From positions 1 through 64,000 of the forward strand of contig WAKQ01000002.1 in the NCBI GenBank assembly GCA_015523295.1: 64,000 bases of DNA, read 5' to 3'. Shown in pieces: positions 1 to 64,000 of the stretch; the stretch's first letter is position 1, and each line of letters opens with the position of its first letter. A program made the position numbers and the translations under genes. The notes beneath the pieces are model-generated. The model ran no database searches. It was not told the DNA's origin and was given only the letters and a program-made list of their open reading frames with translations. Source of the stretch: Desulfurococcales archaeon. Lineage in GTDB: Archaea > Thermoproteota > Thermoprotei_A > Sulfolobales > NBVN01.

Positions 1-338
1 CTTGAAAGAATCACTGGGAGGGCCGGCAGGGTGAAGACCAATACCTTCATTTTAGCATCTATATCTCTAAAATCATCGTATAGGCCTAGAAGGCCTGCGA
101 CTACCAAGGCAAGGATTGAAAATATAATAGTAGAATCATTCAAGTAAAGGAAGAACACGAGATCGCTGGTGAATATGACGAGCAGTGAAACCCCTCCCAT
201 TCCTGGTATGCTAGGGAAGCCTTTCTTGAAGACGTCTCGGGCAACCAAGCCTAACTTCCTTTCCAAGAGGTAAACAATGTAGGTTACGAGCAGAGTCGCT
301 ATGAGGTTAAAGGCGTAGATAGCGTAGATGCTCTCCAC
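1..338 (-). CDS. GPT/ALG7-type UDP-sugar:lipid-phosphate glycosyl-1-phosphate transferase (N-terminal part)
   Basis: Only the first 112 residues are inside the window; the gene runs off the left edge. Translation starts at GTG 338, directly after an in-frame TAA. The product begins with a membrane segment (about residues 2-24), then the lysine-rich glycine/proline motif KKGFPSIPGMGG (38-49), another membrane segment and the acidic motif GLYDDFRD (85-92) followed by Lys97. These are the cytosolic-loop signatures of the MraY/WecA/ALG7 superfamily, which transfers a sugar-1-phosphate from a UDP-sugar to a polyprenyl phosphate. In archaea this step opens N-glycosylation (AglH-like). The substrate cannot be told from this fragment. 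Confidence 0.8.
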   Translation of the reverse strand, partial: MESIYAIYAFNLIATLLVTYIVYLLERKLGLVARDVFKKGFPSIPGMGGVSLLVIFTSDLVFFLYLNDSTIIFSILALVVAGLLGLYDDFRDIDAKMKVLVFTLPALPVILS

Positions 339-406
339 TTACACCACCGCTATGTTCTTGTATAGCTTAAATTCTCCTTAATAACCTACTCTCATGGCTT
401 AAGAAG

Positions 407-1294
407 ATGAAGATAGCGGTGATACATGATGCTCCAGTACCTCCTCCAACCGCTAGAGAGCTTCTTATAGAGTTAATGAAACGGGGTGCCTCGTCATTAT
501 ATCTTAGGCTACCTAAGTTGTCATCATATGCAAGCTCCAATGATCTCAAGACCCTTTACGGAAGGAGTTTCAAAGATGACCTAGACGGTGCTATAGTGAG
601 AGGCCTGGGTGTGGTTTCAAGTGCCGAAATACTATTCAAGCGCGTCAGTACTCTCAAGCAGCTTGAGCTCATGGGGAAAACAGTGGTGAATCCGCCTGAC
701 TCCATTCTCCTTGCGAGAGACAAGTATAGGGCATCTCAGATACTGGCCTTATCTGGTATCCCAATCCCGGAAACCATCATAACTGAAGATATCTTCATTG
801 TACCCTCCCTTGTCAGAGATTGGGGGAAAGCAGTGATGAAACCTTTGATGGGAAGCATGGGTTACGGATCGACTTTAGTTACTGACCCTGACGTGGCCTT
901 CATAATAGCTAAAACTTGGCAGTCTTACGGGCAACCTCTCCTAATTCAAAAATACACCAGAAAGTATGACAGAGACCTAAGAATATTTGTGGTGGGAAAC
1001 GAGGTACTTGGAGGTATATATAGGTATGCACCTTTACATACATGGAAAACCAACGTTGCTCAAGGAGGCAAGGTATCTAAAGCATACCTTACCAGCGAGT
1101 TAAAGGAGTTAGCCTTAAAAGCAACTAGCGTTTTAGGCCTGAACTACTCTGGCGTAGATGTAGGTGAGACGGATGAAGGTTACGTCGTGTATGAGGTCAA
1201 CACTATGCCTAATTGGCAGGGATTCACATATGGCACGGGTGTGAGTCCTGCAGGTAAAATAGCGGAGCTCATAATTAGAATGCTAAGAAAATAG
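407..1294 (+). CDS. RimK-family ATP-grasp ligase
   Basis: A 295-residue ATP-grasp protein of the RimK/LysX/MptN group, which joins an amino acid (usually glutamate) to a carboxyl group through an acyl-phosphate. The nucleotide-binding part is visible around residues 140-158 (KAVMKPLMGSMGYGS) and the metal-binding end as YEVNTMPNW (about 268-276). Family members act in ribosomal protein modification, lysine/arginine biosynthesis or pterin/F420 side-chain glutamylation. No LysW carrier gene is seen nearby, so a coenzyme or peptide substrate is as likely as LysX function. It is followed 2 bases later by the convergent Lrp gene. A TATA-like TATAGCTTAAAT lies near 361, about 40 bases ahead of the ATG. 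Confidence 0.8.
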   Translation: MKIAVIHDAPVPPPTARELLIELMKRGASSLYLRLPKLSSYASSNDLKTLYGRSFKDDLDGAIVRGLGVVSSAEILFKRVSTLKQLELMGKTVVNPPDSILLARDKYRASQILALSGIPIPETIITEDIFIVPSLVRDWGKAVMKPLMGSMGYGSTLVTDPDVAFIIAKTWQSYGQPLLIQKYTRKYDRDLRIFVVGNEVLGGIYRYAPLHTWKTNVAQGGKVSKAYLTSELKELALKATSVLGLNYSGVDVGETDEGYVVYEVNTMPNWQGFTYGTGVSPAGKIAELIIRMLRK

Positions 1295-1295
1295 T

Positions 1296-1760
1296 TCAGG
1301 CAAGTAATTTTGAAATTATACTTGACTCGCTCCTTGAGAGGATTTTCTCGAAAATATACCTTATCTTGAAGTCCATAACCCCTTCAACGTTTGCAACATT
1401 ATCAATTATACGTGATAGTTCTTTATTGTCCTTTGCAGCAATGCGTACGTGGATAGGATAATCTCCTCCTATAAGGAGAATTTCAATAACTTCATTTATC
1501 GCAGCAAGTGCTCTCTTCACCCGGCCGAGGTATTGTGGATAGGGCTTGATCTCCACTATTACTTCTGCGGTAAGGCCTAGCTTCCTTAAATCTACGTCAA
1601 CTGTGAAGGATTTAAGGATCCCAGAATCAATTAGCTTGTTAATTCTAGTGTATACCGTGGACTCTCCTATATCTAACTCCTTAGCCAGCTTTCTATAGGG
1701 TATTCTTGAGTTTCTTAAGAGAGCTGAGAGTATTTTCAAGTCAATTTCATCTGGGACCAT
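1296..1760 (-). CDS. Lrp/AsnC-family transcriptional regulator
   Basis: The 154-residue product has the standard two-part Lrp layout: an N-terminal winged helix-turn-helix (about residues 5-55, with IPYRKLAKELDIGESTVYTRI) and a C-terminal RAM ligand-binding domain (about 65-145). Archaeal members are usually feast/famine regulators responding to amino acids. It lies 9 bases downstream of a small unknown gene on the same strand and is separated from threonine dehydratase only by that small gene. Regulation of threonine dehydratase is therefore a reasonable but untested guess. The ligand cannot be predicted. Confidence 0.9.
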   Translation of the reverse strand: MVPDEIDLKILSALLRNSRIPYRKLAKELDIGESTVYTRINKLIDSGILKSFTVDVDLRKLGLTAEVIVEIKPYPQYLGRVKRALAAINEVIEILLIGGDYPIHVRIAAKDNKELSRIIDNVANVEGVMDFKIRYIFEKILSRSESSIISKLLA

Positions 1761-1769
1761 TTCATCACC

Positions 1770-2036
1770 TCATGATCTGTAAGAGTTTCCTGATGAACAC
1801 CTCTCTCCGAACCTGTTCTCGATAGTCATTATTATCCCATTCTTATACTCCCTTGCATCTGTTATGGATAGATTGACGGCAATAAAGAACCTAGGGGCTT
1901 CTTCTATAAGATGCACGTTATGTAGAAGTATCTGTTCCCTTGAGCCGCACTCCATACGTTTGGAAAGCATTATTGCGAGTTTCCTCAACTCCTTAGCAGT
2001 ACTTACTTCCAGCATTATGAAATGCCTCCACATCAC
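1770..2036 (-). CDS. small conserved-looking protein upstream of Lrp regulator
   Basis: An open frame of 88 residues; the start may be the internal ATG at 2015 (MLEVST...), giving 81 residues. It is on the same strand as the Lrp gene with 9 bases between them, so the two are probably one transcript, and it is divergent from threonine dehydratase. I recognise no family. It has two cysteines (MECGS and ERCSS), no membrane segment and a mixed alpha/beta look. The main support for calling it real is its position in a compact operon. Confidence 0.55.
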   Translation of the reverse strand: MMWRHFIMLEVSTAKELRKLAIMLSKRMECGSREQILLHNVHLIEEAPRFFIAVNLSITDAREYKNGIIMTIENRFGERCSSGNSYRS

Positions 2037-2118
2037 CTAGGTTTCATGTGTTAAAAACAGTAATATCTATGCTAGTCACTTGCGTCAATGCATTTAATGT
2101 GAGTTAGGCTATAATTCA

Positions 2119-3363
2119 GTGGCAGGCGTTTCACTCATGGACGACTTAGATTCACTGTTTAGTTTAGCTCTACAGGCTCAGAACGCCCTTAAAGGGCATG
2201 TTCATCGAACCCCTCTAACTTACTCGACGTACTTCTCTAGCGTTACTGGAAAAGATGTTTATCTGAAGCTTGAAAATCTGCAAAAGACAGGATCCTTCAA
2301 GGTGAGGGGGGCATTCTTCAAGATCAGCTCGCTACTCCCTGAAGTCAGAACTCGTGGTGTAGTAGCAGCATCCTCAGGTAATCATGCACAAGGTGTCGCC
2401 TACTCAGCAAGCCGTTTAGGAGTAAAGGCCATAATAGTAATGCCTAGAACAGCACCACCTTACAAGATCAACGCCACAAAGTCTTATGGTGCTAAAGTAT
2501 TGTTGAAGGGCGAGATATACGATGACGCATATCAAGAGGCCCTAAGAATAAGTAAAAAGACGGGGGCTTTTTTCATCCACCCATTCGATGATCCATATGT
2601 TATAGCTGGTCAAGGAACTATAGGGCTTGAAATTGCGGAGGAGCTTCCTGAAATTGACAGCGTCTTGGTTCCCGTTGGCGGTGGGGGGCTGATCTCCGGT
2701 ATAGCCCTAACTCTTAAACACCTCTACAGGGATAGGAAACTTAACGTGATTGGAGTTGAGCCTGAAGCAGACCCTAAGCTTACTAGGGCATTGAATGCTG
2801 GAAAGCCAATAAGTATCACGCCTAAGCCCTCACTAGCTGATGGTGTGCTCACAAGGTCAGTAGGGAGGCTTACCTTTAAGGTCATCCAGTCCACCGTAGA
2901 TGACGTAGTCATCGTATCAGAAGACTATATCGCTAAAGCCATGTATTTGTTGCTTGAGAGGACTAAGTTGCTGGCTGAAGGGGCAGGCGCGCTTCCTCTT
3001 GCAGCACTTCTACAGCACCCCACTAAAATACCCGGGAAGAAGGTGGTGGCAGTTATTAGTGGGGGGAATGCGGACCTTACCACCCTCTATAGGGTCATTT
3101 TAAGGGGACTAGCCTCAGAAGGCAGAATAACGAAAATAACTCTCAAGCTGAAGGACACCCCTGGGGCTCTCCACAAAGCATTAAGTGCAGTGGCCTCAAG
3201 CGGATGCAATATCATAGACATAAGGCATGACAGATTCGATCCTTCTGTAAGTCCTGGATTCGCTCTAGTTGAACTCCTACTAGAGACTCCCTCTAGCGAA
3301 GCTGTCGAGAAGGTCTTGAGTGATCTAAAGGGCTTAGGGATAGAGGTTGTTAAACATGTGTGA
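2119..3363 (+). CDS. ilvA: threonine dehydratase (threonine ammonia-lyase) with C-terminal ACT domain
   Basis: PLP fold-type II enzyme converting threonine to 2-oxobutyrate and ammonia, the entry to isoleucine synthesis or threonine catabolism. The PLP lysine is in TGSFKVRGA (Lys61) and the phosphate-binding glycine loop is PVGGGGLISG (near 187-196). A C-terminal ACT domain (about residues 335-414) fits amino-acid feedback. The start used is GTG 2119, with a TTTAAT box about 23 bases upstream suggesting a nearly leaderless message; ATG 2137 is the alternative. It overlaps the next gene by 8 bases. Serine may also be a substrate. Confidence 0.9.
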   Translation: MAGVSLMDDLDSLFSLALQAQNALKGHVHRTPLTYSTYFSSVTGKDVYLKLENLQKTGSFKVRGAFFKISSLLPEVRTRGVVAASSGNHAQGVAYSASRLGVKAIIVMPRTAPPYKINATKSYGAKVLLKGEIYDDAYQEALRISKKTGAFFIHPFDDPYVIAGQGTIGLEIAEELPEIDSVLVPVGGGGLISGIALTLKHLYRDRKLNVIGVEPEADPKLTRALNAGKPISITPKPSLADGVLTRSVGRLTFKVIQSTVDDVVIVSEDYIAKAMYLLLERTKLLAEGAGALPLAALLQHPTKIPGKKVVAVISGGNADLTTLYRVILRGLASEGRITKITLKLKDTPGALHKALSAVASSGCNIIDIRHDRFDPSVSPGFALVELLLETPSSEAVEKVLSDLKGLGIEVVKHV

Positions 3364-3697
3364 GCAGATATTCACAACAGATCTAATAATCTCTGCCAAT
3401 ATAGACGAATTAAGCCGTGTTTTAAATATGTTTAAGCGATTTAAGGATGAACTTGAAAAAAGATTTGATTTTATATGCTCGCCCGAGGATCACGAATACA
3501 TCTGTGGGGGAAATGAAGTATTAGTTAAGGTACTCCCGCTGAAAGAGGATGTTGCCGCCACATCAATGGGTAAAAGGTTATACGAGGTTGCAATTATTAG
3601 AATAGAGGCCTCGCACCCCGAGGCATTAGTAAAGATTAACGCCTTGCTATATAACCTCTTGAAAGAGGAGGGGATTAAATACAGGAGAGGGAATTGA
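3356..3697 (+). CDS. uncharacterised protein translationally coupled to threonine dehydratase
   Basis: The ATG at 3356 lies inside the last codons of the threonine dehydratase gene, an 8-base overlap suggesting coupled translation. The 113-residue product has no family I recognise. It contains a charged helical N-terminal half and three cysteines (MCEQ, DFICS, YICGG). A role in the same amino-acid pathway is only suggested by coupling. Confidence 0.6.
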   Translation: MCEQIFTTDLIISANIDELSRVLNMFKRFKDELEKRFDFICSPEDHEYICGGNEVLVKVLPLKEDVAATSMGKRLYEVAIIRIEASHPEALVKINALLYNLLKEEGIKYRRGN

Positions 3698-3707
3698 ATT
3701 TAAGTGT

Positions 3708-3763
3708 AAGTCAGATTGGGAGTAGACATCATCAATCAGCTCCTGCCTGGAGACATCATTCCA
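3708..3763 (-). ncRNA. putative C/D box sRNA
   Basis: On the minus strand the order is C box ATGATGT (3753-3759), 13-nt spacer, D' box CTGA (3736-3739), 3-nt linker, C' box ATGATGT (3726-3732), 11-nt spacer, D box CTGA (3711-3714). This is the compact two-guide layout of archaeal 2'-O-methylation guide RNAs. The last base of both C motifs departs from the RUGAUGA consensus. It sits just downstream of the DUF1614 gene on the same strand and may be co-transcribed with it. Targets were not assigned. Confidence 0.6.
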
Positions 3764-3826
3764 CTACTCATGATATTACCGGCTCTATTAATTATTAACA
3801 TAACACACCTCTTAGACTATAACGTC

Positions 3827-4540
3827 TTAAAGGCCTGCCCCAAGACAAAATACAATAGCCCAAACAATAATAGATGAGAGCGCAGGTATGAAAAATATCG
3901 CGTCTGCAACCCCCATACCCCCAACAATAATGTACTTTGACTTAAAAGCGGTGACTTTCTTAAGGTTGAGGATGTCAATCCCTACTAAGGAAGCTATTGC
4001 TGATGCTGAGAATGTGATGAGTGAAGCAACCTGAGGATCTTTCAAATGAAAGGTCATAGCTAAAGAGGCAAACACCGTCAACAGAAGGACTGTAGCTAGA
4101 GGAACACCTAGACCTCTTCCTCTAATCGCCTGCGTAACGCGATTGTAAGCTATTATCAGAAACAAAAGCAGTATACTATAACTGGTTAGAGGGTATCCGT
4201 AATTGATGAGAGCATTATAGGCTGCGAGGATGCCCAGCACAGGCGGAATGATACCTCCTGAAACATTTATAAGGAGTTCACTTGTAGACCTAATGTTAAA
4301 TCCTACCTGCTGAATGAGACGTTGATTGTCGACCTCAATCAGGAAAGGCTTAATTATGTTCTCACTGAACTCCTTTCTCATCAGACCAATGTTTACATCT
4401 GAAAAATGATAAAGAAACAACGTGAGAGCACTTCCGACTATAGGAGCTGTATTAACGTCCAATCCTAGCCACTCAGAAAAGTATGTCATAAACAAGTACG
4501 CTATAGCAAATACAGCAATCTCATTATACCTCAAGATCAT
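3827..4540 (-). CDS. DUF1614-like multi-pass membrane protein
   Basis: A 237-residue integral membrane protein with about seven hydrophobic segments. The C-terminal stretch YIIVGGMGVADAIFFIP (about residues 203-219) resembles the conserved 'GGxGxxDGIF' region I associate with the archaeal DUF1614 family, whose function is not known. Its 3' end faces the 3' end of the gene ending at 3697. Its upstream side is a 185-base spacer with no other gene seen. Confidence 0.65.
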   Translation of the reverse strand: MILRYNEIAVFAIAYLFMTYFSEWLGLDVNTAPIVGSALTLFLYHFSDVNIGLMRKEFSENIIKPFLIEVDNQRLIQQVGFNIRSTSELLINVSGGIIPPVLGILAAYNALINYGYPLTSYSILLLFLIIAYNRVTQAIRGRGLGVPLATVLLLTVFASLAMTFHLKDPQVASLITFSASAIASLVGIDILNLKKVTAFKSKYIIVGGMGVADAIFFIPALSSIIVWAIVFCLGAGL

Positions 4541-4725
4541 CCCCTGAATTCTTCTAAAATCTTGATGTGATTTTAAGGATGGAGCCTTTTTACGTGGATA
4601 GGCGTAAGGTGCATGGTATTTAGGTTACTCCTCTAAACTATGGGAACCTACCCAGGCAACCACGTTACTAGGATACCAACAAGGATAATACAGCAACTGC
4701 CGACTTATTCTAGGTGGTATAGAAG

Positions 4726-5577
4726 TTGCTTAAGTTGCTTAAGACGCTAATAGAGTCTGTGGATTTAACCATATATTCCTATGTAAAACCCGCTGCTGTA
4801 CATAGATACTCAACCCACTATAAAGACCTTCACCAGTATGTTCGTGTAGTGACATCAGCAATAGAAGTATATGGAAAAGCCTGGGAGATAGGGACTTTAA
4901 TAGCTAAAGGAAAGCTCGGCTTTAAAGACTCCGAAGTAGGTTCCTTAATTAAGGATGCGGTTAAAGCTAGCGCAAGATTCGTTGAGCTCACAGCGCTACC
5001 TGAGTACCACCTCATCCTTCTACCCTCCATGATAGCAGCTTCCTACGCCATTGAGTCCTCTGGCTACCTAGACCTCAATCTTTACCAGAAGGGCATCAAA
5101 TCACTTTATCTTTATACAAATACTGATAACACCATTGCAGTCTATGAGGTTATAAGAAGATCTAACTCCCTTTTGGGAAAGATATTAGGGCACGCCTCTG
5201 TAACTCCAGGCAAAATAAAGACAGAAGGATGGAGCCTACGGGATCTATTAGATGAGATTGGCAAAGCCAATGTACTCGCTAAAACAGCGGTAGGCATGGG
5301 TCCATCAGCAAGTGAGCTTTCCGGGCTGTTTGTGAAGAAGTACCTTGATACAGGTGATTTTAATAAAGCCACCATTAAAACATACTCTCCTCTCTTTCAG
5401 ACTGTCACAAGAATTAATGAAAACCTAGAAGTTAACAGTAAGGACGATCTGATACGACTGCTCAAGCTTGATAACGAATTAGTGAAAAAGAGGATATCAC
5501 TCAACCTCCTGCTTCCCTTACTAAACGAAAGCGTTTTCCTTGGGCTATTAAGACTTGAGTTCCCACGTGAGAGCTAG
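4726..5577 (+). CDS. CitG/MdcB-like triphosphoribosyl-dephospho-CoA synthase family protein
   Basis: A 283-residue, largely helical protein. The N-terminal VKPAAVHRYSTHYKDLHQY (about 20-38) matches the CitG 'KPGxVsRxxxHxD' signature, and a glycine-rich GHASVTPGKIKTEG segment lies near 162-175. CitG makes the prosthetic-group precursor of citrate lyase from dephospho-CoA and ATP, but archaeal members commonly occur without citrate lyase, so the real product is unknown. The start is TTG 4726, preceded by GGTGG with an 8-base spacing; no ATG fits as well. It ends 2 bases before the convergent rhomboid gene. Confidence 0.65.
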   Translation: MLKLLKTLIESVDLTIYSYVKPAAVHRYSTHYKDLHQYVRVVTSAIEVYGKAWEIGTLIAKGKLGFKDSEVGSLIKDAVKASARFVELTALPEYHLILLPSMIAASYAIESSGYLDLNLYQKGIKSLYLYTNTDNTIAVYEVIRRSNSLLGKILGHASVTPGKIKTEGWSLRDLLDEIGKANVLAKTAVGMGPSASELSGLFVKKYLDTGDFNKATIKTYSPLFQTVTRINENLEVNSKDDLIRLLKLDNELVKKRISLNLLLPLLNESVFLGLLRLEFPRES

Positions 5578-5578
5578 C

Positions 5579-6313
5579 CTAAATTCCTGAAGACTTAATA
5601 ACTTCTACTCTCCTCCTTAATTCCTCCACATCTTTACCCCTGAGAAATAATGGCAAAAAAGCCATACCTGAAATAAAGCCTCCTATATGAGCCCAGAAAC
5701 CTATACCTGCAGTCGGAGCTATAATACCAAAAATCAGCTGGAAGACGAACCATAACCCTATGTAGAATTTTACCGACATGAGAAGCGGTATAAAGTAAAA
5801 AATTGATAAAACCCTTGCATGAGGGAAGAGGATAAGGTAAGCACCTAAAATACCGCTGATGGCTCCTGAAGCTCCCACTGCAGGAACTAGCCATGGATTA
5901 ACATATGATGAATATGTAATCATTACATCGGGTAGGACTGCTACGCACAACAAATTAAATACGTCAGCACCCATCCCTGAGAGCATGTAGAAAATGAAAT
6001 ACCTCCAATGGCCTATTACTGTCTCTACATCCCTACCGAAGATATATAGGAAGAACATGTTGCCGAGAAGGTGTAGAAGATTAGCATGCGTAAACATGGC
6101 AGTTAAAACCCTATGAAAAGATTGAGGATCTAGAATGTCAGCAGGGTAGACCCCAAAAGTCGCCATAACGTCACTCCAGGAAATTCCAAGCATAGCCGAG
6201 TATATCCTCAATGCTAAGAAAACCAGCACATTAATGATTATCAATCCATACGTAATAAATGGCTTGCCCTTGTAAACCCCTGCTATTTCATCTATATCAA
6301 CTGGTAACCCCAC
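5579..6313 (-). CDS. rhomboid-family intramembrane serine protease
   Basis: A 244-residue membrane protein with about six to seven segments. The catalytic serine is in GASGAISG (Ser149), the catalytic histidine in WAHIGGFISG (His209), and the oxyanion-side asparagine in HLLGNMFF (Asn85). Rhomboids cleave substrate membrane helices within the bilayer; the substrate here is unknown. The gene overlaps the upstream metallophosphoesterase gene by 17 bases, so the two are likely co-translated. The 'AHxGG' motif and the six-segment core are complete, so it should be active. Confidence 0.93.
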   Translation of the reverse strand: MGLPVDIDEIAGVYKGKPFITYGLIIINVLVFLALRIYSAMLGISWSDVMATFGVYPADILDPQSFHRVLTAMFTHANLLHLLGNMFFLYIFGRDVETVIGHWRYFIFYMLSGMGADVFNLLCVAVLPDVMITYSSYVNPWLVPAVGASGAISGILGAYLILFPHARVLSIFYFIPLLMSVKFYIGLWFVFQLIFGIIAPTAGIGFWAHIGGFISGMAFLPLFLRGKDVEELRRRVEVIKSSGI

Positions 6314-7049
6314 TGCTCCTCCCTGCTACAGGCTCAAACTTCTTTTTCGGCCTAACTTCGATGGTTGCTATTTCCCTCCTCGCAGGTAATGATACATTGT
6401 AAACTCTCACCGAATCTATGGAAGCCTCTGTAACCCTAGCATTGTGCGCATGAGCATGTATAACTATATCAGGCTTAACCTCCTTAATAACCCTCTCCAT
6501 CTCTCTTGAACCCATGTAAGGGTAAAGTTTTCTGGGCTCGCCTTTTACCGTCAAATATGTAGTGGCATAATGAGATACTAGAACTACCAAATCAGAATAT
6601 TTTCGGACCTCCATTATCAACTTTTCTATGACCTTTGGTCTTTCCCTGTAAATGAATTCCAGTTCGGGCTTATGTCTTTTCTGCCAATACGTTAGTCTTT
6701 CCAAGGCCCCCCGAGTCCCTACAAATCCGACTCTAAAGCCGTTTAGAGTTAGGATTGCAGGAGAGTCATCAAGCCATAAAATTTCAGGATATCTCTTAAT
6801 TAAAAGGTTCTCAACCTCGTGATATTCCTCGTTACCAAATACTGATATAATAGGCACGCTTGGATATCTTGACCTGACTTCATTCATTATTAAGTCCAGA
6901 TCCTCAACCTTTCCCTCATCTATCATATCCCCTGCAAAGATACATACATGCGGTTTGAATCCAATTATTGCCTTAAGTGAAGCTGTAAAAATATTAAAGT
7001 ACCTTCTCCCATGCACATCGCCAACAGCGCATATTCTGACAACGCCCAT
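6297..7049 (-). CDS. calcineurin-like metallophosphoesterase
   Basis: A 250-residue binuclear metallophosphoesterase. The family motifs are in order: GDVHGR (8-13), AGDMID (about 39-44), GNEEYHE (about 71-77), a histidine after LVSH, and IHAHAHN (near 197-203). No membrane segment or signal is visible, so it is probably cytosolic. The substrate cannot be inferred. It is upstream of and overlaps the rhomboid protease gene by 17 bases. A cytosolic phosphodiesterase coupled to a membrane protease has no obvious shared pathway. Confidence 0.85.
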   Translation of the reverse strand: MGVVRICAVGDVHGRRYFNIFTASLKAIIGFKPHVCIFAGDMIDEGKVEDLDLIMNEVRSRYPSVPIISVFGNEEYHEVENLLIKRYPEILWLDDSPAILTLNGFRVGFVGTRGALERLTYWQKRHKPELEFIYRERPKVIEKLIMEVRKYSDLVVLVSHYATTYLTVKGEPRKLYPYMGSREMERVIKEVKPDIVIHAHAHNARVTEASIDSVRVYNVSLPARREIATIEVRPKKKFEPVAGRSSGVTS

Positions 7050-7180
7050 CTCACAGACCTACCCATTTAAACCCTATATGGAGTTAAGACTGTTCATGAG
7101 GTGGCCAACCATCTGAGAGAAAGTCTTTAGAGGGGTGAAACCTTATTAGGGCAACTGATTTTGTTGTGTGGGTGTGAAGT

Positions 7181-7399
7181 ATGACGTACTTAAAAGGAGT
7201 GACTGCAGGTGGGCATTTAGGTTGGGCTACAAAGAGGTGTTCTATCTGCGGACGAAAGTTAGTTGTTGGCAAGGACGTTATATATACCTGTCCTAAATGT
7301 AGGGCTAAAGGTAGGGAAGTGTATTTCTGTTCTGGAGACTATAAAGTCCTGCATGGAAGATGCCCCTACTGCGGTGCAGAACTTGTCCCTCTCCTCTAA
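7181..7399 (+). CDS. small two-zinc-ribbon protein
   Basis: A 72-residue protein with three or four knuckles: CSIC (about 20-23), CPKC (39-42), a single cysteine in YFCS, and CPYC (63-66). The spacing suggests one or two treble-clef zinc sites. Nothing indicates an enzyme; such proteins often bind nucleic acid or polymerase or ribosomal partners. The stretch VYFCSGDYKVLHGRC resembles a zinc knuckle with a histidine ligand. Two small unknown genes follow on the same strand. Confidence 0.7.
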   Translation: MTYLKGVTAGGHLGWATKRCSICGRKLVVGKDVIYTCPKCRAKGREVYFCSGDYKVLHGRCPYCGAELVPLL

Positions 7400-7426
7400 T
7401 ACGAGGACAGTTGTCGGTAACCGGTA

Positions 7427-7777
7427 ATGATAGAGGTCAAGAATTACATTATTTACAACTACCTTAAGTTAGTCTATGTTTGTGATACTCATTCTGGGAG
7501 AGGAGATGCTGTAGGCGATCTTCCTGGATGGCCTTTCTGCTTTAAGGTGAGTTCCGCTCATGGAATCAACGACGGCAAAGTAGTTTGGAGCGATTGGATA
7601 AACCTAAATGATGAGGAGATGCCCTCGGTTAGGTTTTCGGGGGCAGAAGTGTTTGGAAAGCTTTTAGCAGTAAATTTCCAAGCTAGGGGGATCCACTGTG
7701 AATTAAAGCCGGAGGAGCTTTTCAGGAAAATCAAGGCTGTTGTACATGATCTCTGCGGTGAAGGAACTGTACCCTAG
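7427..7777 (+). CDS. uncharacterised protein
   Basis: A 116-residue product of no family I recognise. It has a cysteine/histidine cluster (CDTHSGRGD near 19-27) and an aromatic-rich centre (PGWPFCF, WSDWINL), with a helical C-terminus holding HDLCGEG. It is 27 bases after the zinc-ribbon gene and 2 bases before the next gene, so the three probably form one transcript. The close packing supports it as a real gene. Confidence 0.55.
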   Translation: MIEVKNYIIYNYLKLVYVCDTHSGRGDAVGDLPGWPFCFKVSSAHGINDGKVVWSDWINLNDEEMPSVRFSGAEVFGKLLAVNFQARGIHCELKPEELFRKIKAVVHDLCGEGTVP

Positions 7778-7779
7778 AG

Positions 7780-8247
7780 GTGCGATGCAGGGTGATCAAT
7801 ACACTCCTCAGCAGTTCAGCTAACGACCTGGAAAAAATTTTATCTTTACTAAGAGAACAGATGAGCGGGTTCTCCATAAGTTTAATGAAAGATACCTCCA
7901 TAATTTCTGTAGATAAGGGCGATGATCATCTACTGGACGTTAGGATAACTAGCGAATTAACTGAGCTCTATATTAAGGAGCCAGTGATGAATGCCCCTAG
8001 ATCACTGCTTAAGGACATAGACCTCGACGTAAGGAGCGTAGCTACATTAGCCATATCCTGTGTGAGGCCATCCAGAAGAATTCATATCTTAATAGAGCTG
8101 AACACGCCTAAAGGGAGGGTGCCTATTAAGGTAACCTTTACCAGTAATAATTTCCTTGTATCTACATACGACAATAATGTCTGGAATAAAATTAAACCTT
8201 CAGTCCTTAGATTGGCTGAAAAAATTTGGAAGATCTGTTTCCCCTAA
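7780..8247 (+). CDS. uncharacterised protein
   Basis: A 155-residue protein starting at GTG 7780, two bases after the previous stop, with GAGGTG just ahead of it. It is mixed alpha/beta, with a helical first 30 residues and a beta-rich second half (RRIHILIELNTPKGRVPIKV). No signal peptide, membrane segment or known motif is seen. It closes the small three-gene group starting at 7181 and ends 19 bases before the convergent YjbQ gene. Confidence 0.5.
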   Translation: MRCRVINTLLSSSANDLEKILSLLREQMSGFSISLMKDTSIISVDKGDDHLLDVRITSELTELYIKEPVMNAPRSLLKDIDLDVRSVATLAISCVRPSRRIHILIELNTPKGRVPIKVTFTSNNFLVSTYDNNVWNKIKPSVLRLAEKIWKICFP

Positions 8248-8266
8248 TTTGAGCCAGTAAAAGAGT

Positions 8267-8686
8267 TTAGGAACCCATAACTTCCACTACGATCCTTCTC
8301 GATCTTCTAGGGCCGTCAAGTTCTAATAACATTATTTCTTGCCATACCCCCCTAACCAACCTGCCGTCAATAAGTGGAAAAATACGAGAAGCTCCTATAA
8401 TTGATGAAGCTATATGTGCATGCGCATTATTGTCGATTGTATTATGTCTCCACTCATAATCCGGCGGAACATACTTCTTAATCCATTCAAGGTAATCACT
8501 AGCCACATTAGGTTCGTACTCGTTCACGATCACAGCAGCCGTAGCATGAGGGATAAACACTAGCACATAACCATTACGAATCCCTGATTCCTTAACGGTG
8601 TTTTCAACTAACTCTGTAATTTTAACTACCTCGAATCTCTTGTTTGTCGATACACTATACTCTCTTACATACACCCCACAGCCCAT
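8267..8686 (-). CDS. YjbQ/UPF0047 family protein
   Basis: A 139-residue protein of the UPF0047 family. Its signatures are present: FIPHATAAVIVNE (about 49-61), the histidine-rich DNNAHAHI (about 85-92) and GVWQEIMLLE (about 115-124). E. coli YjbQ has thiamine phosphate synthase activity in vitro, but its physiological role is unsettled; archaeal members are uncharacterised. The conserved histidines probably bind a metal. It sits between a convergent small-gene group and two tRNA genes. Confidence 0.88.
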   Translation of the reverse strand: MGCGVYVREYSVSTNKRFEVVKITELVENTVKESGIRNGYVLVFIPHATAAVIVNEYEPNVASDYLEWIKKYVPPDYEWRHNTIDNNAHAHIASSIIGASRIFPLIDGRLVRGVWQEIMLLELDGPRRSRRIVVEVMGS

Positions 8687-8774
8687 TTAAAATCACCTTC
8701 GTCATCTAGCATAACTTCTTCATTATTAAGTGAATGTATTCAATTAGCGAGATTTCTGGAGTATATAGGAGAGG

Positions 8775-8870
8775 TGGTAGCCGGGCGGGGATTCGAACCC
8801 CGGTCACGGGGGATCTCCCCGTGCGGCAAGGGCCAGAGCCCCGCATCCTTGGCCGCTAGACGACCCGGCT
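8775..8870 (-). tRNA. tRNA-Gln(CTG) with canonical 37/38 intron
   Basis: The gene is 96 bases with CCA encoded. The acceptor AGCCGGG/CCCGGCT with A1-U72 is typical of archaeal tRNA-Gln. The anticodon loop reads CTCTGG before the intron, giving anticodon CTG. A 20-nt intron follows position 37; bases 32-35 (CTCT) pair with GGAG at the intron's 3' end and leave two 3-nt bulges, a bulge-helix-bulge target for the splicing endonuclease encoded at 14853-15473. Five bases separate it from the next tRNA gene. Confidence 0.9.
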
Positions 8871-8875
8871 GCTAG

Positions 8876-8965
8876 TGCCGCCGCGGGGGTTTGAACCCCG
8901 GACCTCCGGATCTCCCAGGAAGGGCCGTATGAGTCCGGCGCTCCACCAGGCTGAGCTACGGCGGC
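8876..8965 (-). tRNA. tRNA-Met(CAT), elongator type, with 37/38 intron
   Basis: The sequence folds with acceptor GCCGCCG/CGGCGGC, D stem GCTC/GAGC, anticodon stem CCGGA/TCCGG and loop CTCATA, then a 16-nt intron and base A38. Bases 32-35 (CTCA) pair with TGGG in the intron to form the bulge-helix-bulge. No CCA is encoded. G1-C72 and the CCGGA/TCCGG stem resemble archaeal elongator tRNA-Met rather than initiator or Ile2, but isotype calls among CAT tRNAs are less certain than the gene itself. It probably shares a transcript with tRNA-Gln. Confidence 0.88.
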
Positions 8966-9006
8966 ACCATTAGAGAAATTTTTAGGTTGGTTTTAAGCTT
9001 TTGCAG

Positions 9007-9330
9007 TTACGTTATTCTAGCAATTCTCTCCCGTAATTCTTCAGAGATCATCACCTTTAAGTCGTAGCGGTGGACACGAATTAGATGAAGGTACATCCCC
9101 CTCTTAGTGTAAGGGCCTTTTCTGCACAGATTACAGTAAAGCAAACCGTTCCTTTCCTTAACAACCTCTGAAGCTACAGCCTTTATAGTATCTAGTGAAA
9201 GACCAGCGAGAGTGGGACCTGTCACCACTTGAAGTTTCTGCTTATCATACCTTATTCTTGAGGCCTCCCTAGCCACGAATTCTACCAACTTTTCAGAGAG
9301 AATATCTATACGTGACAATTTAAACCCCAT
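9007..9330 (-). CDS. C2H2-type zinc-finger protein
   Basis: A product of about 107 residues starting at ATG 9330 (GTG/ATG positions up to 9339 are possible). It carries one clear C2H2 finger, CNLCRKGPYTKRGMYLHLIRVH, near residues 66-87, where the two Cys and two His spacings fit a zinc-binding beta-beta-alpha unit. It overlaps the upstream unknown gene by about 11 bases, so they are co-translated. A nucleic-acid-binding role is likely from the finger and the basic composition, but no target is visible. Confidence 0.7.
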   Translation of the reverse strand: MGFKLSRIDILSEKLVEFVAREASRIRYDKQKLQVVTGPTLAGLSLDTIKAVASEVVKERNGLLYCNLCRKGPYTKRGMYLHLIRVHRYDLKVMISEELRERIARIT

Positions 9331-9844
9331 ATAAACCACCTACTCCTACGACAAGGGCAGTTGCAACTGTTTGAATAACTTCCTCAGGATCTCCTCGACC
9401 TAGAATTTCACATACCGTGGGAACTTCTTCCATCCCTTTATTAAACACCATTGCTAAGTCTCTAAGTATTTCTTCGGATAAAACCGCCTTATACTCATTG
9501 GGTAGGACACATAAGCCCATCTTAAGCTCTACTGTTTTCCTCAGCAAAGACTCCAGTAGATGATCGTCTATATCCACAGTCCAGAAGGTGCCTAATTCCT
9601 CTTTAAGCCTTGTAGCTAATCCATCAACATACCTCCCCGTGCTTAGCTTCAAGGCTATTTCACCAGCTAAACTTTTAGCAACTTTAGCTAGCTCCTGAGA
9701 AAGCTGACTCATACCTAGTTCTCTAAGTATTTGAGCTGCTGAGAGCGAGATAACGAAATCTTTACAGATAGCACTAATTATTCTATCTTCACCCTCCTCT
9801 AATTTTCTTTCCATAACGCCCTCAACAATATACTGAAGAACCAT
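9320..9844 (-). CDS. uncharacterised helical protein upstream of zinc-finger gene
   Basis: A 174-residue, predominantly alpha-helical acidic protein with no motif I recognise. The C-terminal 30 residues (EEVIQTVATALVVGVGGLYGV) are hydrophobic enough to pack against a partner but short for a confident membrane helix. Its stop overlaps the start of the zinc-finger gene, so the two may form a complex. An internal ATG (MERKLEEGED) at 9814 is an alternative start. Confidence 0.55.
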   Translation of the reverse strand: MVLQYIVEGVMERKLEEGEDRIISAICKDFVISLSAAQILRELGMSQLSQELAKVAKSLAGEIALKLSTGRYVDGLATRLKEELGTFWTVDIDDHLLESLLRKTVELKMGLCVLPNEYKAVLSEEILRDLAMVFNKGMEEVPTVCEILGRGDPEEVIQTVATALVVGVGGLYGV

Positions 9845-9981
9845 GATGTTGACTACACCCCCTCCCTAACCTACATATGTGACTGCAGGAGTATAAAACT
9901 CAGGCACCCTATAGTATCTTCGAATAGGGAGTCAACATGTATTGAGTGAATTCTAAGAGTTCATAAAACCCCTACGACGTA

Positions 9982-9999
9982 TTAAATGCCTTAGCATTT
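9982..9999. repeat. short perfect hairpin in the 5S/unknown-gene spacer
   Basis: TAAATGC and GCATTTA form a 7-bp inverted repeat around a 4-base loop within the 271-base spacer 9845-10115. The spacer otherwise holds no gene I can support. The hairpin is downstream of the 5S rRNA gene (minus strand) by about 120 bases, so a processing or termination role is possible but unproven. Confidence 0.35.
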
Positions 10000-10115
10000 A
10001 AGAACCGAAATCGAACGAAGGGCCTAGAACGCAACTACCGTGAATTCAATTCATGAATCATTCCCTACGATAAACCTGCTTGAAACATGGGAGGCTTGTT
10101 CATGGAGAATAGCAT

Positions 10116-10245
10116 GGTGGCGGGACCCCAACTTAGGTGGGGCTGCGAGGCCTCGCGGACCCCACTGCCCCACCTAACGCGGCCAGCTTAACTTCCGGGA
10201 TCTGACGAGTCCGGGTGTTTCCTGGCCGCTATGGTCGGGGCCACC
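10116..10245 (-). rRNA. rrf: 5S ribosomal RNA
   Basis: On the minus strand the segment carries the conserved 5S core ACACCCGGACTCGTCAG...CCCGGAAGTTAAGC..., flanked by terminal helix strands GGTGGC (5' end near 10245) and GCCACC (3' end near 10116). The length of about 130 nt fits archaeal 5S. No 16S or 23S is adjacent, so this is an unlinked 5S gene, as usual in Crenarchaeota. An A/T-rich CCTAAAAACC box about 25-30 bases upstream of 10245 is a likely promoter element. The end positions are approximate. Confidence 0.92.
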
Positions 10246-10293
10246 AGATTAGTAAGGATATCAAGGGTTTTTAGGTTTTTTGGATGTCTCAAT

Positions 10294-10614
10294 CTACTTA
10301 GAAGCTATGATCTTTTCAGAGGCACTACCGGAGTTGTCTTCCTCCTTAACATATATTGCGGTAATGATCATTTCACCATCGCATTTAGGGCAGGTCCCCT
10401 CCTTCTTGCCTACGTAATCCCCTTCCTTGAACTCCCTCTCCACGCTGTACTCGCATGCGGTGCACTTAAGGAGGGTGTAGGTCTTCTTAACTTTCTGTTG
10501 CTTCTTCCTGCCTCCAAGAGAGAGGGCTATAAAGTATGCCAGCACAAATAGTGTTAGAGCAATTGTAACCAACGTAAAGGGATCAAGACTTATTCCATCC
10601 AATGTATGCGACAC
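10294..10614 (-). CDS. membrane-anchored zinc-ribbon protein
   Basis: A 106-residue protein with one N-terminal membrane helix (about residues 13-34) followed by a soluble C4 zinc ribbon, CTAC (about 51-54) and CPKC (about 74-77). The ribbon faces the cytosol if the N-terminus is outside. It starts 2 bases after the stop of the DUF1512 gene, which also has an N-terminal helix, so the two membrane-anchored proteins are probably made together. The function is unknown. A plus-strand frame over this region is a shadow. Confidence 0.75.
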   Translation of the reverse strand: MSHTLDGISLDPFTLVTIALTLFVLAYFIALSLGGRKKQQKVKKTYTLLKCTACEYSVEREFKEGDYVGKKEGTCPKCDGEMIITAIYVKEEDNSGSASEKIIASK

Positions 10615-10615
10615 C

Positions 10616-11710
10616 TCAAGCTATTCCTACAGTATTCCCGATGCCGGCCACGATAACAGCTTCGCTTTCCTTAACGGTATTCTCGATTATATCCTTAACC
10701 ACGTTCAATGCCTTTATAACACCTTCATAGATTTGCTTAGTCATCGCATTGATTGCCTCCTCATTAGACATCTTCACAACCACCGCCTCCAACGGTATTG
10801 AATACTTGGTTGCGATCCTCTCAATAGCTATTTTTTCAGGTCCTGGATCGCCTATGGCTGCTCCTATGCCGTGAGCTACTTCACCAGTTTCTTCACTCTC
10901 CAGCTTGAGAGCTGCATCAACAGTAATAATTTTCGAGACCCTGCCTCCAAGCTTTTCCACTAGTTTCTCAACTGCCTCACCCGGATAACCTACGGTTGAG
11001 CCCGGACCTTTTGCCTTAATAATATATACCTTCCTCCCATCTATCTGGATGTTATAAACGACTGTCTCCTTAACCAGTTCTTCAGGTTGGGAATTACCTG
11101 CAAGATAGTGTGCGACAAGTGGGCCTGCCCCATCTCCTATAGGGATCCCCCTCATAAAAGCGTCAATGGCATCATCATATGACTTTGCAAGGCCAACTAT
11201 TTGCTGAAGCTCAAGTGCTAGTTGCATCATAAGAATCCAGTTATTATATTTAAGACCTAACTTGTAGTAATGCTTCACTATCTTGTTAATTAGTGTTAAA
11301 GCAGATGAGATCTCGAGTATCACCTCCGTATTTTCCCATATTACCTCGCCAGCTCCCGGTAAGTTCTCCATAACGTAGGCCCTGACCTTGCTATCTCTAG
11401 ACCTTAGCAAATGCCTCAACCTTTTTATAATGTCGGTAGGTTCCACATCTACTGGGCTAATAAGAAAGAAGTTATTAGTGAAACCCTCTAAGACCTTCTT
11501 AGGTTCCTTCACACCAAGACTCATCAAATACTTCACGGCCTTTCTCTTGCTATCTTCTTCTAGCTCAGTCAGCTGCACTATCTTCTTCCTTATAAAGGAT
11601 GAGTATCTCCATAATTGCATCCTTTGAGGAAGATCAGTAAAGCTTAGTAGATAAGATCCAAGGATAAGTATAACGAACAGCGTCGTAGTCCAATCACTGC
11701 CATTGCTCAT
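10616..11710 (-). CDS. DUF1512 family archaeal membrane-anchored protein
   Basis: About 364 residues from ATG 11710; the upstream AGGAGGT near 11722-11728 favours this start over codons farther upstream. It has one N-terminal membrane helix and a large cytosolic part with glycine-rich motifs (PIGDGAGPLVAHYLAG near 190-205; KAKGPGSTVGYPGEAVEKLV near 235-254) that recur in archaeal DUF1512 proteins. The C-terminal helix NTVKESEAVIVAGIGNTVGIA contains a glycine-rich ending. The biochemical function is not known. It is co-transcribed with the membrane zinc-ribbon gene and lies just downstream of methionine aminopeptidase. Confidence 0.78.
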   Translation of the reverse strand: MSNGSDWTTTLFVILILGSYLLSFTDLPQRMQLWRYSSFIRKKIVQLTELEEDSKRKAVKYLMSLGVKEPKKVLEGFTNNFFLISPVDVEPTDIIKRLRHLLRSRDSKVRAYVMENLPGAGEVIWENTEVILEISSALTLINKIVKHYYKLGLKYNNWILMMQLALELQQIVGLAKSYDDAIDAFMRGIPIGDGAGPLVAHYLAGNSQPEELVKETVVYNIQIDGRKVYIIKAKGPGSTVGYPGEAVEKLVEKLGGRVSKIITVDAALKLESEETGEVAHGIGAAIGDPGPEKIAIERIATKYSIPLEAVVVKMSNEEAINAMTKQIYEGVIKALNVVKDIIENTVKESEAVIVAGIGNTVGIA

Positions 11711-11763
11711 CACGTGACCTACCTCCTGACTAAAGTGACGGATTCCTAACAATTTAGGAGGGA

Positions 11764-12717
11764 TTAAGCCTTTTTAATGGTTTCATTTAACACCGGGTTA
11801 GTGGTTATGAGAGGGCCCTCTTCGGTCACTATAAATGTCTCTTCGAACTGCACTACGTGTCCACCACCCGCCTCCACCAGAACAGGATATTTGTAGATAT
11901 ATCCCATAGAAGATAGCTTCCTCAACATAGATCTGACTTCCTCAAGGCCATATTTCTTCACCAGCTCCTTCAACCATCTCTCACAGAAAGGAAGCGTTTT
12001 AAAGTTCGACTGCACATACTTAAGAAGTTCGAACTCGTCGTCAGTAATTCCACCCTCACCTTCCTTTGGCATTTTCCTAAGGGAGTAAATCTGAACTGAA
12101 GAATGTACTTCTTTTACCCATCCTTTACCATCAGTTCCGAACGGCTCCATTGCATATGCTCTACCTTTTCTAAACTTACCTAGAGAGAACGGATCCCTGT
12201 AATTGGGTATTGACTCCCCAGCATGAATGATGAATCTGTCTAGGCTGTGACCGGTTAAGTTTTTAATAACCTTATAACCGGCCTTCCTAATGGTCTTCTC
12301 CACAACCCTCCCCGCATCGCTGAATTTCACACCGGGTTTAACCTTACTCAACCCTTTCTCCAAAGCTTTTTTAACAGCCTCGCCAAGCTTCTCATACCTC
12401 TCATCAAAAATTATGGTTAGCGCAGTATCAGCTATGTAGCCATTGACGTGAACTCCAAGATCTACCTTAATAACAGAGTTCTCATGCAAAACCTCACTAT
12501 CATCCAAGAGCGGGGTTCTATGCGCGGCTACCTGATTTATGGATAAATTCACGGGAAAGGCCAAACCTCCACCCCACTCGATAATATATGCCTCTATTTC
12601 ATCTGCGATGGATAAGAGAGTTTTACCGGGCTGAACTATCTTAAGAGCGTATTGCTTAGCTTTATACGCTATCTCCCCGGCCGCAATATAGTTCCTTATT
12701 ACCTCCTCCTCGACCAT
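11764..12717 (-). CDS. map: methionine aminopeptidase, type II
   Basis: A 317-residue cytosolic enzyme that removes the initiator methionine from nascent proteins. The pita-bread fold metal ligands are visible: Asp in VIKVDLGVHVNG and DTALT (about 86-100), His in NLTGHSLDRF (about 157), Glu in MEPFGT (about 191) and the final Glu in VQFEETFIV (near 292). The roughly 65-residue insertion between the last two ligands marks type II, as in eukaryotes and archaea. It is the first gene of the run map - DUF1512 - zinc-ribbon. Confidence 0.95.
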   Translation of the reverse strand: MVEEEVIRNYIAAGEIAYKAKQYALKIVQPGKTLLSIADEIEAYIIEWGGGLAFPVNLSINQVAAHRTPLLDDSEVLHENSVIKVDLGVHVNGYIADTALTIIFDERYEKLGEAVKKALEKGLSKVKPGVKFSDAGRVVEKTIRKAGYKVIKNLTGHSLDRFIIHAGESIPNYRDPFSLGKFRKGRAYAMEPFGTDGKGWVKEVHSSVQIYSLRKMPKEGEGGITDDEFELLKYVQSNFKTLPFCERWLKELVKKYGLEEVRSMLRKLSSMGYIYKYPVLVEAGGGHVVQFEETFIVTEEGPLITTNPVLNETIKKA

Positions 12718-12822
12718 TTCATTTCACTACTAGTTATGAGGATATAATATAGAAATTTAAAGGATGACTTGCCGGTAATGCCTTTATTGCTTTAATAATA
12801 ATTGATAGGTTGGGAGACAACA

Positions 12823-13506
12823 ATGATAAGGGTTAAGTGGTTTGGGCATTCTGCCTTTGAGGTTGAAATTCAAAATAAGAAATTCTTGGTGGATCCTTGG
12901 CTGAGGAATCCTAAGTCTCCCCTGACAACTCTGGATGGATTAAACCCCGACTACATACTTGTTACCCATGGACATGGAGACCACTTAGGAGATACCCTAG
13001 AGCTTTTAGAGAAATATCCCAGGGCTAAGGCTGTAGCCATTTTCGAGTTAGCTAATTACATTGCCAAAGAGATAGGCGACACCTCAAGAGTGATAGATGC
13101 AAACATTGGAGGACCTATAGACTTGGGTGAGGGGTTCTACGCGGTTCTCACAACCGCGACACACTCCTCGCCATACGGTAATCCAACAGGAGTTGTCTTC
13201 GGTAAGGATGACGATATCGTCTATCACGCAGGAGATACTGGCCTTACTTACGATATGAAGTTAATTGGCGAGCTATATAAGCCGAAAATAGCCCTCCTTC
13301 CTATAGGAGGACATTATACTATGGGACCCAGAGAGGCCGCCAAAGCAGCATCTCTAATAGGGCCTAAATATGTTATACCGATGCACTATGGCACTTTCCC
13401 AGTGATTAAGGGCTCTCCAGAAGAATTCAAGAATGCCTTGAGGGAGTACGCGCCAGAAGTCAAAGTGGTATTGTTAACGCCTGGAGAAGAGGTCACTCTA
13501 GAATAA
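12823..13506 (+). CDS. UPF0173 metallo-beta-lactamase-fold hydrolase
   Basis: A product of about 227 residues starting at ATG 12823, the family's usual N-terminus (MIRVKWFGHSAFEV). The metal-binding motif is THGHGDHLGD (about 51-60), with further ligands in ATHSSPYG, HAGDTG and PMHYGTF. Family members are RNase Z/beta-lactamase-fold hydrolases of unknown substrate. It is divergent from methionine aminopeptidase with about 100 bases between them. The length matches the family. Confidence 0.88.
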   Translation: MIRVKWFGHSAFEVEIQNKKFLVDPWLRNPKSPLTTLDGLNPDYILVTHGHGDHLGDTLELLEKYPRAKAVAIFELANYIAKEIGDTSRVIDANIGGPIDLGEGFYAVLTTATHSSPYGNPTGVVFGKDDDIVYHAGDTGLTYDMKLIGELYKPKIALLPIGGHYTMGPREAAKAASLIGPKYVIPMHYGTFPVIKGSPEEFKNALREYAPEVKVVLLTPGEEVTLE

Positions 13507-13662
13507 ACACATAGTTTTTTACTTGAACCATCTCCTAAGACTGCTTAAAAACTCCTAAACTACGGAATGTGATTATTTGTAGCCTTATTAAAGGGAAAGC
13601 TTAGCTAAGGTAATAGCTTCTAAGATCTTTAAGGTAATAATGAATTCCGTTCACTCAAGTAT

Positions 13663-13718
13663 GCCTCAGACCTGCGTGGGTCAATCACCTCTCAGGCCTT
13701 TCGAGCATCATCATCGGC
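13663..13718 (-). ncRNA. C/D box sRNA
   Basis: On the minus strand: C box ATGATGA (13708-13714), exactly 12-nt spacer, D' CTGA (13692-13695), 3-nt linker, C' GTGATTG (13682-13688), exactly 12-nt spacer, D CTGA (13666-13669). Flanking GCC (5') and GGC (3') can pair as the terminal stem. The 12/12 spacing is the archaeal norm for box C/D methylation guides. The guides would pair with targets reading GCCTTTCGAGCA and ACCTGCGTGGGT; I did not identify them in rRNA or tRNA. It lies in the spacer 13507-13769, which has no other gene. Confidence 0.8.
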
Positions 13719-13769
13719 TACTAACCCTAAATATAAGTCATCCAGTTTATTTTACTATACGGGTTCATA

Positions 13770-14390
13770 ATGAGAGGCGTTCTAGGTATATCTGGGGCTA
13801 GTGGGCAAATATATGCATTGAGGATTGCAGAGCTACTTCATGACCTTGGCCATCATACCTACTGCATCGTCTCTGGTAATGCACTTAAGGTAGCTGAGAA
13901 TGAATGTCTAGATAAAGAAAATTTCATGAAACTTCTTTCTAAGTTCTGCGATGAGATCATTTCAAACGAAGATTTAAACTCTCCACTTGCATCATCTTCC
14001 TTCACCTTGGGGTTCGGGGTGATAGCTCCATGTTCCCTGAAATCACTTTCAGATATAGCTAATTCCAGACAGGATACTCTCATATCAAGAGTGAGTGGGA
14101 ACCTCTTAAGACTAAGGAAAAAGCTAGTGCTGCTAATTCGTGAAACCCCGCTCTCTACAATAGATATTCTCAACATGCTGAAGGCATCAATAGCAGGTGC
14201 GATAATAATGCCAGCGTCTCCAGGGTTTTATGGAAGACCAAGAGATTTGAAAGAGGTCGTTGACTTTGTGGTTGGCAAGGTATTTGATGCACTGGAAATT
14301 CCTGCTAACATATATGTGAGGTGGGGAGATCCAAGCATCACTCGTAGAAGTCGCCTTTGCGACCTGTTCTACGGCTCAAGAGATCTTTGA
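13770..14390 (+). CDS. ubiX: UbiX-like flavin prenyltransferase
   Basis: A 206-residue flavodoxin-like flavoprotein of the UbiX/Pad1 family, which attaches a dimethylallyl unit to FMN to make the cofactor of UbiD-type decarboxylases. Family motifs are GISGASGQIYALRI (residues 6-19), the LASSSF segment (near 72) and the MPASPGFYGRP segment (about 148-158). It lacks a UbiD neighbour. A TTTATTTTACTATA element just upstream and no spacer for a Shine-Dalgarno suggest a near-leaderless message. Its last 53 bases overlap the 3' end of the convergent cysteine-rich gene. Confidence 0.85.
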   Translation: MRGVLGISGASGQIYALRIAELLHDLGHHTYCIVSGNALKVAENECLDKENFMKLLSKFCDEIISNEDLNSPLASSSFTLGFGVIAPCSLKSLSDIANSRQDTLISRVSGNLLRLRKKLVLLIRETPLSTIDILNMLKASIAGAIIMPASPGFYGRPRDLKEVVDFVVGKVFDALEIPANIYVRWGDPSITRRSRLCDLFYGSRDL

Positions 14391-14826
14391 CCCTGGAATC
14401 AAATTCCTTGTTCTCCTTTTCTAGCTCTTGGAAAAACTCATCACCGCTTTTCTTAAATTTGACAGCATAAGCACACCTCCCGTCAGGGAGCAGGGCTCCC
14501 AACTCACAGTATGCATACTGGCATTTAGGGCCGAGACACTCATCCCCTATCCACCTACACATCGCGACCTTCTGAACGTGGCCCTTAACTACCTTATTTA
14601 CGTATACTAAAGCCCTCTTGCTACACCTAAAGTAGGGACATAAAGGGTTACATTTATCTCCTATAGGCATAGGTTTCTGCTGAAGTTCCTTCCATGATGC
14701 CTTCCTCTGTTCTTGTCTTTGTCTATCCCTGAAACCCCGCCTTCCACCACGTCTATCATCATAGTGCCGGCCGTAATGATGTCTATGCACATAATCCTTG
14801 TTATCAGGGCTCAATCCCATCACCAA
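14338..14826 (-). CDS. cysteine-rich protein with basic, histidine-rich N-terminus
   Basis: About 162 residues (start within 14814-14826; GGTGAT at the beginning could drive the TTG near 14814). Residues 15-45 are rich in His, Arg and Gly (HRHHYGRHYDDRRGGRRG), looking like an RNA-binding tail. Then come nine cysteines in a compact block (CNPLCPYFRC; CRWIGDEC; CQYAYCELG; GRC), likely binding zinc or iron-sulphur. The family is unrecognised. It overlaps the convergent ubiX 3' end by 53 bases and precedes the splicing endonuclease gene on the same strand. Confidence 0.7.
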   Translation of the reverse strand: MVMGLSPDNKDYVHRHHYGRHYDDRRGGRRGFRDRQRQEQRKASWKELQQKPMPIGDKCNPLCPYFRCSKRALVYVNKVVKGHVQKVAMCRWIGDECLGPKCQYAYCELGALLPDGRCAYAVKFKKSGDEFFQELEKENKEFDSRVKDLLSRRTGRKGDFYE

Positions 14827-14852
14827 AGGCCTAACATTAACACCATTTTACC

Positions 14853-15473
14853 TTATGGCCGAAGCCATTTAAAAGTTATGTAGATTCTTTCCCCCGAAGG
14901 GTAAACAATCGAAAGCAAGAGATCTTTCCTCACACTATGCGAGACTCTTCCCCATCCTATAAGGTCCCCAGGATCTACCTTCTCATCATACCTTAATGTC
15001 TTTACAAGATAAGGAGCATGCTCTACACCCGGCCTCTGCCTATAAACCGCAAAATCGACACCATACTTAAGGGCAGATCTCACAATGAAACCGGAATCCC
15101 TGAGTTGCTTATACGTCCCATAAAGTTCCTTGAAGTCAGGAACTTGCTTAGATGCGTACATCTCGAGCTCTTTTATATCCATGTATCTGTCGCCATATGA
15201 GAGAGAAATTACACCTTTCTCAAGGAGGTAGGCCGCTTCAAAGAGAGATAACTCTAAAGGTCTTTCAATGTCAGTGGTCTTAGGTTTCTTCACACCTACC
15301 GGCTTCCCAAAGAAGCCCCTACCGAAGAGACATTTTGCGAATTCAACATCAAATACAACTGCCTTAGACCCTATAAGTAATGCTCTTCCAGTACCACACG
15401 CTCTTACATCGTTATCGGTGAAGGGAGATGTATCTGATATAAGTCCCCACCCGCTTAAGTATGTCTGCGGCAT
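14853..15473 (-). CDS. endA: tRNA-splicing endonuclease, catalytic subunit
   Basis: A product of about 206 residues. The C-terminal nuclease domain has KYGVDFAVYR (Tyr), the EHAPYLV histidine and the VRKDLLLS lysine, the catalytic triad of archaeal tRNA-intron endonuclease. The motif GFFGKPVG is the domain-linking signature. It cuts bulge-helix-bulge sites like those in the five intron-containing tRNA genes here. Crenarchaeal enzymes usually pair a catalytic with a structural subunit; no second subunit is visible. The start is uncertain (ATG 15473 used, overlapping the PhoU-like gene by 62 bases). Confidence 0.88.
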   Translation of the reverse strand: MPQTYLSGWGLISDTSPFTDNDVRACGTGRALLIGSKAVVFDVEFAKCLFGRGFFGKPVGVKKPKTTDIERPLELSLFEAAYLLEKGVISLSYGDRYMDIKELEMYASKQVPDFKELYGTYKQLRDSGFIVRSALKYGVDFAVYRQRPGVEHAPYLVKTLRYDEKVDPGDLIGWGRVSHSVRKDLLLSIVYPSGERIYITFKWLRP

Positions 15474-16104
15474 CCTCAAGCTTATCGAATAACTCCTTAA
15501 TGAGGATGAGCGCACCAACATCCTTGCTATAATTCCTGAGCACTGCTAAACCACCTTCACGATAGAGATCATCGATTGCGTTCTCAGATTTTATTAGCTT
15601 TATATAAAGCTCCCTAAACGCTTTATTCCCGAGATTGATCTTAAAAAGCATGTCCGTGTCCAGCTCCACCATATTAATTAACCTAGTTAACATTGCATCG
15701 AGCAAAGCATAAAGCTTATCGGGTAACCTTTCAAACTCCTTACTACTGAGTAAGAGGTTTCTGTAGGCTGAGGCCTCTCCATGCTCTGCCGCCCTAACTA
15801 AATCCTGAATTATGCTAACATATACGTCCTTAAAGGTGAGTGTCGGAGAAACCTTAATGACGTACTCCATCAGGTTGATACCGTAATTCTCAACATCATC
15901 TTTCAGTGCTCTTATTCTACTATATCTTTTACTTACAGCATCAACATTCCCATTATCCAAGTCCTTGAACATGAGGGCGAGTTCCCTATAGATTTCCTTC
16001 ACGTTCCTAAGTATGGTGTTTAATTGCTCCATAATCTGGGACTCTGCAATGCTTTCTCTCTCAGCACCACGACTCACATCTAAGTTTATGCTTCCCTCAG
16101 ACAT
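15412..16104 (-). CDS. PhoU/DUF47-like helical protein
   Basis: A 230-residue protein from ATG 16104 (16128 also possible), entirely helical with a heptad-like pattern. It resembles the archaeal DUF47/PhoU-like family of phosphate-transport accessory proteins (MFKDLDNGNVDAVSKRYSRI; KLIKSENAIDDLYREGG; LIKELFDKLEDAADILKRV). Those proteins bind metal clusters and often pair with a PiT transporter, which is not seen nearby. It overlaps endA, which starts in its last 62 bases. Assignment rests on overall pattern. Confidence 0.6.
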   Translation of the reverse strand: MSEGSINLDVSRGAERESIAESQIMEQLNTILRNVKEIYRELALMFKDLDNGNVDAVSKRYSRIRALKDDVENYGINLMEYVIKVSPTLTFKDVYVSIIQDLVRAAEHGEASAYRNLLLSSKEFERLPDKLYALLDAMLTRLINMVELDTDMLFKINLGNKAFRELYIKLIKSENAIDDLYREGGLAVLRNYSKDVGALILIKELFDKLEDAADILKRVGTYIRYISLHR

Positions 16105-16191
16105 CAGTATTGCCCATGTGGTTATCAACCCTAACTTATTTAATGTTATTGTTACTGCCTGTAAAACGAAGAACTTAGAGCAACACCAAGA

Positions 16192-16611
16192 TCAGGAATG
16201 TCCTATACTATTCAAGAAACCCTCTGCCGCATCTTTTAATTCATCAACACTGCTCAATTCATTCAATACAAACTTAAGGTCGGGTTCTGGAGCGCCTCTG
16301 GATACCATAAGATCTCTTAATTCAAGCATCAGCTCCTTTTCATCATTTATAGATACCCATAGCGTGAACTCAAGTAATGTCTTAACGAGTTCCGCATATT
16401 CGCCCTCCAACTGTGGATTTTTCTTAGAATTAGAGAGTGAGCGAAGGAGTAGTCTCCTCGCACGCCTTAATCTTTGGAGCGTCTCCCTAACCTCCATAAA
16501 AGTAGTGACTCCCCTCCTGAACTCATCGACCTGTCTTCTCAGCTTGGAGATAAGCTCATCTCTTCTTAGAGTCTGCTCCTCCACCTCTCTATATAGGAGG
16601 GATACCTCCAC
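16192..16611 (-). CDS. uncharacterised helical coiled-coil protein
   Basis: I take GTG 16611, two bases after the upstream stop, as the start, giving about 139 residues. The first 60 residues are strongly basic and heptad-like (EEQTLRRDELISKLRRQVDEF), probably a coiled coil. The second half is acidic and helical. I recognise no family. It sits between the PhoU-like gene and the small gene 16613-16969 on the same strand. An ATG at 16650 is a longer alternative but would overlap the upstream gene by 38 bases. Confidence 0.5.
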   Translation of the reverse strand: MEVSLLYREVEEQTLRRDELISKLRRQVDEFRRGVTTFMEVRETLQRLRRARRLLLRSLSNSKKNPQLEGEYAELVKTLLEFTLWVSINDEKELMLELRDLMVSRGAPEPDLKFVLNELSSVDELKDAAEGFLNSIGHS

Positions 16612-16612
16612 C

Positions 16613-16969
16613 TTATAATCCCCTAACGGTAACCAAGCTATTATCGGCAATACCGTTTTCCTTCATTAATGCTTCATTAGCCCAAACCTCATTCTCTGGA
16701 ACCTGCTCTGACTCAACAGCCTTAAACCTGAAGCGCTTCTTACCAGCAACTGAAACCTCAATGCCTCCCTTAATCTCTAAGTACTTCAGGAGCGCGGGTG
16801 ATATGTGAAGCTCATTCTCTGGCACCTCTTTTCTCAACCTAAGCCTTACCCGCTTCTCCTTAACCTTTCCACCCCCCTTCATCATCAATTGAGACGCGGG
16901 TGGTATCACGGCCACAAGCTGTTTCACGTCTTTTTTCTTCCCTTGCTCGCCCTCAGACAGTCTCGACAC
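16613..16969 (-). CDS. small basic protein with two repeated beta units
   Basis: A 118-residue protein. After a lysine-rich N-terminus, two similar segments appear: VPENELHISPALLKYLEIKGG (about 49-69) and VPENEVWANEALMKENGIAD (about 90-109), each followed by a beta strand (IEVSVAG; SLVTVRG). The repeat resembles a swapped-hairpin or double-psi beta-barrel layout, as in AbrB or CDC48 N-domains, but I would not assign a family. It lies 31 bases downstream of the GlyRS gene on the same strand, which suggests co-transcription. Confidence 0.6.
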   Translation of the reverse strand: MSRLSEGEQGKKKDVKQLVAVIPPASQLMMKGGGKVKEKRVRLRLRKEVPENELHISPALLKYLEIKGGIEVSVAGKKRFRFKAVESEQVPENEVWANEALMKENGIADNSLVTVRGL

Positions 16970-17000
16970 CTCAGCACTAATTTTTTGCGATCGGGGGTTA

Positions 17001-18761
17001 TTACTTTACCTCTCCCATCTTTAGATCGACTAGGTTAACTTCTAAATTCTTTCTCAGCCATCCAATGACTTGAACCTCCTCAAGCCTTATCTGCTCTCTA
17101 GTATCCCTATTTCTCACGGTAACTGTCCCGTCTTCTAACGTCTGATGATCTACTGTTATTGCGTAGGGTATACCTATTTCATCGGCCCTAGCATACCTCC
17201 TACCTATACTGCCTGAGTCATCGAAGAACGCCATTATCCCTGAAGCAGTTATGGATGAATAGAGTCTGTAGGCTCTTTCCCTGAACGGTTCCCGTGAAAG
17301 AAGGGGAAAAACTGCAACTTTGACGGGAGCTATCTTAGGCGGAAGACGAAGATATACTCTGTCGCCTTCCCTAACAAGTGATTTGTCGAGGGATACATAA
17401 ACGAGCCTTTCAGCACCGAAAGAGGGTTCAACTACGTGGGGGACAAATCTCCTACCCGTTATTTTCTTCTCAATCTCTTCAATCCTTATTGCTTCTGTGG
17501 GAACCTTAAAAGGACCTAACTCTAAGAACTTTGCGCCATTGTCTAAAGCCCTCTTGACTTCAGCAGGGTCTACATTGCCCAGCTCCTCAATAACCTTAGG
17601 TGCATCATGCTTGAACAGCCTTCCAATGACCGATTTATTCACCTTTACCTGCAATGTCTTTACAACTCTCGCCTTTTCAAAGCCCTTAAACACTGTGAGA
17701 TCCTGCCCAGAATACTTGATGTGTTGAGAGAGGTCGTAGTTACCTCTATAGGCATGGCCAGATACTTCAACCCAGCCCCACCTACTAACACGTACTAACT
17801 GATCAAACGTTTGGGTAGCATAGTGAGCTCTTTCCTCAGGAAGTTTCTCCTCAAAGAAAGTCTCTGCCTCACCAACACCCAACTCCTTCACGAATTCCTT
17901 GGCTACAGCCATCCAGTAGGCGAGCCAAGGGTTTTTCACGATGCCTTCCCGAACAGCTTCCTCCACACCATATGTAGCGGGCTTCTCATCGCCTTTCAGC
18001 CTTTGCTCAGCTGTAAGTATATTCAACTTGCCGCCAAATTTACCGAATGGCGGTAACCCGGGATCTTCAGGATCATAGAAGAACTCCATCTCCATTATAG
18101 TGAACTCCCTTAACCTTATCATACCTTGACGCGGAGAGATCTCATTTCTTGCTACTCTTCCGATTTGAGCAATGCCCAAAGGCAATGATGTCCTAGCTAC
18201 TGTGAACACCCTTTTGAAAGAGGTGAACATGCCTTGGGCTGCTTCAGGCCTTAAATAACCGATGTCCCTCTTGTAGGGACCTATGTACGTCTGGAAAAGT
18301 AGATTAAAGAGCCTTACTTCGCTTAGCTCGCCTCCGCATACCGGGCACTTTATACCTCTTTCTTTTATGATCTGCGTTAACTCGCCTGGCTTGAGACCTT
18401 CAACATTCATGCCTGTTGCTTCCTCTATAAGCTTATCCGCCCGAAAAACTCTCCCACACCTCAAGCATTGAACAATGGGATCGGTAAAGCTTTCAAGATG
18501 GCCTGACGCCTTAAACACGATCTCTGGGGTTATCATCGGCGTCTCCACAGGCACTACGAGATCGGCGTGTTTGACCACAAAGTATTCGAGCCATAGCTTT
18601 CTAATGTTCTCTTTGAGGAGAGTGCCTAAAGGCCCAAGGTCATAGAAGCCTGAAACACCTCCATAGATCTCGAAGGAGGGCCAGAAGAAGCCCCTCCTCT
18701 TTGCAAGTTCCATTAAAATCTCATACTTATCCTTATCTGAGCCTTCCACATTCAAACCCAC
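17001..18761 (-). CDS. glyS: glycyl-tRNA synthetase, archaeal/eukaryotic alpha2 type
   Basis: A 586-residue class II synthetase charging tRNA-Gly. The N-terminal FFWPSFEIYGGVSGFYDLGP region (24-43), motif 1/2 with ARTSLPLGIAQIGRVARNEISPRQGMIRLREF (near 196-228, motif-2 arginine), and motif 3 SFGAERLVY (near 448) are visible. A zinc ribbon (CLRCGRVF ... CPVCGG, about 98-146) and a C-terminal anticodon-binding domain follow. The length fits the family. It is divergent from the agmatinase gene with a 45-base spacer carrying A/T-rich promoter elements. Confidence 0.97.
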   Translation of the reverse strand: MGLNVEGSDKDKYEILMELAKRRGFFWPSFEIYGGVSGFYDLGPLGTLLKENIRKLWLEYFVVKHADLVVPVETPMITPEIVFKASGHLESFTDPIVQCLRCGRVFRADKLIEEATGMNVEGLKPGELTQIIKERGIKCPVCGGELSEVRLFNLLFQTYIGPYKRDIGYLRPEAAQGMFTSFKRVFTVARTSLPLGIAQIGRVARNEISPRQGMIRLREFTIMEMEFFYDPEDPGLPPFGKFGGKLNILTAEQRLKGDEKPATYGVEEAVREGIVKNPWLAYWMAVAKEFVKELGVGEAETFFEEKLPEERAHYATQTFDQLVRVSRWGWVEVSGHAYRGNYDLSQHIKYSGQDLTVFKGFEKARVVKTLQVKVNKSVIGRLFKHDAPKVIEELGNVDPAEVKRALDNGAKFLELGPFKVPTEAIRIEEIEKKITGRRFVPHVVEPSFGAERLVYVSLDKSLVREGDRVYLRLPPKIAPVKVAVFPLLSREPFRERAYRLYSSITASGIMAFFDDSGSIGRRYARADEIGIPYAITVDHQTLEDGTVTVRNRDTREQIRLEEVQVIGWLRKNLEVNLVDLKMGEVK

Positions 18762-18806
18762 CTTTACCCTTAAAACGGGTTTTTAATGCTTTATTTGGTG
18801 TGTGTA

Positions 18807-19712
18807 ATGAAGGAACTCTACATGATTAGAACCCCTTATACGTTTCTTGGAGTTCAGGGTGACCCAGTAAAGACTAGATTGAGCATTGTTGGAATACCCT
18901 TTGACTCAACCAACAGCTTCAGAGGAGGCTCTAGGTTCGCCCCTATCCATATAAGGGTTGCCTCTCAGAGTCTTGAAACCTACTCATTTAGAGCTGGTGT
19001 AAGTCTTGATATGAATCCACCCTATGACGAAGGGGATATAGCGGTGGTTCACGGAAATGCAGAGCTAACTTTAAGGAATATAGCATCGGTTTCGGAAGAG
19101 CTTTTCAGGGCAGGTAGAACACCTCTGTTCATGGGAGGAGATCATACTATAACTTACGGGGTTATCGAAGGTGCCTTAAGGGCTGGCATCAAACCCTGTC
19201 TTCTTGTGTTCGACGCACACCTAGACTTCAGGAAGGAGTACTTAGGATATAAGTGGTCTCATGCATGCGTGATTAGAAGGGTTTCTGAGATCATCAGCAC
19301 TAGCGATATAACTGTGGTGGGTGTAAGGGCTGTTGACAAGGATGAGTTAAGAGAGGCTAAGATCCAAGGGCTGACCTATCTACCGATTACCGAGATCAAT
19401 AAAACGACCTCTAGGGATGTAAGTTCGAGGATAAGCAACAAACTAGCTAGCTGCGAGAAAATCTACATATCAGTCGACATGGATTCCATCGATCCATCAT
19501 ATGCCCCTGGAGTAGCTACCCCTGAGCCAGAGGGGCTGACTCCCACATTTATCCTTAACCTACTTCACACCTTAATTGACAAAAGAATCATAGGCTTCGA
19601 TATTGTTGAGGTTGACCCGACCGTAGATCCTTCCGACATAACATCTTTCCTTGCAGCCCGCATCATGATTGAGGTAGCAATATATGCAAGTATCGCTAAG
19701 AAACTCATTTGA
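18807..19712 (+). CDS. speB: agmatinase-family ureohydrolase
   Basis: From ATG 18807, preceded by GGTG with 6-base spacing; about 301 residues. The binuclear manganese motifs are intact: GGDHTITYG (about 111), FDAHLDFR (about 135), SHACV (about 154) and SVDMDSIDPSYAPG (about 222), with PEPEGLT near 240. Agmatinase hydrolyses agmatine to putrescine and urea, the archaeal route to polyamines. Arginase or guanidinobutyrase activities use the same fold and cannot be excluded. Confidence 0.88.
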   Translation: MKELYMIRTPYTFLGVQGDPVKTRLSIVGIPFDSTNSFRGGSRFAPIHIRVASQSLETYSFRAGVSLDMNPPYDEGDIAVVHGNAELTLRNIASVSEELFRAGRTPLFMGGDHTITYGVIEGALRAGIKPCLLVFDAHLDFRKEYLGYKWSHACVIRRVSEIISTSDITVVGVRAVDKDELREAKIQGLTYLPITEINKTTSRDVSSRISNKLASCEKIYISVDMDSIDPSYAPGVATPEPEGLTPTFILNLLHTLIDKRIIGFDIVEVDPTVDPSDITSFLAARIMIEVAIYASIAKKLI

Positions 19713-19925
19713 CGGTAGCCCCGGTTTACTGAGAATAAAAAACATAACATTATTTATGAAAAACAGCTAAGCAGAAAACAGATTTAGAAGGGAACAATAT
19801 AGTATAGTGAAGGGAAGCAAGCAAGCCAGAAGAAGGTTTAAGGATTTCCCTAAGTCAAAGGCAGGAAATGCCAAGACAAAGCAATATTTCACATTATTAT
19901 TATTAAAACTATAATTAACCAAGGA

Positions 19926-20001
<76 letters not shown>

Positions 20002-20123
20002 TCTACTAAAATTAATTCCTTTGAGAGGATTTTAAGGTGTATTGGTCTTTTCTCTTCAAGAGGAAGTTTTATAAAGCCTGTAGTAGGGATTTTTAAGGTT
20101 TACTTTTAATGGGTGATCATATA

Positions 20124-21065
20124 ATGCACGAGTCTCATGAGAAAGAGAAAAACTCCTCTGAAGCTCATACAACCGAATGCCCCCCTGATAAAATTGTCTA
20201 CGATGAGTTTCGAGGAGAGTACATATGTACTGAGACTGGAGAGGTTGTTGAGGATAAGGTTGTTGACCAAGGACCTGAGTGGAGGGCCTTCACACCTGAG
20301 GAGAGGGAGAAAAGGTCAAGATCAGGTTCTCCACTCTCCCCAACAATTCATGATGGTGGACTATCCACTATGATTGACTGGCGAGACAGGGACGCCTCCG
20401 GAAAGAAACTTGAGTTAAAGCGCAGGTTAGAGGTTATGAGGTGGAGGAAATGGCAGATAAGGACGAGAATTCAGAACAGCATAGACAGGAATATAACGCA
20501 AGCAGCCACAGAGCTTGAGAGGATAGCTGATCAGCTAGGGCTACCCAGGTCTGTTAAGGAACATGCTGCCACCATCTATAGACAAGCAGTTGAGAAAGGG
20601 GTGGTTAGAGGTAGAGCTGTTGAGTCAGTAGTTGCAGCAGCCCTCTACGCGGCATGCAGGATATTCAAGATACCTAGAACACTAGATGAAATATCTCAAT
20701 ATACGAAGACAAGCAAAAAAGAGGTGGCTAGATGTTATAGGTTGCTTGTGAGAGAACTTGACATTAAAATACCTATAGCCGATCCTGCTGACTTTGTATC
20801 AAGAATAGCTGCTGCTTTAGGGTTAAGTGGTAACGTAATAAAGAAGGCGATTTCAATAATTCAGGAGGCCAAGACCAAAGGTTTGACTGCTGGGAAAGAC
20901 CCGGTAGGTCTAGCTGCAGCAGCTGTCTACACTGCTGCCCAAATCTATGGGGAGAGAAGAACACAGAAAGATGTAGCTCAAGTAGCCGGCGTTACTGAAG
21001 TAACCGTGAGAAATCGGTATAAGGAACTAATCCAGTACCTTAAAATCAAGGTTCCAGAGCAATAG
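20124..21065 (+). CDS. tfb: transcription initiation factor B (TFB), crenarchaeal type
   Basis: A 313-residue factor starting at ATG 20124 (GGTGAT 8 bases upstream; the codon at 20109 would hide it). It bridges TBP and RNA polymerase at archaeal promoters. The N-terminal ribbon reads [11 protein letters not shown] ... YICTETGEV, so two of the usual four cysteines are replaced, as known for the main TFB of Sulfolobus. The B-reader [10 protein letters not shown] and two cyclin repeats (about 110-210 and 210-310, ending in [14 protein letters not shown] helix-turn-helix) follow. TTTATAAA near 20070 is a plausible TATA box. Confidence 0.96.
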
Positions 21066-21084
21066 CAAAAACATAAATTTCTAT

Positions 21085-21417
21085 TTACTCAGCCTCAATA
21101 AAGATTATATTCTCCTCAGGGATCCCGAACTCCTTAACAAGGATTTGTTTCACCCTCGACCTGTGATTTCCCTGTAATTCAATATGATTGTTCTTTACAG
21201 TACCCCCAGTAGCTAGTTTTGCCTTAAGTGTGGAGGCAACTTTCTTTAAGTTAAAGACCCCTGGATCTAGTCCCTCAATAATCGTTACCTCTTTGCCGAA
21301 CTTCCTTCTTTCTATCTTTATTTTAATTAATTGCTGCTCAGCACCTAACTGCATACATAGTTCTTCTGGTAATCCGCTGCATAGAGCTTCAATATTCTCC
21401 ATATCTTTGCCCGACAT
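21085..21417 (-). CDS. translation initiation factor aIF1 (SUI1 family)
   Basis: A 110-residue SUI1-domain protein, the factor that guards start-codon selection on the small subunit. Typical features are [21 protein letters not shown] (basic loop, near 30-51), [20 protein letters not shown] (about 64-83) and the terminal [15 protein letters not shown]. The N-terminal 25 residues vary in the family. It faces the convergent tfb gene. Along with aIF1A and aIF2-beta in the operon 59-62.6 kb, it gives this window much of the archaeal initiation set. Confidence 0.93.
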
Positions 21418-21563
21418 GACCCACCCTGCTACATTTTTCTCAAGGTAGCAGACCTTAAAAGGTTTTAGGAGGAAATTTAAACATCTCTATAATTAAATAC
21501 TTCGATTAAGATGGTATATCTCCTCAGTTAAATCTATAAGCCCAGTACCACCAACCTTATAAG

Positions 21564-21755
21564 GTGGATTTAGTGGAGGAGGACATCCTTTATAAATGTT
21601 GGATGTGCGGGAAAGTCTTCAGAAGAAGCGATGTGGAAGCCTTTGAAGCTAGAGAAATTGGAGAGGGGTACGCGTTTATTCGATGTCCTGCCTGTGGCTC
21701 AAAAATAATAACTAAAATTAGAAGGGAAGGCTTTAAAAGAGTTAAGGCAATCTAA
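21564..21755 (+). CDS. rpoP: RNA polymerase subunit Rpo12 (P)
   Basis: A protein of about 63 residues (GTG 21564; GTG 21573 possible). It has a C4 zinc ribbon, CWMCG (about 12-16) and CPACG (about 41-45), and ends in FKRVKAI, the conserved basic tail of archaeal Rpo12/RpoP (KxxKVVKAI-like). Rpo12 joins the Rpo3/Rpo10/Rpo11 assembly platform and stabilises the open complex. An inverted CCACC/GGTGG pair surrounds CTTATAA just upstream (near 21550) and could be a TATA element with operator-like symmetry. Confidence 0.8.
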   Translation: MDLVEEDILYKCWMCGKVFRRSDVEAFEAREIGEGYAFIRCPACGSKIITKIRREGFKRVKAI

Positions 21756-21822
21756 GGCAGTATTCAAAGCTATTTAGTTGTGAGAACTTCATAATTTATA
21801 TTTATTATATTTATTCCTTCCT

Positions 21823-22131
21823 TCATAGGTTGATTAGACCCGCATCTGCTAATTGATGAAGTATCTCGGCTACAGGTTCCTTAAGCTCATCCGGCGTCAT
21901 TGCAGTTTCAGGGTTCTCGCTTAACTCCTTACTGATGTTGTTTATAAGTTCCTCCACAGTTTTCTCACCATCGCACTTAATCCAAACATAGTAAGCTCCC
22001 GGAGTGAGTGAGTAGGCTTTCTGCTCGTCGATAGCCACCACGAAGTTATCTCCATCCATACTAACGCTTGAACCAAGCCTCTTTGGCTTTAATCCCTTTA
22101 TCTCCTCATAGCTAAGTACCTTATCCTCACT
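21823..22131 (-). CDS. PqqD-family protein
   Basis: The conserved frame starts at ATG 22131 (MSEDKVLSYEEI), overlapping the SSB stop by 5 bases, giving 102 residues. The centre (AYYVWIKCDGEKTVEELI, about 46-63) and the C-terminal helical domain match PqqD, a chaperone that presents a peptide to a radical SAM enzyme. No radical SAM or peptide partner is next to it. The SSB-PqqD pairing in one transcript is odd. Annotation as a stand-alone PqqD domain is confident; the substrate is unknown. Confidence 0.75.
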   Translation of the reverse strand, partial: SEDKVLSYEEIKGLKPKRLGSSVSMDGDNFVVAIDEQKAYSLTPGAYYVWIKCDGEKTVEELINNISKELSENPETAMTPDELKEPVAEILHQLADAGLINL

Positions 22132-22585
22132 CATAACGGTTGCCTCTTCCGTAACTACTGAAACCGTAAGAACGCCTTCTAAAGCTCCTTCTCTGAGGCC
22201 TATATCCTTCGGGTGCTTTAGGACTATTCTGAGGGATCTCCTCTGCTTGAGGAACGCTAGCGTCATCAGCTTCTTCTATATTACCTTTTCCGCCTATATT
22301 TAGCTGAACATCTCCTCTATAGGTGGTTGTCCATGCACCCTTAATTTCAACAGCGCTTCCTTCTTTCAGTTCACCAGCAGCCTTACCCCAGAGAGTAAGC
22401 TTAACCCTACCAGTCTCATCACCTACAGTAGCCTCACTTATGGTTCTCTGACCAGACCTCGTGTTTATCACTTTAGGCTCTCCCGCTTCTAATACTCTTA
22501 CAACTACGTCAAGGTTATTCATTTCTGGTTTAAGATCCATAACCTTAACTTTTTCGTTTTTCCTATATCCTCCAAATTCCGACAT
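22127..22585 (-). CDS. ssb: single-stranded DNA-binding protein, crenarchaeal OB-fold type
   Basis: A 152-residue protein from ATG 22585. It has one OB fold with NNLDVVVRVLEAGEPKVI, RTISEATVGDETGRVKLTLWG and WTTTYRGDVQLNIGG (about 17-92), then an acidic and Arg/Gly-rich tail (SFRRRSYGFSSYGRGNRYE). These are hallmarks of the crenarchaeal SSB found in Sulfolobus. It binds ssDNA during replication and repair. Thermoproteales lack this SSB, which argues against that order. It overlaps the downstream PqqD gene by 5 bases. Confidence 0.93.
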   Translation of the reverse strand: MSEFGGYRKNEKVKVMDLKPEMNNLDVVVRVLEAGEPKVINTRSGQRTISEATVGDETGRVKLTLWGKAAGELKEGSAVEIKGAWTTTYRGDVQLNIGGKGNIEEADDASVPQAEEIPQNSPKAPEGYRPQRRSFRRRSYGFSSYGRGNRYE

Positions 22586-22780
22586 ACGATTCAACTCCGA
22601 CTTACGTAACATGTAAATCAAGTACCAAGGTTATTAAGCTATAATGAAGATACAGATTAAAAACCTGGTTAGAAGATGCTGATCAAAACGCTAGGAACTC
22701 AATTAAGTGGCTGGATTTACTTGATTTGAATTTAGCAGGAAAAACTATGGGAAAAAAAGCAGTGAAATTCAACTCTTTCC

Positions 22781-23008
22781 TCATGCCTTCTCTACTGTGA
22801 TAGACCCTGTCGGGCAGGCTGTCCTGGCCTGCTCAACACAGTCAGCCAGATCGTCGGGGACGTTGCCTTCTGTCTCCGAGCCCGCTCTATACTGCTCCAC
22901 AATCTGACTCTTACCGTCTGGTCCTGCCTCAAAGACTTGAGGACATATGGCGTAGCATACTCCATCAGCTATGCACGTATTCCAGTCTATCTTTACCTTA
23001 AGGGGCAT
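22781..23008 (-). CDS. [4Fe-4S] ferredoxin with Asp ligand motif
   Basis: A 75-residue ferredoxin. The cluster motif is CIADGVCYAIC (about 12-22), in which Asp15 takes the second ligand position, then CPTGSI near the C-terminus (about 65). The pattern C-x2-D-x2-C-x3-C-P matches the Pyrococcus furiosus ferredoxin, where Asp replaces one Cys and two other Cys may form a disulphide. It is a low-potential electron carrier and a plausible partner for the AOR at 37474-39327. Confidence 0.9.
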   Translation of the reverse strand: MPLKVKIDWNTCIADGVCYAICPQVFEAGPDGKSQIVEQYRAGSETEGNVPDDLADCVEQARTACPTGSITVEKA

Positions 23009-23134
23009 GTTTTTCCACCGTGATATGTGTTAGATGGGGAAAATAAGCATAACGCGTAAGAGTCCATATAGTCAATAGAGCCTTTCATAATGACCAAAAA
23101 ACTAAAAAACATCTATTATATACTCCTCTCGGTA

Positions 23135-23252
23135 GGGCCCGTAGCTCAGCCAGGCAGAGCGCCCGGCATGCCGGATACCGGCACGGGACTCATAAGAATG
23201 CTCTGTCTGGGGCACCGGGTGGTCCGGGGTTCAAATCCCCGCGGGCCCACCA
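23135..23252 (+). tRNA. tRNA-Ile2(CAT) with two introns
   Basis: The gene has 118 bases including CCA. The mature fold is acceptor GGGCCCG/CGGGCCC, D stem GCTC/GAGC, anticodon stem CCCGG/CCGGG and loop CTCATAA. Intron 2 (23195-23213, 19 nt) is at 37/38 and has a bulge-helix-bulge with CTCA pairing to TGGG. Intron 1 (about 23167-23188, 22 nt) interrupts near 31/32 and holds a hairpin TGCCGG/CCGGCA. The stem and GGGCCC acceptor match archaeal Ile2, whose CAT anticodon is modified to read AUA; elongator Met cannot be excluded. Confidence 0.82.
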
Positions 23253-23286
23253 ACTCAAAACATTGAAGGCAGTAAATCAACTATCT

Positions 23287-23739
23287 TTAGGGCAAGTAAA
23301 ACTCGAGTGAGGATCTCTTCCCTGGAAACATCTCAAATACTAAGGCAAGAAGTTTGCTAGGATCGCAAGCAGCGGAGGATATTCTAAACAAATGCGATAT
23401 ATGCCGCCTTTTATCTGTGTTACCGAATCCTTTCACTGGTTGAGTTGTATTTCGACCTGATATAATTGTGTAAAGTTCATCTTCACTCACTCCATAAAAT
23501 ATCAGGGATGCCAATGGCTTACACATTGTTGTAAGGTAGTCGATATGCCAATGAAGTTTCTTATATTTCTTGAAATGCCTCTCAATTCTTTTTAGAGGGT
23601 TCCTAATATTTGCTGAACCAATATACAAGTAGCATCCTTTTGGCAGAACTGGGTTAACTGCTTTCAACGGTAAATTCACTGCTGAATCACATAAAACCAC
23701 CAACAAATAGCCGACTTTTTTACTCTTTAAGGAGCTCAT
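23287..23739 (-). CDS. GIY-YIG nuclease-family protein (DUF123)
   Basis: A 150-residue protein (ATG 23739) of the archaeal DUF123 family. The GIY-like N-terminus is GYLLVVL (about 10-16) and the second element is CYLYIGSANIRN (about 36-47), with RIERHFKKYKKLHWHIDYL (about 52-70) carrying the conserved Arg/His. In some archaea this domain is fused to endonuclease III, suggesting DNA repair. It overlaps the upstream unknown gene by 20 bases. Catalysis has not been shown for this stand-alone form. Confidence 0.78.
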   Translation of the reverse strand: MSSLKSKKVGYLLVVLCDSAVNLPLKAVNPVLPKGCYLYIGSANIRNPLKRIERHFKKYKKLHWHIDYLTTMCKPLASLIFYGVSEDELYTIISGRNTTQPVKGFGNTDKRRHISHLFRISSAACDPSKLLALVFEMFPGKRSSLEFYLP

Positions 23740-24100
23740 ATAACTCAATACCCAATTTCCTATAAACTCTTATTATGTCTCTAATACCTGTATTCTTTTG
23801 TTCTACAGATTTAATCGCTTTCCCCGTTCCGTAGAGGGCAGCACCTACAGCATAAGTTACTCCAGTAGGATCTGCTGGAAAAGTTAAGAAAACCATAGCT
23901 GCCTTTTCCAGGTTCTCTGACTTAGTTGACTCATTCTGCATCCCCATAACCGGTTTAAGAACTGAGGCAGTATCTTTCAGAAGATTTACCGCTCTCACAG
24001 TACCTTTAGCACTGCATCTAGCGTTTTGAGTTACCTCCTTAAGAGAGGAGGCGATCTTCAATGCATAATCCTTTCTCACATCCCTCACCTTCTCAATCAC
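23720..24100 (-). CDS. uncharacterised helical protein
   Basis: A 126-residue, mainly helical basic protein with no family I recognise. A moderately hydrophobic centre (LEKAAMVFLTFPADPTGVTYAVGAALYGTGKAI, about 63-95) is rich in Gly and Ala, perhaps a membrane-associated hairpin. It lies between a winged-helix gene and the GIY-YIG gene on the same strand, overlapping the latter. Confidence 0.5.
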   Translation of the reverse strand: MIEKVRDVRKDYALKIASSLKEVTQNARCSAKGTVRAVNLLKDTASVLKPVMGMQNESTKSENLEKAAMVFLTFPADPTGVTYAVGAALYGTGKAIKSVEQKNTGIRDIIRVYRKLGIELYELLKE

Positions 24101-24131
24101 TACAAGGTTGGAACTTTACCTGAGATCACGT

Positions 24132-24428
24132 TCACGAGCCGGCCTCCGCAGCTTCCTCCGGCGTTGAAACCACGTCAATTTCAAGGTTCTCTGCGCTCTC
24201 TAAAGCCTTAAGAAGCTTAATGCCTAAACCGGAGACTTTATATACCCTATAATTCCCTTTCTCATTAACTAGCTCGATAATCCCTAGAGCCTCCAGAACG
24301 TGGAAAGTAGCCAACACTTCATAACGAGGTAATCCGGTTGCCGCAACTACATCACCTGGTGTTACCACCCGGCCTACCATCGACTCTATTATATTCTTTA
24401 ACCTTTCCCTGAAGCCCCTCACAAGCAA
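24132..24428 (-). CDS. winged helix-turn-helix DNA-binding protein
   Basis: A protein of about 98 residues (start 24428 TTG, or GTG 24422). It has a single winged helix, VTPGDVVAATGLPRYEVLATFHVLEALGIIEL (about 22-53), followed by a beta wing (YRVYKVS). No sensor domain is present. It is divergent from the pilus/ATPase operon, sharing a 95-base intergenic region with TATA-like boxes on both strands, which makes it the natural candidate regulator of that operon. Confidence 0.7.
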   Translation of the reverse strand: MLVRGFRERLKNIIESMVGRVVTPGDVVAATGLPRYEVLATFHVLEALGIIELVNEKGNYRVYKVSGLGIKLLKALESAENLEIDVVSTPEEAAEAGS

Positions 24429-24523
24429 CCACCGTCAAAGCACTGCGATTATATGAATATTTAAAACGGAAGACCCTTCAGAACAATTTTTAAACCATGT
24501 ATCTTTGTGAGGTGATAACAAAA
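24429..24523. promoter_or_regulatory. divergent promoter region of the pilus/VirB4 operon and winged-helix gene
   Basis: TTTTTAAACC near 24487-24496 is a TATA-like box for the operon. TTTAAATATTC on the other strand (near 24458-24468) would serve the winged-helix gene. GAGGTGAT at 24509-24516 is a strong Shine-Dalgarno 7 bases ahead of the pilin GTG at 24524. No inverted repeat obvious enough to call an operator is seen. Confidence 0.55.
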
Positions 24524-24988
24524 GTGAGAAGAAAATATCTGGGTAAACCATCAAGGAAAGGTGTCAGTGATCTGGTTGTCATCCTGACCCTCATGGCAAT
24601 TTCTATACCGGTTGTGATGGCTGTACAGAGTTGGTTAGGAGCTCAAACTTCCAGAGTGAACTCACTTGTGACTACCCCAGAACTCCAAGGTGTTCTCATA
24701 GGAAAGTCTAGCGAGGGTGATTTCAGTATATTTATCTTAAAGATTACAAATAATGGGGACTCCTCCTACAATCTCTCATCTGCTAACGTGGGCGTACAAG
24801 CCATTCTACGGAATGGTTCTACAATACCAGCTCAATTCACACCAGTTAAAAGCGAGTTGCTCAAACCAACCGGATCAGTGACAGCTGTGGTGAAAGTAGG
24901 CACTCCCCTAAACAATGTAAAGACGCTGGTACTTGAATTTACAGCAAACAATGGCGAGGCATACACCCTGAACATAAACATAGATTAG
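24524..24988 (+). CDS. type IV pilin-like protein with class III signal peptide
   Basis: From GTG 24524 the leader is MRRKYLGKPSRKG, then the hydrophobic stretch VSDLVVILTLMAISIPVVMAV (about 14-34). Arg-Lys-Gly followed by a hydrophobic helix is the site cut by the archaeal prepilin peptidase encoded at 54744-55472. The remaining 110 residues look beta-rich with Asn/Thr/Ser content typical of pilin headgroups. It opens the operon. The family could be UpsA/B-like or a DNA-import pilin; it is not long enough in conserved motifs to decide. Confidence 0.82.
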   Translation: MRRKYLGKPSRKGVSDLVVILTLMAISIPVVMAVQSWLGAQTSRVNSLVTTPELQGVLIGKSSEGDFSIFILKITNNGDSSYNLSSANVGVQAILRNGSTIPAQFTPVKSELLKPTGSVTAVVKVGTPLNNVKTLVLEFTANNGEAYTLNINID

Positions 24989-25040
24989 TTAAAAACGAAC
25001 ATCCCCTCTTTTTACCTTCCCTGAACCTCGAGGGATCAAG

Positions 25041-26300
25041 TTGAAAGTCATATTTCAATACTCGGTCGGAGAAGCAGAAATACAAGTGGTCAAGACTGTG
25101 AGAGGATATCAATATATCATAAACAAGCCCTACACCCATGAATTTTCTAGGAAGGTTAGAGATGCAGCTGAAATCGCGATCATGAGCAATCCCTCACATA
25201 CTGAAATATACAGCATAGCTAAAAGGATTGCAAGACTCCTCAAAACTAAGGGAGAGCAAGAAACTGCGATTGTCTATTCACTTAGGGAATCTCTGAAGTA
25301 TAGGAAGCTTCAGGTGCTTATTGACGACCCCTACGTAGAGGACATCTCTGCTGTGGGACCAGGACCTATATGGGTTAGGCATTCACGTCTCTTAGGGATG
25401 GATCCCTCAGTGGATTACATACCAACAAACCTAGTGTTTGATGACAGGATAGACTTCCTGCAGCACCTCCTACTGCTTGCCGAGAGATCGGGGAGGATGA
25501 TTTCAAAGGCTAACCCGATAGTTGATGGTAACCTCCCAGAAGAGGATGGAGGTCATAGGATCCATCTAGTCCTACCAGATATAGCTGGTATGTCTGGTGA
25601 GATCGTTGTGCGGAAGAAAAAACCCTTCCGAAGTATCACATTAGAAGATCTTAGGAAGGGTGGAATGCTAGATGATGAAATCATTAAAATTATTGAAAGG
25701 ATAATAAAATCTAGAGGGTCTTTACTTATCGTAGGTCCCCCTGGTTCAGGCAAGACGACCCTACTCAGAGCAATATTATACAGTTTGGTTCCTAGGTCAT
25801 GGAAGGTAGCTATAATTGAGGACACGCCTGAGATAGATCCTCCTCCAGGGTCATCATGGGTTAGGTATATAGTCCCTCTAAGCTGGGGTTCGGTAGAAAG
25901 CCTTGATCAGTTTAGCCTGACTAAAGCCGCCTTAAGAGCGTCTGTAAGTAAGTTCTTGGTAATCGGGGAGACTAGAGGGAAAGAGGCTAGAGTTCTCGCA
26001 CAGGCAATGAACATGGGCCTAGGTGGGCTTACTACATTTCATGGAGGCAGTGCCTCGGAGGCTATCATGAGATTGTCCTCTCATCCCATCAGCCTCGGCC
26101 CAACACAGATAACGATGTTTGATGCCATACTAACATTAGGTTTCCTTGAAGTGAATAAAGGTGGTCTCCGGAGGACTGTCGTTTCAGTGGACAAGCCATT
26201 TATTGCTGAAAGAGGTCTTGAGCTCAAGAATATTTACAGGTTAGATAACACAACTAATCCGTCTCAACCAAGAGAAGTCATAATTACTTTAGCTAGGTGA
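25041..26300 (+). CDS. type II/IV secretion (GspE/VirB11/UpsE-like) ATPase
   Basis: A 419-residue hexameric motor ATPase starting at TTG 25041 behind GAGGGATC. The Walker A is GPPGSGKTTLLR (about 232-243). The aspartate box IIEDTPEIDPP (about 256-266) is typical. Walker B is FLVIGETRG (about 308-316), and the His box is LTTFHGGSAS (near 332). Such ATPases power pilus assembly (UpsE, ArnA/FlaI) and VirB11 secretion. It is the second gene of the operon, 52 bases after the pilin, and overlaps the next gene by 4 bases. Confidence 0.93.
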   Translation: MKVIFQYSVGEAEIQVVKTVRGYQYIINKPYTHEFSRKVRDAAEIAIMSNPSHTEIYSIAKRIARLLKTKGEQETAIVYSLRESLKYRKLQVLIDDPYVEDISAVGPGPIWVRHSRLLGMDPSVDYIPTNLVFDDRIDFLQHLLLLAERSGRMISKANPIVDGNLPEEDGGHRIHLVLPDIAGMSGEIVVRKKKPFRSITLEDLRKGGMLDDEIIKIIERIIKSRGSLLIVGPPGSGKTTLLRAILYSLVPRSWKVAIIEDTPEIDPPPGSSWVRYIVPLSWGSVESLDQFSLTKAALRASVSKFLVIGETRGKEARVLAQAMNMGLGGLTTFHGGSASEAIMRLSSHPISLGPTQITMFDAILTLGFLEVNKGGLRRTVVSVDKPFIAERGLELKNIYRLDNTTNPSQPREVIITLAR

Positions 26301-27841
26301 TGTCCTCAGTGAATTTCATAGTAAAACTGAATGCAGAGCTAACTGACGCCAGAAATGCTTTTCTCTCGTTTATAATTAAGCAATTTGCGGAAGCTGGACT
26401 AAAAGTTAACGAGAATCCTACGACAAACATCCTATACCTCATTATATATGGTCTTCCCCTAAGCATAACATTAATCTACCTCCTTAGCTTCTTTACAAAC
26501 CTTCTTACCTTTAGAGCGCTTTTAATGATCCACGAGGGATTCCTCCTACCTATCCTACTCTTCATAATTCTGGGCATATCTTTCCCTTCAGGTATCATTG
26601 TGTTAAAATTGCTCGCCCTCACACGTGGGAGAAGAGTTGAAAAGGAGGTTAAATATGTAGTAATTGCTGAATCCATAATAGCCCAAGGGACTCCTAATTT
26701 AGTTGAAGATCTTTCTTCCCTTCACATATGGAGGAATGTTTTCCCCTCTCTCGAGAAAGAGGGGTGGGTAATATCAGCGTTAAGAAGGATCTTCACAGTC
26801 CCTGAAACTGTTCGGATATATATAAAACTCCTAAAGTCCCCTTGGGTTAAGGAGCTTTTACAGGATTATCTATTCGCCTTAAGCTTGGGGTCTACTAGGG
26901 AGTGGCTCCAGGTAAAAGGTAGGGAGGTAACCGACGAGATAAAAAAGGGAACTAAGGCCGCATTGGAAGGAAGAATCTCTATATCCCTTATTACAGCTAT
27001 ATTACTGGGATACACCCCGCCCCTCGTTATAACACTTTCTTCTTTATTGGGAAGGGAGATCGTGGAGCGCGCGTTACTATTAACTACCTTAGCGATACCT
27101 CTAGCCCTGACTATCACACCACAATATCCAGTCCATATGAAAATAATACGCGGGATTAACCGAAAAGCCTTATCACTTATTGTGTTCCCTCTCTTAGCTC
27201 TTCTAATCATGAGAATAGAAGGGCTGGTAACCCTTAGAGAGACTCTACTTATCACTTCCTTAGCTCTAATAGCCTACGGCACATTCTCCTTTTATAATGA
27301 TGTGGAGGGTTTGAGGGAGATTAGATCCTTGGTGGGTATACTAAACATATTACATGAGACGCCCTTAAGTAAGGCTGCCTCTTTAAGCATCATTAAGGAA
27401 GCTCTCATGCATTCCCCGGAAAAGACCTGGAGAAACATTGGTGAGGAACTAACCCTAATCACACTCCCGAAAAGCATGAGTAGACTTAAAACATGGATTT
27501 CAAGGTTCACTGTTTACGTCCTCATAAAAGGTTTAGAATACGGCTGCCTAAACAGGGAGAGCCTAGCTAAGCTCTCAGGCTTGATCATTGATTCTCTTCA
27601 CGACCTTAAGGTTGCTTTAGCAAGTAACTTAGTAGTGGGTAGTTTAGCTGTAACACTTCCATTCATTCTAACTTCTATAACGTCCTTCATCACTCCAGAC
27701 CCAATTTTAAAGATATATACGTTCGTTTCAACTATGGGTTATGGATTCTACGCATCCTACATATTATTCAACGATATTAACAATACCTTAATTCCTGGAA
27801 TTATTGGTTTAGAGTTATCCTTTCTGGTGAACCCGGCTTGA
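26297..27841 (+). CDS. GspF/TadC-like (UpsF-type) platform membrane protein
   Basis: A 514-residue protein with roughly nine membrane segments in two halves, with soluble cytosolic loops between (about 110-225 and 340-435). This two-module layout matches the archaeal UpsF/ArlJ-type platform that works with a GspE-like ATPase to polymerise pilins. It overlaps the ATPase stop by 4 bases (GTGA) and the following gene by 4 bases (TTGA), so translation is coupled. The loops are likely ATPase contacts, as in the family. Confidence 0.85.
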   Translation: MMSSVNFIVKLNAELTDARNAFLSFIIKQFAEAGLKVNENPTTNILYLIIYGLPLSITLIYLLSFFTNLLTFRALLMIHEGFLLPILLFIILGISFPSGIIVLKLLALTRGRRVEKEVKYVVIAESIIAQGTPNLVEDLSSLHIWRNVFPSLEKEGWVISALRRIFTVPETVRIYIKLLKSPWVKELLQDYLFALSLGSTREWLQVKGREVTDEIKKGTKAALEGRISISLITAILLGYTPPLVITLSSLLGREIVERALLLTTLAIPLALTITPQYPVHMKIIRGINRKALSLIVFPLLALLIMRIEGLVTLRETLLITSLALIAYGTFSFYNDVEGLREIRSLVGILNILHETPLSKAASLSIIKEALMHSPEKTWRNIGEELTLITLPKSMSRLKTWISRFTVYVLIKGLEYGCLNRESLAKLSGLIIDSLHDLKVALASNLVVGSLAVTLPFILTSITSFITPDPILKIYTFVSTMGYGFYASYILFNDINNTLIPGIIGLELSFLVNPA

Positions 27842-29937
27842 AGCCGAAAATTATTTCAGCAATAGACCTCATATCTTTTCTTAAGGCTCATAAGATAAAG
27901 GCTGAGGGCACCGTAGTAAAGCTAGTGAACGATTCTGAAAGGGAACCCTATCTCATTATACGTCCGGCAAGCGGAGACACGTTCTTCATGAAGCTAAACC
28001 CCGAGTTAGATGATGGCAATTTAACCGTGTCAGGGAGAAATGCTTGTCCCTCTAATCAAAACTCAATACCAGTTGTAAAAAGTATGGAACGTCCAGGTGG
28101 GTACGTTCTCTTCATATCGAATGCTGACAATGTTCTTCGAGTTAATGTGTGCGACAGGCTGAACCGCATAATAAGCAGATACTCAGTTAGAGGGAATAGC
28201 AGCAACATTCTCTGCGGTAATGGGCTTTGCCTAACGGTAGGAAAGAAGGAGAACATTGCCCTAACACCTAATGGATATCATCCGATGGTTAAGGGCTTAA
28301 CACCGCTTATGTATTGCAAAGGTGATGAATATTATGTTGACATAGGTAATAAGCTCCTCGTTAGATATGACGGGAATGTCCTCACTCCTTTAACCAACTA
28401 TAGCTTTCAGTATATGGATTGTATGGATAAAGGAGTCATATGCCTTTCCGACGGCAGAGATGTACATATTATTGAAGAGGGTGCGTCCTATGACGTGGCT
28501 GTAGGAGAGGTAAAAAAGCTTCACTGCTATAAAGACATTGTACTCACAGGAAAAGAAGGAAGGTGGAGCCTGTACATCTTAAGCAAGGGCATTTCTTCCG
28601 ACTTCTTTGCTGATGAGTGCATCTTAAGCAATGGGGGATTTATTTACTGTATTTCTCGTGGAATACTGGTATCAGTAGACCCTTATACAGGGATAGACGA
28701 ATACGTACGCAAGTTAAGAGGTGTTGTCACGTCTAAGACATATGCTGTAGTTGAAGTGAGTCCCTGGGGACCTATGCATAACTACAAAGTATCCGGGCCG
28801 GTTAAGATCGTTTCTACATTCCAAGCAGGTGATACACTTAAGATGTTGTTAAGGCCGATGAAGTTGGGCTGGTCAGGTGAAATCTTCGTAAATGTTGAAT
28901 CCCCTCTCTACATGTATAATGGAAAAATATCTCTGACCTCTTCAAAACCGGTGATCTCTAACATAAGCATAGATCACTGCATGTTCGCTCCCACGGGGAA
29001 TATTGTTGGCGAAAGCTCCAATTCCATCACAGCATTAAAATTCAATGTTCTGAGAACTACCCCAGAAAAGTACACTTTGATCATAAGAGGCCATTACGTA
29101 GATGTAGTCAAGACCTCATTTAAGATTTCTAGCGCGGGAGATGAGGATTTATGGCTAGTCAATATCAAAGGTAGGATAGGCTCCGAAGGTATTAATAGCG
29201 GGTATGTCTTATACGATATCAGGTTTAAATCGTCTTTTGAGGAATTTCTTCTCTCCAGACTCATGCTTCCCTTAAGTAAATGCGTGAAAGTTAATGAACC
29301 TGTAAGCAAGATAAAGGCCTTCAGATATGGAAATAACTTAAAAATTAAGACCTCGAACAGCAATTTCCATCTCAAAGTATATTGCCTGGATTCCTTCTTC
29401 GAGGGTGTAGGCTCCGTTACCCTGGACAAATGCACATTACCTATAGTAGTTGAGGAGATCAAAAGAAGAGGGATGTTTGAATGGGTAAGTCATTCTCTGT
29501 TGCAATTAGAACCACTGTTAAATCTTCATGAAAGTGAAAAACCGAAATACGAGACTGCTGTTAAGAGCACAGATAATGAGATAGACGTGCACATCCCGAA
29601 GAAACCTCCACGGCAAGATGTAAAACTTCATGGAGTACTTTTTGAGAAAATAAGGGAACCAGCATATTTAATCAAGATCTCAACGGGCTTGCCTGCGTTA
29701 TCATTTATCGTCTGTGGAGAGAAGTCCTACATTTCAATGGGGAGTGAGGTATTGAAGAAGATTCATTGCCCTATTTTCAAAGCACTTAATGGAGTGTATG
29801 TGTATACCCTATATCCCGGACTCCCTGCTGAAAAAGCTCTTGGGAAATCAGTGATCAACGGCGTCCAAGCCTTTAGAGAAATACTTATCTCGGGTGTAAA
29901 GGCAGGCAATGAATTGCGTAGGGTGCTCACGCGATGA
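27838..29937 (+). CDS. large cytosolic protein of unknown fold, UpsX-like
   Basis: A 699-residue protein with no signal or membrane segment. The first about 330 residues have many short beta-strands with regular turns (e.g. LRVNVCDRL, NLYVDIGNKLLV-type spacing), consistent with a beta-propeller or similar all-beta repeat. The remaining half is beta-rich with a short helical end. There is no catalytic motif I recognise. Its position after UpsF-like and beside a VirB4-like ATPase parallels UpsX, a large unknown in the Sulfolobales ups locus. It overlaps both neighbours by 4 bases. Confidence 0.65.
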   Translation: MKPKIISAIDLISFLKAHKIKAEGTVVKLVNDSEREPYLIIRPASGDTFFMKLNPELDDGNLTVSGRNACPSNQNSIPVVKSMERPGGYVLFISNADNVLRVNVCDRLNRIISRYSVRGNSSNILCGNGLCLTVGKKENIALTPNGYHPMVKGLTPLMYCKGDEYYVDIGNKLLVRYDGNVLTPLTNYSFQYMDCMDKGVICLSDGRDVHIIEEGASYDVAVGEVKKLHCYKDIVLTGKEGRWSLYILSKGISSDFFADECILSNGGFIYCISRGILVSVDPYTGIDEYVRKLRGVVTSKTYAVVEVSPWGPMHNYKVSGPVKIVSTFQAGDTLKMLLRPMKLGWSGEIFVNVESPLYMYNGKISLTSSKPVISNISIDHCMFAPTGNIVGESSNSITALKFNVLRTTPEKYTLIIRGHYVDVVKTSFKISSAGDEDLWLVNIKGRIGSEGINSGYVLYDIRFKSSFEEFLLSRLMLPLSKCVKVNEPVSKIKAFRYGNNLKIKTSNSNFHLKVYCLDSFFEGVGSVTLDKCTLPIVVEEIKRRGMFEWVSHSLLQLEPLLNLHESEKPKYETAVKSTDNEIDVHIPKKPPRQDVKLHGVLFEKIREPAYLIKISTGLPALSFIVCGEKSYISMGSEVLKKIHCPIFKALNGVYVYTLYPGLPAEKALGKSVINGVQAFREILISGVKAGNELRRVLTR

Positions 29938-31703
29938 ACCTTAAGAAATTCTTAGCTATGTTGAGAAAAGGGAGACCTTACAATATTAGGGAAGGGAGCC
30001 ACAGGAGATTTACTGTGATCTACTCGGATGAGAGCAAGATCTGTGGTAAAATCACCTTAAGAATAAAAGGTGTCTCAAGAACTTTAACAGATATGGAAGC
30101 TGATGATCTTAAGCGTTTCCTGAAGAGCTACTTTAACATGCTTAATGTTGGTTTCCCTATAGAGATATCCACTAGGATCTTCCCTATTTCAACTGAGAAA
30201 TACTTGGAAAGGATAGATAAGAAAATAGACACGTTGAAGGTGATCTTAGAGGATAATCCTTCCTTAACGGGACTCAAAGATGAAATCAGAAGACTAGAAA
30301 ACCAGAGGAAATCCCTACTAGAGGGTAATCACCCCCTAAAGATTGAGGCGCTAATATATATTTATGGATGTGCGCCATCTTCTGATGAAGTCCTAAGACT
30401 ACTTGAACATAGGGCTAAAACTCTGCGGGACGTGTTGTCATCACTCGGTATTAGAGCCTCACCTATTGAAAGCTCTAACTCTGAGGAATTCAACCAAACC
30501 TTTTTTCGTGAATTAGGCATCCCAACCAGTTTGCCTCGCAAATTAACTGAATTTATTAACTCACTTAAACCAAAGCAGTATCTGATCTTGGCGTCCAACA
30601 TTTCAGCAATCTTCTTCCCTTTCCTTCTAGGTGGAAAGACTGAGGCAGAGGTTTCGAACACAGGCATCATCATTGGAACAGATCCCCTAAGAAATAGCGT
30701 AATCACTTGGGATCCCAGCTCCAGTACATCACCACATGTGATAGTTGTTGGCCCTACAGGATCAGGTAAGACCACATTCCTTACGCAGCTAGTGGAAGAG
30801 TTTAGAGATGCATACGGAGCCGCATCTTTAATTATAGACGTTAAAGGTGAATACAAAGAGAGGCTGGATTCCCTGGGTATTAAGTATGTGAAGCTTCGTT
30901 TAGGGGAGGATGCAGGTGTTGACCTATGCAAGTATATGAACATGTTCCCACCTAGATGGAGAGGCGATGTATTAACTGATGTCATAGCCCAGTCATTCAG
31001 TGTCTTTAAATTGCCTGAATTGACAGGTAGGCTGCATGAGGCAATAGAATTAGCTACATCGTCAGGTTGCCATAATCTTATCAACTCACTGATGGAGTAC
31101 ATACGCCTGAAAGGAAATGATTACTATACATTCAAGTTAGCTACCGTTCTTCATAAGATCGAGCTCCTAGAGAGGGATGATAGAGATGATATGATTGCCT
31201 ATATAATTGATTTTCTAGCAGGAATCCTCAATAAACCTGTAATATTAGACCTATCCTATCTCCTAGGATTAGAGCCAGAATTGGTTGTAATGATTGTTAG
31301 TATCACGTCAAATCTCATTCTCTCAATGGTTAAGGAGATGCCTAGGGTTTTTACGAGAGCTTGGAAGCTACTAATCTTTGATGAGGGATGGCTTTATATA
31401 AGGCCATTAAGGGGGCTTATAGCTCCTCTCTTAAGGCTAGGAAGGAGTTACAGACTTAGTGTAGCTATTGCTACTCAAGATCTTAAAGATCTCGAATTTC
31501 TAGGGGGGTTCGCTGCAAGCAATACAGGGCTTCTCATAGCTCTCTCATCTACAGATAAGTCATACTGGAAGGGAATTTCCTCCTATATGAACATTAATGA
31601 TGAGGAAGTAACTTCCTATATATCCCTCCTCAGGAAGTGTGAAGGTGTTGCAAGGGTGGGTAGTGACCCCAAAGGAAGGCCTGTAACTTTCAAAACTTGT
31701 TAA
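29934..31703 (+). CDS. VirB4/HerA-like AAA ATPase (CedB-like)
   Basis: A 589-residue P-loop ATPase. Walker A is VGPTGSGKTTFL (about 273-284), Walker B LLIFDEGWLY (about 479-488), with SVAIATQDLKDL (about 507-518) as the sensor and the arginine-finger region near the end. The N-terminal domain with a coiled coil (ERIDKKIDTLKVIL; LKDEIRRLENQRK) and the layout IIGTDPLRNSVITWDP (about 251-266) are typical of VirB4/TraC-type motors. Sulfolobus CedB is of this type and drives DNA import. It closes the operon and overlaps the previous gene by 4 bases. Confidence 0.88.
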   Translation: MNLKKFLAMLRKGRPYNIREGSHRRFTVIYSDESKICGKITLRIKGVSRTLTDMEADDLKRFLKSYFNMLNVGFPIEISTRIFPISTEKYLERIDKKIDTLKVILEDNPSLTGLKDEIRRLENQRKSLLEGNHPLKIEALIYIYGCAPSSDEVLRLLEHRAKTLRDVLSSLGIRASPIESSNSEEFNQTFFRELGIPTSLPRKLTEFINSLKPKQYLILASNISAIFFPFLLGGKTEAEVSNTGIIIGTDPLRNSVITWDPSSSTSPHVIVVGPTGSGKTTFLTQLVEEFRDAYGAASLIIDVKGEYKERLDSLGIKYVKLRLGEDAGVDLCKYMNMFPPRWRGDVLTDVIAQSFSVFKLPELTGRLHEAIELATSSGCHNLINSLMEYIRLKGNDYYTFKLATVLHKIELLERDDRDDMIAYIIDFLAGILNKPVILDLSYLLGLEPELVVMIVSITSNLILSMVKEMPRVFTRAWKLLIFDEGWLYIRPLRGLIAPLLRLGRSYRLSVAIATQDLKDLEFLGGFAASNTGLLIALSSTDKSYWKGISSYMNINDEEVTSYISLLRKCEGVARVGSDPKGRPVTFKTC

Positions 31704-32248
31704 ATTTTCAATGTATGCTGCTTAATAATCCTTCTGCTGTCTAGATCCTTGATTTCTATTTGCACGGAATTCGTAGAAAGAGTTAACACAGCATAACTTC
31801 TAAGGCCACTTAAATAACCTGATAAGGCCCCAGGATTTACAGCAGCTTTACCTTCACGCATCTTCACACTGTACATATGTGTATGGCCGTAAAGTATGAC
31901 GCTACCTCTAGGGGCTTGGCTAAGAATGGCATCTACAATATTTTCTGTCACTTCGGGAGATCCGAAGCCATGCAGTAGTATAAAATTAACTCCTTCAATC
32001 TTCAAGGAGTGGGGCTGATCCTTCAGAGAAGGGCATATTTCCTTCAACATAACCTTATCTCCATCGTTATTTCCGAAAACCCCAACCAGCTTCTTTCCTG
32101 TTTTCAGGAGGGCTCTAAGAGTGAATGGTGAGATTATATCGCCTAAGTGGATCAGCATATCAGCACGGTTAAAATCTTGATACATTGACAACTTATTAAC
32201 AGCTTGAATGCTGTCATGCGTATCTGAAATAACAAGCAGCTGAATCAC
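31700..32248 (-). CDS. YfcE/MJ0936-type phosphodiesterase
   Basis: About 182 residues from GTG 32248 (GGGTG 6 bases upstream). The metallophosphoesterase motifs are SDTHDS (near 8), GDIISP (about 37), GNNDGD (about 60) and GHTHMY (about 120). MJ0936-like enzymes hydrolyse phosphodiesters in vitro; cellular substrates are not known. It is convergent with the VirB4 gene (4-base overlap). Confidence 0.88.
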   Translation of the reverse strand: MIQLLVISDTHDSIQAVNKLSMYQDFNRADMLIHLGDIISPFTLRALLKTGKKLVGVFGNNDGDKVMLKEICPSLKDQPHSLKIEGVNFILLHGFGSPEVTENIVDAILSQAPRGSVILYGHTHMYSVKMREGKAAVNPGALSGYLSGLRSYAVLTLSTNSVQIEIKDLDSRRIIKQHTLKI

Positions 32249-32451
32249 TTTGCACACCCTCAACTACATCGGAAAATCCCTTAAAGAATTTCCAGTGCAT
32301 CAGTTCTCTTCTCAAAGGGAATGCGCTCAACTCAAATCAGTAAAGAATTTATGTGAGCCACTTTAAAAGCAGGACTAGCGTCCTAAATACTATCTGATTT
32401 GATAAAGAACTAAAATTTTGAAAAAGCAGTTTTTGATTTAAAAGGAGCTCT

Positions 32452-32640
32452 TTAACCCTCAGGATACTTTTCAGGAACCTTTGCTCTAAAGTACTTTCCG
32501 GTCTCTGGGCTCTTGAATAATCCTATCTTAACGCCTTTCCTCCCCCTAGGTGCGAGAGTCCAAACCTTCTCAGGTACAAGCTCAACTTCCTTTCCTGTGG
32601 TTGGGTCTTTCACTTTAACGGCCTTCTTCTTGGCCACCAT
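32452..32640 (-). CDS. creN7: chromatin protein Cren7
   Basis: A 62-residue highly basic protein with the Cren7 pattern: [41 protein letters not shown] and [11 protein letters not shown]. Cren7 is a conserved crenarchaeal architectural protein that binds dsDNA in the minor groove and introduces negative supercoils; its SH3-like fold is visible in the strand pattern. It is flanked by an A/T-rich region and is one of the best taxonomic markers in this window. Confidence 0.95.
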
Positions 32641-32746
32641 GATTATTCACCATAATTCATTATACTTTAAGATGTTTAAGGGTTACGGAAAACCTTCATC
32701 ATTATAAAAATCTCTAAAAGAAAATATCTTCATCTTTTCTGAAGTA

Positions 32747-32769
32747 ATTCTTCATAAACAATGAAGAAT
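32747..32769. repeat. 9-bp perfect inverted repeat in the A/T-rich spacer
   Basis: ATTCTTCAT and ATGAAGAAT flank the 5-base loop AAACA. It sits in the 279-base spacer between Cren7 and the HAD phosphatase, upstream of both divergent genes. The rest of the spacer is A/T-rich without a gene. It could be an operator or hairpin of RNA, undecided. Confidence 0.4.
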
Positions 32770-32939
32770 ACAATCATAAGGTTAGGTAATTACAATTAAT
32801 TTTTATAATAATTAATTAAAAAATACAAGAATTAAGCTAATAGAGTATCTAGGAGAATATCCCATTCGCTATGACATCCTCTTCAGGATCAACATAATGA
32901 TTTTATTGCATAAGCTAGATGAGAGACGGTGTCACGGAG

Positions 32940-33644
32940 TTGAAACGCTTTATATTTAGTGATGTGGACGGTACTCTGACACCTGATCGAAGAACATCAA
33001 TGCTTGACCTAGAGGCAATTAAGATGGCCCGTGAATTAGTCCGACATGGTTTTTATGTAGTTCTCGTTTCAGGTAACTCTCTGCCTGTCCTAAGAGGCGT
33101 CTCCATTTACTCTGGGTTAGGAGGTTACGTAGTCGCTGAGAATGGCGCCTCCATTTATACTGATAAACCAATTAGAGCATGCAGGGATTGCGAAGCCGTT
33201 GATAAGGCTTACAAGATCCTCTTAGATGAAGGTGATGAATTCCTGGACACATGGCAGAACCCCTTCAGACTGTGTGATAAAGCGTTGAAATGGGTGGGGG
33301 ATGAAAGAAAGGCCCTTCAGAAAGCCAGAAGCATCCTTGAAGAGCATGGCATAGATCAAGTAGACGTAGTTACAAGTGGGTATGCCATACATCTCTATCC
33401 AAGAGGCTGTGATAAAGGCTCAGGAATTAGGGCGTTCCTCGAGAGCATGGGATTAAATAAAGAAGCAGCTTACTGCGTAGGCGACGGTCAGAATGACGTC
33501 CCTATGAGGAAGTCATGCGGAAAACTGATTGCCGTATCTAATGCTGACGAAGCATTAAAGAAGGTCGCAGACATTATCACTTTGAAGCCTTCATCTGAGG
33601 GTTTTATAGAGGTAGCTGAGAACATCCTTGAAGGAACCTTATGA
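32940..33644 (+). CDS. archaeal-type phosphoglycolate phosphatase (HAD superfamily)
   Basis: From TTG 32940 (GGTG 8 bases upstream) the product has about 234 residues and starts MKRFIFSDVDGTLTPDRR. HAD motif 1 is SDVDGTLT (about 7-14), motif 2 VSGNSLP (about 47), motif 3/4 CDKGSGIRAF with GDGQNDVPM (about 162 and 188). The C2 cap of about 90 residues lies between. The group dephosphorylates 2-phosphoglycolate or sugar phosphates. A longer start at 32919 is possible. It precedes tRNA-Asn. Confidence 0.85.
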   Translation: MKRFIFSDVDGTLTPDRRTSMLDLEAIKMARELVRHGFYVVLVSGNSLPVLRGVSIYSGLGGYVVAENGASIYTDKPIRACRDCEAVDKAYKILLDEGDEFLDTWQNPFRLCDKALKWVGDERKALQKARSILEEHGIDQVDVVTSGYAIHLYPRGCDKGSGIRAFLESMGLNKEAAYCVGDGQNDVPMRKSCGKLIAVSNADEALKKVADIITLKPSSEGFIEVAENILEGTL

Positions 33645-33687
33645 AGAGTTAACGCTTAAATACGAATATAGTCAAGAGGTTTTAGGA

Positions 33688-33763
33688 GCCGGGGTAGCTC
33701 AGCCGGTAGAGCGCCGGGCTGTTAACCCGGTGGTCGGGGGTTCGAGTCCCCTCCCCGGCGCCA
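33688..33763 (+). tRNA. tRNA-Asn(GTT), intronless, CCA encoded
   Basis: Acceptor GCCGGGG/CCCCGGC, D stem GCTC/GAGC, anticodon stem CCGGG/CCCGG, loop CTGTTAA with anticodon GTT, T arm GGGGG/CCCCT. CCA is encoded. A TTAAATAC box at about 33655-33662 lies about 26-33 bases upstream of the tRNA start, a typical archaeal TATA distance. Confidence 0.95.
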
Positions 33764-33994
33764 TTTTTCTCTTTATCCTCCACATATCGCTTTCTCTGAA
33801 GTCCTCATACTTTCCTACCCTAGGATCTCCTTCACATGCTGTTTAGCATATATGAATCATCTTGCATAAATAATTTTATCTTATTAAAAATGAAAAGATA
33901 ATATTATTCTAGTTTATAGAGATAAAAATAAATTTATTTATCTTTAAGAACAAGCAGGAATTCCAAGTAAGGGGGTAGGGAGTGTAGGGAGGAG

Positions 33995-34656
33995 ATGTGC
34001 ATGCCGCTTGTTGTAGCTGTGCTTGTAGCCTTATGTTTACCTATAACTGTGCTCGTTCCTGCAAGCCTTATTGTCAGCGTAGGGACTAACAAGCTCAGAA
34101 AAAGCTCAGATGTGCTTCTAGGCATGCTTATGCAGGTACTAATACTAGGATTCACACTGATTGTTGCCCTGCTTATCTCAAGAGGTCTAGGCATACTAGG
34201 CTCACTTTCCCTTCCACCAGTGGAGCTCTTAGAAGGCGTAGCTCTTGCATTACTAATCGCTCTAGTAGCATATGACCTTGGAGGAATGAGTACTAGTAAA
34301 TGTGAGCCCCCACTTAAGCTAAGGAGTATCTGGGAGTACGTTCTCCTAGCATTCATAGCCGCACCGCTGGGAGAAGAGCTACTTTTCCGAGGCCAGTAGA
34401 AGGCTATCTACTGGGTAATGGAGCCACAATACGGCTTGCAGTCCTCGTGCCAACCGTCCTTTTCTCCATAATCCATGTCCAACCCTTTAAGTCCTCTGGA
34501 AAAAGATGTATAGCCCAAGTGGTCTTGCTTGCCTTCATCTTAGGTCTTGTGGTAGGATTCTTCAGAGCCTCCTCAGGCTCCATACTCCTCCCTTTTATAG
34601 TACATGCTGTAAGTAATGCTTCAGGAGCTATACATTACGTTCGGACCTCCACTTAG
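33995..34656 (+). pseudogene. CPBP-family (CAAX-like) membrane metalloprotease, broken by a frameshift
   Basis: The first frame (33995-34399) gives a multi-helix membrane protein reaching the catalytic motif APLGEELLFRGQ, then stops. The adjacent frame from about 34397 continues with VEGYLLGNGATIRLAVL, the family's second motif region VLFSIIHVQP, and SILLPFIVHAVSNASG, the conserved C-terminal His/Asn motif. The two parts align as one gene with a 1-base frame change near 34391-34400. GGAGGAG precedes the ATG. It may be a true pseudogene or an assembly error; the next 600 bases are gene-free. Confidence 0.78.
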
Positions 34657-35281
34657 TCCCGAAGTAGTGAGTTTGCTCACCAAAACTCAGAACACCTTAC
34701 CTATAGAAATTGCTCCAAACTCACTCGGTAGCTACTGTCTTGTCTTAACTGCTGATTCGGTTCCCAATTTCCACACCTTATGCATGGTGTTGTCCACGAT
34801 CCTGACTTTACTTACCTCCCTTAACTCTCTCAGGAAACCTCTAGAGTCACTCCAGCCTACGCCCAACTTCCCCCACGTTATGTGTAGTAGGCAAAGTAAT
34901 TGAGGGTCCCAGCATTTCTCCTGTAGAATACCTACTTGTGCATGACCTTAAGGAACTCAAACGGCTGCTTACCGAGGTGCTTACGCAGGTACTTACACGT
35001 CCGAGGACTCCCTAAAAGCAATATCAAGACTTCAGTACCTCTGCATGTTAAAGACAATGAGCGTGTACTTAATTTCCTACAATATTCTTCATGAGCAAGC
35101 AGGTCGGCCTCATTAAGAATACATGTGAAAAAGTATCAACGGTTCTTTCTCTTGATGTAGTTTTTCGATTTAAGGTAGGTAATTCGTGAATTCCAAGGGC
35201 AACGACTTACTACACTATGACGAAGTTAAATAAATAAAATAATTATTTACCTTCGGCAAGGGATTCGTTTGGGCGTAGGAA
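34657..35281. other. gene-free, possibly decayed stretch
   Basis: In 625 bases I see no intact gene. Small frames exist but none has a recognisable motif or ribosome binding site. On the minus strand a 64-codon frame without ATG ends near 34943 and another short frame lies near 34730-34890, which could be the remains of a gene; I did not recognise either. The region follows a broken protease gene and precedes the translin gene, so it is probably degenerate. Confidence 0.5.
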
Positions 35282-35941
35282 ATGGATGTTGAGGCGATTA
35301 GGAATAGTTTATTTCTAAATATCGAAGAGGTGAGAAAGGTTCTAGAGGAGAAAGACGGAGTTAGAGAATCCATTATCAAGTTAGGAAGGGATGTGATCAG
35401 GGAATCAGGCTACGTAATAACATCAATTCACTCCAATAGGCTGGAAGACGCTTTAAGCCACCTCAAGACAATGAAAGATATCTTCAACAAGATCTGGGAC
35501 TTAAGTAGCAAGTTCCCTGAGCTAAGATATTCAGGCCTTATGAATAACATAGCTTCTGAATATGTTGAGGCAATAGCGTTTTATAGCCTGATAACTGAAG
35601 GTAAAATCCCTAGCCTAGAAGACCTTGGAGTGAATGGTGTTCACTATATTCAAGGCCTGCTCGACGTAGTAGGGGAGTTAAAGAGGTTCATCCTGGACAG
35701 GCTGAGAGAAGAGGACTTTAAGATCCCTCTGGAGTTTTTCAGAGTTGCCGAGCTGATCTATGAGCTCACGAAATCCCTTGACTTTCCTGAACCTATACTT
35801 CCCGGCATTAGAAGGAAGGTCGACGTGGCTAGATCTGTGGTTGAGTCCCTTAGAACACTTCTTACAGATATAAAGTCCAGAAGGGAGTTAATTCAGGTAC
35901 TTAATGAGTGCTTGAGGAGTACTGAAAAAGCAATTAAGTAG
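35282..35941 (+). CDS. translin-family RNA/DNA-binding protein
   Basis: A 219-residue, fully helical protein with the translin pattern: REVIRESGYVITSIHSNRL (about 37-56), KTMKDIFNKIWDLSS, FPELRYSGLMNNIASEYVEAIAFYSLITEGKIP (about 80-112), and GVHYIQGLLDVVGELKRFILDRLREED (about 120-146). Archaeal translins form octamers that bind or cleave small RNAs. It is the first gene after the gene-free stretch and ends two bases before tRNA-Tyr on the opposite strand. Confidence 0.88.
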   Translation: MDVEAIRNSLFLNIEEVRKVLEEKDGVRESIIKLGRDVIRESGYVITSIHSNRLEDALSHLKTMKDIFNKIWDLSSKFPELRYSGLMNNIASEYVEAIAFYSLITEGKIPSLEDLGVNGVHYIQGLLDVVGELKRFILDRLREEDFKIPLEFFRVAELIYELTKSLDFPEPILPGIRRKVDVARSVVESLRTLLTDIKSRRELIQVLNECLRSTEKAIK

Positions 35942-35943
35942 TT

Positions 35944-36073
35944 TGGTCCCCCGGGAGGGATTCGAACCCCCGACCGCCCGGTTTCTGCCGGAGGGCCCTG
36001 GTTCCAGGTAAGGCATACCTGTACCCTCCGGGGCTGACTACAGCCGGGCGCTCTACCGCTGAGCTACCGGGGG
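35944..36073 (-). tRNA. tRNA-Tyr(GTA) with a 55-nt intron
   Basis: C1-G72 acceptor CCCCCGG/CCGGGGG is the archaeal tRNA-Tyr identity. The anticodon loop reads CTGTAG before the intron (anticodon GTA). The 55-nt intron after position 37 forms a long helix CCGGAGGG/CCCTCCGG; bases CTGT pair with GCAG near its 3' end, leaving 3-nt bulges. CCA is encoded. It is a canonical site for the splicing endonuclease. Confidence 0.92.
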
Positions 36074-36180
36074 ATCCATTAGGTTTTTGACTGAGGGGAT
36101 TATAAGGGTTCCCGTCTGTTTAAATGGCTTGATAAGGGTATGGGTTTTTATGTGGTTCACGAAGGAGTTGATTCCTAGGG

Positions 36181-36711
36181 ATGGTAGTGCTGTTCAGGAA
36201 GAAGAGTCTAGATAGGTCGGTTGCTAGAAGAGAAATGGCTAAGATTGTTATTGATTTGAAGCAATTGCATAAGAGGGCCTTTTACTACAGAGAAAGACTT
36301 GAGTCCAAGGTGAGAGAGTTGAAGGGGAAACTTCCTTATATAGATGATGAACGCTTAAAGAAGAGTCTTATAGAAAATATCCGCATGTACGAAAACGCAC
36401 TTAAAGTTGTTTCCAATATAGAAGCAGCCCTTGAACTCCTTATAATCAGGTTGGAGACTTTAGGACTCCTCGGGATGACCGTAAAAGAAATGATTATGAT
36501 TAAAGAAGTTTTGAAGAAGCTGAGAGGTTCAACTGAATGGATTTCAGATCTCTCACTGATAGCGGAGGACATTAGTGAAAGAGTGGGTGATCTACTTGAG
36601 TTCTTTCCAGCACCTCAACACACTGTGATTAGTGCATCAGCTGAGGCTGAAAAAATAATTAAGGAGGCTGAGGTAATAGCTAAGGAGAAATACTCACTTA
36701 CTACTGCATGA
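36181..36711 (+). CDS. ESCRT-III (Snf7/CdvB)-like protein
   Basis: A 176-residue helical protein. After a basic N-terminal helix (FRKKSLDRSVARREMAK), long amphipathic helices carry RERLESKVRELKGKL and NIEAALELLIIRLETLGLLG (about 82-101), the latter resembling the conserved ALE-xxxLRLET core of CdvB. Archaeal CdvB proteins form membrane-remodelling filaments in division and vesicle release. It lacks an obvious Vps4/CdvC neighbour and the Broken-Winged-helix C-terminus of CdvB, so it is probably a paralog. It overlaps the convergent phosphoribosyltransferase by 11 bases. Confidence 0.68.
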   Translation: MVVLFRKKSLDRSVARREMAKIVIDLKQLHKRAFYYRERLESKVRELKGKLPYIDDERLKKSLIENIRMYENALKVVSNIEAALELLIIRLETLGLLGMTVKEMIMIKEVLKKLRGSTEWISDLSLIAEDISERVGDLLEFFPAPQHTVISASAEAEKIIKEAEVIAKEKYSLTTA

Positions 36712-37378
36712 CCAATATGTAGGTCTCGTCCTCCTTTCTAAGAATGCCATTATTTACTAGCAAACGTATCGCATCCTTAAAGTAATCCTCTCCAACATCA
36801 AGATCGAACCATTCCATGAACCCCTTAATTAGTTCTTGATATGTCCACCTCTTACGCCCATACTTACCTTCCTCAAAGAGCATCTTCTTGAAGAATTGGT
36901 AAGTGTCCTCAAGCCTCGTCCAGGGATATTGGAACCATATCCACTCTTTAACTTCAATGAAGTAGTAGTCTGGTTTAAACTTGGCGGCTGATGATATCCA
37001 TTGAAGGACGGCGACCTTCACCTCTGAAGGGCCCCAATTCTTAAGGATATAGTTCTTAGCCAATAGCAGGGATTCCCCTGTGTCCACAATGTCATCCACT
37101 AACAGCACCTTCATACCATTCAAATCTATTTTATACGGGTATTTGATAATCGCTCTTTCTTCAGCTTTCGCTGCTTCTGTCCAGTGCTGTGACTGAATTG
37201 AGGTAAGGTTATTCACCATCATGAAATCGCAGAGAAGCCTTGCAGGCACATATCCGCCTCTAGCTACAGCCACCACAACATCCGGCCTGAACCCGGATTC
37301 TATCACCTTATTAGCCAACCCCCTCGACCATCTGACAACTTCATCCCAAGTCACAAGCTGAGTTCTTATCTTAGCCAT
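36701..37378 (-). CDS. COG2236-type phosphoribosyltransferase
   Basis: A 225-residue PRTase-fold protein. The PRPP-binding loop is VLLVDDIVDTGESL (about 96-109), and the hood is VVVAVARGGYVPARLLC (about 34-50). Crenarchaeal members accept guanine/hypoxanthine or xanthine, but the substrate of this group is not settled. A C-terminal winged-helix-like segment (RWTYQELIKGFMEWF; DAIRLLVNNGILRK) is appended. It is convergent with the ESCRT-III-like gene. Confidence 0.85.
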   Translation of the reverse strand: MAKIRTQLVTWDEVVRWSRGLANKVIESGFRPDVVVAVARGGYVPARLLCDFMMVNNLTSIQSQHWTEAAKAEERAIIKYPYKIDLNGMKVLLVDDIVDTGESLLLAKNYILKNWGPSEVKVAVLQWISSAAKFKPDYYFIEVKEWIWFQYPWTRLEDTYQFFKKMLFEEGKYGRKRWTYQELIKGFMEWFDLDVGEDYFKDAIRLLVNNGILRKEDETYILVMQ

Positions 37379-37473
37379 CTAGTATGCTCCCTCCTTATTC
37401 CTTAGGCCGTTAAGATAGATAAGGGTTTTGCTAGCCAAGTAAATTCATATTATACCCAAGGCCAACTTATCGT

Positions 37474-39327
37474 TTGGTGTATCACTTGGTTTATGGATGG
37501 AGCGGGAAGGCACTATATATAGATATAGGTCGGGAAGAATACAAGAAGATCTCATTATCTTCCGCAGTTCTCCGTATGTTCATCGGGGGCAGAGGCCTCG
37601 CAGCTAAACTCCTTTGGGATCTCAACCCAGTTGGAGTTGAACCGCTATCACCTGAGAACCACCTCATATTATCCACTGGTCCCCTCACCGGATATCCAAT
37701 ACCTTCATCAGGCAAGCTCGTAATAGCGTCTAAATCCCCTCTTACTGGAGGTTATGGAGATGGGAATGTGGGAACCAAGGCGGCTGTTGAGCTTAGGAAG
37801 AGCGGGGTAGATGCGGTAATTATTAAGGGTGCATTTCAAAGACCTTCGCTTATACGAATCACATGCAAAGGGGTTGAGTTCCTGAATGGTGACGAGTACT
37901 GGGGCCTTACGGCTCACGAGACCGAAAGCAAATTGAGGAAGGAATTTGGCTCTAAACCTGCCTACCTTTACATAGGACCCGCTGGGGAGAACTTAGTTAA
38001 ATATGCAACCATAATAAGCGAGTATGGCCGTTCAGGAGGTAGACCCGGTATGGGGGCGGTGGCTGGCTCCAAAAAGTTAAAGGCAGTTATTATTGAGGGT
38101 TGCAACCTTCCTGAAGCTGCTGATAAGGACGCCCTTCTAAAAGCCGGGGCTGAAGCCTATATAGACCTCAAGAAGAAACCTTCCTATAGCTTTTGGGTAA
38201 GACAAGGAACCATGTCCACGATCGCGTGGTCACAGAAGAACTCAGCACTGCCTACCTATAACTTCAGGGAAGCAGTGTTTGATGGTTATGAAAACATCAC
38301 CGGTGATGTGATGGAGAAGCTGAGAGTTAGGAATGAGGCATGCCCCTACTGCAATATGCCCTGCAGGAATTACATAGAGTATGAGGTAGACGGAAGTAAG
38401 AAGATAGCTGAAATGGATTACGAGCCTACAGCTCTCTTCGGATCAAATCTCGGGATATCCGACATGAACGCCGTAGCCCACCTTTCAGACTTAGCAGATG
38501 ATATGGGGCTTGATGCCATAAGCACAGGCAACGTTCTCGGCTTTGCTATAGAGGCGAGCCAACACGGGTTGATCGAGGAGAAGATAGAATGGGGCGACTA
38601 TGATAGGATTAAGGACCTCATAATCGATATCGCCCATAGGGAAGGCATGGGCGATGACCTCGCCAACGGGGTTGCGTGGCTCTCTAGAAAGTTAGGGCAT
38701 GGCAGTGAAAGATATGCGATGCACGTGAAGGGCCTTGAAATCTCAGCATATGACTGCCATGCAGCTCCCGGAATGGCGCTCGCTTACGGCACGAGCAGCA
38801 TAGGAGCTCACCATAAGGACGCTTGGTTTATATCCCTTGAAATACAGATGGGCCGCGATAGCTACGCTCCTGAGAAGGCGGATAAGCTTGTATGGATGCA
38901 GAACATTAGGGGAGGGCTTTTCGAGTCGTTCGTAACTTGCAGGCTCCCATGGGTGGAACTCGGGCTGGACCTTGACTACTACCTGAGATTCCTTAAAGCA
39001 GCCACAGGTGTTAGCTTCACATGGGATGAACTTCACACAATAGCGAATAGGATATATGCATTAATAAGATCTTTCTGGATTAGGGAGTTCAGAGCTAAGG
39101 GGATAGAATGGAATAGAATGTTTGACTACCCACCAGATAGGTGGTTTGAGGAGCCTCTTACCCAAGGACCATTAGCGGGTTCAAAACTAGATAGAAAAGG
39201 CTATGATAAGCTCCTCAGTAGATACTATGAAATTAGAGGATGGGATCAGAACGGCGTCCCCAAAAAAGATACTCTTGAATCACTAGGGCTTCCAGAGGTG
39301 GCTAATTTAATCCATGGAAGCAATTGA
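37474..39327 (+). CDS. aor: tungsten-dependent aldehyde:ferredoxin oxidoreductase
   Basis: About 617 residues (TTG 37474; GTG 37477 also possible). The N-terminus YGWSGKALYIDIG and GGRGLAAKLLW (about 34-44) are the tungstopterin-binding region. The Fe4S4 cluster ligands are ACPYCNMPC (about 290-298) with a fourth Cys in VTCRLPW (about 490). AOR oxidises aldehydes from amino-acid and peptide breakdown with ferredoxin as acceptor. Family subtypes (AOR, FOR, GAPOR) are hard to tell without alignment. A long spacer to IleRS follows. Confidence 0.9.
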   Translation: MVYHLVYGWSGKALYIDIGREEYKKISLSSAVLRMFIGGRGLAAKLLWDLNPVGVEPLSPENHLILSTGPLTGYPIPSSGKLVIASKSPLTGGYGDGNVGTKAAVELRKSGVDAVIIKGAFQRPSLIRITCKGVEFLNGDEYWGLTAHETESKLRKEFGSKPAYLYIGPAGENLVKYATIISEYGRSGGRPGMGAVAGSKKLKAVIIEGCNLPEAADKDALLKAGAEAYIDLKKKPSYSFWVRQGTMSTIAWSQKNSALPTYNFREAVFDGYENITGDVMEKLRVRNEACPYCNMPCRNYIEYEVDGSKKIAEMDYEPTALFGSNLGISDMNAVAHLSDLADDMGLDAISTGNVLGFAIEASQHGLIEEKIEWGDYDRIKDLIIDIAHREGMGDDLANGVAWLSRKLGHGSERYAMHVKGLEISAYDCHAAPGMALAYGTSSIGAHHKDAWFISLEIQMGRDSYAPEKADKLVWMQNIRGGLFESFVTCRLPWVELGLDLDYYLRFLKAATGVSFTWDELHTIANRIYALIRSFWIREFRAKGIEWNRMFDYPPDRWFEEPLTQGPLAGSKLDRKGYDKLLSRYYEIRGWDQNGVPKKDTLESLGLPEVANLIHGSN

Positions 39328-39405
39328 TAACTAGTTAGCTTTCAGCGCTATTAAGTCGACCTGCGATGTGAATTAACTTAATTAACGGATGAAGAGATAG
39401 AAATA

Positions 39406-39457
39406 GGGAGAGCCCCATGACTGAGCCTTAAGGCTCCGCGTGATTGGGGCCTCTCCC
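39406..39457 (+). ncRNA. structured RNA hairpin with kink-turn-like motif upstream of ileS
   Basis: GGGAGAG (39406-39412) pairs with CTCTCCC (39451-39457). Above it CCCCA (39413-39417) pairs with TGGGG (39445-39449), with C39450 bulged. An internal TGA / TGA arrangement (39418-39420 and 39441-39443) can form tandem sheared G-A pairs, then GAGCC/GGCTC (39423-39427, 39432-39436) caps with TTAA. This resembles the kink-turn of archaeal guide RNAs or a leader hairpin. No clear ACA tail is seen, so H/ACA is unproven. Confidence 0.5.
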
Positions 39458-39530
39458 GGAAGGGCTTTTAATAGCTACGGTTTTTAAAGCCAATCCTAAC
39501 GCTTATTAGACAACCCGTCAAATAGGTGAG

Positions 39531-42500
39531 GTGGTGATCATTACCGACCTAGGGAGGTTTAGAATTAAAGACATTGAAAAAGAAGTGAAAAAATACTGGA
39601 GCACCAATGAAATCCCCGCAAAATGGAGATCTATAAACAAAGAAAGACCTACCTATTCCTTCCTCGAAGGCCCACCAACGGCTAATGGGTTTCCTCACAT
39701 AGGTCATCTACGAGGCCGTATATATAAAGACATGGTTTTAAAGTACTATAGGCTGAAAGGCTTTAATGTCTGGGCTCAGGCCGGCTGGGACGAGCAAGGA
39801 CTTCCTGTAGAAGTTGAAGTGGAGAAAAAACTCGGTATAAAGCATAAGAAAGAAATAGGTGAGAAAATAGGTTTTGATGAGTTCGTCAGGAAGTGTAACG
39901 AGTTAGTTGATTACTACCTGAGTTTCTGGAGAAAGTACGCCACCGAGGAAATCGGTCTATGGCTAGACCTCGAAAATGCTTATGAAACACGGAAAGCGTG
40001 GTACATAAACCATGTGTGGCACTTCATTAAAGAAGCATATGAGAAGGGCCTAATATATGAAGGATATAGGGTACTGCCTTATTGCCCACGATGTGAAACA
40101 GCGTTAAGCGATGCTGAGGTTGATCAAGGGTATCAAGAGAAGATATCACCTTCCATCTACGTTAAGTTCAAAGTGGAAGGAGAAAGGGGCACTTACCTCA
40201 TTATCTGGACTACTACTCCTTGGACAATTGTAGATAACGAAGCTGTGGCGGTCAACCCTGAGGGAACGTATTGCAAGGTCAGGGTAGGCGATGAATATTG
40301 GTGGATAGCTGAGAACAGGGTGAAAGAGGTTATGGATCTTTCAGGGGTGAAGGAGTGGAGTTGTGTTGAGAGAGTCAAGGGCTCGACCCTGGAAGGACTC
40401 AGGTATGAACATCCACTAATGAATGAGGTACCCATCCATAAGACCCATAAGAATGCACACTATGTCGTCCTCGCCGAATATGTATCCCTGGATGAAGGAA
40501 CTGGGTTAGTGCATACAGCACCCGGCCACGGACCTGAAGACTATGAGACAGGGGTAAAGTACGGCTTACCCATAACCAGCAACGTCGAAATTAACGGCGT
40601 ATTTAACGAGAAGGGAGGGGTGTTCAAGGGACTATACGTTGACGAAGCATCGAGGAAAGTTATTGAAATCCTCAAGAATAAACGCCTTCTGGTTCATGAA
40701 GGAACGATAAAACATCAATATCCTCATTGCTGGAGATGCCATACCCCACTCATCTACAGGGCCGGCAGACAATGGTTTCTGAAAGTAACCGCAGTCAAGG
40801 AAAGACTTCTCCAGGAGCTATCCAAAGTAAATATATATCCAACTAAACTTAGAGCCAGGTTCGATAATTGGGTCGCCAACGCTAAAGACTGGACAATATC
40901 AAGGTCTAGAATATGGGGGACTCCACTACCCATATGGAAATGCAGGAGTGATCCCAAGAAGGTCTTAGTCATCGGATCTCTCGACGAGCTGAAGAACTAT
41001 GCAGCCTTTCTGCCGAAAGTAAAAGACGATGAACTCGTTCATCGCCCATGGATTGATGAGGTCAAAATTGTTACGGACGACTGCCAAGAATGGGTTAGAG
41101 AGCCTTTTGTAGTTGATGTATGGATCGACAGTGGAATGGCTTGGTTAGCATCCGTCAACGGCCTTAAAAATCAGGAAGTGTGGAGAAAGCTCTTCCCATA
41201 TAACTTCATAACTGAAGGTATCGATCAGACCAGAGGATGGTTTTACTCACTCCTGGTTACGTCCGTCATCCTAACAGGCCAGGCTCCTTACAAGGATATA
41301 CTCATGCAGGGATTAGTGCTCGACAAATACGGCAGAAAGATGACTAAGCACCTTGGCAATGTTGTATGGGGCAAGGACGCAATCGAGAGATACGGCGTTG
41401 ACCAGTTGAGGCTATACATTCTTTCAAGCTATCCTCCAGGCGAGCCCTTCATATTTAACTTGGAGGAATTAAAGGAGCCTCTTTCTAAGCTAAACATTAT
41501 ATGGAACGTTTACAGGTTCGCGAACACGTATATGGAATTAGATAAATTCAATCCTGAAGTCCATGACCTGAAGGAATTGATTAAGAATGCCAAGAAGGAA
41601 GATCTCTGGATAATTTCCAGGGTCAATACCGTTCAGAAAGAGGTAGATGAGTATATGAAGCATTATGACCTTCATCTAGCTACGAGGGCGGTGATCAATT
41701 TCTTCATTGAAGACCTTAGCCATAATTATTTGAGGTTGGTGAGACCTAGGGTATGGAGGGAGGAAGGTGATGATAAATATGTCGTTTACGCAGCACTTTA
41801 CTACACCCTTAAAAAAGGCCTTCAAATGCTCTCACCCATCACACCGCATTTTGCTGAGGCTTTATGGCTACGTTTCATCAAGAAGTTCGAACCGAAGGAG
41901 GCTGAGAGCATCCACCTTAGCAGACTTGCCGATGTAGAAGCCGATTTAATAAATACACGCCTTGAGAAGGTATTTAACGAAGTTTTCAGGGCTTCAAGCT
42001 TCATAGCCTCCCTAAGGAATGCCGCAGGTATAAAGCTAAGATGGCCGTTAAAGGTAGCCTATCTAAAGGTGAGCGATAAAGAAATCAAGAGCATGTTAGA
42101 AGAAGGTGTTGAGACACTTAAGTTCTTGACTAATATTAAGCATTTAGAAATTGTTGAGGAATTGCCGGCTGAGTGCAAGAGCAAAGAGTTCCTTACCATG
42201 AGCAATGAATCGATGGAGGGCTGTATCCCTTCAAGACTAGATAAGGATACATATATGGAAGCCCTTGCGAGAGAGATAATTAGGAGAATTCAAGTTATGA
42301 GAAATGAGGCTGATCTCCGAGTTGATGAGTTTATAGAGGTATGGATAAAGACGAACGATGAGGACATTGTGAAATCCATTGAGAGATTGAGAGATTACAT
42401 AATGAATGAAGTCAGAGCGAGAAAGCTTGTGATCGGTAAGATAGGGAGTAAGGGGCTTATTAAGGAATGGGATGTTGAAGGTAAGAAAATAACCATCGGA

Positions 42501-42533
42501 ATTCAAAGGGCTGGTCAAGATGCTGCTGGTTAG
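39531..42533 (+). CDS. ileS: isoleucyl-tRNA synthetase
   Basis: A 1000-residue class I synthetase charging tRNA-Ile (including the Ile2 isoacceptor at 23135). The HIGH motif is PHIGH (55-59); KMSKS appears as KMTKH (about 604-608). A zinc site CWRCHTPLIYRAGRQWF (near 402-418) and the editing domain (TTPWTIVDNEAVAVNP, about 225-240) are present. It is about the family length. The start GTG is the first of two adjacent GTGs behind AGGTGAGGTG. It overlaps the next gene by 14 bases. Confidence 0.97.
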   Translation: MVIITDLGRFRIKDIEKEVKKYWSTNEIPAKWRSINKERPTYSFLEGPPTANGFPHIGHLRGRIYKDMVLKYYRLKGFNVWAQAGWDEQGLPVEVEVEKKLGIKHKKEIGEKIGFDEFVRKCNELVDYYLSFWRKYATEEIGLWLDLENAYETRKAWYINHVWHFIKEAYEKGLIYEGYRVLPYCPRCETALSDAEVDQGYQEKISPSIYVKFKVEGERGTYLIIWTTTPWTIVDNEAVAVNPEGTYCKVRVGDEYWWIAENRVKEVMDLSGVKEWSCVERVKGSTLEGLRYEHPLMNEVPIHKTHKNAHYVVLAEYVSLDEGTGLVHTAPGHGPEDYETGVKYGLPITSNVEINGVFNEKGGVFKGLYVDEASRKVIEILKNKRLLVHEGTIKHQYPHCWRCHTPLIYRAGRQWFLKVTAVKERLLQELSKVNIYPTKLRARFDNWVANAKDWTISRSRIWGTPLPIWKCRSDPKKVLVIGSLDELKNYAAFLPKVKDDELVHRPWIDEVKIVTDDCQEWVREPFVVDVWIDSGMAWLASVNGLKNQEVWRKLFPYNFITEGIDQTRGWFYSLLVTSVILTGQAPYKDILMQGLVLDKYGRKMTKHLGNVVWGKDAIERYGVDQLRLYILSSYPPGEPFIFNLEELKEPLSKLNIIWNVYRFANTYMELDKFNPEVHDLKELIKNAKKEDLWIISRVNTVQKEVDEYMKHYDLHLATRAVINFFIEDLSHNYLRLVRPRVWREEGDDKYVVYAALYYTLKKGLQMLSPITPHFAEALWLRFIKKFEPKEAESIHLSRLADVEADLINTRLEKVFNEVFRASSFIASLRNAAGIKLRWPLKVAYLKVSDKEIKSMLEEGVETLKFLTNIKHLEIVEELPAECKSKEFLTMSNESMEGCIPSRLDKDTYMEALAREIIRRIQVMRNEADLRVDEFIEVWIKTNDEDIVKSIERLRDYIMNEVRARKLVIGKIGSKGLIKEWDVEGKKITIGIQRAGQDAAG

Positions 42534-43482
42534 CGGCTCCCTAAACTACGATGTTACCTTCGAAGTTAATGCCTTTGCTCCTCCTAAAGCGATAGTCAGG
42601 AAGATTTCCCGTTATTTAGGAGGTTCGGGAGGTAATGCAGCTGTAGCTGCTGCGAGGATCTTAGGCCCTAGGAAAGTCTTCTTCTTAGGGTCTGTAGGGA
42701 ATGACGATATAGGTGAAATGCACCTAAAATCCCTAGCTGAGGAAGGCTTGATAACCCAATACATTAGAGTAGTTGATGGGGTTGAGTCCGGTCAAGCCTT
42801 CGTAGCAGTAAGACCAGATGGTGAAACAGCCATCTACAGCTACTATGGCGCAAATCAGTATATTACAAGCGATGCTCTATCTAAAATCCTGCCGAAAATC
42901 CAAGCGACTCTTATTATGAATCCCCCTCTGCCAGTGGCTCGCGAGATTGCATTACAAGCAAAGTCGTTTGGAAAAAAGATATTTTGGGATCCCGGTGCCT
43001 TAGCTTATAAAGGAATTGATGAACTAGGTGATATTATTAGGCACACGGATTACTTTATGCCTAACTTAAATGAACTTCTAATACTAACCGGGGAGAATAG
43101 CCTCACAGACGCGTTGAACAGAATTAAGGAAATCAATCCGAGACTTAAGGTTATACTTAAGAGAGGGGCTGAGGGAGCATCCTTCCATTATCTGAGAACT
43201 GGAGAAGAGATAAAGATCCCTGCTATACCACCTGAGGCTCTAGGGCTAGGAGGTATCGTATCGACGGTGGGATGTGGTGATACGCTGACCGGGTCTTTCA
43301 CAGCTTTGATGCTTAGGGGTTTCAACGAGAGGGATTCTCTACTTCTCTCAGTATGTGCCGCTGCTGTCAATCTAGCCTTTGAAGGTCCTAGAAATTCCCC
43401 CACATACAACGAACTTCTTAATAAGTATTCACCTTTATGCAGGAGTTATGTGGAAAAGCGCGTGGGACTTCATTCCCAGTAG
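42520..43482 (+). CDS. PfkB-family sugar/nucleoside kinase
   Basis: A 320-residue ribokinase-fold enzyme. Substrate loop GGSGGNAAVAAARILGP (about 32-48), ATP-binding ILKRGAEGASF (about 211-221) and the catalytic GCGDTLTGSF (about 252-261) are intact. The gene starts inside the last 14 bases of ileS. Within about 100 bases two ribose-1,5-bisphosphate-isomerase/eIF2B paralogs follow, which suggests a nucleoside or ribose-1-phosphate kinase in the pentose-bisphosphate salvage pathway, as in Thermococcus. RuBisCO and AMP phosphorylase are not seen here. Confidence 0.85.
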   Translation: MLLVSGSLNYDVTFEVNAFAPPKAIVRKISRYLGGSGGNAAVAAARILGPRKVFFLGSVGNDDIGEMHLKSLAEEGLITQYIRVVDGVESGQAFVAVRPDGETAIYSYYGANQYITSDALSKILPKIQATLIMNPPLPVAREIALQAKSFGKKIFWDPGALAYKGIDELGDIIRHTDYFMPNLNELLILTGENSLTDALNRIKEINPRLKVILKRGAEGASFHYLRTGEEIKIPAIPPEALGLGGIVSTVGCGDTLTGSFTALMLRGFNERDSLLLSVCAAAVNLAFEGPRNSPTYNELLNKYSPLCRSYVEKRVGLHSQ

Positions 43483-43580
43483 ATATATAGATTCAGCAGA
43501 ACAACAGTGTTTTGAGTAAGGTTTAAGTAATTATTAGGAGTTTTAATTAACTAAGAAATTAACTAAGAGAGGCTTCCACA

Positions 43581-44585
43581 ATGCACTCCACACATACATG
43601 CGATGAAGCTTTTGAAAGAGTTGAGAAGATCGCTAAAGACCTGAAAAGCGGGGCTATACTAGGTTCTACTGAAGCCGCTTTCGTAGTTTTCAGGGAGATT
43701 AGGGAAGCTTCGACCGCATGTGGTAAATTATTTAGTAAATACCTCCTGCAGGCACTTCCCTCTTTTATAGAGGCAAGGCCTACATCAATAATAATGAAAA
43801 ACCTAATTCGGAATTACCTTGAAGAGCTGATTAAAGAAGCGAGTGAACATGGTTTCGATGAGGCTAGAGGAAGAACCCCTGAGATAATAGATAGCATTCT
43901 AGGAGATGTGACAAAAGTTCAGGAAGCTGTAGCAAGAGTGGGAGCTAAGAGGGTTACTGATGATGGCACAATTCTTATTCACTCGTACAGCAGTACCGTG
44001 TTGAAGCTTCTTGAGATCGCTAAAGAGTCCGGGAAAAGATTCAAAGTATTTGTTACAGAGTCCAGGCCTATTGGAGAAGGTAAAGTTGCGGCGAGCAGGC
44101 TGGGCGCCTTGGGAATTGATACTACCTTAATTGTAGATTCCGCAGTGAGATATATAATGAAGAAAATAAGCGATGTTTTCTTCAGTGCAGATGCTGTAGC
44201 TGCTAATGGAGCGGTGGTCAACAAGATAGGCACCTCAGCAATAGCGCTAGCAGCTAAGGAGGCGAGAGTCAGAACCTATGTAGCTGCAGGAACATATAAG
44301 TTCGGCCTAGAGACCGTCTTTGGAGAACTGGTGGAAGGTATGGTGCTCAGTGACGCCCGCCTTATAATACCTCCTGAGAAGGTGAATGAGCTGGCTGGGA
44401 GGGTGCTCGTTCGCGCGCCCCTCTTCGATGTCACCCCGCCAGAATATGTAGACGCAATAATCACTGAGATTGGCGTCATAGCACCTCAAGCAATTCCTCT
44501 TGTAATCAAGGAGATTTATGGGTGGCCTCCTAAGGTTGTGAGCCTTGATTCACTGCTAGAAGAGGTGAGAAAACATGCCAGTTAA
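43581..44585 (+). CDS. eIF2B-alpha/ribose-1,5-bisphosphate isomerase paralog lacking the catalytic Cys
   Basis: A 334-residue member of the eIF2B/MtnA/R15Pi family. The C-terminal Rossmann part has NGAVVNKIGTSA and FDVTPPEYVDAIITE. At the catalytic-Cys site of R15P isomerase it has HSYSS (Ser135), as in eIF2B-alpha rather than THCHS. It may be a regulatory aIF2B-like subunit. It overlaps the next paralog by 11 bases. Two 48-base blocks are identical to that neighbour. Confidence 0.8.
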   Translation: MHSTHTCDEAFERVEKIAKDLKSGAILGSTEAAFVVFREIREASTACGKLFSKYLLQALPSFIEARPTSIIMKNLIRNYLEELIKEASEHGFDEARGRTPEIIDSILGDVTKVQEAVARVGAKRVTDDGTILIHSYSSTVLKLLEIAKESGKRFKVFVTESRPIGEGKVAASRLGALGIDTTLIVDSAVRYIMKKISDVFFSADAVAANGAVVNKIGTSAIALAAKEARVRTYVAAGTYKFGLETVFGELVEGMVLSDARLIIPPEKVNELAGRVLVRAPLFDVTPPEYVDAIITEIGVIAPQAIPLVIKEIYGWPPKVVSLDSLLEEVRKHAS

Positions 44586-45582
44586 ATATAAAGAACGTGA
44601 AATCCCGGACTCCGTCGTCAAGATACGTGAAGACATTAGAACTATGGTGATCAGAGGCGCTGGAAAAATTGCTAGGGCTGGAGCGAAGGCTCTCGCACAG
44701 GCTGCTCAAGCATATAGCGGTTTCAGCTTAGATGACTTTCTCAACTATATGGAGGCTGTGGCCGAGTATGTAAGGTCAGCTAGGCCAACGGCAGTGTCCC
44801 TGCCAAATGCAGTGTCCTACGTCATGATCAGACTTAAGAGGCTCCATCCTTCAAGCCTCGAAGAAGCGAGGACAGCTGTAATTAAGGCCGCTGAGGAGTT
44901 CATCGAGTACTCGATTAACTCGGTGAAGATAATTGGAGAGTTAGGAGCCCGAAGGATCTCGAATGGCGATGTCATCATGACACACTGTCATAGTACTGTG
45001 GCGGTCTCAGTAATAGCAACAGCTCATAAACAAGGAAAGGTTCATAAGGTATATGTTAAGGAAACGAGGCCTAAGATGCAGGGATTAATAACTGCAAAAG
45101 CATTGTCCGATGAAGGCCTCGATGTTATACTGATCCCAGATTCCTCAGTGAGATACTTCATGAAAAGAGTGAATAAAGTAGTTGTTGGTGCTGATACTAT
45201 AGCTGCTAATGGAGCGGTTATTAATAAGATAGGCACTTCCCTTGTAGCGCTAGCAGCTAAGGAGGCGAGAGTCAGAACCTATGTAGCTGCAGAGACATAT
45301 AAGTTCAGCCCTCTAACAGTAATAGGCGAGTTAGTACCGATAGAGGTGAGAGAGCCGACAGAGATAGTAGACGAGGCTTGGCTGAAGGAAAATCCGAATG
45401 TGAAGGTATACAATCCAGTCTTCGATGTCACCCCGCCAGAATATGTAGACGCAATAATCACTGAGAAAGGAGTAATCCCTCCGCAAGCAGCAATCCTCAT
45501 CCTCATGGAAGAATACGGGTTAAACGTATCAGACATACTAACCCAGTTTAATGAGGTGAAGGAAGAGGAACTAGGGGAGTAG
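44575..45582 (+). CDS. ribose-1,5-bisphosphate isomerase-like protein
   Basis: A 335-residue paralog of the preceding gene. Unlike it, this copy has THCHS with Cys138, the expected catalytic Cys of R15P isomerase, together with GADTIAANGAVINKIGTS carrying the catalytic Asp. It would convert ribose-1,5-bisphosphate to ribulose-1,5-bisphosphate in the archaeal nucleoside-degradation pathway. The start overlaps the upstream gene by 11 bases, so the pair may form a heteromer. Methylthioribose-1-phosphate isomerase is a less likely alternative. Confidence 0.82.
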   Translation: MPVKYKEREIPDSVVKIREDIRTMVIRGAGKIARAGAKALAQAAQAYSGFSLDDFLNYMEAVAEYVRSARPTAVSLPNAVSYVMIRLKRLHPSSLEEARTAVIKAAEEFIEYSINSVKIIGELGARRISNGDVIMTHCHSTVAVSVIATAHKQGKVHKVYVKETRPKMQGLITAKALSDEGLDVILIPDSSVRYFMKRVNKVVVGADTIAANGAVINKIGTSLVALAAKEARVRTYVAAETYKFSPLTVIGELVPIEVREPTEIVDEAWLKENPNVKVYNPVFDVTPPEYVDAIITEKGVIPPQAAILILMEEYGLNVSDILTQFNEVKEEELGE

Positions 45583-46557
45583 GTAAGCCTTAACTCCGAG
45601 TTTCTTCGTTAGGTAGTTAGTGAAAAGCTCTCCATCAGTGCTTCTTTTAGAATTAACTACAACCGCCTTAGGCCTAGCTAATTGAATGTAGGTAATTAAA
45701 CCTTGGAAGTCTGAGTGATCGCTGAAGGCTACGAGCCACCAATGATGACCCAGTCTTCTAAGAGGGCTTCTAAACTCCCATCCACTGAGTTTTATATGAT
45801 TACCTACTCCATTCTCCCTGTTCTTGAAGAAATGTGTGAAGAATATATACCATCCGTCTTTAATGATGGCATCAGCTTCAGGCGACGATTCCTGATGATA
45901 ATCGCCGATCTTAAACCCATGCTTCTCTAATGCTTTTGTCAATGCATACTGCTTGTAATCCATAATGAAGGGAGCATCTATCCCCTCCTTCCTTAGAAGC
46001 ATCATAACCTCCTGTGTCTTGCCGTAATACCCGTGGATCCAGACAGGGCCCTTCGATAGAAGCTCCTTAACCAGATCCACGAGCACGATGTCTATATAGT
46101 CATCGAATACTCTTCTGAAGGAAGGATTCCCATAAACAGCATCTGTAACGACAATGTCAGCGTTAACTACTGGCGTGTAAGTTCCAGGCTTCTTAAAATC
46201 ACTTGTATACACAATCCTTAAACCCTCATCGTCTTCACATACTACCTGCGCTGTGCCAGGGATATGATAAGCTTTGACAAGCAATACTTCTCCACAACCT
46301 AGTCTAATCCTCTCTCCATATCTCAACGGATGAAGAATTGATTCATTTATCCTGTACCCTAATAGGTTAAGCCATTCTAGAGTTACCGGAGTGCCGATGA
46401 TCTTCGTCGCCTTCCTTGCTGACCTTCCAAGGTATTTTGTGTGATCGGAGTGAACGTGAGAGACCACTCTAACGAGACCGTCTTCATGTCCGTCGATCAC
46501 TAAGGAATCTCTAATCACTATGCCTCCGTGAGGGTTTATTCTGAGGATATTATCCAT
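45571..46557 (-). CDS. metallo-beta-lactamase/beta-CASP nuclease-like protein
   Basis: A 328-residue protein. Metal motif SHVHSDHTKY (about 33-42), then AYHIPGTAQVV (about 95), YTSDFKKPG (about 114) and the C-terminal AFSDHSDFQGL (about 279) are in family order. This is the COG1236-type exonuclease group related to RNA 3' processing and DNA-repair nucleases. It is convergent with the isomerase gene (12-base overlap). RNA versus DNA specificity is not visible. Confidence 0.82.
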   Translation of the reverse strand: MDNILRINPHGGIVIRDSLVIDGHEDGLVRVVSHVHSDHTKYLGRSARKATKIIGTPVTLEWLNLLGYRINESILHPLRYGERIRLGCGEVLLVKAYHIPGTAQVVCEDDEGLRIVYTSDFKKPGTYTPVVNADIVVTDAVYGNPSFRRVFDDYIDIVLVDLVKELLSKGPVWIHGYYGKTQEVMMLLRKEGIDAPFIMDYKQYALTKALEKHGFKIGDYHQESSPEADAIIKDGWYIFFTHFFKNRENGVGNHIKLSGWEFRSPLRRLGHHWWLVAFSDHSDFQGLITYIQLARPKAVVVNSKRSTDGELFTNYLTKKLGVKAYLLP

Positions 46558-46626
46558 GAGGATTCCTCTAACAGGATATTCATATACAGTTTTAGAAAAA
46601 CATTGCCTTAGCAGATAAGGAAATAT

Positions 46627-47901
46627 TTAGGGTTCAAGCCCATACCTTTCTTTTAATACAGTTGTAAATTCGTCTAGGTCTGCATTGATTATGGGAGCAT
46701 CCCCAGCAACCTCTTTCACTATATCTGGATCTTTTAACCCATGTCCAGTCACGAGAACAACAACCTCATCATCTCTACCTACTTTGCCTTCACTTATCGC
46801 TTGCATCAAGCCCGCAAGACCCGCAGCACCTGAGGGTTCAGCAAACACGCCCTCGTAGCTTGCCAGATACTTCATCGCCTTAAGGATTAGCGAGTCGCTC
46901 ACTTCCTCTGCATCCCCTTTCGATTCTTTCAACGCTGTAATGCCTCCGTCTCCATCCCATGGATATGGATCCTCAAGACCCCATGCTATAGTATGGGGTT
47001 TTGGCCAAGGCCTTATATTAAAGGGATCTTGACCCTCCTTGAAAGCCCGTACGAATGGAGGATTACCCGAAGATTGTACAGCAACTAACTTTGGAAGATG
47101 GTCTATGAGCCCCAACTGAACGTAATCCCTAAATCCTTTCCATACACCGGTGAGGAGCGATGCAGCACCTACAGGTACGAACACCCAATCAGGAACCTTC
47201 CAATTCAACTGCTCAACAATTTCATAGGAGATCGTTTTAGGGCCCTCAATCTGATACGGGTTGAAAGGCCCAAAGCTTGGAGAAGGATAGAACCCGTATC
47301 TCTCGTAGGTTAGTCGCATAAGTTTTACGGTTGGATCTTCCTCACCCAACCCTCTGACCTTAAATACCTTTGCACCATAAAATAAGAGCTGAGCTATTTT
47401 TCCATAGCCAGCCTGCTCTATAACGAATGCATAGACGTTCATGCCTGCTTTAGCGGCATATGCCGCTAAAGCAGCTGCTGCATTCCCAGATGATGCCGTG
47501 GTAAGGTTTTTGAAACCGAATTCCTTAGCAACACTCACCGAGACAGACATACCCCTATCTTTAAATGAACCTGTCGGATTCCTGGTCTCATCCTTTAGCC
47601 ATATACGCTTGACGCCTAATTCTCTAGCAAGTCTCTCTGCTTTGATTAGAGGGGTTCCACCTTCACCTAGAGTTACTATATTATCCTCCATTTTAGGAGG
47701 GAGGAGATCAAAGAACTTCCACTGGGACCTCAGGGGGTTTTTCTCTACATACTCTTTTGTATAGAATTCCTTCAGCTTCTCATAATCGTAGTATATGTCA
47801 AGCCTGCCTAAGTCATTTTGGGAACATGTCAGGGGTTTATCCTCGTAGCGGTAGGTCTTACCACATCTTGAACATTTAAGGTAGGCTATATATTTGCTCA
47901 A
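46627..47901 (-). CDS. thrC: threonine synthase
   Basis: A 424-residue PLP enzyme making threonine from O-phosphohomoserine. An N-terminal zinc-ribbon-like segment (CSRCGKTYRYED ... LTC) precedes the PLP-lysine motif PTGSFKDRGMS (about 104-114) and the PLP-phosphate loop VPVGAASLLTG. The length fits the archaeal form. It is the last gene of the minus-strand run from the carbamoyltransferase cluster, 106 bases downstream of the PreA-like gene. Because the homologous bacterial clusters include a PLP fold-II ammonia lyase (YgeX), a different substrate cannot be excluded. Confidence 0.88.
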   Translation of the reverse strand: MSKYIAYLKCSRCGKTYRYEDKPLTCSQNDLGRLDIYYDYEKLKEFYTKEYVEKNPLRSQWKFFDLLPPKMEDNIVTLGEGGTPLIKAERLARELGVKRIWLKDETRNPTGSFKDRGMSVSVSVAKEFGFKNLTTASSGNAAAALAAYAAKAGMNVYAFVIEQAGYGKIAQLLFYGAKVFKVRGLGEEDPTVKLMRLTYERYGFYPSPSFGPFNPYQIEGPKTISYEIVEQLNWKVPDWVFVPVGAASLLTGVWKGFRDYVQLGLIDHLPKLVAVQSSGNPPFVRAFKEGQDPFNIRPWPKPHTIAWGLEDPYPWDGDGGITALKESKGDAEEVSDSLILKAMKYLASYEGVFAEPSGAAGLAGLMQAISEGKVGRDDEVVVLVTGHGLKDPDIVKEVAGDAPIINADLDEFTTVLKERYGLEP

Positions 47902-48007
47902 ACGGTCACACCTATTCCTTGATTTGCGCTAACTTTATATAAGGAAGTATTAACGTGGTTTAATTAATAAATAATTGTATGGATTATAATTAAAAGCGTT
48001 TAATGCC

Positions 48008-49231
48008 TCAGGCCTTGGGCCAGTAGTCTTCCGGGAACCTTATCGCCTTTGTAGGACATACTGTTGTACATAGGCCGCAACCGTAGCATTTCGATGTATC
48101 CACCAATGCTGCTCTTACCTTACCTTTATCAACTACATGAACTGCGTCATAATCGCATGACTGCTCACATAAACCACATGCTATGCACTTTGAGTCGTCA
48201 ACAACCGGGTTTTTGATCTCATACCAACCTGCTGGATCTAGGGTTAGGTACTTAAGAGACTTGCCCTTGACATCTTCAATGCTTGAGTAGCCATGATCTT
48301 TAAGCCATTTAGCAACACCCTCAGCCAACCTCTTAAATACCTGCGGCCCTTCAACTATTGCTTGAGTACACACCTGAACTGCTGAAGCGCCGGCCATCAC
48401 ATACTCAATCACATCTTCAGGTGTTGATACCCCTCCAACACCTATAATAGGTAATCTTGTCACCTTGGCAATTTCTGCGACTATAGCAACTCCTAAGGGC
48501 TTAATTGCAGGTCCTGAAAGCCATCCATGCCCGAAGGGACCTCCCATAACGGGTCTGCCTGTTTCTATATCTATATGGAGTGCCGGTCCTACTGTATTTA
48601 TAGCGACTATACCGTTCACTCCAGCCTTCTCCAACTCCTTAACTAAGTCGGTTAGACCCCAAATATGGGGGCTTAGCTTGGGGAATATCGGGACATCCAC
48701 AGCCTCTCTTAAGGCTTTAGCAGACTCAACGACAGGCGTGTAATCGTGTCCGAGGTAGTGGGTCGAGAATTCAACTGCATGGGCACCTGCCTTAACCGCT
48801 TTAGGGCCTAACTCCCTCAGTTCATGTGCCTTATAACCTATACTCGCAATCAGCGGTATCCCATGCTTATCTGCTACCTTCCTAGCGTAGGGCAGCTCCT
48901 TGTTGAACCATTGTTCAGGAGGTAGATCTGTCCAAAGCTCAGCATTCAGGAAGCCATAGTAAGCCCCTCTTACCTTTGCCAACTTAGTGATCAACCTACC
49001 TTCTTTATACTGCGGAACTATCAGTTCTATGTTGCCGTTGTTAAGGACTCCCATATGCGGTCTTGGAACCTTAGCAGCAACGACTCCTATAGTTTTGCTC
49101 ACCAACCCTCCTACACCGTTCTCCGCGAGTCTCTCCATAGCCTCTCCATCCCTGGATATCGGGCATGCAGAGTTGAGGATAGGGTTCCTGAATTTTAACC
49201 CAGCTATTTCTACCGTTATATCTATACCCAT
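48008..49231 (-). CDS. dihydropyrimidine dehydrogenase PreA/DHODH-like, with two [4Fe-4S] clusters
   Basis: From ATG 49231 (GGTG 6 bases upstream) the product has about 407 residues. A TIM-barrel flavin domain has NPILNSACPISRDG (about 16-29), FPKLSPHI and IGVGGVSTPEDVIEYVMAGASAVQV (about 265-289). The C-terminal ferredoxin domain has CIACGLCEQSC and CYGCGLCTTVC, two clusters. It may reduce uracil/thymine (or a related ring) with ferredoxin-linked electrons. A partner PreT is not seen. It is likely co-transcribed with the amidohydrolase upstream. Confidence 0.85.
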   Translation of the reverse strand: MGIDITVEIAGLKFRNPILNSACPISRDGEAMERLAENGVGGLVSKTIGVVAAKVPRPHMGVLNNGNIELIVPQYKEGRLITKLAKVRGAYYGFLNAELWTDLPPEQWFNKELPYARKVADKHGIPLIASIGYKAHELRELGPKAVKAGAHAVEFSTHYLGHDYTPVVESAKALREAVDVPIFPKLSPHIWGLTDLVKELEKAGVNGIVAINTVGPALHIDIETGRPVMGGPFGHGWLSGPAIKPLGVAIVAEIAKVTRLPIIGVGGVSTPEDVIEYVMAGASAVQVCTQAIVEGPQVFKRLAEGVAKWLKDHGYSSIEDVKGKSLKYLTLDPAGWYEIKNPVVDDSKCIACGLCEQSCDYDAVHVVDKGKVRAALVDTSKCYGCGLCTTVCPTKAIRFPEDYWPKA

Positions 49232-49251
49232 ATAACTCACCTCTACAAAAT

Positions 49252-50640
49252 TCATGGCTTAAGGTACTCGATCTTATACTTAGGCTCCATGCTTATCATC
49301 CTGTCCCATAATTTATCAATCACCTTATGAGCGTACTCCATTACCTTCTCCGTATCAACATTCACAAGCTTCCTTTCTTTGACAACCCACGATCCATTCA
49401 CTAAGACACCCCATACGTCATTACCTGTGAAAGTGTTTACTAGATGCCCGTATACTGTCCGCTCGTCCAGTGGGGTATGCACAAACTCAGGAGATATTAT
49501 GGTGATGTCAGCATCCTTCCCTACCTCGATTGAGCCTACTCTATCATCAATACCTAATACCCTCGCTGCATCAGAGGTGGCCATTTCAACAATTTTAACC
49601 ACGTCAGTCACTCTAGGGTCTTTCTGGGCTACTTTATGTATTAAATAAGCTGACCTCATATTATCGAATACGTCCATCACATACCCATCATTGCCTAAAC
49701 CTACTGTCAGACCCATCTCCCACATTTTAGGAACGGGAGGCACGCCAACACCGTTTATCATGTTGCTCATCGGGTTATGCGCTATCTTGACATCATGCTG
49801 CTTTAACAGTTTAAGTTCATCATCTATGGCTTGAACCACATGAACCGCAATAAGCTTAGGTGATAGAAAACCTATATCGTTCATTCTTTCAATAGGCCTC
49901 TTACCATATCTCTCTATACTGTGATACACGTCGATTAGCCCTTCTTCGACATGCAGGGCATAAATCGTGCCATATTTTTCGGCGAGTTCCTTAGTCTTAA
50001 TGAGAATATCATCCGTTACAGTGAAGGATGCGTGAACTGTGAAGATCCCCTTAACCTTACTGTTTGGGTCACTCCAAGACTTCTTCACAAACCTTTCATT
50101 TTCTTTCAGTCCTTGATAACCTTCTTCAATACTTCTTCTCTGCGTAACTGAGAAACCGGAGAAACCTTTTATCCCTACTTCCTCAGCGGCCTTAGCAATA
50201 TAATCTAGAGAGTTCTCTACAGCGTTAGGTGCGTCGAGAAGATCCTTAAAGAACGTTGTTCCTGTACGCGCGAGCATTATGGAGCCAAGCAACGCACTTA
50301 TATATATATCCTCGTAAGTAAGTGACTCATCCAGCGCCCACCATATTCTCTGGAGATTCTGCTGAAAATCTGAGGGCGGCTCTATGTGGGCAAACCAAGG
50401 AGAGCCTGTCAGGAGTATTCCGTAGAGGTGTGTATGAACGCAAATGAATCCCGGAGTTACAACTCCATGCTTTACTCTCACCACTTCCTCTGCTTTGTAC
50501 CTAAGAGTGCCATCTCCTGAACCCACATCAACTATTTTTCCATCTCTAATTGCTACATAGCCTCTTGGTATGACCGCCTTTGACTTATCCATAGTGACTA
50601 TGAGGGAGTTATTTATGAGAGTATCAACTTTCTCAGTCAT
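49252..50640 (-). CDS. SsnA/TrzN-like amidohydrolase (COG0402)
   Basis: A 462-residue metal-dependent amidohydrolase. The metal site is visible as VHTHLYG (about 69-75), HVEEG (about 231), HVVQ (about 265), and GNDGYVMD (Asp, about 329). Members deaminate guanine, hydroxypurines or related rings, and SsnA is in bacterial anaerobic purine/urate clusters. The ATGs of this gene and the PreA-like gene downstream are near the same spacer. Substrate identity cannot be read from sequence. Confidence 0.85.
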   Translation of the reverse strand: MTEKVDTLINNSLIVTMDKSKAVIPRGYVAIRDGKIVDVGSGDGTLRYKAEEVVRVKHGVVTPGFICVHTHLYGILLTGSPWFAHIEPPSDFQQNLQRIWWALDESLTYEDIYISALLGSIMLARTGTTFFKDLLDAPNAVENSLDYIAKAAEEVGIKGFSGFSVTQRRSIEEGYQGLKENERFVKKSWSDPNSKVKGIFTVHASFTVTDDILIKTKELAEKYGTIYALHVEEGLIDVYHSIERYGKRPIERMNDIGFLSPKLIAVHVVQAIDDELKLLKQHDVKIAHNPMSNMINGVGVPPVPKMWEMGLTVGLGNDGYVMDVFDNMRSAYLIHKVAQKDPRVTDVVKIVEMATSDAARVLGIDDRVGSIEVGKDADITIISPEFVHTPLDERTVYGHLVNTFTGNDVWGVLVNGSWVVKERKLVNVDTEKVMEYAHKVIDKLWDRMISMEPKYKIEYLKP

Positions 50641-50756
50641 GTAAACATCCCTTATAACTTCGCTTACGTAGGGTTTTAAGTATGTGTTAATTAGGATCTG
50701 ATAAAGTAGATTTAAAGAACTACTTATGCAATCAGAATAAAAATAATGAGAGAGAT

Positions 50757-51719
50757 TTAATCAGGAACTATCATAGTTCCTGATTCTCCTTTAATTACTT
50801 CGTACCCGTTCTTTAGATGGCCTATTAAGGCCTTCTTCCCTCCATGTTTTATGAATCTGATGGCAGCCAACACCTTAGGACCCATGCTGCCAGCCTTAAA
50901 GTGACCTTCCTTATAGTATTTCTCCATCTCAGATACCGTTACTACATCTAGCTTCTTTTGATCAGGCTTCCCGAAGTTCAGGTAAGCGCCATCAACGTCA
51001 GTTAAGATTACGAAGGTACCAACCTCCAGGTTAGTTGCCAGCACCTCACCTGCCAAATCCTTGTCAATGACTGCCTCCACACCCTTTAGAGTTCCGTCAC
51101 TCTCTTGGATTACAGGGATACCCCCGCCACCTGAAGCGATAACTATCCATCCCTCGCTTATAAGTTTCTTCACAGCACCTACCTCAACGTTAGCCTTGGG
51201 ATCTGGAGAGGGGACAACCCTCCTGTACCCTCCTCTAGGATCTTTCTTAATTACCCAACCTTTTTCAGCGGCCAGCTTCTTAGCTTCCTCTTCATCGTAG
51301 TAGCTTCCAACGTACTTTGTTGGATTCTGCCATGCAGGGTCATCCTTGCTTACTAAAACCTGATTGACTATAGCAACAACGCCTTTTACAGAGTCCTTAA
51401 CACCCTCCTTAATCAGCGTATTATGTATTGATTGCATGAGGAGATAGCCTAGCCATCCCTGAGTCATCGCTCCGGCTATGTCCATGGCCAGTGGCGGAAT
51501 CCTGTCCTTCGATCTCTCCATCCACTCCAGGATAACACCGACTTGAGGTCCGTTGCCGTGTGTGATGGCAACTTTATATCCTTCCTTAACTATCTTGACT
51601 ATCGTGTCAGCAGCCCTGTAGGCGTTCTTCCAGTAGTTCTCCGTTGTCCCGATCTCGCCTTTGGTTTGGAATGCGTTTCCTCCTAGTGCAAGAAGGATGT
51701 ATTTCTCGTTCCTCGCCAT
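50757..51719 (-). CDS. arcC: carbamate kinase
   Basis: From ATG 51719 (GGTG 9 bases upstream) the product has about 320 residues. N-terminal LLALGGNAFQ (about 9-18), GNGPQVG (about 57), the SGGGGIPV loop (about 205-212) and the VIDKDLAGEVLA motif (about 224-235) are typical. It converts carbamoyl phosphate plus ADP to carbamate and ATP. Two carbamoyltransferases sit immediately upstream in the same run, so the module can make ATP by substrate-level phosphorylation. Confidence 0.95.
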   Translation of the reverse strand: MARNEKYILLALGGNAFQTKGEIGTTENYWKNAYRAADTIVKIVKEGYKVAITHGNGPQVGVILEWMERSKDRIPPLAMDIAGAMTQGWLGYLLMQSIHNTLIKEGVKDSVKGVVAIVNQVLVSKDDPAWQNPTKYVGSYYDEEEAKKLAAEKGWVIKKDPRGGYRRVVPSPDPKANVEVGAVKKLISEGWIVIASGGGGIPVIQESDGTLKGVEAVIDKDLAGEVLATNLEVGTFVILTDVDGAYLNFGKPDQKKLDVVTVSEMEKYYKEGHFKAGSMGPKVLAAIRFIKHGGKKALIGHLKNGYEVIKGESGTMIVPD

Positions 51720-51769
51720 TATTTGCAACACCTTAGGCATTCATCGGCATGACCTATTAAGTTTAATGC

Positions 51770-52840
51770 TTACTCGTACCTGCTTCCCATAACCATGGCC
51801 ATAACGGCCTTTTGCACGTGAAGCCTGTTCTCAGCTTCCTCGAAGTATAATGACTTCTCATAGGTGTCAAGAACCTCATCAGTGACCTCCATGCCGCGGT
51901 CTGCAGGGCCACAGTGCATATAGTAGGGCTTACCTGCCTCTTCAAGGAGATCCATAGTCACTATCCAGTCCTTGAACTTGTCCTGATAGGCTTTGGCATC
52001 CTCCTTGTGAACCTGCCCGTCAGCACTGTAGGGCGGGAAGAAGCCCTTAGGGCTCCATGCCTTTGGATAGACGAAGGCAGCGCCCTCAAACGCCTCCTTC
52101 ATGTCATAGCTCACAGTGAATGAGCCACCGTAAAGATCTGCAAACTCCTTACCCTTCTTTATGACCTCATCCTGTAGCTCGAAGCCCTTAGGATGAGCCA
52201 CTACTACCTCAGCGCCCATCATAGCAGCAATTAACGCTACGCTCTGAGGCACTGCCAGCGGCTTAAGACCGCCCGAGTAAGCATATGACACTACAAACTT
52301 CTTACCCCTCAGGTTAGGCATTACGTCAAGAGCTGCCTTAATGTCGGCCAAGGCCTGGAAAGGATGGTAAATGTCGTCCTCCATGTTAAGGACTGGAATT
52401 GATGACCACTTGGCAAACTCCTCAATAATCCTATGACCCCTGCCGATAATCCACTTAGCAGCATCTCCGTAGATTCTTATAGCTATACCGTTTCCATACC
52501 TGCTTAACACCCTAGCCACATCCCTGATGGCTTCAGTCTTGTAAGCAACCATATCCTCAGGGAGAGTCGGCGTGTACACGTCGTTAGGGCTTAAGAAGTT
52601 AGCATGGCCTCCGAGCTGGAAAATTCCAGATTCGAAGCTGTTTCTAGTCCTCAAAGACCTGTTATAGAATAGCAGGAATAGGGTTTGACCGGGTAGGTAG
52701 TGAGTAGGAACTTTAGACTTAAATTTACGCTCTAGATCTCTTGCTGCCTCAACTATCTTCTTGATGTCTTCCTGGGTCCTGTTTATGTTTGTCAAGTAAT
52801 GCTGTCCTTCCCAAATACCTACATACCAGGGCTTGCCCAT
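51770..52840 (-). CDS. YgeW-like/non-ornithine carbamoyltransferase, copy 1
   Basis: A 356-residue transcarbamylase-fold protein. The carbamoyl phosphate loop is FYNRSLRTRNSFE (about 57-69), not the STRTR of OTC. HPFQALADI (about 160) replaces HPTQ, and the substrate motif MHCGPADRGMEVT (about 307) replaces the canonical HCLP. These point to a substrate other than ornithine, as in YgeW or N-acylornithine enzymes. It is upstream of carbamate kinase. Confidence 0.82.
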   Translation of the reverse strand: MGKPWYVGIWEGQHYLTNINRTQEDIKKIVEAARDLERKFKSKVPTHYLPGQTLFLLFYNRSLRTRNSFESGIFQLGGHANFLSPNDVYTPTLPEDMVAYKTEAIRDVARVLSRYGNGIAIRIYGDAAKWIIGRGHRIIEEFAKWSSIPVLNMEDDIYHPFQALADIKAALDVMPNLRGKKFVVSYAYSGGLKPLAVPQSVALIAAMMGAEVVVAHPKGFELQDEVIKKGKEFADLYGGSFTVSYDMKEAFEGAAFVYPKAWSPKGFFPPYSADGQVHKEDAKAYQDKFKDWIVTMDLLEEAGKPYYMHCGPADRGMEVTDEVLDTYEKSLYFEEAENRLHVQKAVMAMVMGSRYE

Positions 52841-53056
52841 GGATGTTTACCTCAAACCTAACACTCAATAATTTAATAAAATATATTTGCTTATTGCACT
52901 TAGTTAAATGCTTTTCCGGTTAGATAGGGGTAGTACATGATGTATTAATTGGATTTAATTAATTTTTTAAGTGCCTGAAGCAGAGGTTCCTAATAACGAT
53001 CCTCTTAAAAAGTGGTTGAGTAAGAACTTAGTTAAACCTAGTTTATTTTAATTTAT

Positions 53057-54091
53057 TTATCTAATATTTGCCATTGTAAGAGCCAGGACTGCTGCCTTGG
53101 TCCACAAGCCGTTCTCAGCCTGCTCGTACAGTACCGATCTAGGGCTGTCAACTACCTCGTCGTCAGCTTCATATCCCCTCATTATTGGCATGACATGCAT
53201 CAGCACCCCTGACTTGTCCATAAGATCCATCAATTCAGAAGTTACTTTCCAGTCCTTGAATTTCTCATAGGTTTTCAACTCCTCATCACCAAACTTGCTA
53301 TAACCTAACTCCTGCAACTGCATCGATGCCCAATTTCTGGGGAAGACTGCGTGAGCACCCCTCAACGCCTCCCTGTAATCATTAGTGAACTCCAGATGTG
53401 AACCGTTTGCTTCTGCATTCTTCTTAGCCCACTCAACAATGTCAGGGTACAGGTCAAAGCCCGGTGGGTATGCTACTGTGACATCAACGCCTAGCCTTGT
53501 GAAGAGCAATAGATCCTCATTAACGCTGCAAGGACCTCTAACATGGGGTGAGTACGCCCACATAATAACATACTTCTTGCCTTTCGGGTTAGGGAAGACC
53601 TCATTGAACGTCATGTAGTCGGCAAGGGCCTGAGTAGGGTGGAACTGATCATCAGCCATATTAATAACAGGTATTTTCGTGTGCTTGGCGGCCTCCCTGA
53701 TTAGCTGGTTACCCACACCGTGTTTAAAGTCTATGGCCTTATCAAGAATCCTAATTCCTAAGCCATGACCATATCTATCATAAACTGCTACTATGTCTTT
53801 TACTGCTTCCCCTTCACCAGCCCTAGTCTGCCTCGATTCAATGAATTGTGCATGACCACCTAAATACGTCATTGCCGCCTCGAAGGCCGCTCTAGTCCTA
53901 GTGGATGTAGCAAAGAACAGCATGAAGAACGTCTTCCTATCTAAGAGTTTAGGCAGCTTTTCCATCCCAAAGTAATGGTAATTCCATTTCAACTCCTTGG
54001 CTAGCCCTAATGCTATTCTAAGCTCCTCAACATCCCATTCCTGTGTAGTTATTAGATCCTTACCTGTTAGGTCAGCTATGAAGTTTCTCAT
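53057..54091 (-). CDS. OTC-like/non-ornithine carbamoyltransferase, copy 2
   Basis: From ATG 54091 (GGTG 8 bases upstream), about 344 residues. Carbamoyl-phosphate loop FFATSTRTRAAFE (about 59-71) and FHPTQALAD (about 150) are canonical. The substrate loop is MHVMPIMRGYEAD (about 298), lacking the Cys of HCLP. Its partner at 51770 differs in other places, so the two probably use different acceptors or form a mixed trimer. The 216-base spacer to copy 1 has no gene. Confidence 0.82.
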   Translation of the reverse strand: MRNFIADLTGKDLITTQEWDVEELRIALGLAKELKWNYHYFGMEKLPKLLDRKTFFMLFFATSTRTRAAFEAAMTYLGGHAQFIESRQTRAGEGEAVKDIVAVYDRYGHGLGIRILDKAIDFKHGVGNQLIREAAKHTKIPVINMADDQFHPTQALADYMTFNEVFPNPKGKKYVIMWAYSPHVRGPCSVNEDLLLFTRLGVDVTVAYPPGFDLYPDIVEWAKKNAEANGSHLEFTNDYREALRGAHAVFPRNWASMQLQELGYSKFGDEELKTYEKFKDWKVTSELMDLMDKSGVLMHVMPIMRGYEADDEVVDSPRSVLYEQAENGLWTKAAVLALTMANIR

Positions 54092-54184
54092 ACTGGATGC
54101 ACCCATAGTTAAAAAGGGGGCAACGCTATAATACTTTAATTAACACTAAGGTGAAGACTACAACCAACGTCTCAGCCCTTAAAG

Positions 54185-54670
54185 TTATAAAGAATTGAAG
54201 GCCTCCTTAAGCCTCCTATATGTCTTACCTAAATCCTCTGGAATAACTTTGGTTCCTCCGATAACTGGCATGAAATTAGAGTCACCTAACCAGCGAGGCA
54301 CTACATGAATATGCATATGTCCTTCAACCCCTGCTCCCGCAACACGACCAATATTCATGCCTATGTTAAACCCTTGCGGCTGGTACTCCTTTTCAATCGC
54401 TTTTAGGGTTAAGACTAGCGTTTTATGAATATCGACTATCTCCTCATCAGATAAAAGATCTGGCCTCGGTACATGTCTTTTAGGCGCAACCATAACATGT
54501 GCGGTATTATAAGGGTATATGTTCAACACAACTATGCTATGTTCACCACGATATACGACCTTATTGGCCTCATCATCACTACTATTCACCGCCTTACAGA
54601 ATATACATTCTTTTTCTTTAGAGACCTTAATTATATATGTCATTCGCCAAGGAGCCCACAATACATCCAT
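54185..54670 (-). CDS. HIT-family nucleotide hydrolase/transferase
   Basis: A 161-residue HIT protein. The motif is HMHIHVVPRW (about 112-121), with the family's N-terminal zinc-like pair CIFCK (about 19-23) and NIYPYNTAHVMVAPKRH (about 50-66). HIT proteins hydrolyse AMP-linked dinucleotides or similar. It is upstream of the carbamoyltransferases and downstream of prepilin peptidase. Confidence 0.92.
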   Translation of the reverse strand: MDVLWAPWRMTYIIKVSKEKECIFCKAVNSSDDEANKVVYRGEHSIVVLNIYPYNTAHVMVAPKRHVPRPDLLSDEEIVDIHKTLVLTLKAIEKEYQPQGFNIGMNIGRVAGAGVEGHMHIHVVPRWLGDSNFMPVIGGTKVIPEDLGKTYRRLKEAFNSL

Positions 54671-54743
54671 TGCCCTGACCTCTTTAGATGATTTAACATA
54701 GGGTAAAGAATGTTAACCTCCCAATTCATAATCAAAACCTTAC

Positions 54744-55472
54744 CTAATGCAATAGATGGATAAACAGCTCGATCATCCACTCCTGAGGCGTTAGCAGTGC
54801 TGCAACGTACCCCACTAAATAGAACAACACGTGAGGAAATCCAGGCGTAACCCAGAGAATATCCACCTCCTTTAACATTCCCTTACCAACCATCTTCTCG
54901 ATTGAAGCTCTGACCCTATCTTCCTCCTCATCATCAAGGCTAAAGGAAGTTCTGCATAGATAACCCTCCTCTAAAGGTATCGTGAGAGGGTAGACAAACT
55001 TGCTTTTTAAAAACCTTCCAACACTCAATGGCCTCCCCAAAAAAATCAGAAGAGCCTTAGACCCCTCCACACATTTGATTTTGCCCATCTCCTTCCAGTG
55101 CGCTAAGTTCAAGATAAAATAGTAGCCCATAACAGCAACCGGTATTAGCAGGGAATATATGAGGGTTAACAAAGATATAGGGAAAATGTAGAAGAAGGGA
55201 TGGGCTAAGGAGATAAGAAGTAAGGCGAGAAAGTCAGCACCACCAATCATATCAAGTAAAGAGAGGGCGAAGACTGCTAATGAAGGGATTAAAGAAATGA
55301 GGGTATGAATTACATCATATCTTCCTAAAATGAGGTTGACAACAACAACTACAGCTAGGGAGGGCAACCATGTAAGCTCGGGTATGTCCCTATACTTCAC
55401 ATCACGGTATGACGCATAAATAAGCGTTGAGAGAACTGCTCCAACAACTACACCTTCATAGAGGTTCAGCAG
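54744..55472 (-). CDS. pibD: archaeal prepilin/preflagellin peptidase (A24, PibD/FlaK type)
   Basis: The conserved N-terminal frame runs up to a CTG at 55472, giving 242 residues: MLNLYEGVVVGAVLSTLIYASYRDVKYRDIP. This puts Asp24 (YRDVK) and Asp80 (GGADF) at the two catalytic positions of PibD. ATG, GTG and TTG are absent between the RadA stop (same frame, 55488-55490) and the first Asp; a GTG start at 55400 would remove Asp24. GGTG lies 7 bases ahead of the CTG. It processes pilins such as that at 24524. Confidence 0.85.
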   Translation of the reverse strand: MLNLYEGVVVGAVLSTLIYASYRDVKYRDIPELTWLPSLAVVVVVNLILGRYDVIHTLISLIPSLAVFALSLLDMIGGADFLALLLISLAHPFFYIFPISLLTLIYSLLIPVAVMGYYFILNLAHWKEMGKIKCVEGSKALLIFLGRPLSVGRFLKSKFVYPLTIPLEEGYLCRTSFSLDDEEEDRVRASIEKMVGKGMLKEVDILWVTPGFPHVLFYLVGYVAALLTPQEWMIELFIHLLH

Positions 55473-55487
55473 ACCCCAACACCGCTT

Positions 55488-56444
55488 TCAATCTTCAATG
55501 TCACGTATCCCTTCATCAGTTATGATGAAGACGGCCTCTCCTTCAGGGAGGTGCGGTGCGTCAACAATCCTGGCAATCCTTTTTCCTCCCCTACTCTTTC
55601 GAAGCTGAACCCTTATCCCCGGAGCATGTGCGAGGACGTGACCGCCTACCGCCGTAGTCGGATCCCCGTAGAATACGTCAGGTCTTGCCATCACCTGATT
55701 AGTTACTACTACTGCTACATCATATACATCTGCTATCCTCGCCAGTTGGTGCAAGTGCCTATTGAGTTTCTGCTGTCTAGTAGCTAGATTCTCCCTGCCC
55801 GGGTATTCAGCCCTGAAAAGACCCATAACCGAGTCTACAACCAATAGCTTTATGTTCTCCTTAGCTATCACATCCATTGCTTCCTCAACGATGGCTATCT
55901 GATGATCGCTGCTTATTGCCCTAGCCCATATAATGTTCCTCATCACCTCATCCGGGTCTAGATCCAGAGCCCTAGCCATAGCCTCAATTCTCTCCCACCT
56001 AAACGTACCCTCCGTATCGATATATATGGCCTTACCGCTCAAGCCTCCTCTCTCAGGAGGTAGCTGAACGTTCACAGAAAGCTGATGACAGATATTAGTT
56101 TTACCGCTTCCGAACTCCCCAAAGAACTCGGTGATGGTCCTCGTCTCAATACCTCCTCCAAGAAGCTCATCAAGCTTTTTGGAACCTGTGGTTATCCTAC
56201 CTATGCTCTCTCTTTCCTTCTTGAGCTCTAAGGCCGTCTTGAAGCGAAGGCCTAACGCCTCTCTCGCCTTGCTCACGATTCTATGCGCTGTCGGTGTGGG
56301 GATCCCTACTATACTAGCGAGCTCGCTTACATTGGCAACCGCCACTGCCTCGAGGGTCTTGAAGCCGGCCTCAGACAGTTTATGCAGTAAGGAAGGGCTG
56401 AGACCTAGATCCTCAAGAGTCTTAATCTTCCTCTCTTCACCCAT
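55488..56444 (-). CDS. radA: DNA repair and recombination protein RadA
   Basis: A 318-residue recombinase, the archaeal Rad51. The N-terminal helix-hairpin-helix ([37 protein letters not shown], about 9-60), Walker [10 protein letters not shown] (about 109-117), Walker [12 protein letters not shown] (about 200-210), and the [21 protein letters not shown] loop 2 region are intact. The prepilin peptidase follows in the same frame after its TGA, which is unusual. Confidence 0.97.
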
Positions 56445-56602
56445 AACCTACCTGACCTAAGTTGAAGCTATTTATAGAGCTATTAAGTTTTAAACGTGCT
56501 CAACCTACACAAGCATAATGTGAACTAGGTATTATTAATTTATTGTAGGGTCAAAGAAAATATTACGCCAGTTGAGACATGTAATGCATCGAGGTGACTA
56601 AT

Positions 56603-58162
56603 GTGAAGGTTCTGCTGATACATGCGAGGACCTTTAAATTCTCCGCAAAGTCTAAAGCGTTGAAGGAGGCTGAACCCAGCCCACTTCTAAAGGAGGTGGA
56701 AACACATAACGCATTAATAGCTTTCACAACCGTTGAGATAGGCGATTATAGCTGCTTAAACCAGATCACCACATCTCTCACTGAAGACCTAAAAAAGCAT
56801 ATAAAACGCATAAAGGCCAATTCCCTAGTCATATATCCCTACGCGCATCTAAGCAGTAACTTAGCCCCACCTACCGAGGCAGTTAAGGTACTCAGAAGCA
56901 TTGAACAGGCATTGAAGCAGGTGATGGCTGATAAGGATGTACTAAGAGCGCCCTTCGGATGGTACAAGTACTTCATGGTGGAATGTATTGGACATCCCCT
57001 TTCAGAACTTTCAAGAAGCTATGAATGCACTACCCCAAGTAAAGAGTTATGTACATTAACTGCCTTAAGAGGTGATCTCCCTAAAGAGATGAAAGATTTC
57101 CTGTGCTCATCCCTAACAAAGGGAACCTCCTTACTTAGGAGGCCGAAGATAGAGAGAACAATTCAAGAAAGGTTCGGCTTTCTCATAACTCCCAGCAACG
57201 GGAGATACAGCCTTATAACACGAGATAAGTCATTAAAGATGTTCAACGTACTCAGAAATATTGCAGCATCATTAGCTAAGAAGTATAAAGCAGTAGAGGT
57301 TCAGATAAGCACTCTACATCCCGGAAAAGGTTTAAAGAGTGGCTTCTGGCTATTTAACAAAGATGTTTCCAATACTTCAACATTTTTCGAGGCTTCAGCA
57401 ACATCAATGAGCAGTGGACGCTTAACATTATTTGACTCGGTGAACGAATCAATACTCTTTCACCGCTTCAAAACGTTTGACGACATTTTAGAATTAATTT
57501 CATATGTTGCCTCAATTAATCGAAAGATCATGAAGGATTTGAATAGAGAGGGAATACTTATCGTTGAAGCTGGAAGTGAGAAAGGGCTAGATAAGTATGG
57601 CTTTCTAATAAATGAACTGAGCAAAGGGATCGAACAAGTTATGGCGGTAGGACATACCTCTTTTACAGGTTTCAGAGCTAGATATCTAGTGAAGGACTCC
57701 TCAGGAAACTTCGTTGAGCTAGGGGGTCTGGAAATAGCTGAAGAGAGTGACTCACTTGATGCGGGTAGCAATATCTTTGGCCCTCTTCAAAATGTCGTTT
57801 ATTTAGCCCTAGATGGAGCTGCAGAGCAATTAAGGAATTCCAAAACGCCTGTGATCCCCACATGGCTCTCTCCTATTCAGGTTAGGCTCCTTCCCTTGAA
57901 AGACGTTTACGTTCCTTATTGCCTTGAAATAATTGAAAAAATGTCTGAACATGGAATTAGAGCCGAGGTAGATAGCCGCTCAGTCAGCCTCGGAAAAAAG
58001 ATAAGGGATGCTGGAAGAGAGTGGATACCATATGTTGTCATTATAGGTGAGAGAGAGGTAACTGCAAACGTATTGAATGTTAGGATCAGATCGGAGGGCA
58101 GGCAGGTATCGATGAACGTTGAGGAGCTGATAAGTAAGGTCTTGGAAGAATCTCTTCTCTAA
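56603..58162 (+). CDS. free-standing editing paralog of threonyl-tRNA synthetase (ThrRS-ed)
   Basis: From GTG 56603 (GAGGTGAC 6 bases upstream) the product has 519 residues. The N-terminal editing domain begins MKVLLIHARTFKFS with YPYAHLSS at about 78-85, a D-aminoacyl-tRNA-deacylase-like fold. The catalytic middle is degenerate: I see no class II motif 2 or 3. The C-terminal anticodon-binding domain (SPIQVRLLPLKDVYVPYCLEI ... VVIIGERE) remains. In Sulfolobus, ThrRS-ed removes serine from mischarged tRNA-Thr in trans. The aminoacylating ThrRS is elsewhere. Confidence 0.85.
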   Translation: MKVLLIHARTFKFSAKSKALKEAEPSPLLKEVETHNALIAFTTVEIGDYSCLNQITTSLTEDLKKHIKRIKANSLVIYPYAHLSSNLAPPTEAVKVLRSIEQALKQVMADKDVLRAPFGWYKYFMVECIGHPLSELSRSYECTTPSKELCTLTALRGDLPKEMKDFLCSSLTKGTSLLRRPKIERTIQERFGFLITPSNGRYSLITRDKSLKMFNVLRNIAASLAKKYKAVEVQISTLHPGKGLKSGFWLFNKDVSNTSTFFEASATSMSSGRLTLFDSVNESILFHRFKTFDDILELISYVASINRKIMKDLNREGILIVEAGSEKGLDKYGFLINELSKGIEQVMAVGHTSFTGFRARYLVKDSSGNFVELGGLEIAEESDSLDAGSNIFGPLQNVVYLALDGAAEQLRNSKTPVIPTWLSPIQVRLLPLKDVYVPYCLEIIEKMSEHGIRAEVDSRSVSLGKKIRDAGREWIPYVVIIGEREVTANVLNVRIRSEGRQVSMNVEELISKVLEESLL

Positions 58163-58209
58163 GACAGGAGAGATACACGTGTTCTTAACCTAGCCTGTGA
58201 TACTTTTTA

Positions 58210-58266
58210 TTGGATGATGACCTGTCTTATGTCTGAAGGATGAGGAGATGCACCTCCACTGACTAT
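58210..58266 (+). ncRNA. C/D box sRNA
   Basis: Order on the plus strand: C box ATGATGA (58214-58220), exactly 12-nt spacer, D' CTGA (58233-58236), 3-nt linker, C' ATGAGGA (58240-58246), exactly 12-nt spacer, D CTGA (58259-58262). It is the archaeal 12/12 guide layout, starting about 50 bases after the ThrRS-ed stop. Guide spacers are CCTGTCTTATGT and GATGCACCTCCA; targets not identified. Its 3' end abuts the stop of the opposite-strand small zinc-ribbon gene. Confidence 0.82.
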
Positions 58267-58418
58267 TGATCGTCTAACCGGCCTAATATCTCGTGGAACG
58301 TGTTCTTCTTGCACTTCCTACAGTAATGATAGATTGTCTTCATGTCGCTGATGTCATAGCTGACCTTAAGAATCCACTCACTTCCACATTCCTTACATTT
58401 AAGCCTCCATGCAGTCAA
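58263..58418 (-). CDS. 51-residue zinc-ribbon protein
   Basis: TTG 58418 begins TAWRLKCKECGSEWIL and ends YCRKCKKNTFHEILGRLDDQ, a single C4 ribbon (CKEC about 8-11; CRKC about 33-36). A GGTG sequence lies about 8 bases upstream. It resembles small archaeal zinc-ribbon proteins with unknown partners. The rest of the spacer up to tRNA-Trp has no gene. It is short enough to be missed by length filters. Confidence 0.72.
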   Translation of the reverse strand: MTAWRLKCKECGSEWILKVSYDISDMKTIYHYCRKCKKNTFHEILGRLDDQ

Positions 58419-58496
58419 CCCTGAACACCTTCTTACATACAGGTTGAAAAGAATTAAATACTCTTGTACTCCTCTACTAAACGGATGACCTCTGGT

Positions 58497-58651
58497 GGGC
58501 CCGTGGCTCAGCCAGGTAGAGCGGCGGACCCCTGAAGGGTGTCGAGGCTCCAGTCCGCTCTACGGGTCTGCTGACCTTAACATAAGGGATGACAGAAGAA
58601 CCTTCGGGAGAGACCCGTAGGTCGGGGGTTCAAATCCCCCCGGGCCCACCA
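58497..58651 (+). tRNA. tRNA-Trp(CCA) with two introns
   Basis: The gene is 155 bases with CCA. The best fold gives acceptor GGGCCCG/CGGGCCC, D stem GCTC/GAGC, anticodon stem GCGGG/CCCGT and loop CTCCAGA (anticodon CCA). Intron 1 (about 58528-58546, 19 nt) interrupts near 30/31 and folds as GACCCC...GGGTGTC. Intron 2 (58554-58612, 59 nt) is at the canonical 37/38; CTCC pairs with GGAG near its 3' end, leaving 3-nt bulges. The T arm GGGGG/CCCCC is standard. An Arg reading would need a non-U33 loop, so Trp is preferred. Confidence 0.8.
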
Positions 58652-58944
58652 CACCCGAAAGGGATAAGCAGGGCTCCTAAGCGCTTGAGAACTTCATCTA
58701 TGAGTGATAGATTTAAAACAGAGGGTGAACTAGCGCTCTGGAGTGTGAATTAAGATCGAGGGCTTCCTTTCCTTCCTAGCTAATATTGATTGCTGATTAC
58801 GTGATATTAGAATATTAAAAACTATCAGATGGCAAGTAGGTTATCTTCCCAGGATATCTGAAGACCTTCATTGTCCTGTGATGTAACAATAAACCACCCA
58901 GCAATCTATACTGCTTTTAAAGGAAGACCGTGAACTATTACATC

Positions 58945-59006
58945 TTTACGTCAGCGCTTTGGCCCTTCATCACGATGGTCAGGGCATCAATCCTCATCAC
59001 ACTTTA
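58945..59006 (-). ncRNA. C/D box sRNA
   Basis: Minus strand: C box GTGATGA (58994-59000), 11-nt spacer, D' CTGA (58979-58982), 5-nt linker, C' GTGATGA (58967-58973), 12-nt spacer, D CTGA (58951-58954). Both C motifs are perfect. It lies just after the KH-protein stop on the same strand and may be part of that transcript. The spacer 58652-58944 holds no other feature I can support. Confidence 0.82.
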
Positions 59007-59017
59007 AGGATGTTTAT

Positions 59018-59635
59018 TTAGAGTTTAAACATATTTTTCGACCAGTATTCTCTCATTTTTCTACGTTTGATCTCCCTCATTAACCTGTCTATGTGCCGGT
59101 AGACAGTTGAATGCATTCTCCCCTGTATTAGCATCTCCACTGCTTCCCTTGCTACCTGTGCCGACTCGTAATCCCCTATTATTGCTATAATATCATCATA
59201 TATGTTTAGGTAGACCCCCGTCATTTGCTCGATATTTCTTTTAGCTTTACCTTTCTCTCCAATTACTCGACCCTTTACTCTGCTGAGGTGGTTAGGTGAA
59301 TCTCCTACTACCTCCTTCAGGTTTATAATGATGAGCGTTTGATCTTCTTCCAGAAGTCTCCAAGCCTTTTCAGGAGGGAAACCAGCAGCTACTGCTCTTA
59401 TAAAGTCTCTGGCTTTCAGAAGCCTGTCCATGGAGGTATAGGGTGTAGCTGGCTCGATCGCCACCGACCCGTTCACACTGTCTACACTTATCAACGTTCC
59501 AGTACGGTCTTCTAGCTCTTTAAGTACCTTGCCCTCCTCCCCTATAAGAGGTCCTAGCCTATCCGTGGGAACCCTGAGATACATTTTAGTGACTCCTGGG
59601 CTAAGCCTACCTTCCTTCTCGACCAACCGACACAC
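59018..59635 (-). CDS. KH-domain ribosome-assembly protein (Dim2/Pno1 homolog)
   Basis: Up to 205 residues (starts 59635, 59626 or 59584 possible). Two KH domains are visible: VPTDRLGPLIGEEGKVLKEL (about 22-41) with GxxG as GEEG, and RVKGRVIGEKGKAKRNIEQM (about 119-138) with GEKG. Archaeal Dim2/Pno1 works with RIO kinases in small-subunit maturation. It is the last gene of the operon after RIO1, supporting that role. The C-terminus is basic. Confidence 0.9.
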   Translation of the reverse strand: MCRLVEKEGRLSPGVTKMYLRVPTDRLGPLIGEEGKVLKELEDRTGTLISVDSVNGSVAIEPATPYTSMDRLLKARDFIRAVAAGFPPEKAWRLLEEDQTLIIINLKEVVGDSPNHLSRVKGRVIGEKGKAKRNIEQMTGVYLNIYDDIIAIIGDYESAQVAREAVEMLIQGRMHSTVYRHIDRLMREIKRRKMREYWSKNMFKL

Positions 59636-59659
59636 CGTATCATAGATTCGAGATCAGGA

Positions 59660-60472
59660 CTAATATAGGGACCCGGCCTCATCTCCGAGAACATATTTCA
59701 TTAAATCATCAGGGGATGGAATGTCGAGACCAACTTCCTTACTGAAGAAGTTATGTATGTTTTTCAAATCCCTTCTCAGAAACTCAATGGCGTTAGGATG
59801 CTCTCTCTTGACTGCCTGACTTACATCTATTATGTAGTGCTTACCCTGCCAAATCATGATGTTATACTCGCTTAAGTCCCCATGAATCAGGCCTGCCTTA
59901 ACATAAGCTTTCCTAACATCATCAATTATAGAGTGAAATAATCTCCTGTACTCATCTTCACTGAGCTCACATTCCTTAAGCAATGGTGCCCTCACCCCTG
60001 AAGAGCCTATGAACTCCATGACAAGAATATTCTTATGTTGGGCTATGGGTTTCGGGACTGAAACACCTGCCTGGTATAGTGTGAGATAGTTCTTAAACTC
60101 CTTCCTAGCCCACAAACTCATCAATTTTTTAGTGGATTTCGGTATATAGCCGTCGAATCTAGGATCCCCCTTTAGATACTTTATTAGGCCTTTCCTGAAC
60201 TCGGCTGTGCTCGTCAAGTAGATCTTGACTGCCAAATCCTCTCCCTTAACGCCTTTCCCCCAGTAAACCCTGGCCTCTTTACCAGCACTTACAACCCCCT
60301 TAAGCTCATAAAGTACCTTCTTGCGGACGAGTTCCAACACTGCGAGGAGGGTGGCTCTATCAAACACCTCCTCAACAGTTTCAAATAAGTCCTTATCGAC
60401 TTCACGCCTTTCCTTTCCTGTGAGCCTATAATACCTATCGAGAACCTCGTCTATACCTTCCCCAGGTATCAG
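59660..60472 (-). CDS. rio1: RIO1-type serine protein kinase
   Basis: The conserved N-terminus (IDEVLDRYYRLTG ... DLFETVEEVFDRATLL) is reached only by a CTG at 60472, which overlaps the aIF1A stop as CTGA, with GGGTG 4 bases upstream. This gives 270 residues rather than 235 from GTG 60367. Kinase motifs: VVSAGKEARVYWG loop, AVKIY lysine, HGDLSEYN catalytic loop and IIDVSQAV metal Asp. RIO1 acts in late 40S/30S maturation. The operon aIF2-beta to KH protein is consistent. Confidence 0.88.
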   Translation of the reverse strand: MIPGEGIDEVLDRYYRLTGKERREVDKDLFETVEEVFDRATLLAVLELVRKKVLYELKGVVSAGKEARVYWGKGVKGEDLAVKIYLTSTAEFRKGLIKYLKGDPRFDGYIPKSTKKLMSLWARKEFKNYLTLYQAGVSVPKPIAQHKNILVMEFIGSSGVRAPLLKECELSEDEYRRLFHSIIDDVRKAYVKAGLIHGDLSEYNIMIWQGKHYIIDVSQAVKREHPNAIEFLRRDLKNIHNFFSKEVGLDIPSPDDLMKYVLGDEAGSLY

Positions 60473-60807
60473 AGCTCACCCTCATACTCAAGAAGTGCAG
60501 GGTCCAAAACACCCATTTCAAGCAGCTTCTTCTTCTCATCCCTTGTATACCTGTAGAGGACATCGCCTCTATCATCCCTGAACTCCCATACCCCAAGAAG
60601 GACGATGTCCTTCGGGTTCATCCACATTCTCCTCCTGAGCTTGCCCGGGATTCTTCCCATTCTTTCCTTGCCGTCCTGGCAGAAGACTTTGACGTAGTTA
60701 CCTCCTATGATGTCAGTGACAACGCATAAAACCTGGCCTTCCTCCTCCTTTGGAAGGAGGAGCTCCTCCTCAGATTCCTCCTTCCTTATCTTCTTCCGCT
60801 TACCCAG
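60469..60807 (-). CDS. translation initiation factor aIF1A
   Basis: The family's N-terminal segment GKRKKIRKEE ... EEGQVLCVVTDIIGGNYVKVFCQDGKERMGRIPGK is in frame with the open frame but begins at a CTG (60807). GGGTG lies 7 bases upstream, overlapping the NMD3 stop. From CTG it is 112 residues; an ATG at 60660 would delete half the OB fold (residues 30-60). The C-terminal part MWMNPKDIVLLGVWEFRDD is typical. aIF1A helps initiator tRNA find the start codon. No ATG, GTG or TTG exists in between. Confidence 0.88.
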   Translation of the reverse strand: MGKRKKIRKEESEEELLLPKEEEGQVLCVVTDIIGGNYVKVFCQDGKERMGRIPGKLRRRMWMNPKDIVLLGVWEFRDDRGDVLYRYTRDEKKKLLEMGVLDPALLEYEGEL

Positions 60808-60821
60808 ATCAAAACACCCTA
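60805..60821 (-). promoter_or_regulatory. ribosome binding site deciding the CTG start of aIF1A
   Basis: On the minus strand AGGGTG (60820-60815) is followed by 7 bases (TTTTGAT) and CTG (60807-60805). The Shine-Dalgarno includes the stop TAG of NMD3, so the two genes are translationally linked. It is the best evidence for the CTG start because no other initiator is in frame upstream. Confidence 0.65.
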
Positions 60822-61853
60822 TATGAGTAGGTAGGGGATTCCCTTATAAATAAGTATTTTTACACGTGACCCTAAGTCAAGGATCTTCGGCGAGCTGACA
60901 TAGTATATATTGCCACTGTCGACAGCTTGAACAACTGCCTTACCGCCTTCATAGTTCAGGAGCCTCCCCTCGACTATGGCGTAGTCCTTGCCTGTGAGGA
61001 CTTGAAACCCCTTAGACCACAGTTCATCACGTTTAACGCTTAACATCCTCCCATCCGAAAGCCTTCTAAGAAATATAATCCCCTTTCGACTTAGCCCTAC
61101 AACTGTGTAGAGATCCTCATCGAATACAACTACATCACCGGGTAAAAGGCCTGGTACCCTAGCAGATATTGTCAGCTTCCCATGCTTCTTCCCACCCAAG
61201 TACCCGTAATCCTTCCAAGTCTGCTTAACATGGGCTGAGAACTCCTTCTTAAGGACTGAGGCTATGAGCCTAGCTGATGAGGGATCCCTCACACGGAGAT
61301 CAACCCCATCATGGCTTTCCTCGATCTTGACGACATTGCTGAATTCCTTTAGCTCGGTAACCCTGTCAGCAATTCTCCTGAAAACTTCATACCTAGGAGG
61401 ACCTTCAGATCTTATCTGTACCGTAGCTTCATAGGACTCATTTCTGATTGATGAGCATATTGGGCACAGCTTGTGCTTAACCTCGAAAAGCAAAGTGCCA
61501 TCCTGTTCCAACACGTGCTTACCGTACCTGCCTTTCACCCTGTAGAAAGCTTTATCCGAGACAACCTTGTCCACATTAACCTCCACATCTGTAAAACCCG
61601 GGTAGATTGACGACCTCTTAACTAAGGCCTTGTTTATGTATATCTCGAGAGCTTTAGCTATACTCCCATCTGTTGGGAGCCAGTCATTTCCCACGAGTAC
61701 TGAGCCGCAGGAAGGACATACGACTATCGTTATTTTACTGGGGAAACTAACAATCCTTCTCTCCTCTACAAAGTGCTTAGGGCATAGGCCATCTATTATT
61801 GGAGTGTTTTCATCCTCTTCAACACCGCACCTCACACAGAACCTTCTCCCCAA
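60819..61853 (-). CDS. nmd3: NMD3-family ribosome export/assembly protein
   Basis: A 344-residue archaeal NMD3. Zinc knuckles CVRCGVEEDENTPIIDGLC (about 6-24), CPSCG (about 47-51), and CPICSS near 135 are typical. The eIF5A-like and OB-type C-terminal domains (RVPGLLPGDVVVFDEDLYTVV) follow. In eukaryotes NMD3 escorts the 60S subunit; in archaea its role is probably large-subunit assembly or anti-association. It lies between DUF424 and aIF1A in the operon. Confidence 0.9.
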   Translation of the reverse strand: MGRRFCVRCGVEEDENTPIIDGLCPKHFVEERRIVSFPSKITIVVCPSCGSVLVGNDWLPTDGSIAKALEIYINKALVKRSSIYPGFTDVEVNVDKVVSDKAFYRVKGRYGKHVLEQDGTLLFEVKHKLCPICSSIRNESYEATVQIRSEGPPRYEVFRRIADRVTELKEFSNVVKIEESHDGVDLRVRDPSSARLIASVLKKEFSAHVKQTWKDYGYLGGKKHGKLTISARVPGLLPGDVVVFDEDLYTVVGLSRKGIIFLRRLSDGRMLSVKRDELWSKGFQVLTGKDYAIVEGRLLNYEGGKAVVQAVDSGNIYYVSSPKILDLGSRVKILIYKGIPYLLI

Positions 61854-61856
61854 GAC

Positions 61857-62180
61857 TCACATCCTCACAAATTGAGCATATGGAACCCCCTTAACCTTCA
61901 AAACAGCTTCAGGATGGATTATGCCTGCCTTGACGGCCTCACCTACTATTCTCTCACCAACGATCATTGCTGTGTATGCCGTTTTAAGCTGTTCCAATGC
62001 CTCATCAATGGAGGCTTCAATCCCCTTAAAGAACTCCTCGTTCACTACAAGCCTAATCTCTCCTGAGACGAAGACCCTGCCTAAAAGCTCCTTATCGCAA
62101 ACACCTACCACTCTCTTTACAGTGCCTGAACCATCCGCATACTCCTGGACCTTGACGTAAACCGCTACCTCTTCATCCAT
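61857..62180 (-). CDS. DUF424 family protein
   Basis: From ATG 62180 (62189 also possible) the product has about 107 residues. The pattern GVCDKELLGRVFVSGEIRLVVNEEFFKG, EALEQLKTAYTAMIVGERIVGEAVKAGIIHPEAVLKVKGVPYAQ matches the small DUF424 domain. The function is unknown, but it is usually found with initiation and ribosome genes, as here between aIF2-beta and NMD3. Confidence 0.8.
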   Translation of the reverse strand: MDEEVAVYVKVQEYADGSGTVKRVVGVCDKELLGRVFVSGEIRLVVNEEFFKGIEASIDEALEQLKTAYTAMIVGERIVGEAVKAGIIHPEAVLKVKGVPYAQFVRM

Positions 62181-62203
62181 GCAGCTCATACACCTTAATA
62201 GCT

Positions 62204-62623
62204 TTAGATAGGCTTTACAGGGGTCTCAGCCCCACAAGCCAGACACCTTATTATCCAGACCTTTCCCTGACGCTTTAACTCTGTTTGGTAGGAGCCACAT
62301 GTTTTACACTTGACGTAAGTGTCTAGGAATCTTTTGAAAAGCTGATTTATTGTCTGGGTTGAGACCCTGGAATATATCGTGAAGACCCCCGACTCATCTA
62401 TAGCACCTCTCGCAGCCAGCTCCTTGAGAAGATACCTTGAGCATATCCTGGGATCCCTCATAATGACATCGCAAACCTCCTTAAAGTTCCTGACCTTCGT
62501 CTGCACTCCCACATGAACGACCTCTAGCGGAGGTATGTCAGGGGGTGGAGGGCTCCTCCTCTCTGGTAGCTTACTATAGAGCCTGTCCAGCAATTTCTCA
62601 TAATCCAATACGTCCTCACCCAT
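62204..62623 (-). CDS. eif2b: translation initiation factor aIF2 beta subunit
   Basis: From ATG 62623 (GGTG 6 bases upstream), about 139 residues. It contains the eIF2-beta core (LDRLYSKLPERR; QTKVRNFKEVCDVIMRDPRICSRYLLKELAARGAIDESG) and a C-terminal zinc ribbon CKTCGSYQTELKRQGKVWIIRCLAC (about 109-133). aIF2 delivers initiator tRNA to the ribosome. It is the first gene of the operon. Its alpha and gamma subunits are not in this window. The C-terminal ribbon is intact. Confidence 0.93.
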   Translation of the reverse strand: MGEDVLDYEKLLDRLYSKLPERRSPPPPDIPPLEVVHVGVQTKVRNFKEVCDVIMRDPRICSRYLLKELAARGAIDESGVFTIYSRVSTQTINQLFKRFLDTYVKCKTCGSYQTELKRQGKVWIIRCLACGAETPVKPI

Positions 62624-62694
62624 AATGAGCACCTAAACCGATATAGTTCTGAAGCTTTTAAGTTAACTAACATCGATGTAGAAGGCAGGATGGG

Positions 62695-64000
62695 TTGAAG
62701 GTATACTTCGAGACATATGGGTGCGCTTTGAATAGGGCTGACACGTCAATAATGAAGCATATACTGCGGTCTAGGGGACATGAGATAGTTAAGGCTTTAG
62801 AAAATGCGGATGTCATAGTAATCAACACCTGTACCGTGAGACTTGATTCAGAGCTTAGGATGGTTAAACGGATTAAGGAGTTACAGAAGTTTGCCAAGGA
62901 GAAAGATGTTAAGCTAATTATAGCTGGATGTATGGCTTCTGCACAACCTTACACCCTCGCTAAAATAGCCCCTGAGGCGTCCCTCATCTCGCCACAGAAC
63001 ATCACCAGGATTGCAGAGGCTGTAGAAGGTGGCGGCAGGATCATCCTGTTAGGCGGTGAGAGAGACGTCTCCGTCCTTCATCCTTATGTGGAAGGTGTGT
63101 CTGCTGAAATACCTATAGCCGAGGGCTGCCTAGGCGATTGCGCGTTCTGCATAGTCAAGATCGCTAGGAGAAGGCTCAGATCCTACCCGACCTCCGTAAT
63201 CGTTAACGCTGTTCATGAGGCTGTGGCAAAGGGTGTAGTCGAGATAGACCTTACTGCACAGGACACAGGTTCCTACGGCATAGACATCAACGGCAGCCCA
63301 CTTCTCATCAAGCTGCTCTCAGAGATCTTAGAGAAGGTTAGGGGGAACTACCATATACGTGTGGGTATGATGAACCCCGACAGCCTAGTGAACATCTTAG
63401 ACGGATTTCTGGACATCCTGAAGCATCCTAAGGTCTTTAAGTATGTTCACCTACCCCTCCAGTCGGGCAGTGACGCCGTTCTTAAAATTATGAGGAGAAA
63501 GTACACCTATGATGAATATAGAGCACTTGTTAAGGAGTTGAGGAGGAAGATCCCGGGGATTAGTATTGCTACTGACATTATCGTGGGACATCCCGGTGAA
63601 GATGAGGATGACTTCAGGATGACTGTTGAAGCCGTCAAGGAGCTGGCCTTTGACAAGGTGCATATCGCCCAATATACTGTAAGGCCTAGGACTGCTGCAG
63701 CAGCCATGAAGCAGGTTCCAGACCCGGTCAAGAAGAGGAGGAGCACATGTCTGAGCAGGGTGGTCGAAGAGGTAGGGAAGAGCATTAACTTGTCCTATAT
63801 AGGTTCAATTGGTATGGCGTTGATATCTGGAAGATCATTTAGGGGTTCGTTAATCGGCAGACTGATAAATTACAAACCTGTTGTTATTCTGAGAAAAGAT
63901 TACATCGAAGGTGGGGAGGTTAGGCTTGGTGACACTGCGTTGGTCAGAGTTGATGAGGTAAGCTTTTATGACTTAAGAGGTGTGCCTCTCAACCCATCCA
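62695..64000 (+). CDS. MiaB/CDKAL1-family tRNA methylthiotransferase (3' part runs off the window)
   Basis: Translation from TTG 62695 gives more than 430 residues with no stop before the right edge. UPF0004 N-terminal domain: ETYGCALNRADT (about 5-16) and INTCTVR (near 42). The radical SAM motif is CLGDCAFC (about 144-151). GHPGEDEDDF (about 300) and a C-terminal TRAM domain start are present. The archaeal/eukaryotic CDKAL1 subtype adds 2-methylthio to t6A37 of tRNA. It is divergent from aIF2-beta. Confidence 0.9.
   Translation, partial: MKVYFETYGCALNRADTSIMKHILRSRGHEIVKALENADVIVINTCTVRLDSELRMVKRIKELQKFAKEKDVKLIIAGCMASAQPYTLAKIAPEASLISPQNITRIAEAVEGGGRIILLGGERDVSVLHPYVEGVSAEIPIAEGCLGDCAFCIVKIARRRLRSYPTSVIVNAVHEAVAKGVVEIDLTAQDTGSYGIDINGSPLLIKLLSEILEKVRGNYHIRVGMMNPDSLVNILDGFLDILKHPKVFKYVHLPLQSGSDAVLKIMRRKYTYDEYRALVKELRRKIPGISIATDIIVGHPGEDEDDFRMTVEAVKELAFDKVHIAQYTVRPRTAAAAMKQVPDPVKKRRSTCLSRVVEEVGKSINLSYIGSIGMALISGRSFRGSLIGRLINYKPVVILRKDYIEGGEVRLGDTALVRVDEVSFYDLRGVPLNPS

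Follow-up and report, generated by a model that had tools for sequence, protein, structure and literature searches.

The window, a stretch of 64,000 nucleotides from a Desulfurococcales archaeon, carries on its minus strand a run of genes that extends from 46627 to 54106 and encodes two carbamoyltransferases (CT2 and CT1), a carbamate kinase (CK), an SsnA-like amidohydrolase, a PreA-like reductase and a threonine-synthase-like (ThrC-like) enzyme, in that order. The first five are genuine long ORFs at 48008-54106; the initial annotation had confined the run to 48008-54091. Its listing of these five in a single minus-strand run is borne out by ORF length and family matches, but the interval is too short, for the ThrC-like gene belongs to it and moves its limit to 46627. 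The start of the PreA-like gene and the stop of the SsnA-like gene overlap by 4 bases. The same gene order is found again in Zestosphaera and in other Desulfurococcales MAGs, and the run is therefore no chance arrangement. Genes for R15P isomerases and a ribose-1-phosphate-kinase-like protein adjoin it.

CT1 (51770-52840, minus strand; 356 aa) and CT2 (53057-54106, minus strand; 349 aa) form two separate clades, each supported at 100/99, that are joined with YgeW at 98/98; the OTC clade (96/93) and the ATCases of the same genomes stand apart. The initial annotation had ascribed altered substrate motifs to both transferases, and would have given up its purine interpretation had both grouped with ordinary OTC and ATCase; the tree puts both with YgeW, and the OTC motifs are replaced in each. 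The OTC segment TDVWxSMG becomes PKAWSP in CT1 and PRNWAS in CT2, and HCLP becomes, in the window's lineage, HCGP and HVMP, respectively. The ornithine-binding Asp of OTC is Lys in 18/18 CT1 sequences, as it is in YgeW (with which CT1 also has Y-P-K-[AS]-W in common), and Arg in 17/17 CT2 sequences. CT1 carries SLRTR and HPFQ, CT2 retains the carbamoyl-phosphate motif STRTR, and a knot loop is present in both (WAYSP in CT2). Fold family and carbamoyl-phosphate motif are those of YgeW, AOTCase, SOTCase and PTCase, and the knot-loop segment is that of YgeW and AOTCase (PMC4581275), but CT1 and CT2 differ from all of these in constituting two clades of their own and in the HCGP and HVMP motifs of the window's lineage. 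The closest solved structure to CT1 is that of an N-acetylornithine carbamoyltransferase (3m5c). The NCBIfam matches of both proteins are to OTC/AOTC-type models, all under cut-off, and the YgeW equivalog TIGR03316 (cut-off 500) is reached by neither CT1 (136 bits) nor CT2 (131 bits).

Family-level annotation as OTC would make the run a part of ordinary arginine or pyrimidine anabolism, or of an arginine/agmatine deiminase fermentation, with transferases of the OTC/ATCase type and a kinase that supplies or uses carbamoyl phosphate. This is very improbable: TDVWxSMG, HCLP and placement in the OTC clade are all missing in CT1 and CT2, the ornithine-binding residues are gone, and the genomes that carry CT1 and CT2 also possess separate OTC-clade and ATCase genes. 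A significant deiminase match is lacking in the window's genome, and 12 of 16 genomes were negative. CT1 and CT2 would instead each phosphorolyse one ureido group of 2,3-diureidopropionate, the presumed substrate, passing its carbamoyl moiety to phosphate.

CK (50757-51740, minus strand; 327 aa) scores 384 bits against TIGR00746 arcC, over the cut-off of 358, and is 41% identical to E. coli YqeA. Working in its presumed direction it would form ATP from carbamoyl phosphate and ADP, and two carbamoyl phosphates would yield two ATP. Carbamate kinases of hyperthermophilic archaea can work anabolically, as is established for Pyrococcus, and this can be counted against an ATP-forming role.

The SsnA-like protein (49252-50640, minus strand; 462 aa) has SsnA as its top NCBIfam match (355 bits, which does not reach the 444-bit cut-off of the equivalog NF005540). 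Its phylogeny, which the initial annotation had singled out as a check, groups it with E. coli SsnA (support 100) apart from TRZ and guanine deaminases, and the two proteins have metal ligands and the segments GxDGxxxDxFxxM and SNMxNxVG in common. It would open the pyrimidine part of a reduced purine ring. The PreA-like protein (48008-49255, minus strand; 415 aa) is a reductase of the PreA/DHODH fold with a C-terminal 2x[4Fe-4S] domain; its top NCBIfam match is PreA (200 bits) and its domains are DHO_dh and ferredoxin. Described by these domains, as distinct from a tree, it matches the UacX-type flavin reductases. UacX of Clostridioides difficile is a DHO_dh-type reductase that lacks an FAD domain and is thought to be ferredoxin-dependent (PMC12507026); the archaeal protein is likewise of the DHO_dh type and devoid of an FAD domain. 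In the role of UacX or YgfK it would reduce an oxopurine ring with electrons from ferredoxin.

The PreA fold and the hydantoinase family (a hydantoinase gene is dealt with below) are classic constituents of reductive pyrimidine degradation, and the neighboring R15P isomerase and ribose-1-phosphate-kinase-like genes suggest use of nucleosides. On these grounds the PreA-like enzyme might act on uracil and thymine, a hydrolase might open dihydrouracil, and phosphorolysis of N-carbamoyl-beta-alanine might feed CK for ATP formation, one transferase serving uracil and the other thymine. However, E. coli PreA and mammalian DPD have an SCPx active-site loop that the PreA-like protein lacks (a Heimdallarchaeal homologue has it), and such a pathway leaves no role for SsnA and the ThrC-like enzyme. 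It is made quite unlikely, in addition, by a linked adenine deaminase and by a group of xanthine dehydrogenases that is confined to genomes with the gene set.

The ThrC-like protein (46627-47901, minus strand; 424 aa), a PLP fold II enzyme, scores over the TIGR00260 cut-off. The initial annotation had allowed that its adjacency to the run might be coincidence, an idea that does not survive: the protein belongs to a pathway-linked paralogue clade (99/98) that occurs in the same 29 genomes as the rest of the set. In this clade canonical ASTGNT becomes ASSGNA, NSxNPxRxEGQKT becomes GPFNPYQxEGxKT and GNxGN is variable, so that the segments ASTGNT and NSxNPxRxEGQKT, which we take from the Thermus enzyme to form the substrate site of threonine synthase, are not kept. 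The run has no YgeX orthologue, and BLAST finds none in the loci compared; a ThrC-family paralogue is in its place and may share the function of YgeX all the same. The ThrC-like enzyme (or a CysK-like PLP enzyme that is linked to the set in several relatives) would, as an analogue of YgeX, split 2,3-diaminopropionate to pyruvate and ammonia. A second ThrC paralogue of the window's genome, at 60.6 kb of contig C10, also lacks the canonical segments, which disposes of it as a retained canonical threonine synthase; canonical copies are present in G001-G003 and other genomes.

Of the 147 genomes of the order, an identical group of 29 has CT1, the PreA-like and ThrC-like proteins and a hydantoinase (HyuB), while SsnA and CT2 are present in 28 each; the two single misses are both in fragmented MAGs. 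Pairwise co-occurrence gives Fisher p-values of 1e-27 to 1e-31, which ignore shared ancestry. Three good genomes (G058, G024 and G133), representing absences within genera, lack all genes of the set, though HyuB is often unlinked to the rest. In the window's genome HyuB lies apart from the run, at 43610-44950 of contig C10, as it does from the core genes in many others. It is 31% identical to E. coli HyuA and would open the remaining ring to give 2,3-diureidopropionate. A distinct xanthine dehydrogenase (XDH) group, scoring 575-738 bits to XDH2 of the window's genome, is present in 25/29 carriers of the set and 0/118 other genomes. This pathway-specific XDH adjoins HyuB in G110 and G064; in G145 and G150 the two lie together within some 24-33 kb. 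Linkage and distribution support the assignment of hydantoinase and xanthine dehydrogenase, encoded elsewhere in these genomes, to the set. An enzyme of the XDH family would set the oxidation state of the oxopurine; adenine and guanine would first be deaminated, and in G150 (to judge by coordinates, also in G004/G006) CT2 has a TRZ deaminase and an adenine deaminase as neighbors.

Three xanthine dehydrogenases are encoded in the window's MAG, which is 77% complete, but the pathway-specific one was not found among them. A locus at 99-115 kb of its contig C10 (XDH1, XDH2, allantoinase and ATCase) was considered as the upstream part of the pathway and rejected: XDH2 is also found in genomes that lack the set, the amidohydrolase has the dihydroorotase-type motif HVHMREPG, and the transferase has the true ATCase motif HPLPR. 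Grouping of XDH1 with E. coli XdhD alone (FastTree) was not upheld by a mixture-model tree, in which XDH1 groups with XdhA and XdhD together.

Lack of the pathway-specific XDH in the window's genome is one of three observations that would fit a purine ring sequence different from that of E. coli, in which the set would break down another purine product (for example, ureido acids derived from xanthine or hypoxanthine) through other intermediates, with carbamoyl phosphate still formed. The others are the ThrC-like protein in place of YgeX, and tungsten AOR-family genes that adjoin SsnA and PreA, instead of XDH, in Baldrarchaeota and Geothermarchaeota. Against this stands a candidate for each known step, including a hydantoinase with identical genome distribution, and we regard such a departure as unlikely.

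The reductive uric acid pathway of bacteria was published in 2025, and its E. coli cluster comprises xdhD, ygfK, ssnA, hyuA, ygeW, yqeA, ygeY and ygeX (PMC12507026). The archaeal set appears to correspond to the bacterial route one to one (PreA-like protein/UacX, SsnA, HyuA, YgeW, carbamate kinase and the role of YgeX): the same families would dearomatize the substrate, open its ring and then the hydantoin, transfer the carbamoyl groups and supply the carbamate kinase, and in the trees the archaeal SsnA shares a clade with E. coli SsnA, and CT1/CT2 share one with YgeW. The run can accordingly be thought of as the probable core (at a probability of roughly 0.66) of an archaeal anaerobic, reductive purine degradation of the uric acid type, fermentative and yielding up to two ATP per ring. 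Uric acid, yanthine or another oxopurine are the candidate substrates. Gene content, linkage, phylogeny, co-occurrence and residue changes are the basis from which we infer substrates, direction and ATP yield, and, on this comparative support, the initial annotation's interpretation, in which purines or ureido compounds are broken down and carbamoyl phosphate is the source of ATP, fits best among those compared.

The archaeal set differs from the E. coli cluster in having two carbamoyltransferases, a ThrC-family protein in the lyase role and a PreA-like protein for YgfK, and in being spread, in the window's lineage, over two or three loci. E. coli gains one carbamoyl phosphate through YgeW, and YgeY hydrolyzes the other ureido group (PMC12507026); in the archaea the second group would also be removed phosphorolytically. 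The window's run contains no YgeY-like gene, and only some relatives have one at the cluster: a YgeY-like M20 peptidase adjoins it in G150 and L026, so that CT2 need not be a replacement of YgeY. In C. difficile UacY hydrolyzes the 2-ureido group and there is no transferase/kinase pair, whereas the archaeal set has both (PMC12507026). The ureidoglycine carbamoyltransferase pathway of Rubrobacter (PMC4016543) likewise delivers purine-derived carbamoyl phosphate to carbamate kinase but, unlike the archaeal set, is oxidative, proceeding via allantoate, and uses an ATCase-like enzyme with an H[TS]LP motif (PMC4581275).

A commentary (PMC12990295) restricts the reductive route to anaerobic bacteria, leaving undecided in which order the ureido groups are cleaved and whether the pathway arose early as an innovation or lately as an adaptation to the gut; no archaeal report of this route was found among the papers searched. 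An apparent archaeal version of this oxygen-free route of gut bacteria suggests that it is not solely a gut adaptation, and the origin of the pathway becomes testable now that a full set of candidates is seen in hyperthermophilic and Asgard archaea. More tentatively, and with rather less than even odds, a purine fermentation with two transferases and two ATP per ring may be old in archaea (Desulfurococcales, Nitrososphaeria and Asgard), the gut bacterial pathway being a branch of one that predates the gut. If the proposed pathway is correct, one transferase per ureido group offers a clean way of assigning group to enzyme, and substrate-level ATP from purines is added to the repertoire of archaea known mainly as fermenters of peptides and sugars. 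Genes that now bear the labels OTC, threonine synthase or dihydroorotate dehydrogenase also acquire likely functions.

Outside the order, Asgard archaea and Nitrososphaeria carry the set as well. In Heimdallarchaeota, a region of about 25 kb holds genes for a HyuA-like protein, CT2, CT1, SsnA and a ThrC-like protein, together with a gene of the size of CK. One stretch of Archaeon HR01 encodes SsnA, three XDH subunits, two carbamoyltransferases, CK, a ThrC-like protein and F420-type (LLM) reductases. An F420-type reductase variant, as distinct from the PreA-like reductase of the window, has been reported for Chloroflexota (PMC12507026); like it, Archaeon HR01 and L032 combine SsnA with LLM F420-type oxidoreductases.

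The window derives from contig C2 of a 932 kb metagenome-assembled genome (MAG) that is 77% complete. On its minus strand, from 54106 down to 46627, lie genes for two carbamoyltransferases (CT2, then CT1), carbamate kinase, an SsnA-like hydrolase, a PreA-like reductase and a threonine-synthase-like (ThrC-like) protein, with a four-base overlap between the PreA-like and SsnA-like genes. The first five had been assigned to one run in the initial annotation and are all located there; the ThrC-like gene continues the run to 46627. Carbamate kinase scores above the NCBIfam arcC cut-off. SsnA and PreA are the best NCBIfam models for the SsnA-like and PreA-like proteins (both sub-threshold), and CT1 and CT2 both match OTC/AOTC-type models below cut-off. 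The SsnA-like protein is 83-87% identical to those of Desulfurococcales MAGs and 73% identical to that of Zestosphaera tikiterensis. Beside the run, at 42520-45582 (+), are a ribose-1-phosphate-kinase-like PfkB gene and two R15P isomerase-family genes (the second above the NCBI cut-off, the first below). These adjoin the run in several relatives too, which suggests nucleoside ribose use alongside base degradation.

CT1 and CT2 form two clades (support 100/99 each) in a 71-sequence carbamoyltransferase tree. These clades join the YgeW proteins of E. coli and Collinsella, together with a protein from a bacterial cluster (98/98). The ATCases lie apart from this group, as does the OTC clade (96/93), to which OTCs encoded by these very archaeal genomes belong. 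Both carry the WAYSP-type extra loop of the knotted branch, which OTC and ATCase lack, and the aspartate of the OTC TDVW motif is replaced by lysine in CT1 (18/18) and YgeW (3/3) and by arginine in CT2 (17/17). Thus the altered substrate motifs claimed at the outset are borne out, and the grouping with ordinary OTC and ATCase that had been named as refutation is absent. Several distant lineages have one CT1 plus one CT2 apiece, suggesting two substrates, or two positions of one substrate. (In one Desulfurococcaceae branch, at L017:7061-8784 and in relatives, a radical SAM protein and a ~315-residue protein are encoded between CT1 and carbamate kinase.)

Every archaeal SsnA-like protein falls in one clade with E. 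coli SsnA (100*) and has the metal ligands and characteristic segments of the E. coli enzyme; the TRZ and guanine deaminases that these genomes also encode fall outside. The PreA-like protein has the PreA fold and a ferredoxin tail. By sequence comparison it lacks the SCPx loop of E. coli PreA and mammalian DPD, a loop that a Heimdallarchaeal homologue retains. The loop cysteine has an established role in DPD, and absence of the loop therefore argues against uracil as substrate.

PreA-like, ThrC-like, CT1 and the hydantoinase HyuB occur in an identical 29 of the order's 147 genomes, and SsnA and CT2 in 28 each, each being absent from one fragmented MAG among the carriers (pairwise Fisher p-values of 1e-27 to 1e-31 overstate independence, because the genomes are related). 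Three genera hold carriers plus a good-quality non-carrier (G058, G024, G133) that is without the whole set, even HyuB, which is often unlinked to the core. One xanthine dehydrogenase (XDH) group, its boundary set post hoc at the score gap separating it from XDH2, is found in 25 of the 29 carriers and none of the remaining 118 genomes. It adjoins HyuB in two genomes (G110, G064) and shares one ~24-33 kb region with the core in two others (G145, G150). It was not found in the window's genome or its congener G118, through incompleteness or real loss.

Related sets occur in other lineages. In archaeon HR01 (L051), both transferases and carbamate kinase are encoded together with SsnA, F420-type reductases, three XDH subunits and the ThrC-like and CysK-like proteins; a Heimdallarchaeal genome (G012) has HyuA-like, CT2, a carbamate-kinase-sized gene, CT1, SsnA and ThrC-like within ~25 kb; a Geothermarchaeal locus (L037) combines SsnA and PreA-like genes with an AOR-family gene and a relative of HyuB; and in a bacterium (L055) SsnA and a selenium-type XDH occur with a carbamoyltransferase and carbamate kinase. 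In Baldrarchaeota (L031) and Geothermarchaeota (L037), the neighbours of SsnA/PreA include AOR-family genes and their FeS partners, which perhaps substitute for molybdenum XDH; the window has an aldehyde-ferredoxin-oxidoreductase-family gene at 37474-39327 (+).

The ThrC-like clade (99/98) takes in copies beside SsnA (Heimdallarchaeota), beside CT2 (Baldrarchaeota) and inside the HR01 cluster. Canonical ThrC substrate-site segments are replaced in it, and several genomes carrying such copies separately retain canonical threonine synthases. Most economically, the ThrC-like enzyme would be a diaminopropionate lyase in the role of E. coli YgeX; the assignment stays conditional because a CysK-like PLP gene is likewise linked to the set in several relatives.

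In the bacterial route (PMC12507026, 2025), XdhD converts uric acid to yanthine, a reduction by YgfK or UacX follows, and SsnA opens the ring; HyuA then opens the hydantoin, YgeW performs a carbamoyl transfer, YgeY a hydrolysis, and YgeX a cleavage that yields pyruvate. The archaeal set, which probably fills these roles, differs in its extra transferase, CT2. CT1 and CT2 are proposed to act on the two ureido groups; with transfer and kinase directions as proposed, this would give two carbamoyl phosphates and two ATP per ring. A YgeY-like gene beside the cluster in two relatives counts against this scheme. No YgeX orthologue was found in the run, the YgeY-like genes and the carrier-specific XDH group were seen in relatives but not in the window's run, and activity is predicted only, so the set is best regarded as a probable variant of the bacterial reductive uric acid pathway rather than a proven member. 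No archaeal report of a reductive purine route was found in the literature searched; a commentary confines the route to bacteria and raises the question of ancient origin versus gut adaptation (PMC12990295). Staphylothermus marinus is without de novo purine synthesis (PMC3261824).

YgeY-like M20 peptidases (L026:5582-6772, L253:2271-3461, L065:217-1401) lie beside the cluster or another PLP gene in some relatives. On contig C10 of the window's genome, genes for a TRZ-family hydrolase, adenine deaminase and HyuB lie together (L119:10288-14953), a likely nucleobase entry point. A second C10 locus (L121, 99-115 kb), conserved in relatives, combines two xanthine dehydrogenases and an ABC importer with one ATCase-like and one dihydroorotase/allantoinase-type gene, and is a candidate for pyrimidine synthesis, purine use, or both.
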